Shown here: positions 1-23,690 of the stretch, in pieces | How positions within the stretch are numbered: the stretch's first letter is position 1 | Layout: every line of letters starts with the position of its first letter | Origin: a virus | Length of the DNA: 23,690 bases | Virus record (IMG/VR): IMGVR_UViG_3300006735_000265 | Coordinates: 1 to 23,690 of that record | Strand: one strand, 5' to 3' | Notes under the pieces: generated by a model | What the model was told of the DNA's origin: nothing | Database searches by the model: none | What the model saw: only the letters and a program-made list of their open reading frames with translations | Position numbers and translations under genes: made by a program

Positions 1-2927
1 ATAAACTCAATAGCCTTAGCTGGTTTGACGATAATCTTAGCATAAAGAACGTTTTGATCAATAAGATCTGGTGTCGTAGTGGTTTCATCAAGGATTAACT
101 TGTAATCAGTGATACCAAACTGAGTTCTAACATTGCCCAAGATAGGATTCACCTTGGCTTTAAAGTTGTTCCAGGTTGCTTGAACATTCTGTTCGAAAAG
201 AATATTGTTGCTGGCGATTGCAATCTGCTTCTTAAGGAAGATAACAAGACGACGAACATTAATTCTATCGAGTGCAGAGCGGCGCTCCTGAAGTGTCTTT
301 TGCCCAAAGACAACAATACCGGAGGATGGGAAGGATGCGATTGGGTTGATGCGTGCATCATAAAGCGTATCTCTTTCCTTGGATGTAAGTCTTTCAGAAA
401 CGTTAATAACTGGCAAGCCAGCAGCGCCCTGAGAGAGTCCACCTCTGTTGAAGCCAGCAGGGGCGAACCACACAGCGGACTGACGCTCAGAACTAGCGTA
501 AACACCCATCATAGCAACTGTTGGCGGAATCCAAACAAGCTGCCCATTGTCATCACGAGTCTGAACCCATGGGTAGTATGTTGCACCATAACTGGAATCA
601 ATCTGTCTGTTTTTCAAGTTAGTAGCTGATTGAACAGGTGTTGTGCCAATTCTATTTGTCTTATCTGTATTATAAGCCTCATGATTAGGAATATAAACAT
701 TTGGTAAGTCAATAATTGCCAAGGCATCACCACGATCCGAACTGTTACGAATCATACGCTCTGTTAAAGCAGTGTTTGTCAATCCAGGCATTGTGAGCAA
801 GTTCATGTCAATGTACTCTGGATCACTTACTGTATCAATTGCTCTTTCAATTGTGTTATAAGCATAGGATGTGTCGCGAGTAGCACTTGTTCCGATTCCA
901 GCATTATAGAAAGGATCTGGCTTCTGGATGTCAACACCGTCAAAACCACCCCAGAATGGAGCGTTAAACTGTCTAACATCGGCATCGAGAAGTGTCTTGT
1001 ATGTTCCGTTAGCACTAGTGCTGGTTCCAGCGACTCTGGAGCCTGAAGTATAGGTAAACCCATCAGCAGCGGAGCCAGTTACATCATCTAATGTGAAGAT
1101 GTATTGGAAGCCCTTAAGACCAGAGCCTAAGTTATTATAAGTTGTTGATGTGTTGTCAACAGGAACATTTGTTGCTGTTCCTAAATCTGAGTATAATAAT
1201 CTATGGATATCTGCAACACTTGGATCAAAGACTGTGTTGGTAGCTCTTGCATAAGATTGGAAACCAAAGTATGCATCCTCAGCAGAACTAATAACTCCAT
1301 CTCTGGACTGTGCTCTGAGACGATCAGTCGGGAATTCGAATGATGCAGAGAGAGCATTGTAAGGGGCAAAGTTACCACTTAGTAACAAGGTTCCTTCAAT
1401 TGTGGAGCCAATGGCCTTTGTTCCAGGAATTGCATCACCTGCTTTAATAAATCTATTCAAGAATTCTAAGCGCTGTGGTGTTGCCTGGGAACCCAAATAA
1501 CCAACAGCGGATGCACTTCTGAATGTTGGAGGTCCAAAGTATCCAAAAGGTAAAAGAGTGGATGTTGCAGAGCCATCGTCAACAGAGGACTCCATATCAA
1601 CTCTAACGTACTTAGAGTTATTTGGATAAGTGCCATACATCTTTAAGCGACGATCTGTCTCGCTCCACTGCTCATACATGTCTCCAATTCTGCGAGCAAT
1701 ATAATTTGGTGAAGTAGGATCAAGTGTTAAGTTGTCGAATCTCTCTAAAACATCTGCCTTAGTATCGACAGAGGAGATTGGTCTAATAACAAGTGAGAAA
1801 GTACCATAATCATCAGATGTGGTATTAGAAGCACGAAGTTGCTCAATTGAGACCTTCGCATTCTTGCTTAACCATTCTCCGTGTCCACGACCAATCAATC
1901 TAAAGAGTTTTTGAGCATTTTCAGCATGGTAAGAGGCTGCAGCACCTAAGTCTTGACCAATAAACCATCCTGAAATCGCTTCCTGTGATGGAATATTCTT
2001 CATGTTGTGTGGACCAATAGTCGAAGTGGAGCCAGAAGCAATACCAACGATTACACCATAAAAACTATCTGCTTCGGCTGAACTTCCCAAAGTTTTGTTG
2101 TTATCACGCATGAACTGCTCAAAAGTCTCTCCGAGGTAATAATCCTCAAAAACCTCTGTATTATAGAAAGTTCCAGCAGGACTTGTAAGCTGTGGGTTTG
2201 TGTTAAGGCGCTTACGAATGAAGTTTTCATTCTCATTATTAAAGTTAATAGAGAACTTCTTTAAGCCATTTGTGGCACCATTAATAAATAAGTCAAAGTT
2301 GCCATCACTATTTGTCTTAACAATCAAGCAAGAGCCCGTACCAACTGGTGGCTGCAAGTTTGGACTCAAGTCGCCAGCGAGTGTTCCACCTAACTGAACA
2401 GAGCCACTATTGACATAGATAATAGCACCAAGCTGGAATGCAGAGGAGCCAATAAAATTGTTTGTAGAGGAAGAAGCAGCAACGAATAATCCATAAGCAC
2501 CACCTGCGATGGTGGTAGAGAGAATTGGAGTTGTTAGTGCTGGAGTAGTTCCAATATTGGTTCTCCAGCCTGCCATGGCATCATGGGTTCCATCATTTGT
2601 TGTTGTCTGCTGACCTAAAAGACGAAGGTAGTTTACTGGAGCAACTTCAGACTGAAGAAAGGCTTTTGCAGCATAAGTTCCATACATTGGAGATTGAAGA
2701 TTGCCATCACGATAAACATCGCCACCTCTTTGTCCGGGCACTGTAGTACCATAGTTATTAACAAATTCTTCATAAGAACTGACCTTTGTAGGGGTCATCG
2801 CTATTCCTTGGGAGGCCCTACCGATGATAACTGGACCGATGGCATCGGGCTCAGAAGGCAAGAACGAGTTATCAATCTCATTGATAAACACTCCAGGAGA
2901 TATAAATTTAAAGCCTTTAACTGACAT
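1..2927 (-). CDS. 18: Contractile tail sheath protein, gp18-like (C-terminal end cut by window edge)
   Basis: This protein polymerises around the tail tube and contracts to drive DNA delivery. The frame opens at ATG 2927 with MSVKGFKFISPGVFINEID, the usual sheath N-terminus, followed by AIGPVIIGRASQG. Further on I read WIPPTVAMMGVYASSERQ and then GIVVFGQKTLQERRSALDRI, which match the conserved C-terminal sheath domain. The last residues in the window are LYAKIIVKPAKAIEF, typical of the final strand, so only a few codons should be missing beyond base 1. The start and end are in the same frame. About 975 codons are present, well above T4 gp18 (659 aa), and the extra length lies in the middle of the protein. 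A GAGAGGAAC Shine-Dalgarno region precedes the start, and a putative promoter lies 61 bases upstream. Confidence 0.95.
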   Translation of the reverse strand, partial: MSVKGFKFISPGVFINEIDNSFLPSEPDAIGPVIIGRASQGIAMTPTKVSSYEEFVNNYGTTVPGQRGGDVYRDGNLQSPMYGTYAAKAFLQSEVAPVNYLRLLGQQTTTNDGTHDAMAGWRTNIGTTPALTTPILSTTIAGGAYGLFVAASSSTNNFIGSSAFQLGAIIYVNSGSVQLGGTLAGDLSPNLQPPVGTGSCLIVKTNSDGNFDLFINGATNGLKKFSINFNNENENFIRKRLNTNPQLTSPAGTFYNTEVFEDYYLGETFEQFMRDNNKTLGSSAEADSFYGVIVGIASGSTSTIGPHNMKNIPSQEAISGWFIGQDLGAAASYHAENAQKLFRLIGRGHGEWLSKNAKVSIEQLRASNTTSDDYGTFSLVIRPISSVDTKADVLERFDNLTLDPTSPNYIARRIGDMYEQWSETDRRLKMYGTYPNNSKYVRVDMESSVDDGSATSTLLPFGYFGPPTFRSASAVGYLGSQATPQRLEFLNRFIKAGDAIPGTKAIGSTIEGTLLLSGNFAPYNALSASFEFPTDRLRAQSRDGVISSAEDAYFGFQSYARATNTVFDPSVADIHRLLYSDLGTATNVPVDNTSTTYNNLGSGLKGFQYIFTLDDVTGSAADGFTYTSGSRVAGTSTSANGTYKTLLDADVRQFNAPFWGGFDGVDIQKPDPFYNAGIGTSATRDTSYAYNTIERAIDTVSDPEYIDMNLLTMPGLTNTALTERMIRNSSDRGDALAIIDLPNVYIPNHEAYNTDKTNRIGTTPVQSATNLKNRQIDSSYGATYYPWVQTRDDNGQLVWIPPTVAMMGVYASSERQSAVWFAPAGFNRGGLSQGAAGLPVINVSERLTSKERDTLYDARINPIASFPSSGIVVFGQKTLQERRSALDRINVRRLVIFLKKQIAIASNNILFEQNVQATWNNFKAKVNPILGNVRTQFGITDYKLILDETTTTPDLIDQNVLYAKIIVKPAKAIEF

Positions 2928-2987
2928 TCTTTAGTTCCTCTCTATAAAATGGTGTTTTGTACATTATTTATCACAACCATACTACTT

Positions 2988-2995
2988 TAAATAGT
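2988..2995 (-). promoter_or_regulatory. Putative late promoter element ACTATTTA ahead of the sheath gene
   Basis: The coding strand reads AATACTATTTAAAGTAG here, in the 116-base space between gp15 and gp18. The same 8-mer, or its ACTAATTA variant, occurs in the other four larger intergenic gaps. Its role as a promoter is inferred from position and recurrence; the sequence differs from the T4 late box TATAAATA. The rest of the 2928-3043 gap holds no gene I can support. Confidence 0.45.
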
Positions 2996-3043
2996 ATTTC
3001 GTAATTCAAAAGTCTCTACTAACTTGTAAAATCAATTTACAGT

Positions 3044-3931
3044 TTAAGAAGATATAACGGTGAATCCATCAACACCCGCTGTTACGATTGATTCTCTAGG
3101 ATAGGCAATCTCTACTATATTCTCTTCAACTGATACGATTGGACGATCATCGTTCTCGCCTTCACCAATCAAATAACCTAAAACCCTAAAGGTTATTTCA
3201 GTGGAAAACATACGTAATTCCTCTGATAAATTAGCTACATTGTTGTTATTATTCAATCCTTGTTCAATGAAAACCTCATACAAGTGACCATTGCGACGAA
3301 GAACAAAAGAGTTTATTTGGCCAGTTCTTGTTAAGAATGGTGCCATCAATTCATTCATTTGTTGTTGATATTCTGTCTTTAAGGTAATTTTATAATCAAC
3401 ATTTATGTATACTGGAATTGGTATGGATAGAGTTTTAACGACAATCTTTTTATTTTTTCTAGGGTAAAACGCTTGATTGTCACCATCAGTAAAATTATTT
3501 CTTTTAACATTATCATTAGCAGCAAAATCTCTTGTTTTGTTTTGAACTATTTGTTTAGCGATAACAAAGCGCCCTGTCCTTCCATTAAGCTTATTAGAAT
3601 AAATATGCGCCTGAAAGCCTCCCTTTCTAGATGGATCTTTAGTTATGGCTGTTCTTTCAACACTAATGACTGGTAATATAATAGAACCACTGTCATCTCT
3701 AAGGTTTCTGTTATTTTTAACCTGAAAAGCTCTTTCTGGTGTCTGCCAAAAGATTGGGACGGGCTTCCACCCTTCATTGGTGGTTGCACTTAGCTCTAAA
3801 TCATTCTTAAGCCACTCTATAACAGATGCATCTATGTCTTCAATATTGGAAGACAACATTCCTATCTCACTGAGTTTTAATTTAGTACCAGCAGGAATCT
3901 GTGCGAAATCAAAATTTATATCATGTGGCAT
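3044..3931 (-). CDS. 15: Tail sheath stabiliser / tail completion protein, gp15-like
   Basis: In T4, gp15 caps the finished sheath and provides the surface that joins the neck. This 295-aa protein is close in length to T4 gp15 (272 aa). It shares that family's layout: an N-terminal region around KPVPIFWQTPERAF (residues 56-69), ILPVISVERTAI (85-96), then the block IPIPVYINVDYKITLKTEY (170-188) followed by QQQMNELMAPFLTR, which parallels the T4 segment that ends in a run of EQILPYF type. The start at 3931 is chosen because AAAGGGG precedes it and because MPHDINFDF begins just before the end of gp14 (11-base overlap). An upstream in-frame start at 3976 would overlap gp14 by 56 bases. Order after 13 and 14 supports the call; the match is by motif only. 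Confidence 0.68.
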   Translation of the reverse strand: MPHDINFDFAQIPAGTKLKLSEIGMLSSNIEDIDASVIEWLKNDLELSATTNEGWKPVPIFWQTPERAFQVKNNRNLRDDSGSIILPVISVERTAITKDPSRKGGFQAHIYSNKLNGRTGRFVIAKQIVQNKTRDFAANDNVKRNNFTDGDNQAFYPRKNKKIVVKTLSIPIPVYINVDYKITLKTEYQQQMNELMAPFLTRTGQINSFVLRRNGHLYEVFIEQGLNNNNNVANLSEELRMFSTEITFRVLGYLIGEGENDDRPIVSVEENIVEIAYPRESIVTAGVDGFTVISS

Positions 3932-4412
3932 CGAAAAGCCCCTTTCTTGCCTTACGACATTTAGCAGAAATTTCAAAAGAATGCTCTACTTGTCCGAATA
4001 AATTCTTAGGTTTACTTAAGGTCACTATCTCATAATACTTGTTACCATACAAAACAAAGTCGCCCTCTCTAACGAACAAATCTTGATCTTCCTCTAATCT
4101 GCGCTTATGAAAATGTACTTGTATTTCTGATTCAGCATCAACCCCAACACCTTCCATGTATTTCGTAGAAAATTCAGTAAACTCTACGAGAGCATAAACT
4201 CTAATCGGAGGAAGGAATGTTTTCTCTATCGCCTCTCCATATATATCGTGAAAGCGAGTGGTCTCCAAGTCAATTGGGTAATATAGTATTTGTTGCCCAA
4301 TTACTTTCTCAATAAGCTCATCATTGACTTGCTTAACTAGATCGCGTTCTTTCTTTCCAAAGAACAGTGGAGGAGGGGGCGCAGTGGGTCTATTCCATTT
4401 ATTCTGTGCCAT
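3921..4412 (-). CDS. 14: Neck protein, gp14-like head-tail connector
   Basis: gp14 binds gp13 on the portal and completes the neck of T4-type heads before tail joining. The 163-aa product has the gp14 pattern: a helix LVKQVNDELIEKVIGQQ followed by LYYPIDLE (residues 43-50), then HDIYGEAIEKTF (55-66), a strand region RVYALVEFTEF, and REGDFVLYGNKYYEIV (115-130), corresponding to a similar segment in T4 gp14. It is shorter than T4 gp14 (256 aa) and lacks the C-terminal part. The N-terminus has a proline run (TAPPPPLFF). AGGA precedes the start, 7 bases after the gp13 stop. The assignment rests on motif pattern and on the 13-14-15 order. Confidence 0.68.
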   Translation of the reverse strand: MAQNKWNRPTAPPPPLFFGKKERDLVKQVNDELIEKVIGQQILYYPIDLETTRFHDIYGEAIEKTFLPPIRVYALVEFTEFSTKYMEGVGVDAESEIQVHFHKRRLEEDQDLFVREGDFVLYGNKYYEIVTLSKPKNLFGQVEHSFEISAKCRKARKGLFDAT

Positions 4413-4419
4413 TTAAAAA

Positions 4420-5703
4420 TTATCCTACAAAGATTGGTAGAGGTGAATTTCTTAGAGCGGCAGCGGCTGCGTCAGTCATTTCTTGATCATTCTTAGCCAA
4501 ATCAATATACTTCATTTTATCAAGCATTTCCATCAATTGTGTTTTAAGGGCGTCTTGTTCTGATTTTGCTTGAGAAAGCAATTCTGAATGGTTAAGAGTT
4601 ACACTCTCGCCCGGAATAGGCATTGTAGTAAACTTGCCACGAATCTGTCCGAGCATCTCTTTACAAAGAGCAAGAGAGTAATTCCTAATCCATTGTTTTC
4701 CTATTGCATTAATATTTGCATATGGGATATTATCGAATGGAAGCGTATTCATATTATTGATACCATGCACACCATCCTCGTATCTGTCGTTCTCTTCCCA
4801 GGCGTCTCCCTGATCAACATAAAACTCTACATATACTCTATCATCCAAGCCATCAGTAAAACCATATCGATCTGGTTTAGGGAAAAGTCTTAAGAAATTA
4901 TCTTTAATTTCATATGAATAATGAGAGGTTCTAGTATAAATTGAATCCTCATACATTATTGCTTGAAGTTTGTTTTGCCATGTTGGAATAATCTCGAAAG
5001 TAGAGTCGTCAGAAAACTGACCGTATGTGGAATAGTTTCCAATAACGTTCACACCACCGTAGTATCCATAAAAACGCCACATGGCTCGGGGGGAGCGGTA
5101 AAACACTCTGGTAACCACAACTCTCTTTTTACCAATCTTGTCAGCAAATGGAACTGCGTTACCCGCATCATCTGTTCCGCTAGTTGATGCATTAGATAAA
5201 ATTGTTTGAAGATCATAATCTTGCACACCAACTTCTGTTTTAAAGGAACCGGAGTATATCGGCGTTGTTCCGCCAAATCCGCCAGCAGTTGCAACAGCAT
5301 CACCAATGCGTCGTGCGTATGTAAATTGAAATTTAGGAAATTTAAGATTTACATTTGTTGGTCCGGTTTTAATATCACCTTTATGATCAAACGTACCAGT
5401 CGTCATTCCTAAGAAATCAGACATTACATTTTGACTTTGATGTAGATTAATAATGTATGAATATTCCAATACAGCTTCTTCATAAGCTGAATAAACATTC
5501 GCTGGTGTTAACTCAATATCGACGACATCTCCACCAAGTTTTTTAAAAACATAATTAACTTGTAAAGCTGCACCACTGAGAAAATCAGCAGAGCCAGTAT
5601 AAATACCGAAAGGGACTACAGAGGCTACGTCATCTGCAGAGCCGGTTGATGTGAGGATAACTGAACTGATTTCAGATATTGGGGAAATTTGTCTTGTTGG
5701 CAT
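4420..5703 (-). CDS. 13: Neck protein gp13-like (head completion)
   Basis: gp13 attaches to the portal after packaging and forms the upper collar. The 427-aa product shows both ends of the T4 family clearly. Near the N-terminus, LGGDVVDIELTPANVYSAYE (residues 56-75) parallels the T4 segment with VELTPDQIY. Near the C-terminus, WIRNYSLALCKEMLGQIRGK (338-357) parallels T4 WVKDYATALAKELNGQI, then PIPGESVTLNHSELL and an ending PLPIFVG against T4 PFGILVG. It is about 118 residues longer than T4 gp13 (309 aa), partly from an alanine-rich insertion just before the final motif (NDQEMTDAAAAALRN). GAAGGAA lies ahead of ATG 5703. It heads the gp13-14-15 cluster, with a putative promoter 20 bases upstream and a terminator just beyond that. 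Confidence 0.9.
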   Translation of the reverse strand: MPTRQISPISEISSVILTSTGSADDVASVVPFGIYTGSADFLSGAALQVNYVFKKLGGDVVDIELTPANVYSAYEEAVLEYSYIINLHQSQNVMSDFLGMTTGTFDHKGDIKTGPTNVNLKFPKFQFTYARRIGDAVATAGGFGGTTPIYSGSFKTEVGVQDYDLQTILSNASTSGTDDAGNAVPFADKIGKKRVVVTRVFYRSPRAMWRFYGYYGGVNVIGNYSTYGQFSDDSTFEIIPTWQNKLQAIMYEDSIYTRTSHYSYEIKDNFLRLFPKPDRYGFTDGLDDRVYVEFYVDQGDAWEENDRYEDGVHGINNMNTLPFDNIPYANINAIGKQWIRNYSLALCKEMLGQIRGKFTTMPIPGESVTLNHSELLSQAKSEQDALKTQLMEMLDKMKYIDLAKNDQEMTDAAAAALRNSPLPIFVG

Positions 5704-5722
5704 GTTGGTATTTCCTTCACTC

Positions 5723-5730
5723 TAAATAGT
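5723..5730 (-). promoter_or_regulatory. Putative late promoter element ACTATTTA ahead of gp13
   Basis: The coding strand reads GATACTATTTAGAGTGA, placed between the terminator at 5741-5770 and the gp13 ribosome site. If this is the -10-like box, transcription would start about 7 bases downstream and give a very short leader carrying GAAGGAA. This is the clearest terminator-promoter-gene arrangement in the window. The promoter role is inferred. Confidence 0.5.
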
Positions 5731-5740
5731 ATCTCACAAA

Positions 5741-5770
5741 ACAAAACTCCCCACCTAGAAGATGGGGAGT
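5741..5770 (-). terminator. Intrinsic terminator after the 53-aa gene
   Basis: On the minus strand an 8-bp perfect stem (ACTCCCCA / TGGGGAGT, 9-base loop) is followed by TTTTGTTTTG. It sits 14 bases beyond the stop codon of the Lys-rich small gene and separates it from the gp13 unit. Confidence 0.8.
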
Positions 5771-5783
5771 CAAAGCGTAAAGA

Positions 5784-5945
5784 TTATTCGCTTTTAGTTG
5801 CTGCTTTTTTTGTTGTTTTTTTGGTTTTTTTAGCAGGAGCTTTTTTAACAACTTTCTTCTGTGTAGTTGTTTCGTTTACTTCGGCAATCTTTTTAGCAGC
5901 TTTTTGTTTTGCCTTTTTACGTGCTCTAAAATTATTTTTACCCAT
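5784..5945 (-). CDS. Small Lys/Ala-rich basic protein (histone-tail-like), 53 aa
   Basis: This ORF begins MGKNNFRARKKAKQKAAKK and ends KKAATKSE, with segments such as KKVVKKAPAKKTKKTTKK. About 40 percent of its residues are lysine or arginine, and it has only two acidic residues before the last one. The composition resembles histone H1 tails and bacterial Lys/Ala-rich DNA-binding proteins, so nucleic-acid or capsid-interior binding is a reasonable inference, but no fold is visible. An AGAGGT ribosome site lies 10 bases after the stop of the 207-aa gene, and a good terminator follows, so it is the last gene of a two-gene unit. It could also be a head-packaged DNA condenser or a scaffold-interacting peptide. 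Reading frame and signals are good; function is unknown. Confidence 0.72.
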   Translation of the reverse strand: MGKNNFRARKKAKQKAAKKIAEVNETTTQKKVVKKAPAKKTKKTTKKAATKSE

Positions 5946-5955
5946 TTGTTACCTC

Positions 5956-6579
5956 TTAAACATCAGCGAAAACGTTGTAGCCGTGAAGTCTAAGAACAAA
6001 CTTACCTGCTGTATATGCGGCAGCACCAGAGCCAGAGTGAGCGAGATATAGATACTTATCATTAAGATCCTCATCGATATCAAACTCGTTGTTCATGCCA
6101 AGGGTCTGTGCAGATGCACTAACCAAAATGGTTCCACCAGTTCCTAATCTCTCGCCAGAACCTGACTGGTTGTTAGCGAAAACTAAACCAACGTGTATTC
6201 CACCTCCAGCAGGAGTCTCAACACACATTAACTCGCCGGATGTTAAAATACCAATACCGTCAGCAGCACTCGCTGTAGTGTTAATTAACATGACCTCAGC
6301 CGCAGTGTGCCCAAGACCTGTGCCGTTATTAACAGATGAACTAATGCCAACTACGGAATAGCTATTAGGATCACCAGGGGCGCCAATGTATGTAAAAGAG
6401 GATGCTGGTCCTGCAGAGGAACCTAAATCAATAAGGATTTCGGTTGTAACCAATTGGCCGTCTCTAAGTCTAGTTTGGCTGCTCATGCATGGGCCTATGC
6501 CGCCACCAGATGTAGAGGTTAATTCCTCACCTTTTGTGTTAATCTGAAATAATCTTTTTCTACTTAATCTTCTTGCCAT
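5956..6579 (-). CDS. Putative virion structural protein of unknown function, 207 aa
   Basis: I do not recognise a named family. The protein starts with a basic segment MARRLSRKRLFQINTKGEE and continues as a Gly/Ser/Ala/Thr-rich, probably beta-rich sequence (for example SASAQTLGMNNEFDIDEDLN, then LYLAHSGSGAAAYTAGKF), ending RLHGYNVFADV. It has one early cysteine (GPCMSSQ) and no signal peptide or membrane segment. It follows the major capsid gene and its terminator, heads its own unit with the basic 53-aa gene, and has a strong ribosome site (TAAGGAGAT). Position and composition suggest a head-associated or decoration protein, which is inference only. A 14-bp palindrome lies 23 bases ahead of its start. 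Confidence 0.75.
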   Translation of the reverse strand: MARRLSRKRLFQINTKGEELTSTSGGGIGPCMSSQTRLRDGQLVTTEILIDLGSSAGPASSFTYIGAPGDPNSYSVVGISSSVNNGTGLGHTAAEVMLINTTASAADGIGILTSGELMCVETPAGGGIHVGLVFANNQSGSGERLGTGGTILVSASAQTLGMNNEFDIDEDLNDKYLYLAHSGSGAAAYTAGKFVLRLHGYNVFADV

Positions 6580-6601
6580 AATAATATCTCCTTAATTAAT
6601 T

Positions 6602-6615
6602 GTTATTGCAATAAC
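6602..6615. promoter_or_regulatory. Perfect 14-bp palindrome, possible operator
   Basis: GTTATTGCAATAAC is identical to its own reverse complement. It lies 23 bases upstream of the 207-aa start codon, just before its ribosome site. Half-sites of 7 bp with no spacer would suit a dimeric DNA-binding protein; an RNA hairpin is unlikely because there is no loop. No binding protein is identifiable here. Confidence 0.4.
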
Positions 6616-6708
6616 TTGATTTACTCAATGATTTAATCCCAGCCACCTCGGTATTAGATCTTTCTATGGGCAGTGGCCTCGCCCAAAGGAGAATAATCCA
6701 AGTTAAAG

Positions 6709-6716
6709 TAATTAGT
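6709..6716 (-). promoter_or_regulatory. Putative late promoter element ACTAATTA after the capsid terminator
   Basis: The coding strand reads GCACTAATTACTTTAAC directly downstream of the capsid-gene terminator. The same CACTAATTAC decamer occurs ahead of the scaffold gene. If used, it gives the 207-aa gene an unusually long leader of about 120 bases; the space 6580-6783 contains no ATG-started ORF on the minus strand. Confidence 0.4.
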
Positions 6717-6720
6717 GCTC

Positions 6721-6760
6721 TTAAAACAAAAAAACCCCCTCATTCAAAGAATGAGGAGGC
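6721..6760 (-). terminator. Strong intrinsic terminator after the major capsid gene
   Basis: On the minus strand CCTCCTCATTC / GAATGAGGGGG forms an 11-bp stem with one G-U pair and a TTT loop, followed by seven T residues and TGTTTT. It lies about 25 bases beyond the gp23 stop codon, as expected for the most heavily expressed virion gene. Confidence 0.92.
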
Positions 6761-6783
6761 TTAATTTAGCTATCGCTTAGCTA

Positions 6784-8658
6784 TCAGGAAGCGTACTCTT
6801 CACCGAGGAGTCCACGACAGATAACGAGTCCATACATATCTGGACGAACCATCTTCTTGGCATAGCGAGTCATAACGCCCTTACGTGGGACGAAATCTTC
6901 AGGTCCAAAGATGGTTGGTGTTGTCTGGAGTGGGACATATGGAGCATACACATATCCAGACTCAAGGAAGCTAGTTCCACGACGACCAACGAGAATAACG
7001 TTACGGAGGAAGTATGGGTCAACAATGACATCAAACTTCTTGCTGAGTTGACCAACATTGACGGCACCAATGGAGCCAGTCTCGGCGTCAGCAGTAACGC
7101 TAGCACGGAAGCCAGCGGTGAACTCAAGGATGTTAGCAACCTCTGGTCCACAGACCACAAAGTTAGCACCACCTCTAAGAGTCTTACGGTGAATCTGTGC
7201 AGAAACATCATTGATTGTCTCAATGAGTGTCTCGTACCACTCGGACACTGTACCAGTGAAGTCTGGAGCAGCGGTAGAAGCACCAAGCTCAAGACCAGTC
7301 TCACGGTTCACGAAGAGACCTGGGGAGCGAGACCAGTAGAAGACTGAAGCAGTAGCACCCTCAACGAGGTCAGCAAGAATCTCACGATCAATCTCAAGAG
7401 CAATCTGCTCGGAGAGAATGCTGGTAAGCTCTGTCTCAGCGTCAAGGTTGTGGTAAGCGTTGAGGTCTTGACCCAACTCTGGTGTCCACTTAGCCTTAAG
7501 CTTCTTGGTCTGAGCGGTAACAGCGATGCTGTCAACCTTGATGTCGATCTCTGGAATCTGAGCACTTCCCTCAAGAGCAAAGAGATCACCGACAACTGCA
7601 CCAACAGTAGCGGAAGCATCAATCTGATCTTTGACTGGGAATGTCATGGAGAATTCGGTCATGTTACCCTGTGTTCCAGTGGAACCAGCGAGAACAGTTG
7701 CGTCATTTGTAACCAAGACAAGACGAAGTGCTTCAGCCTGATCAGTCAAGCCAGAACGGAAACCGGAACCACCCTCGTTAGCAACGAGATAGGAAAGGCG
7801 ACGAATCTGCTCAATCTTCTCACCATTAACACCCAAGGAAATACCAAGAAGTGTCTCAAGAGCGGAAGTATCAGTAGTAACACCACCAGTGCGATCTGCG
7901 TTAGCCAAAACGAAAGCAGAGAGGTTATCAAAGTCAGCGTCACCCTCATTAGCAGTAATTGCGGTCTTAGCAACATCCAAGACGTAAACCTGCAAACCAG
8001 AATCTTCAATAGCAAGAAGATCAGGGTCAAATCTGATTAACTTCTTGTTAGCGTCAGAAACAGCACCGTTGAGCAAGAAGGTAGCCTTCTGAACTAAAGC
8101 AGTAGCTCCAGCGGTTACAATAGCATTAAGCGAACCACTTGGGGAAGCATATGCATAACCAACTTTCTGACGAAGACCATTCTCGCCCTGAGTTGTGACA
8201 GTATCAACCAAGTTAATACCACCAGTAATCTGAGCACCAACCTCGTTACCACCATAGATGGACTTGTTGGCAAGGTTACCCATGCGCTGGGTAAATGTCT
8301 CAGACTCTCCAAGATTTGGTGAGTACACGAAATCGAGGAAGAAGATGAGCCCACTTGGGAGACTCATTGGCTGAACGCTAACGAGATCATTAGCAATCAA
8401 GCCTGCGAACACGCGGCGAACGATTGGGAAAGCCACGGCTGCGAAACCCTCAACATCGCCAGCGGCGAGGGAAGAGGACTCACGGAGAAGCTCTTTTGCC
8501 TGGTTCTCAAGCAAACGAGCCATGGAAGCCTTCTTGCGGTCGTTGGTAAGACCCTCAAGAAGCCCTGTGCGCTCCCATTTGGTGAGAAGAGCATTGCTCT
8601 CCGCACGCATATCACGATTGACAACACCTTCGGTCAATCTTTCTACAATACTAGCCAT
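6784..8658 (-). CDS. 23: Major capsid protein, gp23-like
   Basis: This builds the hexameric capsomers of the T4-type head with an HK97 fold. The 624-aa sequence carries RRVFAGLIANDLVSVQPMS (residues 81-99) and PSGLIFFLDF, matching T4 gp23 near its mature N-terminus. It also has a conserved core at about 378-428 (IAVTAQTKKLKAKW, DLNAYHNLDAETELTSILS, EIDREI). The protease gp21 cuts T4-type proteins after (L/I)xE, and LRE at 58-60 (LLRE/SSS) is a good candidate for removing the N-terminal propeptide, with LLE at 49-51 as an alternative. It is about 100 residues longer than T4 gp23 (521 aa), with the excess between residues 110 and 370 where the T4 insertion domain lies. A strong AGGAGGT site precedes the start, 26 bases after the scaffold stop. 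Confidence 0.96.
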   Translation of the reverse strand: MASIVERLTEGVVNRDMRAESNALLTKWERTGLLEGLTNDRKKASMARLLENQAKELLRESSSLAAGDVEGFAAVAFPIVRRVFAGLIANDLVSVQPMSLPSGLIFFLDFVYSPNLGESETFTQRMGNLANKSIYGGNEVGAQITGGINLVDTVTTQGENGLRQKVGYAYASPSGSLNAIVTAGATALVQKATFLLNGAVSDANKKLIRFDPDLLAIEDSGLQVYVLDVAKTAITANEGDADFDNLSAFVLANADRTGGVTTDTSALETLLGISLGVNGEKIEQIRRLSYLVANEGGSGFRSGLTDQAEALRLVLVTNDATVLAGSTGTQGNMTEFSMTFPVKDQIDASATVGAVVGDLFALEGSAQIPEIDIKVDSIAVTAQTKKLKAKWTPELGQDLNAYHNLDAETELTSILSEQIALEIDREILADLVEGATASVFYWSRSPGLFVNRETGLELGASTAAPDFTGTVSEWYETLIETINDVSAQIHRKTLRGGANFVVCGPEVANILEFTAGFRASVTADAETGSIGAVNVGQLSKKFDVIVDPYFLRNVILVGRRGTSFLESGYVYAPYVPLQTTPTIFGPEDFVPRKGVMTRYAKKMVRPDMYGLVICRGLLGEEYAS

Positions 8659-8684
8659 TTTAAATTTACCTCCTAAAATATGTT

Positions 8685-9803
8685 TTATTTAATTCCGGCT
8701 AAACGTTGCATACGCTCTGCGAATGCATCATGTTTAGGTGTACTTTCCTTGCGGGAAGCACGAATAACAGACGAAGGACGACTAATAGCTTCGCTCAATG
8801 ATTTTGGTCCACGGTTTGGTGTAGACTCCACTGTACTTTGAAGTGTATTATAAATTGTTCTTGCCTCTGTTACAGAATCGGCTTTTGAAATAGCTTCGAC
8901 AATTCTTGTTTTCTGTCGCTCATTTAAGGAGGTATTTCGTAATACGCGATTCGTATATAATAAACGTGCATTGGAAAGGTTAACATTTTGCAATGTTTCC
9001 TTTAACTCCCCTGCGACGCTTTTAAAGTTAGTAAGCTGCTCGTTAAGTTGGTTATTTTCAAAAACCAACTCTTCCGTCGCTTTCTTTAAAGTCTCTAATT
9101 CTTCTTCGACATCTGTGCTGCGGCGATGTGCGATCTCTTTCTCCATCTGGAACTTTATGTCCTCAGAGGAGCGACCAGCCCATCCAGCCAATGATGCACC
9201 CATATCAACTGTAAGCTTCTCAACGATTGAATCTAACAATTCATCGGAGATTTCTAATTCTTCTTCCATTGTGTCGAGAACAGCCTCATCTTGCTCTGCG
9301 GAAGCTTTCGCCTCATCAGCAGATTGCTCGCCGGCGGAGGCACCAACTTCCACATCATCCTCTTGGAGGAGAGCAGCAAGAATAGCCTCTTCAATCTCGA
9401 TATCCTCATCAAGTTCTTCCTCATCCTCGTCGTCGCGAGCACCAGGAACAGATGGCATTGAAGGCATAGACATTTCTTGAAGAGCTTCTTTAAGAGCGCC
9501 AAGATCTAAATTAACCTCAACGTCCTCGCCTTCCTCGGCTAACTGCTTAAGATTATCGCCTTCCATCTCACTTAAACTATCTGTAGCAGCAAGTGGCACG
9601 TTCTCAACGTCTTCTTCCAAAGAATCATCACCCTCTGCAGGAGCATCCTCGTCAAGGCCTAACTCGTCCTGCTCTAAAAGCTGTTCGAGAGTCTCGCGGA
9701 CCTCTGTTGAATACTTATCAACAATAGCAGCTTCTGCATTCTTGAGGGCTGCTTCACGCAATGCTTGTGCATCTACAATGGCTTCTTTGAGTAAGTTGGA
9801 CAT
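8685..9803 (-). CDS. 22: Prohead core scaffold protein, gp22-like
   Basis: The scaffold fills the prohead and is degraded by gp21 before packaging. The 372-aa sequence has the expected composition: a long, very acidic N-terminal half (for example ARDDEDEEELDEDIEIEEA), then a coiled-coil segment (VEEELETLKKATEELVFENN onwards), then NARLLYTNRVLRNTSLNERQ and a basic C-terminus ending ERMQRLAGIK. The C-terminal end probably binds the shell. Several (L/I)xE sites are present, as expected for a core protein that is digested. It lies directly ahead of gp23, as in T4, and the two probably share one transcript. AAGGAG lies 6-11 bases before ATG 9803, with a putative promoter 31 bases upstream. Confidence 0.9.
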   Translation of the reverse strand: MSNLLKEAIVDAQALREAALKNAEAAIVDKYSTEVRETLEQLLEQDELGLDEDAPAEGDDSLEEDVENVPLAATDSLSEMEGDNLKQLAEEGEDVEVNLDLGALKEALQEMSMPSMPSVPGARDDEDEEELDEDIEIEEAILAALLQEDDVEVGASAGEQSADEAKASAEQDEAVLDTMEEELEISDELLDSIVEKLTVDMGASLAGWAGRSSEDIKFQMEKEIAHRRSTDVEEELETLKKATEELVFENNQLNEQLTNFKSVAGELKETLQNVNLSNARLLYTNRVLRNTSLNERQKTRIVEAISKADSVTEARTIYNTLQSTVESTPNRGPKSLSEAISRPSSVIRASRKESTPKHDAFAERMQRLAGIK

Positions 9804-9833
9804 GTAGTTCTCCTTAAAAACAATTTTTCAATG

Positions 9834-9841
9834 TAATTAGT
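9834..9841 (-). promoter_or_regulatory. Putative late promoter element ACTAATTA ahead of gp22-gp23
   Basis: The coding strand reads GCACACTAATTACATTG, 31 bases upstream of the scaffold start, in the 83-base gap after the 78-aa gene. The CACTAATTAC decamer repeats exactly at 6709-6716. Spacing to the start codon is the same as for the element ahead of the 138-aa gene. Confidence 0.48.
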
Positions 9842-9886
9842 GTGCTAAAAAAGTAAAAGAACCAATTATAAGAACTTATGATACAT

Positions 9887-10123
9887 CTAAGGTCTTTCAG
9901 GAGGAGGCTCTTCAATGGCTTGTTGTATAATTGACGCCAACCAATTCGTAAGCTCTGATGTGTCTGTTACAGTTCCAGCACCAGATGTGCTTATTTTTGT
10001 TACTAATTCTGACTCTACAAAATCACGAAATGCTCCATTATTTACATATCCCAACTCTTCATAATAATCTAGAATTCTTGTTATAGTGTCGTTATCATCA
10101 TCAAAGTGTATTGTTTTAGCCAT
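9887..10123 (-). CDS. Hypothetical protein, 78 aa
   Basis: I do not recognise this family. The sequence opens MAKTIHFDDDNDTITRILDY, with an acidic patch and a likely helical segment, continues through ELVTKISTSGAGTVTDTSEL, and ends with a short helix NWLASIIQQAIEE and a proline-rich tail PPPERP. It is soluble in character, with no cysteine. It starts 10 bases after the end of the large Ig-like gene, using an AGGAAAT ribosome site, so it is probably cotranscribed and could be a chaperone or attachment partner of the fibre. That role is only suggested by adjacency. Confidence 0.7.
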   Translation of the reverse strand: MAKTIHFDDDNDTITRILDYYEELGYVNNGAFRDFVESELVTKISTSGAGTVTDTSELTNWLASIIQQAIEEPPPERP

Positions 10124-10133
10124 TTTCTATTTC

Positions 10134-13100
10134 CTATGCCTCATTAGCGCCGGTGCCTGTCTCAGAGGCGCCTGGCTGCGAAGCCACAAAGTTCCAGAAT
10201 AATCTAAAAGATCCCGAGGCACTTGAACAAGTGCTAGTTGATTGGGTTCCTATCGCCACATACAATCTAGAACCACTGACGTTATCACTGAAATCAGTAG
10301 CGGTGCCACTATCATTTTCTTGACTATATACAGTTCCATCACTTTCTCTAGGGGAAACAGATATGATTGAGGGGTCTCCTCTATTGTCGATAAAGGTCAT
10401 AGCATCTAAATGAACACGCGATGCGGCACCGGGGCTTCTATTACTTAATGCTTTAAATGTTTCAGTCTCACCGCCAACAGATAAATAAGGTTTAATTGTA
10501 TAGTTAGAGGTGGAAGTGTGACCGTAGTTATATAAAAGAGTAAAATCTGGCGTGGTGTCATCCCCACTGTATGGCTGACTAACAATACCATAAGCACAAA
10601 TTAATCTAGGTCCGCCGCTTTGAACTGTCCCAGCATTGTTAAACCCGGTAAAGCTTGTCTTGCCAGTGCCGTCTTCGTGAGGAACTGTTTCCATTGTAAG
10701 CATCAAAACACCTGCTTTGCCCTCTTTACCTAAGCTGTGCATAGCTGGTGCTAATCTATCTTGAAGGTAATTTTCCGGGGAATAAAATTGAACTGGGAAC
10801 AATTTTGGCTCATTTAATGTTCTATTTGGAACATTATCTGCAAGACCAGCAATTGGATTGTGTCCGAAAGTAAATATACCATTAGAAGCGCTGATAAAAC
10901 ACGCATTAGCTTCATCGGCAGTGGCGTTTACACCTTTAACCAAAGTCCAGCCTTCCAAATCCATAACTTGGATTCTTCTATAAGGATTTTCAGTTCCATA
11001 GTCAGCAGAGGCAGTTACAATAATAGACTCGCCACTATCATCAGTAATTGTACATCTAATGTTATGCACACCTTTTTCAAGTGCTGTAAAATCAACACTT
11101 TGACTAATTGGTCCAACACTTGGGTCACTTTGGAAATTAGAGAAGTTAACGCCTTCAGTCGAAGATGTTATGTTGCTTGGTGTTACAACAGACCAAGAGA
11201 AAGTTTCGCCACCCGTTCCACCACCCACACTTGCTGTTAGAGTTTGTGTTGCAACAGAGCCAGTCTTCGCTGTGTTCAGGTCCCCTGGAATGCGCGCATC
11301 CCCGGACACAGACGAAGAAATAAATCCTGAAAGTGGTGTGCCAACAACCTTACTTTGTGCATGCGAAGCTGATAATGTTGGTGTAGCGTTATCAGAAACG
11401 GTGCAGGTAACTGTATAGAGTCCAACTCTTTCTGGAGTAAATGTTGGATTTTGTGTAGCAGCGTTATCAAATTCTGATGTGGTGGTAGAGCCATCTGGTC
11501 TAACTGCAGTCCAAGCAAAACTTAATGGAGCGGTTCCACCAAGTGCGACAGCAGATAAGCTTTGTGTATCTAAGTTATCTGCCGTAATCATACCTAGCGA
11601 CAACAGAGACAAATCACCTGCTCCTCCTCCAGAGCCTGTAACACCTAAAAATGCAGACGCTGTGGCAAAGAAAACACTATTCTCTTCATCTTGTACCCTA
11701 ACTGAAACAACATTAACTCCCTCCACAGAGGCTGAAAAAGTAGTGCTTTGACTTAAAGGAGTTGCAGAGAAATTACTGAACTCTGAATTTGTTGATAATC
11801 CAGTTGGGCTTAACACATGCCATGTGAATGTGTAAGAGCCAGTTCCACCAACTATACTTGCAGTCACATCTTGTGGAGCAAAGGAGGCACTGTTTACAAG
11901 ACCAGTAATTGATCCGTTAAGCTTCTCTCCTATAAAAGCAGTCTCAGTGTTTGTGGCCGTTAAAGCAGGAATAGAGCTATCTGTTGCTGTGCATATTACA
12001 GTGTACAAGCCAACCGAGAGGGGTCTAAATCCTGGGTTTTGTGCTGTTCTATCACTAAACTCTAAGACACTAGGAGATCCATCTGGCTTAATAGCAACCC
12101 AATTAAATGTGTATGGCGAAGCTCCACTAACAGTTGTGGCGCTCAAGCTTTGACTAAAGAAACTAGACGTTGAGGCTAATCCAGAACTTGTAACAGTAAA
12201 GTCTGAGCCTGTAATTCCTAATTCTGCTGATGATGTTGCAAATACTGAATTGCCTGCTTCATCGGAAACATACACAGACACTACGTTCAAACCGGCAACG
12301 TCTGGAGTAAATGTAACACTATGACTTAAAGGAATACTGGAAAAATTAGAAAACTCATTTGTAGAAGCTGAGGCCTCTACATCCGTATTATTCCAAACCA
12401 ATGTATAAGAGCCGCTGCCTCCTCCAACGCTGGCGGTGATATCTTGACCAGCCATTGAACCAGTGTTTAACAAAGTGCTTAAACTAGCAGACAGCACTTG
12501 TCCCATAAATTTAGACTGTGTGCTTGTGGCTGTTAATGCTGGTGTTGAAGAGTCTGTTGCTGTACAAACAACGGTATACAATCCTACTCTTAACGCTCTG
12601 AACCCTGGATTCTGTGTTGTAGCGCTGCTAAATTCTGCTGTGCTAGTTGTTCCGTCAGGTCTAATTGCTGACCAATTAAAGCTGTAGGGTGATGCTCCGC
12701 TTATTGTTGTGGCAGATAAACTTTGACTTGCAAAACTTACACTTGTAACTAAGCCGGAAGCTGTAACGTTAAAGTCTGAACCGGTAACACCCAAAGTAAC
12801 AGATGCTGTTGTTTCAACTGATGTTCCAGAATCATCTGTGACTCTGACAGCCAAAGAATTAAGTCCTGGGAATATTGGTGTAAATGTTGCACTTTGACTT
12901 AATGTTCCATTAGAAGCAGAAGAGAAATTAGAATATTCAGCAACTGAACCTGTTCCATCAGAATTCGCATTAGACCAAATATATGTTTCGGTGCCAGTGC
13001 CGCCAGCAATACTTGCGGTTACATCTTGTGCAGTCATGACAGCATTACTGGCGATGCCGGTAATACTCACTGATAATTGAGTTCCCACAACTTGTGCAAT

Positions 13101-14555
13101 GTTGCTACTGGCGGTTAAAACTGGTATTGAGCTATCTGTAACTGTACATGTTACTGAGTTTAAACCAACTCTAGCTGGCGTGAATAGAATAGCAGGATTT
13201 GTTGTTGAATTAAACTCACTTGTGCTATCTGAACCATCCGGACGAACATTAGACCAGACATAAGAATACGGCTCCGTGCCGCCTGTAACACTTGCAGTTA
13301 TAGGCTGTCCGAGCAAGCCACTGGAAGCTGTGAATCCAGATATCACATTTTGTAGATCCGAACCAGTTAATCCAATCTCAGCAGATGCTGTAGCCATAAC
13401 TCTACCATTGCCGGCATCAGTTACCAGACATCTAACAAGGTTATGCCCTGCATGTGACGCCGAGAAAAAGCAACTTTGACTTAATGGGTTTGTAGAAAAA
13501 CCAGAAAACTCAGAGGTTGAAATAGTGGCGTCGGGCTTTACAACTGACCATTGGAATGAATAAGAACCAGTGCCACCGGTGGCGCTAGCTGTTAATGCCT
13601 GTGCAGCGTTTGAACTAGTTGTTTGTAGTCCATTTATTGATGCAGCTATTTCTACACCTATAAACTTAGAATCTGTAGCGCTCGCAGTTAGCCCAACTCC
13701 AACATCTGGTGTATCAGTAACTGTGCATGTTACAGAATAAAGACCAACGCGTTGTGGTGTAAATCTTGGAGCATCGGATGTTGCGCTGCTAAACTCAGAG
13801 GTACTGGTTGAACCATCAGGTCTAGTCGCAGACCAAGCATAATTATATGGTGAAATACCACCAGCAACTGTTGTTGTTAAATTTTGATGAAGCAAGCTTG
13901 ATGTTGCAGTTAGCCCACTAATTGATAACGATAAATCAGATGCTGTGACGCCAATTATTGCAGATGATGTTGCAGAAACAATAGAGCCTGCACTATCAGC
14001 AACTCTAACTTTTACAACATTTAATCCTTTCAGGGCAACAGTAAAACTACAACTAGGTTGATTTGTTGCTGAAAACTCTGATGTTGAAGTTGTTCCATCT
14101 GATCTGAGAACTGTCCAATTGTATGAGTAAGGGGTCACCCCTCCAGCAACACTAGCTGTGAGAGCTTGTAGGGCGATTGAAGCAGTTTGTACTAGCCCGA
14201 CTACACTAGCAGATAAATCAGTTCCAATGACTTTCGCTTGAGTATCACTAGCTGAAAGTTGTGTTGTTGAGCTATCAGTAACCGTGCAGGTTACAGAATA
14301 TAATCCAGCAGCAGCAGGAGCAAATAAAACACTAGCACTAGCGTTGGCCGAACCCTCAGTAAACTCTGAGGTACTAACAGTACCGTCAGGTCTGACAGCC
14401 GACCAACTAAAGCCATAGTCCAATGTACCACCAGTGGCACTAGCTGTTAAAGCTTGTGCACCTAAACTGGTAGTAGCCACCAAACCACTTGCTGTTACTG
14501 ATAAATCAGGAGGATCATCAGCAGCGGGATTAATAAAAGCCCAACTGAAACCCAT
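10134..14555 (-). CDS. Giant Ig/PKD-like repeat protein, probable virion surface fibre (1473 aa)
   Basis: Residues from about 15 to 1187 form 12 tandem domains of about 93-105 aa with the beta-sandwich pattern of PKD/Ig-like modules (YxFxWSxxRPDG, STSEFS, GLYSVTCTVTDSS). Odd and even domains differ. Type A has FTPxRVGLYSVTCTVTDS and ends in a VIG-type linker. Type B has SNFSxxPLSQS, then GLNVVxVRVxDExG and an LGVTGSD linker. The last 286 residues (from about TENPYRRIQVMDLEGW) are non-repetitive and contain four scattered cysteines, and could be a receptor-binding or anchoring domain. There is no signal peptide. The start follows the 138-aa stop codon directly. By analogy with T4 Hoc, which also has Ig-like domains, it may decorate the capsid, but a neck or whisker fibre is possible. 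The exact target is unknown. Confidence 0.85.
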   Translation of the reverse strand: MGFSWAFINPAADDPPDLSVTASGLVATTSLGAQALTASATGGTLDYGFSWSAVRPDGTVSTSEFTEGSANASASVLFAPAAAGLYSVTCTVTDSSTTQLSASDTQAKVIGTDLSASVVGLVQTASIALQALTASVAGGVTPYSYNWTVLRSDGTTSTSEFSATNQPSCSFTVALKGLNVVKVRVADSAGSIVSATSSAIIGVTASDLSLSISGLTATSSLLHQNLTTTVAGGISPYNYAWSATRPDGSTSTSEFSSATSDAPRFTPQRVGLYSVTCTVTDTPDVGVGLTASATDSKFIGVEIAASINGLQTTSSNAAQALTASATGGTGSYSFQWSVVKPDATISTSEFSGFSTNPLSQSCFFSASHAGHNLVRCLVTDAGNGRVMATASAEIGLTGSDLQNVISGFTASSGLLGQPITASVTGGTEPYSYVWSNVRPDGSDSTSEFNSTTNPAILFTPARVGLNSVTCTVTDSSIPVLTASSNIAQVVGTQLSVSITGIASNAVMTAQDVTASIAGGTGTETYIWSNANSDGTGSVAEYSNFSSASNGTLSQSATFTPIFPGLNSLAVRVTDDSGTSVETTASVTLGVTGSDFNVTASGLVTSVSFASQSLSATTISGASPYSFNWSAIRPDGTTSTAEFSSATTQNPGFRALRVGLYTVVCTATDSSTPALTATSTQSKFMGQVLSASLSTLLNTGSMAGQDITASVGGGSGSYTLVWNNTDVEASASTNEFSNFSSIPLSHSVTFTPDVAGLNVVSVYVSDEAGNSVFATSSAELGITGSDFTVTSSGLASTSSFFSQSLSATTVSGASPYTFNWVAIKPDGSPSVLEFSDRTAQNPGFRPLSVGLYTVICTATDSSIPALTATNTETAFIGEKLNGSITGLVNSASFAPQDVTASIVGGTGSYTFTWHVLSPTGLSTNSEFSNFSATPLSQSTTFSASVEGVNVVSVRVQDEENSVFFATASAFLGVTGSGGGAGDLSLLSLGMITADNLDTQSLSAVALGGTAPLSFAWTAVRPDGSTTTSEFDNAATQNPTFTPERVGLYTVTCTVSDNATPTLSASHAQSKVVGTPLSGFISSSVSGDARIPGDLNTAKTGSVATQTLTASVGGGTGGETFSWSVVTPSNITSSTEGVNFSNFQSDPSVGPISQSVDFTALEKGVHNIRCTITDDSGESIIVTASADYGTENPYRRIQVMDLEGWTLVKGVNATADEANACFISASNGIFTFGHNPIAGLADNVPNRTLNEPKLFPVQFYSPENYLQDRLAPAMHSLGKEGKAGVLMLTMETVPHEDGTGKTSFTGFNNAGTVQSGGPRLICAYGIVSQPYSGDDTTPDFTLLYNYGHTSTSNYTIKPYLSVGGETETFKALSNRSPGAASRVHLDAMTFIDNRGDPSIISVSPRESDGTVYSQENDSGTATDFSDNVSGSRLYVAIGTQSTSTCSSASGSFRLFWNFVASQPGASETGTGANEA
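10995..14515 (-). repeat. Twelve Ig/PKD-like coding repeats in six A/B pairs
   Basis: The repeats are clear in the protein but diverged at the DNA level. A-type domains occupy positions 1, 3, 5, 7, 9 and 11, and B-type domains positions 2, 4, 6, 8, 10 and 12, so the unit of duplication looks like a pair of about 190 residues. A-domains 7, 9 and 11 share (T/A)QNPxF, and B-domains 6 and 8 share the TxSGASPY junction that follows them. This suggests recent duplication of a pair in the middle of the array. Boundaries are approximate. Confidence 0.8.
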
Positions 14556-14972
14556 TTAACCTACTCCGACAGAACCAGACCAATTAGGACCAGTAGAGCC
14601 CGAAACCCTAACTCCATCAATGTTAGTTAAACCAGCAACAACATCAATAGCATTAGAGCCAGAAAGATATATGGAGGCAACCTTAAGTTCTAAAACTCCA
14701 GAGGTGCCTGTAGAACCATTTGCATCGGCATCGGCCTTAGCAACTATAAAATAGTTGGAACCGGCCACAACACCATTTTGGGAAAACCCAACTCTACAGT
14801 CCGCTGTTCCTCTGTTAATAACTTGAAACCATCTACTAAGATTTGGAAAAGAGATCTCATGACCATTAGTCACTGTAGCATCAATATTTCCACTTGCGAA
14901 TGGTCTTCCACTAACCTGATAAGCTCCGACGTGATTAACGCCAACTCCTGTTTTCCAACCCTTTGCACTCAT
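14556..14972 (-). CDS. Putative virion surface or decoration protein, 138 aa
   Basis: I cannot name a family. The protein begins MSAKGWKTGVGVNHVGAYQV and is Gly/Ser/Ala-rich and apparently all-beta, with RWFQVINRGTADCRVGFSQN in the middle and an ending of SGSTGPNWSGSVGVG. Its length and composition fit a small capsid decoration protein or the trimeric base of a fibre. It has a strong GGAGG ribosome site, and its TAA stop is directly followed by the ATG of the 1473-aa gene, so the two are probably translationally coupled and may work as a pair (anchor plus fibre). That pairing is inference from layout. Confidence 0.75.
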   Translation of the reverse strand: MSAKGWKTGVGVNHVGAYQVSGRPFASGNIDATVTNGHEISFPNLSRWFQVINRGTADCRVGFSQNGVVAGSNYFIVAKADADANGSTGTSGVLELKVASIYLSGSNAIDVVAGLTNIDGVRVSGSTGPNWSGSVGVG

Positions 14973-15002
14973 TGCAAGACCTCCAAAATTTTATTTCACT
15001 TA

Positions 15003-15010
15003 TAAATAGT
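15003..15010 (-). promoter_or_regulatory. Putative late promoter element ACTATTTA ahead of the 138-aa/fibre unit
   Basis: The coding strand reads TAACTATTTATAAGTG. The first A of the motif is also the last A of the bS21 stop codon. It lies 31 bases upstream of the 138-aa start. The opposite strand of the same site reads TATAAATA, but no gene runs in that direction. Confidence 0.45.
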
Positions 15011-15249
15011 TAGTTTTTGTTTCTATTACGCTTTTGTCTTTTCTTTTCTTCACGAAGCCTTGTGCGTTGGGCTCTAATTCTCTTTTGCTTTTTTGCCTCA
15101 GATGGTTTTTTGTGATATTGGCGATCACGAAACTCCTCAACAATTCTAGTTTTCTTTGTTTTTTTAAGGAATCTTCTGATCATTCTATCTGCATTATTTT
15201 TGCAAGATCTCGCGTCTACAGAAAAATTGACACTTTTACCTCTACTCAT
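15010..15249 (-). CDS. rpsU: Ribosomal protein bS21 homologue encoded by the phage
   Basis: bS21 sits on the platform of the 30S subunit near the anti-Shine-Dalgarno end of 16S rRNA and aids initiation. The 79-aa product matches the family: RMIRRFLKKTKKTRIVEEF (residues 22-40), then RDRQYHKKPSE (41-51) against the bacterial R-R-x-F/Y-x-K-P-[ST] signature, followed by a basic helix KKQKRIRAQRTRLREEKK and an NRNKN tail. Escherichia coli S21 is 71 aa. The start at 15249 overlaps the previous stop as ATGA, with GGAAGG 9 bases upstream; a TTG at 15264 is an inferior alternative. It lies among head genes, so it is probably made late. Phage-encoded bS21 is known from marine phages; a role in steering ribosomes to phage mRNA is a hypothesis. 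Confidence 0.88.
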   Translation of the reverse strand: MSRGKSVNFSVDARSCKNNADRMIRRFLKKTKKTRIVEEFRDRQYHKKPSEAKKQKRIRAQRTRLREEKKRQKRNRNKN

Positions 15250-15677
15250 TTTATTGCCTTCCAAACTTGTGAAGCGCCACCAATCAAAGAGCTAATATCA
15301 ACACCAGCGTCGCTTGGGTCTCCCAAGTCAACTGTTCCTGGTTTTGGTCCAGAGGATGTCGCCTCTCTATTACTTAATGGCTCGGTGCCCTCAAACAAAT
15401 TAACTCCATTATAGGCATCATTGCCAATTGAATCCATCAATTTTTTACGATGTTCTCTAAGTTTTTTATTAGATTTTTGAACCTGCTTTTTGATTTGCTG
15501 GTCTTCATTAAATAGAGCGTCAGATGTTTTTTGCTTTGTTTCTACAATAACATTCTGGTTCATTCCCTGAGCAACCTCGGAAACAATGTTTGTCAATAGC
15601 CCGCTTTCTAAAAGAACTTCGTGGATACATTCTTTTACAACTGGCTTAATTAATCTTTTAAGTTCATTCTTTTTCAT
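15246..15677 (-). CDS. Hypothetical protein, possible head core protein, 143 aa
   Basis: No named family is recognised. The N-terminus MKKNELKRLIKPVVKECIHE continues as an amphipathic helix into VLLESGLL, where LLE/S fits the (L/I)xE cleavage rule of T4 prohead protease. The middle is highly charged and helical (QQIKKQVQKSNKKLREHRKK), and the C-terminal third is Gly/Ser/Pro-rich (SSGPKPGTVDLGDPSDAGVD), ending IGGASQVWKAIK. It starts 3 bases after the 274-aa gene with only a weak ribosome site (GAAGAG), and its stop overlaps the bS21 start. Together with the protease two genes upstream, this suggests a prohead core or internal head protein, but that is inference. Confidence 0.75.
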   Translation of the reverse strand: MKKNELKRLIKPVVKECIHEVLLESGLLTNIVSEVAQGMNQNVIVETKQKTSDALFNEDQQIKKQVQKSNKKLREHRKKLMDSIGNDAYNGVNLFEGTEPLSNREATSSGPKPGTVDLGDPSDAGVDISSLIGGASQVWKAIK

Positions 15678-15680
15678 TAT

Positions 15681-16505
15681 TTACTCTTCTAGTGTTTCAC
15701 TATAAACAGGGTCTGGGGGACCGAAGATTCCAAAACCTAAATAATCGGTTATTGGGTGTGCCTCTCCGGGCATCAAAGTATCGGCTACAAGGGCACCAAA
15801 CCAAAATACCCCAGGAGCAATACCAGGAATATCGTATTTAACATTTCTTAAATCAGAAGCCCCCTCAAATATTAAGCCAGCTTTAACTAATCGATTTAAT
15901 CCTCTTGCTATTTCCTCTGGTTGTAGCATTTGATACAATTGATAAATCTCTCCCAGATCCGTCCAGCTATCGCAGAACCTCTCTACACGATCATAGCCAA
16001 CAAAAGTTGTTAAATATAAGTAAGCTTCACTCTCATCGGGTAATACTATGGCACCAATAGCTCTAGTTAAAAGAGAAGATACAATATCTGTTACTTGATC
16101 GCCAACACTATCAACACCTGGAATAACCCCTAAAGCTGTGTTGATTGCTGCGATTCCCATAAGGACCGGGTGTCTCGATGCAATCGCTCCAGAAGCTATC
16201 GCTCCGTCAATAGCTACTTCAACAGGCTGCATTAATGGCTTCAATCCAGCACCAACAACGTAGCCTAGAAGCCGTGTAGTAAAATCTCGTGGGGAACAAC
16301 CAGCGGGGGGCGCGCTTCCAGAAGGAGCTAAAGCCTCCTCATCTTCGGGGGCGCCTTGATATATTGTAGTATCGCGATAAAGATCAGGGTCATAAGTTTT
16401 ACCCAAAGTCCCTGCTTTAGCTAAACCGACTCGCTCCTCTGAAATAAAAACTCTCCAGTTTTCCATGAGAAGCTGATCGCTTTTATAGCTGGACCATTTA
16501 CTCAT
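15681..16505 (-). CDS. Hypothetical protein with MENWxxF N-terminal motif, 274 aa
   Basis: No named family is recognised. Residues 11-24 (QLLMENWRVFISEE) contain a motif shared with the 103-aa protein upstream of the terminase. The central region is unusually hydrophobic and Ala/Gly/Ile-rich (from LLGYVVGAGLKPL through HPVLMGIAAINTALGVIPGV and LLTRAIGAIVL) and could be membrane-active or buried helices. The C-terminal part is more polar, with YDRVERFCDSWTDLGEIYQL and an aromatic, proline-rich end (FWFGALVADTL, FGIFGPPDPVY). The start overlaps the protease stop by 8 bases, which implies coupled translation. A packaged internal head protein or a membrane-interacting ejected protein would fit, but neither is demonstrated. 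Confidence 0.78.
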   Translation of the reverse strand: MSKWSSYKSDQLLMENWRVFISEERVGLAKAGTLGKTYDPDLYRDTTIYQGAPEDEEALAPSGSAPPAGCSPRDFTTRLLGYVVGAGLKPLMQPVEVAIDGAIASGAIASRHPVLMGIAAINTALGVIPGVDSVGDQVTDIVSSLLTRAIGAIVLPDESEAYLYLTTFVGYDRVERFCDSWTDLGEIYQLYQMLQPEEIARGLNRLVKAGLIFEGASDLRNVKYDIPGIAPGVFWFGALVADTLMPGEAHPITDYLGFGIFGPPDPVYSETLEE

Positions 16506-17103
16506 CGTCTAAAACCTCATTGAGCAGACGATTAATACGATCTGCTTTTGTAAATACTTTGTTTGTATAATCTTTGGCTTCTTTCATCATAAAAGCGCCA
16601 GGAGTTGAAGGCTCGGAAACAAAGTCAAAACAAATTAACTGAAAGTCATCCTCGACCATTGTGCGACCCTGGGACTCTGAAACAGAACCCATACCGCGAG
16701 AAGAAATACCAAGAGTCACACCGGACTCAACAAGGGAACGAAGAATTTTGCCAGATGGTGTATCAAGCACACGGGCTTTACCCATAACGGACTTACCATC
16801 CCACCAAACATCTGTAATCATGTGTGATGCGTTCTTAAGATTGATAACGGAATCTTCTGGGTGATCTAGCTCGCCAAGTGCTCTGTTTTCTTTTACAAGC
16901 TTCTCATAGTTCTTCATTTCTCTCATCAATACGCGATGAGGATAAACGCGACCATTTCCATTCTGAACATCAGCTTCTTGAAGCTTGCCAGAAAGCATCA
17001 TACCGCCGTCAGCAACAAAACGCTTCTCTTCCTCGGTAAGAAGATCTTTACAAACTCCTCCCTCGCACAAAGCATAAAATTCTCTTAATAATTTTTGACT
17101 CAT
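16498..17103 (-). CDS. 21: Prohead core protease, gp21-like
   Basis: This serine protease of the T4/herpes assemblin type digests the scaffold and trims the capsid protein inside the prohead. The 201-aa sequence is close to T4 gp21 (212 aa). The catalytic His is in GELDHPED (His81) and the nucleophilic Ser in LGISSRGMGS (Ser134 or Ser135), with supporting D160 in ICFDFVSEPSTPGA. The N-terminal GRVYPHRVL motif is also typical. The start at 17103 follows a GGGAAAGAG site and a terminator-like hairpin 22 bases upstream. Its own substrates in this window probably include gp22, gp23 and the proteins carrying N-terminal (L/I)xE sites. Confidence 0.92.
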   Translation of the reverse strand: MSQKLLREFYALCEGGVCKDLLTEEEKRFVADGGMMLSGKLQEADVQNGNGRVYPHRVLMREMKNYEKLVKENRALGELDHPEDSVINLKNASHMITDVWWDGKSVMGKARVLDTPSGKILRSLVESGVTLGISSRGMGSVSESQGRTMVEDDFQLICFDFVSEPSTPGAFMMKEAKDYTNKVFTKADRINRLLNEVLDDE

Positions 17104-17115
17104 CTCTTTCCCTTT

Positions 17116-17141
17116 AAAAAATTAAGCGGGCGCAACCCGCT
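17116..17141 (-). terminator. Terminator-like hairpin just ahead of the prohead protease
   Basis: On the minus strand AGCGGG / CCCGCT pair with a 5-base loop TTGCG, followed by TAATTTTTT. The hairpin overlaps the last codons and stop of the 29-aa ORF. It could end the portal-to-97-aa transcript or act as a partial attenuator lowering protease expression. Confidence 0.65.
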
Positions 17142-17211
17142 CGCCTATGCAGCCCTTCTTGCAAAGTCTGACTGGCTGAAGCATCCACTTACGTGTCCAA
17201 AACTCTGTCAT
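17122..17211 (-). CDS. Possible small protein, 29 aa
   Basis: The ATG overlaps the stop of the 97-aa gene as ATGA and is preceded by TTGGAGAAG, a good ribosome site. The product is MTEFWTRKWMLQPVRLCKKG followed by CIGERVAPA: basic, with two tryptophans and two cysteines three residues apart. Its last codons form the terminator hairpin. Start signal, coupling and fit to the terminator support translation, but at this length a chance ORF cannot be excluded. No family is recognised. Confidence 0.4.
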   Translation of the reverse strand: MTEFWTRKWMLQPVRLCKKGCIGERVAPA

Positions 17212-17501
17212 TGTTCTTCTCCAATAATCTTGTCCAATTCAACATCAAGTAATTTAAGCTTGGCCTGGGCTGCGCCAGAAGTAAGCATCCCTCTAGCTGC
17301 TGCCTTTTGCATCTTTGCGACCATGGTAGCAATGACAGATCTCTCAGTATCATCTATACCAGTAGTAGCAACGCCTTTGGCTGCGTCCAGTGCGGCTTTT
17401 CTAGCGTCACTGGTGGAAAGCTTGGCAGTGGGTTCCTGCTCTTCCAAAGTCTTCAATTCTTCAAGAATAATTTCTTTAAGTTTATTCTTCGTTATCTTCA
17501 T
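17208..17501 (-). CDS. Hypothetical small helical protein, possible prohead core component, 97 aa
   Basis: The N-terminus MKITKNKLKEIILEELKTLE is a short amphipathic helix with LEE-type (L/I)xE sites. The remainder is Ala/Lys-rich and helical (SDARKAALDAAKGVA, MVAKMQKAAARGML), ending KLLDVELDKIIGEEQ. It lies between the portal and the protease, where T4 carries the small core proteins gp67 and gp68, so a core role is plausible but unproven. The gene begins inside the 113-aa gene: the 3' end of one and 5' start of the other share 20 bases in different frames. A copy of ACTATTTA lies about 124 bases upstream, inside the 113-aa gene. Confidence 0.75.
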   Translation of the reverse strand: MKITKNKLKEIILEELKTLEEQEPTAKLSTSDARKAALDAAKGVATTGIDDTERSVIATMVAKMQKAAARGMLTSGAAQAKLKLLDVELDKIIGEEQ

Positions 17502-17823
17502 CGTTGATCCTCATATTTTGTGATATTTGGATTCCATCATCACTAAACACCATATTCAAGATATAAGATGTTCCAGACGAAAGAGAGCCCATTATAACAA
17601 AATTAAATAAACTTACGTCAAAACTAAATAGTTCAGTTAGTGGAGAAAGTAAAACTAAAAACCAACCAACATGAAAACCCATACACATCGGACAATGAAA
17701 AACTTTACCATAACCTTTGAAGCTATCTTTTGCTGGTCTTAATCTTTTTATTAGCGGCATATCACTATACACAAGAATTTGTGTAAGACCATAAGCGGCA
17801 AGAATAAAAATTAATAATTCCAT
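17482..17823 (-). CDS. Small membrane protein with CPMCMGF motif, 113 aa
   Basis: The protein has an N-terminal hydrophobic helix (ELLIFILAAYGLTQILVY, residues 2-19) and two further hydrophobic stretches (HVGWFLVLLSPLTELF, about 51-66, and LFNFVIMGSLSSGTSYIL, about 72-89). The motif HCPMCMGFHVGWF (43-55) has a Cys-x-x-Cys pair at the mouth of the second helix. This CPxCxGFxVG pattern resembles small DUF1360-type membrane proteins of phages and bacteria; their function is not established. The C-terminus is acidic (NDEDNEE). It follows the 180-aa gene by 3 bases. A membrane protein inside a head-assembly cluster is unexpected; roles in membrane-associated prohead initiation or lysis timing are only guesses. 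Confidence 0.78.
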   Translation of the reverse strand: MELLIFILAAYGLTQILVYSDMPLIKRLRPAKDSFKGYGKVFHCPMCMGFHVGWFLVLLSPLTELFSFDVSLFNFVIMGSLSSGTSYILNMVFSDDGIQISQNMRINDEDNEE

Positions 17824-17826
17824 TGT

Positions 17827-18369
17827 TTACTCAAGAGTGTAAAGATAATTCATAGCGTATGGATCTCTGATGTAGCCCTTGCGAATTGATCCTTGCTCGG
17901 TTGCCTGTGGAACTTCGCCCAACTCTGTGGAGTCGGTCTTGTCAGGATCTATTAATTCATCATCAGTCATGGAGATGATTGCTTCTGTGTGCTCAAAGTA
18001 TGGGCGCTCTTCAGTTATAAATTGAGAAATATTAACAAGTGCTAGTTTCGCGGCGCTATTGTCTTTGTTTTTTGGCGATTCCATTGTTGCCTCAAACGAA
18101 CCATAAAAAGAACCTGCCTGAATAGACTCAGGCACAACTATTCCTTTTCTCTTAAGATGGGTGAACAATCTATTCTGGGCACCATAAACATAATCAGATA
18201 TAACTTCTTTTGGAAAGGCGATAACCTTATTCTGAGCAGTAGAAAGAATAATGTCGATATCACCATGATCAAAGATCATAAGATCTCCTGAGATACTCTT
18301 ACGAATATCCATCTCAAGGGTGACTAATTTTCTGTTGGCTATGTTGCCAACTCTAATCGTTATCGCCAT
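17827..18369 (-). CDS. Hypothetical protein, 180 aa
   Basis: No named family is recognised. The sequence runs from MAITIRVGNIANRKLVTLEM through GDLMIFDHGDIDIILSTAQN, suggesting a compact alpha/beta N-terminal domain, then a basic segment (NRLFTHLKRKGIVVPESIQ) and an acidic C-terminal region (MTDDELIDPDKTDSTELGE) ending YIRDPYAMNYLYTLE. The start is ATG 18369 with GGAGAG upstream; a TTG at 18384 is in frame but less likely because it coincides with that ribosome site. It overlaps the end of the 275-aa gene by 17 bases. It lies in the gp20-gp21 interval with other probable assembly genes. Confidence 0.75.
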   Translation of the reverse strand: MAITIRVGNIANRKLVTLEMDIRKSISGDLMIFDHGDIDIILSTAQNKVIAFPKEVISDYVYGAQNRLFTHLKRKGIVVPESIQAGSFYGSFEATMESPKNKDNSAAKLALVNISQFITEERPYFEHTEAIISMTDDELIDPDKTDSTELGEVPQATEQGSIRKGYIRDPYAMNYLYTLE

Positions 18370-19180
18370 TGTAAATCTCTCCAACTAATGATTGTGTTTT
18401 AAGAACAGTCATTAAAACATTTTCGCTGATTGTTTCTTTGGCAAAGGAATCAAGCTTTTCAATAATCTGATTTGTCTTACCGAGCATGTCCTCATCGTTT
18501 TTAATAGATTCAACATCAACAGCTTCAGCAAGCTTTCCCTTGAGGCGACCAATCTCTGTATTAAGATACATCTTAAGTTCCAAGTTGTTGTCGGAAAAGG
18601 ATGTAATATAACGAGTAAGAAGTTCTTTTTGTTCTTGGAGAAGATCAGAATCATACTTCTCATTAAATTTTTTAACAAATGTTTTATAAGTTAAACTATC
18701 AATACTGCCAGCCTCTTTAGCAGGCGAAGTCATAGTCATCCCTTTAATAATTTCTACTTCCATAATCACTTTATTTTTTGGGGATGTCTTTGTAGAAAAC
18801 ATTTGATCGATTGTGGCGAGAGATTTATAATTTGGAACAAAATTATTAAAAACATCCGAAGAGAGTTCTTTGTTGACATCATGAATTAATTCTGTTTGTT
18901 GCTTAAAGAGACCTGTTGGATCTATTAAATGCTTTTGCATTCTCACTTCATTGAGAATTTTTTGTGATGTAGTCTTATCAAGATTTTGATTTTCATACAA
19001 TGAACGGTAACATTCGAGATCTTGCTTCAGAATACTTTGAGGATGAAAATGTTTCTTAATAATAGAAACAGTCTTTTCTTTTCTTTCAGCATCATTTTTG
19101 AGGATGGCAACAGTAGCCTCCCTCACAAGTGCTTCATAAACAAAAGCAGTGTTGCGCTTTTTATTATGTTTAACTTTCAT
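18353..19180 (-). CDS. Hypothetical helical protein following the portal, 275 aa
   Basis: No named family is recognised. The protein begins MKVKHNKKRNTAFVYEALVR and is predicted by composition to be almost entirely helical and highly charged, including KKHFHPQSILKQDLECYRSL and a C-terminal region LKGKLAEAVDVESIKNDEDM that looks coiled-coil-like. ATG 19180 has GGAG 8 bases upstream and overlaps the portal stop by 11 bases; an earlier in-frame start at 19249 would bury the gene in the portal. In T4 the corresponding place holds core genes 67 and 68. A scaffold or portal-associated assembly function is a reasonable hypothesis, without direct evidence. Confidence 0.78.
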   Translation of the reverse strand: MKVKHNKKRNTAFVYEALVREATVAILKNDAERKEKTVSIIKKHFHPQSILKQDLECYRSLYENQNLDKTTSQKILNEVRMQKHLIDPTGLFKQQTELIHDVNKELSSDVFNNFVPNYKSLATIDQMFSTKTSPKNKVIMEVEIIKGMTMTSPAKEAGSIDSLTYKTFVKKFNEKYDSDLLQEQKELLTRYITSFSDNNLELKMYLNTEIGRLKGKLAEAVDVESIKNDEDMLGKTNQIIEKLDSFAKETISENVLMTVLKTQSLVGEIYNGDND

Positions 19181-21170
19181 TCTTTTGCTCCAGTAAAATC
19201 TCTTCTTTAGTTTCCAGTTCTTCCAAAAGCACTCGGACAGAACTATCAATCTCGAAAAGACGTGACTCTTCGTTACGTTCTCTCAATGTATAAGTAGATT
19301 CCTCTTGCTCGTAAATACCCACATTTGCACCAATTGGCTTAGCGAGAGTTCCGATTTCAGAACCAGGGAATGTGTTTCTTTTGCCAGAGCTAGCTTTTTG
19401 GGCGCCCCCTGCTGCCTTCATAGATCTTGAGCGAGGACCTCCTCCAGAGCGTCTATCATCTCTCTTAGGAAAGTATTTTTTTCCTTTTGCCTGTGGTTCC
19501 AAAGATTTAACTGTGGGGGTGTCTCGTGAGCCTGGAGGCACTGCTAACAATGGTGACTCATCTCCTCCTGCCTCTGGCGTTTCAGCGGGCGCTTCAGGTG
19601 CTAAATCTGCTGGCTCTACTTCTGCTGGACCTTCTTCTGCTCCAAGGTCTGCGCCCAAGTCAGCACCCAGGTCAGCCCCCAAGTCGGCACCTAAATCACC
19701 AGCACCACCTGCGGCTGCCTGTTCAGCGACCGCCTGAAGAGAGGCATCATGCTTGCGATCATAATACATTTCTCTTTGGTTGCGAATAAACTCTTCGTTA
19801 GACATTCCAAAAATATGCTCTGTAACCCAACGACGCGAGAAGAATCCTTCTGTTGCTGATGCAGCAATATCAAACTTTTGCTTCCAGTGCTCAATCTCTT
19901 GAAGCTCTGCGATCTTAGATGGATTATTAAGAGAAAGCTCAAAGTTTAGAAGATCGTCGCCACGGAATCCAAGAGTATAAAGGTGAATAATTCCAATCTT
20001 TGTAAGCTCTGCAATAATGACACGCTGTAATCTCTGAATGGTTCTGGCAAAACGAATATCTTTTTGTGCTAATGTTGTTTTGTCTTCTGCCGAACCCTCA
20101 CCCATTGCAAGATATGCTTGTGGGATCTTAAGAGCAGAAAACAATTTATCACGAAGATATTTAATATCATCAATTGCTGTAATATTTTGGGCGCCTGCAA
20201 GAGACTGAATGTCTGTGACAGAACCCGCACGCACTGGGATGTAATAATCCTCCTCAATGGACATTGGGTTATAACGAAGATCAACTTGTCCAGTACTCGG
20301 ATCGACAACAGAATGTCTTTTTAATTGAGTAACCACTTTCTCCATATATTGCTCAACATCTTGTGGGGGAATCGCTCCTACATCAATTTTAAATACACGA
20401 CGTTCAGAAGAGCGCACAACGCGATATGCCATCATAGCATCTTCCATTAACGTAAGCTGCCTCCAGATACGTCTAGCGGGCTCCAAAATTGATGAGCCAT
20501 ACGGCATATACTTATCATTTCCTAAGATGCGGAAATGGGAAATCTGCCAGTTTTCAAAAGTCATTCCGGCGGAGTTCCACTGATATTGGGTATAATTTGG
20601 ATTGGTGGCATCTTTGCCTTCCAATCTTTCAACTTCAGAAGGAGGCAAAGCTATTACAGACTTGACACCATATTTATCATCAATATCAAGATACAAAAAG
20701 AAGTCACCATACTTACACATGGTGCGTGACCAACCAAAAAGATTATACTTAAGGTTTAGAACTTGATCAAAAAGGATCGTAAGGACTGCCTTGATCTCTT
20801 CGTTTGTACATTTAATATTTAACATTGGATTTAGTTGAGAATATGTTGTCATCTCATCTGCATAAATATCAAGCGTTGAAGCAATTTCTGGTGTGTATTC
20901 CATTTGATCAAAGTCAACGTACCTTTCTACTCGACGTTGATTTGCCATGGCGTCAGTAGCAACAACATCCAATGGATTGTATACAGATTTTTTAAACTGT
21001 TGCCCAGAAGCAGACTTAAATCTTGACCCAAATTTATCTAAATGCTGTCGGCGAATACGACGACCAGATTGCGAGCGATAGTTAATAATTGGTCCGGAGA
21101 ACAATCTAGTAAGCGCTTTGAATAAATCCGATTGTGGATTTGCTGGGTTTCTTGAGTTTCTTTTTGCCAT
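19170..21170 (-). CDS. 20: Portal protein, gp20-like
   Basis: The portal is the 12-subunit ring at the packaging vertex; it nucleates head assembly and docks the terminase and then gp13. The 666-aa sequence has strong T4-portal features: VYNPLDVVATDAM, VERYVDFDQMEYTPEIASTL with IYADEMTT, ISHFRILGNDKYMPYGSSIL, then YRVVRSSERRVFKIDVG and LRDKLFSALKIPQAYL, and FGMSNEEFIRNQREMYYDRK. T4 gp20 is 524 aa; the excess is a C-terminal tail from about residue 480 that is low-complexity, with four GADL repeats, Pro/Glu/Ala-rich sequence and a basic Gly/Arg stretch (DDRRSGGGPRSRSMKAAGG), then an acidic helical end. The start follows the terminase stop by 8 bases. Confidence 0.95.
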   Translation of the reverse strand: MAKRNSRNPANPQSDLFKALTRLFSGPIINYRSQSGRRIRRQHLDKFGSRFKSASGQQFKKSVYNPLDVVATDAMANQRRVERYVDFDQMEYTPEIASTLDIYADEMTTYSQLNPMLNIKCTNEEIKAVLTILFDQVLNLKYNLFGWSRTMCKYGDFFLYLDIDDKYGVKSVIALPPSEVERLEGKDATNPNYTQYQWNSAGMTFENWQISHFRILGNDKYMPYGSSILEPARRIWRQLTLMEDAMMAYRVVRSSERRVFKIDVGAIPPQDVEQYMEKVVTQLKRHSVVDPSTGQVDLRYNPMSIEEDYYIPVRAGSVTDIQSLAGAQNITAIDDIKYLRDKLFSALKIPQAYLAMGEGSAEDKTTLAQKDIRFARTIQRLQRVIIAELTKIGIIHLYTLGFRGDDLLNFELSLNNPSKIAELQEIEHWKQKFDIAASATEGFFSRRWVTEHIFGMSNEEFIRNQREMYYDRKHDASLQAVAEQAAAGGAGDLGADLGADLGADLGADLGAEEGPAEVEPADLAPEAPAETPEAGGDESPLLAVPPGSRDTPTVKSLEPQAKGKKYFPKRDDRRSGGGPRSRSMKAAGGAQKASSGKRNTFPGSEIGTLAKPIGANVGIYEQEESTYTLRERNEESRLFEIDSSVRVLLEELETKEEILLEQKNES
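19644..19691 (-). repeat. Four 12-bp coding repeats (GADL) in the portal tail
   Basis: The coding strand carries four consecutive 12-base units, each encoding Gly-Ala-Asp-Leu, flanked by related GDL and GAE codons. No two units are identical: Gly uses GGT, GGG and GGC, Ala GCC, GCT and GCA, Leu TTG, CTG and CTT. Asp is GAC in all four. Confidence 0.9.
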
Positions 21171-21178
21171 TTATTATC

Positions 21179-22762
21179 TCACTTTATAATCCAGTTAAAC
21201 TGCTCATACATTTTTTGTGCTTCGGTCTTTTGTTGTAGTGCACTATCTTTTTTATATCCAATCTGTCCTGCAATTTGTGTATTCATTGTTGTTTTAGATG
21301 TTATGATAGCATTTGAGAAAGCCATTTGATAATTTAACTCCCTGGCATTTGCTTGTAAAGCCGTATCGCGTACCCAACAACAAATAGCTAGCGCCATGAT
21401 TAAATCATCATGATACCCTTTCATTGCTTGCGGTTTGCCATGACTCCAAATAAAAGTCTTGAATTCACCAGCTATACGAGTAGAATATATCTTAATTAGT
21501 TTATTTCTTATAAACTCCTCTAATTTAGCAATGATAAGAGGCCTAGTCTTCATGCTGGTAGAAAAGCCCGGCACAGCAGAGTTATGAACTTCAGCTTGAT
21601 GCTGTTCAATATACTCGTGTGTCGATTTAATTGAGTAATACAAATTAGGATAGTTATATTCTATCAGTTTATCCAGAACTGTGTAGCCAATATTATTATT
21701 TTCTACAACCAGCATGCAGTTTCCAAACTCTCTACCATGTTGGTTTAGCATCTGTGCAAACATATCTGGAGTTACCTTACCTTGATATTCTCCAATAACT
21801 TCAAGGGTTTCCAACTTTAAGATATGAAACGTTGAGTAGTCTTCGCCATCACCGCGAGCAACATCCGCAACCATTAAATAATTGCAAGATGGATCATATT
21901 CTTCCCATAACCAGAAGTTTCTATCAAAGCCAGTTCGGTACTTTGGCTCACAAACTGTTGTGAGTAACCACTCCATATCTCCTGAATCGATAACTGTATC
22001 ACCAGAAGTATTGAAGTTACACTCAAGCTCTTGTGCAATTTGTCGCTTTGACATATTCTTAGTTTCTTTGTAGAACCATTCCTTATCTCTATCCGGATGA
22101 ACATCCCATGGCAAAACTGTTAGATTAAAATTATTTGCCTTTGCCTCTGCGTCAGTACAAGTTTTATGAAACCAGTTACCAACACCATTAGGAGTGGATA
22201 GAGCAATACAGCGACCACCAGTAGACAGAGTAGGATACAAACCAGTCCACAGATCTTCTAGTCCTTCAATATGTGCTGCCTCATCAAGGACCAACAAAGA
22301 CAATGCTTCCGAACGACCAGCATCACCAGAGGTAGAAGCAGCCTTAATAGAAGAACCGTTAGACAACTCAAAGGATGTGCGGTTATCGATATTAATACTT
22401 GAGATGCGAATCCAATCAGGAAGATTCTTCATAATCTTCTTGACCTTGTTTACTAAGTTTCCTGCTGTCGCAAACTTAGTAGCCATAACAAGGACAGCCT
22501 TATCTCTATGAAACAACATAAGCCAAACAATATATCCGGCTGTGATTGTTGAGATACCAAGCTGTCTTGCTTTCAGAATGACGTTAAAGCGATAATCATT
22601 AAAGTCTTTTAACAGAACATCCTGAAAAGGGTATGTATTAAAAAGAATTAATCCGTGAAGAGGATGTGAAATTCTGGCGTAAGTCTTCAAAAAATAAACG
22701 GGGTCTTTACCACATTTAAGTATTTCTTGAACTCTTTTCTTTTTGTCTAACTTGAACGCCAT
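21179..22762 (-). CDS. 17: Terminase large subunit, gp17-like packaging ATPase/nuclease
   Basis: This motor cuts concatemeric DNA and pumps it through the portal. In the 527-aa product the ATPase domain shows ARQLGIST (residues 65-72, the terminase-type Walker A), LLVLDEAAHIE (156-166, Walker B with catalytic E161) and LSTPNGVGNWF (188-198, coupling motif). The nuclease domain shows MVADVARGDGEDYSTFHI with D300, VVENNNIGY with E354, and YHDDLIMAL with D452/D453, the three acidic groups of the RNase H-like fold. It is shorter than T4 gp17 (610 aa). It lies directly ahead of the portal. The start follows the previous stop by 13 bases with only a weak ribosome site (AATAGAAATGA), which suggests lower expression than its neighbours. 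Confidence 0.96.
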   Translation of the reverse strand: MAFKLDKKKRVQEILKCGKDPVYFLKTYARISHPLHGLILFNTYPFQDVLLKDFNDYRFNVILKARQLGISTITAGYIVWLMLFHRDKAVLVMATKFATAGNLVNKVKKIMKNLPDWIRISSINIDNRTSFELSNGSSIKAASTSGDAGRSEALSLLVLDEAAHIEGLEDLWTGLYPTLSTGGRCIALSTPNGVGNWFHKTCTDAEAKANNFNLTVLPWDVHPDRDKEWFYKETKNMSKRQIAQELECNFNTSGDTVIDSGDMEWLLTTVCEPKYRTGFDRNFWLWEEYDPSCNYLMVADVARGDGEDYSTFHILKLETLEVIGEYQGKVTPDMFAQMLNQHGREFGNCMLVVENNNIGYTVLDKLIEYNYPNLYYSIKSTHEYIEQHQAEVHNSAVPGFSTSMKTRPLIIAKLEEFIRNKLIKIYSTRIAGEFKTFIWSHGKPQAMKGYHDDLIMALAICCWVRDTALQANARELNYQMAFSNAIITSKTTMNTQIAGQIGYKKDSALQQKTEAQKMYEQFNWIIK

Positions 22763-22775
22763 TCATTTCTATTGG

Positions 22776-23087
22776 TTACGACGGCTTCTCTAATTGTCCT
22801 GGGACATCTTGCTTTAATTGCTCTAATTGCTTTTTAAGTAAATCAATCTTATCTTCAAGATTCATTACCTCAACTTGCTTAGCAAAATACTGGTTTGTGC
22901 TTCTAATGTCCATCATATCCTCGTCAGGGGTAGCGGAATAGCCAACACCACGCTCCATGTTCTCCATGCCTCGCGTAGCATCATCAATAGCATCACTTAA
23001 TCTTTCAAGTTTTGCCTCAATGCCTTTGATGTGATCTTCTTTAGACTCGGAAACAAAAGTATTCCAGTTTTCCATTAACATTTTCAT
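22776..23087 (-). CDS. Coiled-coil protein upstream of terminase, 103 aa
   Basis: The protein opens MKMLMENWNTFVSESKEDHI, carrying the MENWxxF motif also found in the 274-aa protein. It continues as heptad-rich helix (EAKLERLSDAIDDATRGMEN and VMNLEDKIDLLKKQLEQLKQ), ending VPGQLEKPS. The start at ATG 23087 has AAGGAA upstream and lies 1 base after the preceding gene; a longer reading from 23168 would overlap that gene by 80 bases. Its place before gp17 is where T4 has small terminase gp16, also rich in coiled coil, so that is one possibility. The shared N-terminal motif argues instead for a head-targeted protein. Neither role is established. Confidence 0.72.
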   Translation of the reverse strand: MKMLMENWNTFVSESKEDHIKGIEAKLERLSDAIDDATRGMENMERGVGYSATPDEDMMDIRSTNQYFAKQVEVMNLEDKIDLLKKQLEQLKQDVPGQLEKPS

Positions 23088-23088
23088 T

Positions 23089-23637
23089 TCAAGATTCCTT
23101 CTTGCGTGTATCATTCTCTGGGCGCTTACCGCCTTCGCCATTCCAGCCGCCCTGACTAACAAAGTCACGCCATCTGTCTTCTGCCTGTGCTTTGGAGCCT
23201 GTCTCGTTATTCATCTCTTCGTCAAGTCCGCCAACTCTAAAATTAAGTTTAGCGTTAACAAAGGAGCGCACACGAGAAGAATTTTGAACCATAACATCAA
23301 TCTCGCCTTCTTTTGTAAGGGTAACTGCGTTTCCAGTGATGCGCTTATATTCACCTTTGAGCCATTTAGAAATGTCCATCATACGCTGCTCTGTATCAGA
23401 TTCGAATCCAGAGGCATAAATTTCTTTTAACTGAACGTCAGACTGATAAGTAAGGCACATCATATTGCCGAAGAACTTAACACCGAAGCCATCCATAACG
23501 CGATGGTCGAGCATCATATCACCCTCTTCACGCTTCAGACCAATCTTCACTGGTTCGCCTTTCTCATCCAAAGCGCCATCATATCCGTTGGCTGCTGCTT
23601 GGGATAGACCCTGAACTATTTCATAAATTGTTGCCAT
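23089..23637 (-). CDS. Hypothetical protein, 182 aa
   Basis: No named function is recognised. The sequence begins MATIYEIVQGLSQAAANGYD and contains LDHRVMDGFGVKFFGNMMCL, a likely alpha/beta core, then ISKWLKGEYKRITGNAVTLT and VMVQNSSRVRSFVNAKLNFR. The C-terminal 40 residues are polar and probably disordered (NNETGSKAQAEDRW to RPENDTRKKES). An AGGAA ribosome site precedes ATG 23637, 11 bases after the previous stop. It is first in a tightly packed run leading into terminase and portal, so a packaging or head-vertex role is possible, by position only. Confidence 0.78.
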   Translation of the reverse strand: MATIYEIVQGLSQAAANGYDGALDEKGEPVKIGLKREEGDMMLDHRVMDGFGVKFFGNMMCLTYQSDVQLKEIYASGFESDTEQRMMDISKWLKGEYKRITGNAVTLTKEGEIDVMVQNSSRVRSFVNAKLNFRVGGLDEEMNNETGSKAQAEDRWRDFVSQGGWNGEGGKRPENDTRKKES

Positions 23638-23648
23638 TTTAATATTCC

Positions 23649-23690
23649 TTATTTAGACATCTTACGTAAAGTATCAAAGATCTCTTCTGC
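23649..23690 (-). CDS. C-terminal end of an unidentified gene (cut by window edge)
   Basis: Thirteen codons are visible, reading AEEIFDTLRKMSK followed by TAA. The frame is open to the window edge and the stop is followed closely by the ribosome site of the 182-aa gene, as with the other tightly spaced genes here. Too little is present to identify it. Confidence 0.5.
   Translation of the reverse strand, partial: AEEIFDTLRKMSK

Follow-up and report, generated by a model that had tools for sequence, protein, structure and literature searches.

Phage-encoded ribosomal protein bS21 has been described before. A survey of 900 bS21 phages by Chen et al. (2022, PMC9723584) detected a prohead protease close to the gene in 310. 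The freshwater Bacteroidetes phages of that study, whose bS21 forms five clades, are myoviruses. Their bS21 gene lies amid the genes for terminase, portal, prohead protease and major capsid protein, but on the other strand, and next to it is a conserved gene for a hypothetical protein (bS21_CN). Divergence of their bS21 is concentrated in the N-terminal helix, which the authors place over the anti-Shine-Dalgarno (ASD) sequence and mRNA, and an aromatic residue is kept at position 54. The bS21 of the myovirus Pelagibacter phage HTVC008M, published as derived from the Pelagibacter host, enters E. coli 70S ribosomes; E. coli ribosomes with viral bS21 had about 5% activity, and this is the sole functional test of a viral bS21 (Mizuno 2019, PMC6375957). 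Finally, the cultured Microcystis phage Mel-JY01 (PP395634) carries a gene annotated as 'RpsU ribosomal protein S21', flanked by the prohead protease gene with a 154-aa ORF on one side and by scaffold/capsid genes on the other.

The locus analysed here belongs to a 23,690-base IMG/VR virus record, the whole of which we call the window. It is a well-supported further case of a phenomenon known from work of 2019-2022 and does not constitute a new type of system. As in the Bacteroidetes phages of Chen et al., bS21 sits among head genes, is paired with a conserved hypothetical ORF (here a 143-aa partner, U143) and diverges mainly in the N-terminal helix; since the protease was near bS21 in 310 of their phages, members of the group of the window may well be among those. 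Mel-JY01 has its co-directional S21 gene in the same slot, although that S21 is just 26% and its terminase 43% identical to those of the window. What is added to the known picture is a co-directional overlap with U143, near-fixation measured independently of selection on S21, a signature of the clade, the lack of an aromatic residue at position 54 and a test of Shine-Dalgarno (SD) usage. The features referred to below are as follows.

6784-8658, minus strand: major capsid protein gp23 (PF07068, E 1.3e-73)
8685-9803, minus strand: probable scaffold/core protein, assigned solely from its position between protease and major capsid protein (synteny); no informative family in Pfam/PHROG
10134-14555, minus strand: 1473-aa repeat protein with Ig/PKD-like domains (PF22352 PKD, E 9.1e-16; PF13573 SprB repeat), probably a surface decoration
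14556-14972, minus strand: 138-aa ORF downstream of bS21, often conserved there (synteny); no Pfam match
15010-15249, minus strand: phage bS21 (rpsU-like) gene, 79 aa (PF01165 and TIGR00030 above curated cut-offs)
15246-15249, minus strand: ATGA overlap of the U143 stop (TGA) with the bS21 start (ATG), from the sequence
15246-15677, minus strand: U143, conserved 143-aa partner ORF, adjoining bS21 in nearly all relatives
15257-15262, minus strand: likely SD of bS21, GGAAGG, 7 nt before the ATG
15681-16505, minus strand: variable ORF between protease and U143; no family match in Pfam and PHROG searches
16498-17103, minus strand: prohead protease, gp21/Peptidase_S77 (PF03420, E 2.8e-34)
19170-21170, minus strand: portal protein gp20 (PF07230, E 8.9e-79)
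21179-22762, minus strand: large terminase (phrog_2, E 4.4e-53; PF03237)

The ORF at 15010-15249 encodes a genuine bS21 homologue, and the virus carrying it is a T4-like myovirus. The earlier note had identified it as such from its core residues and named a PF01165 search as the check, and the search bears this out: the product, MSRGKSVNFSVDARSCKNNADRMIRRFLKKTKKTRIVEEFRDRQYHKKPSEAKKQKRIRAQRTRLREEKKRQKRNRNKN, matches Ribosomal_S21 (PF01165) with E 8.8e-10 and 38.6 bits (curated cut-off 27), residues 18-64 covering profile positions 7-54/55. It also matches TIGR00030 (S21p) with 34.4 bits (curated cut-off 28.95) and PHROG 21469 'ribosomal protein S21' with E 6.9e-6, and when a profile of 25 phage S21 relatives was compared with the PDB, bS21 chains headed the list (best E 3e-13). 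The AF2 model has helices at residues 20-34, 36-44 and 49-78 (pLDDT 86); a Foldseek search with it gave no match, which is uninformative at such short helical size. Relatives with 90-94% identity were found on seven other viral contigs. The mechanically called ORF opens at a TTG at 15264, but the ATG at 15249, which has GGAAGG 7 nt upstream, fits best as the start. The predicted ASD pairing of this site is -5.5 kcal/mol, and it is shared with loci L002, L003, L005, L006 and L009.

The location inside a head-assembly cluster, also claimed by the earlier note, holds as well: Peptidase_S77/gp21, Gp23, Portal_T4 and terminase genes surround bS21, all on the minus strand and co-directional with it. 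The ATGA overlap is common to close relatives, while in most others the two genes are separated by about -8 to +17 nt; we infer from the overlap that U143 and bS21 are translationally coupled. U143 itself had no match in Pfam or PDB and no significant PHROG, and its AF2 model is helical with low confidence (mean pLDDT 65). T4-type late promoters (TATAAATA) gave 40 near-matches against 32.6 expected, exact ones occurring only on the wrong strand, and sigma-70-like sites were found at chance frequency.

Parts of the block around the pair are variable. Between the 138-aa ORF and the scaffold candidate lies a swappable cassette (10134-14555 in the window, compared with L006:8685-13588), which in the window holds the 1473-aa Ig/PKD repeat protein, to which a 1456-aa protein of L005 is related; in L006 its place is taken by four different ORFs (224, 250, 704 and 381 aa). 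Hypervariability also marks the ORF that separates protease and U143: across the window and its relatives it has 274 to 877 aa or is absent altogether; its start, MSxWSSxKxDQLxMExW, is still conserved among close relatives. Otherwise dissimilar ORFs (window 22776-23168 and 15681-16505, L002:4113-4613, L042:9663-10241) have a motif of the type M/I-E-N/S-W-x-x-F/Y in common at the N-terminus, which may be a prohead-targeting or cleavage peptide.

A search of viral contigs with S21 gave 37 loci. The synteny is constant: terminase, portal, several small ORFs, protease, the variable ORF, U143 and S21 are followed by a variable surface-protein block and then by scaffold and capsid genes. U143 and the protease were also used as queries, so as to avoid selection on S21. 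Among the 80 best U143 loci, S21 lay directly downstream on the same strand in 78, and in the other two the contigs stop 34 and 86 bases past U143. Among the 50 loci of the protease search with at least 2.5 kb downstream, 46 contained U143 and S21, three contained U143 only (for at least one of these the contig may stop too early) and neither gene was present in the last one. S21 shared the strand of the protease in all 58 cases in which it was detected, so that the co-directional arrangement (78/78 and 58/58 relatives) differs from the opposite-strand bS21 of the Chen et al. phages. Each of three relatives of 191-203 kb has one copy of the S21 gene. The U143-S21 pair belongs to the core of a large group of uncultivated myoviruses that is represented by hundreds of contigs; in this lineage bS21 is near-fixed, not an occasional acquisition, its sequence carries a distinctive signature and its neighbour is almost always the same. 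S21 was not detectable in L236 and L255, two long loci that have the protease of the group; they are candidate natural losses, and of the two L236 retains U143, while L255 has neither gene.

S21 is under purifying selection, with dN/dS of about 0.04-0.06 among close relatives, with synonymous sites near saturation. Of the 70 sequences in a tree, 33 phage S21s group in a single clade (support 99/96) apart from the sampled Bacteroidota and Pseudomonadota bS21; the alignment is short, and the deep forks of the tree are therefore unsure. Two phage S21s with a different gene context (L037 and L038) group with Pseudomonadota bS21 as a second phage type. The clade of the window does not group with the sampled Pseudomonadota sequences and in this differs from the HTVC008M type, of which grouping with alphaproteobacterial bS21 is characteristic. 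Mel-JY01 was reached through terminase similarity (tblastn of the window S21 against named phages gave no match at E 0.01), and membership of its S21 in the phage clade was neither shown nor rejected (AU p 0.45). Against the phage profile, the best sampled cellular S21s scored 50.5 bits (Bacteroidota) and 49.7 bits (Pseudomonadota), while phage members scored 67-116 bits. With cellular scores of about 50 bits in both phyla, no recent donor is visible among them, and the profile does not discriminate between hosts.

Compared with cellular bS21 (PF01165/TIGR00030), the phage protein retains the whole family core, F-x-K/R-K...R-x-Y/F-x-K-P-S/T, including the K-P-S/T turn. The differences are found in helix 1 and at the C-terminus, where the phage clade has a long, very basic tail. 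Cellular helix 1 reads F-K-[K/R]-x-x-[E/Q/D]-[R/K] and that of the phages F-[L/I/N/T]-K-K-[T/V/C]-K-K. Counted from KPS, position -20 has L/I/other in place of K, -16 K in place of E/Q, -10 E in place of K/R and -6 D/E in place of K, and the G at -13 is lost in most members. The FLKKTKK signature was at first suspect, because the contig search had used that string as query. Among S21s retrieved independently through U143 or the protease, however, the pattern from -20 to -15 recurs in looser form, and the signature is thus broader yet consistent.

The earlier note had further stated that most genes keep clear GGAG/AGGA sites and that the phage protein may therefore favour late messages with strong SDs. 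The first statement stands: of the larger genes in the window, 75% are preceded by an SD core (shuffles: 15%), and 81% show ASD pairing at -5 kcal/mol or better (shuffles: 24%). As for the second, which is not new but the main hypothesis of Chen et al. (PMC9723584), a modest excess in head regions speaks for it. Across eight relatives, good ASD pairing was predicted for 73% of genes in head regions (74/101) and 57% in other regions (185/322), an odds ratio of about 2.0 (p 0.005), with noise added by first-ATG gene starts. This excess would be explicable by high expression alone, and replication genes carry strong SDs too: in one relative (G183), pairing energies were -8.3 for RecA, -10.7 for UvdE, -6.0 for exonuclease, -5.8 for DnaB and -8.4 kcal/mol for Pol III alpha. 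Since SDs are used genome-wide and the head excess is modest, late messages with strong SDs are no special class here, and bS21 seems not to act as a plain reader of late-gene SDs. Its selection of strong-SD late messages is weakly supported, and the version in which it favours SD-led late genes has to be tempered.

We consider it probable (roughly 0.7) that bS21 acts in ribosome substitution or supplementation, i.e. that it is made with the head proteins, docks on the 30S subunit and biases late initiation. It would be produced from one co-directional block, in overlap with U143. Given this position in the head operon and the ATGA overlap, late synthesis is likely, and late co-transcription of bS21 with structural genes has been measured in other bS21 phages (Chen et al. 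2022, PMC9723584). By analogy with HTVC008M, the protein could plausibly exchange onto host ribosomes. The phage protein would then dock on the 30S platform beside the 16S 3' tail, replacing or adding to host bS21, and its altered N-terminal helix may shift initiation towards phage messages during heavy late translation; alternatively, it may maintain the competence of 30S subunits at times of host bS21 shortage. Replacement or supplementation of the loosely bound host protein, with biased initiation late in infection, is already in the literature and is the simplest interpretation. The activity of about 5% of ribosomes with viral bS21 and the spread of SDs beyond late genes count against this role. 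The defined set of residues, together with the cultured Mel-JY01, makes ribosome substitution testable.

Among the alternatives, packaging fares best, although we regard it as rather unlikely. In this case bS21 would be a basic internal protein of the prohead, perhaps packed together with U143, and would either serve in the head or be injected and act on ribosomes from the start of infection. The fixed spot in the prohead gene block beside U143 and the very basic C-terminal tail fit such a fate, SDs on early genes fit action from the start of infection, and encapsulation was raised as a possibility by Chen et al. (PMC9723584). On the other hand, the core residues of the ribosomal family are kept under selection, and no packaging signal is known. 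It is improbable, too, that a protein of bS21 descent now serves outside the ribosome as an RNA-binding regulator, for example of its own operon. One report (PMC12054373) places bS21 in the OLE ribonucleoprotein complex, and it is the helix-1 stretch that is altered in the phage protein; however, the core residues are kept, no known RNA family was found in the window, and incorporation into ribosomes was demonstrated for another viral bS21.

A little less probable still is a Bacteroidota host with SD-blind ribosomes, in which a phage bS21 devoid of the Tyr54-type aromatic would free the ASD so that SD-led phage messages win. From a strong-SD template, the protein output of F. johnsoniae ribosomes with bS21(Y54A) was 3-fold higher (PMC9976891), and at the Tyr54 position the window bS21 has Arg62, unlike the phages of Chen et al.; R is found there in 72/78 relatives and an aromatic in none. 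However, several Bacteroidota bS21 likewise have R at this position, so the residue alone does not exclude a Bacteroidota host. The phage is SD-rich and its nearest cultured terminases are from Flavobacterium phages (47%, immuto nearest), but immuto itself is almost devoid of SDs (5% by the same pairing measure). A contig of one relative was binned in a Flavobacteriaceae MAG, that of another in an Acidiferrobacteraceae MAG, and host matching with the tmRNA of a relative reached the conserved 3' end only. The idea is weakened by these conflicting hints and by the SDs on replication genes, which are needed before late bS21; SD-rich genes argue against a Bacteroidetes host, and an SD-using host is the simpler reading. 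Very improbable is a combination in which U143 and bS21 are packed together and the injected bS21, without the ASD-blocking aromatic, makes SD-blind host ribosomes SD-reading from the start; conversion at the onset of infection would account for a phage genome that is SD-led as a whole. Recent capture of a host gene without function is scarcely credible: the gene is small and mobile and viral bS21 has been captured repeatedly (PMC6375957), but dN/dS and near-fixation contradict it, and the sampled Bacteroidota and Pseudomonadota contain no close cellular relative.

In a Flavobacteriaceae MAG, the rpsU gene (L047:1500-1680) has a strong SD (AAGGAGGA) and encodes a Tyr54-type bS21, as expected for an autoregulated Flavobacterium gene. 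The 203-kb relative G192, which has bS21, also encodes a tmRNA (L258:9469-9890; tag ANNNNNFESVRLAA) together with Asn, Leu, Ile and Lys tRNAs; ribosome rescue thus travels with a ribosomal protein in this genome. The relative G183 (L082, L080) encodes a bacterial-type DNA polymerase III alpha, RecA, UvdE, a class II ribonucleotide reductase and IMP dehydrogenase, and has a weak tubulin/FtsZ match.
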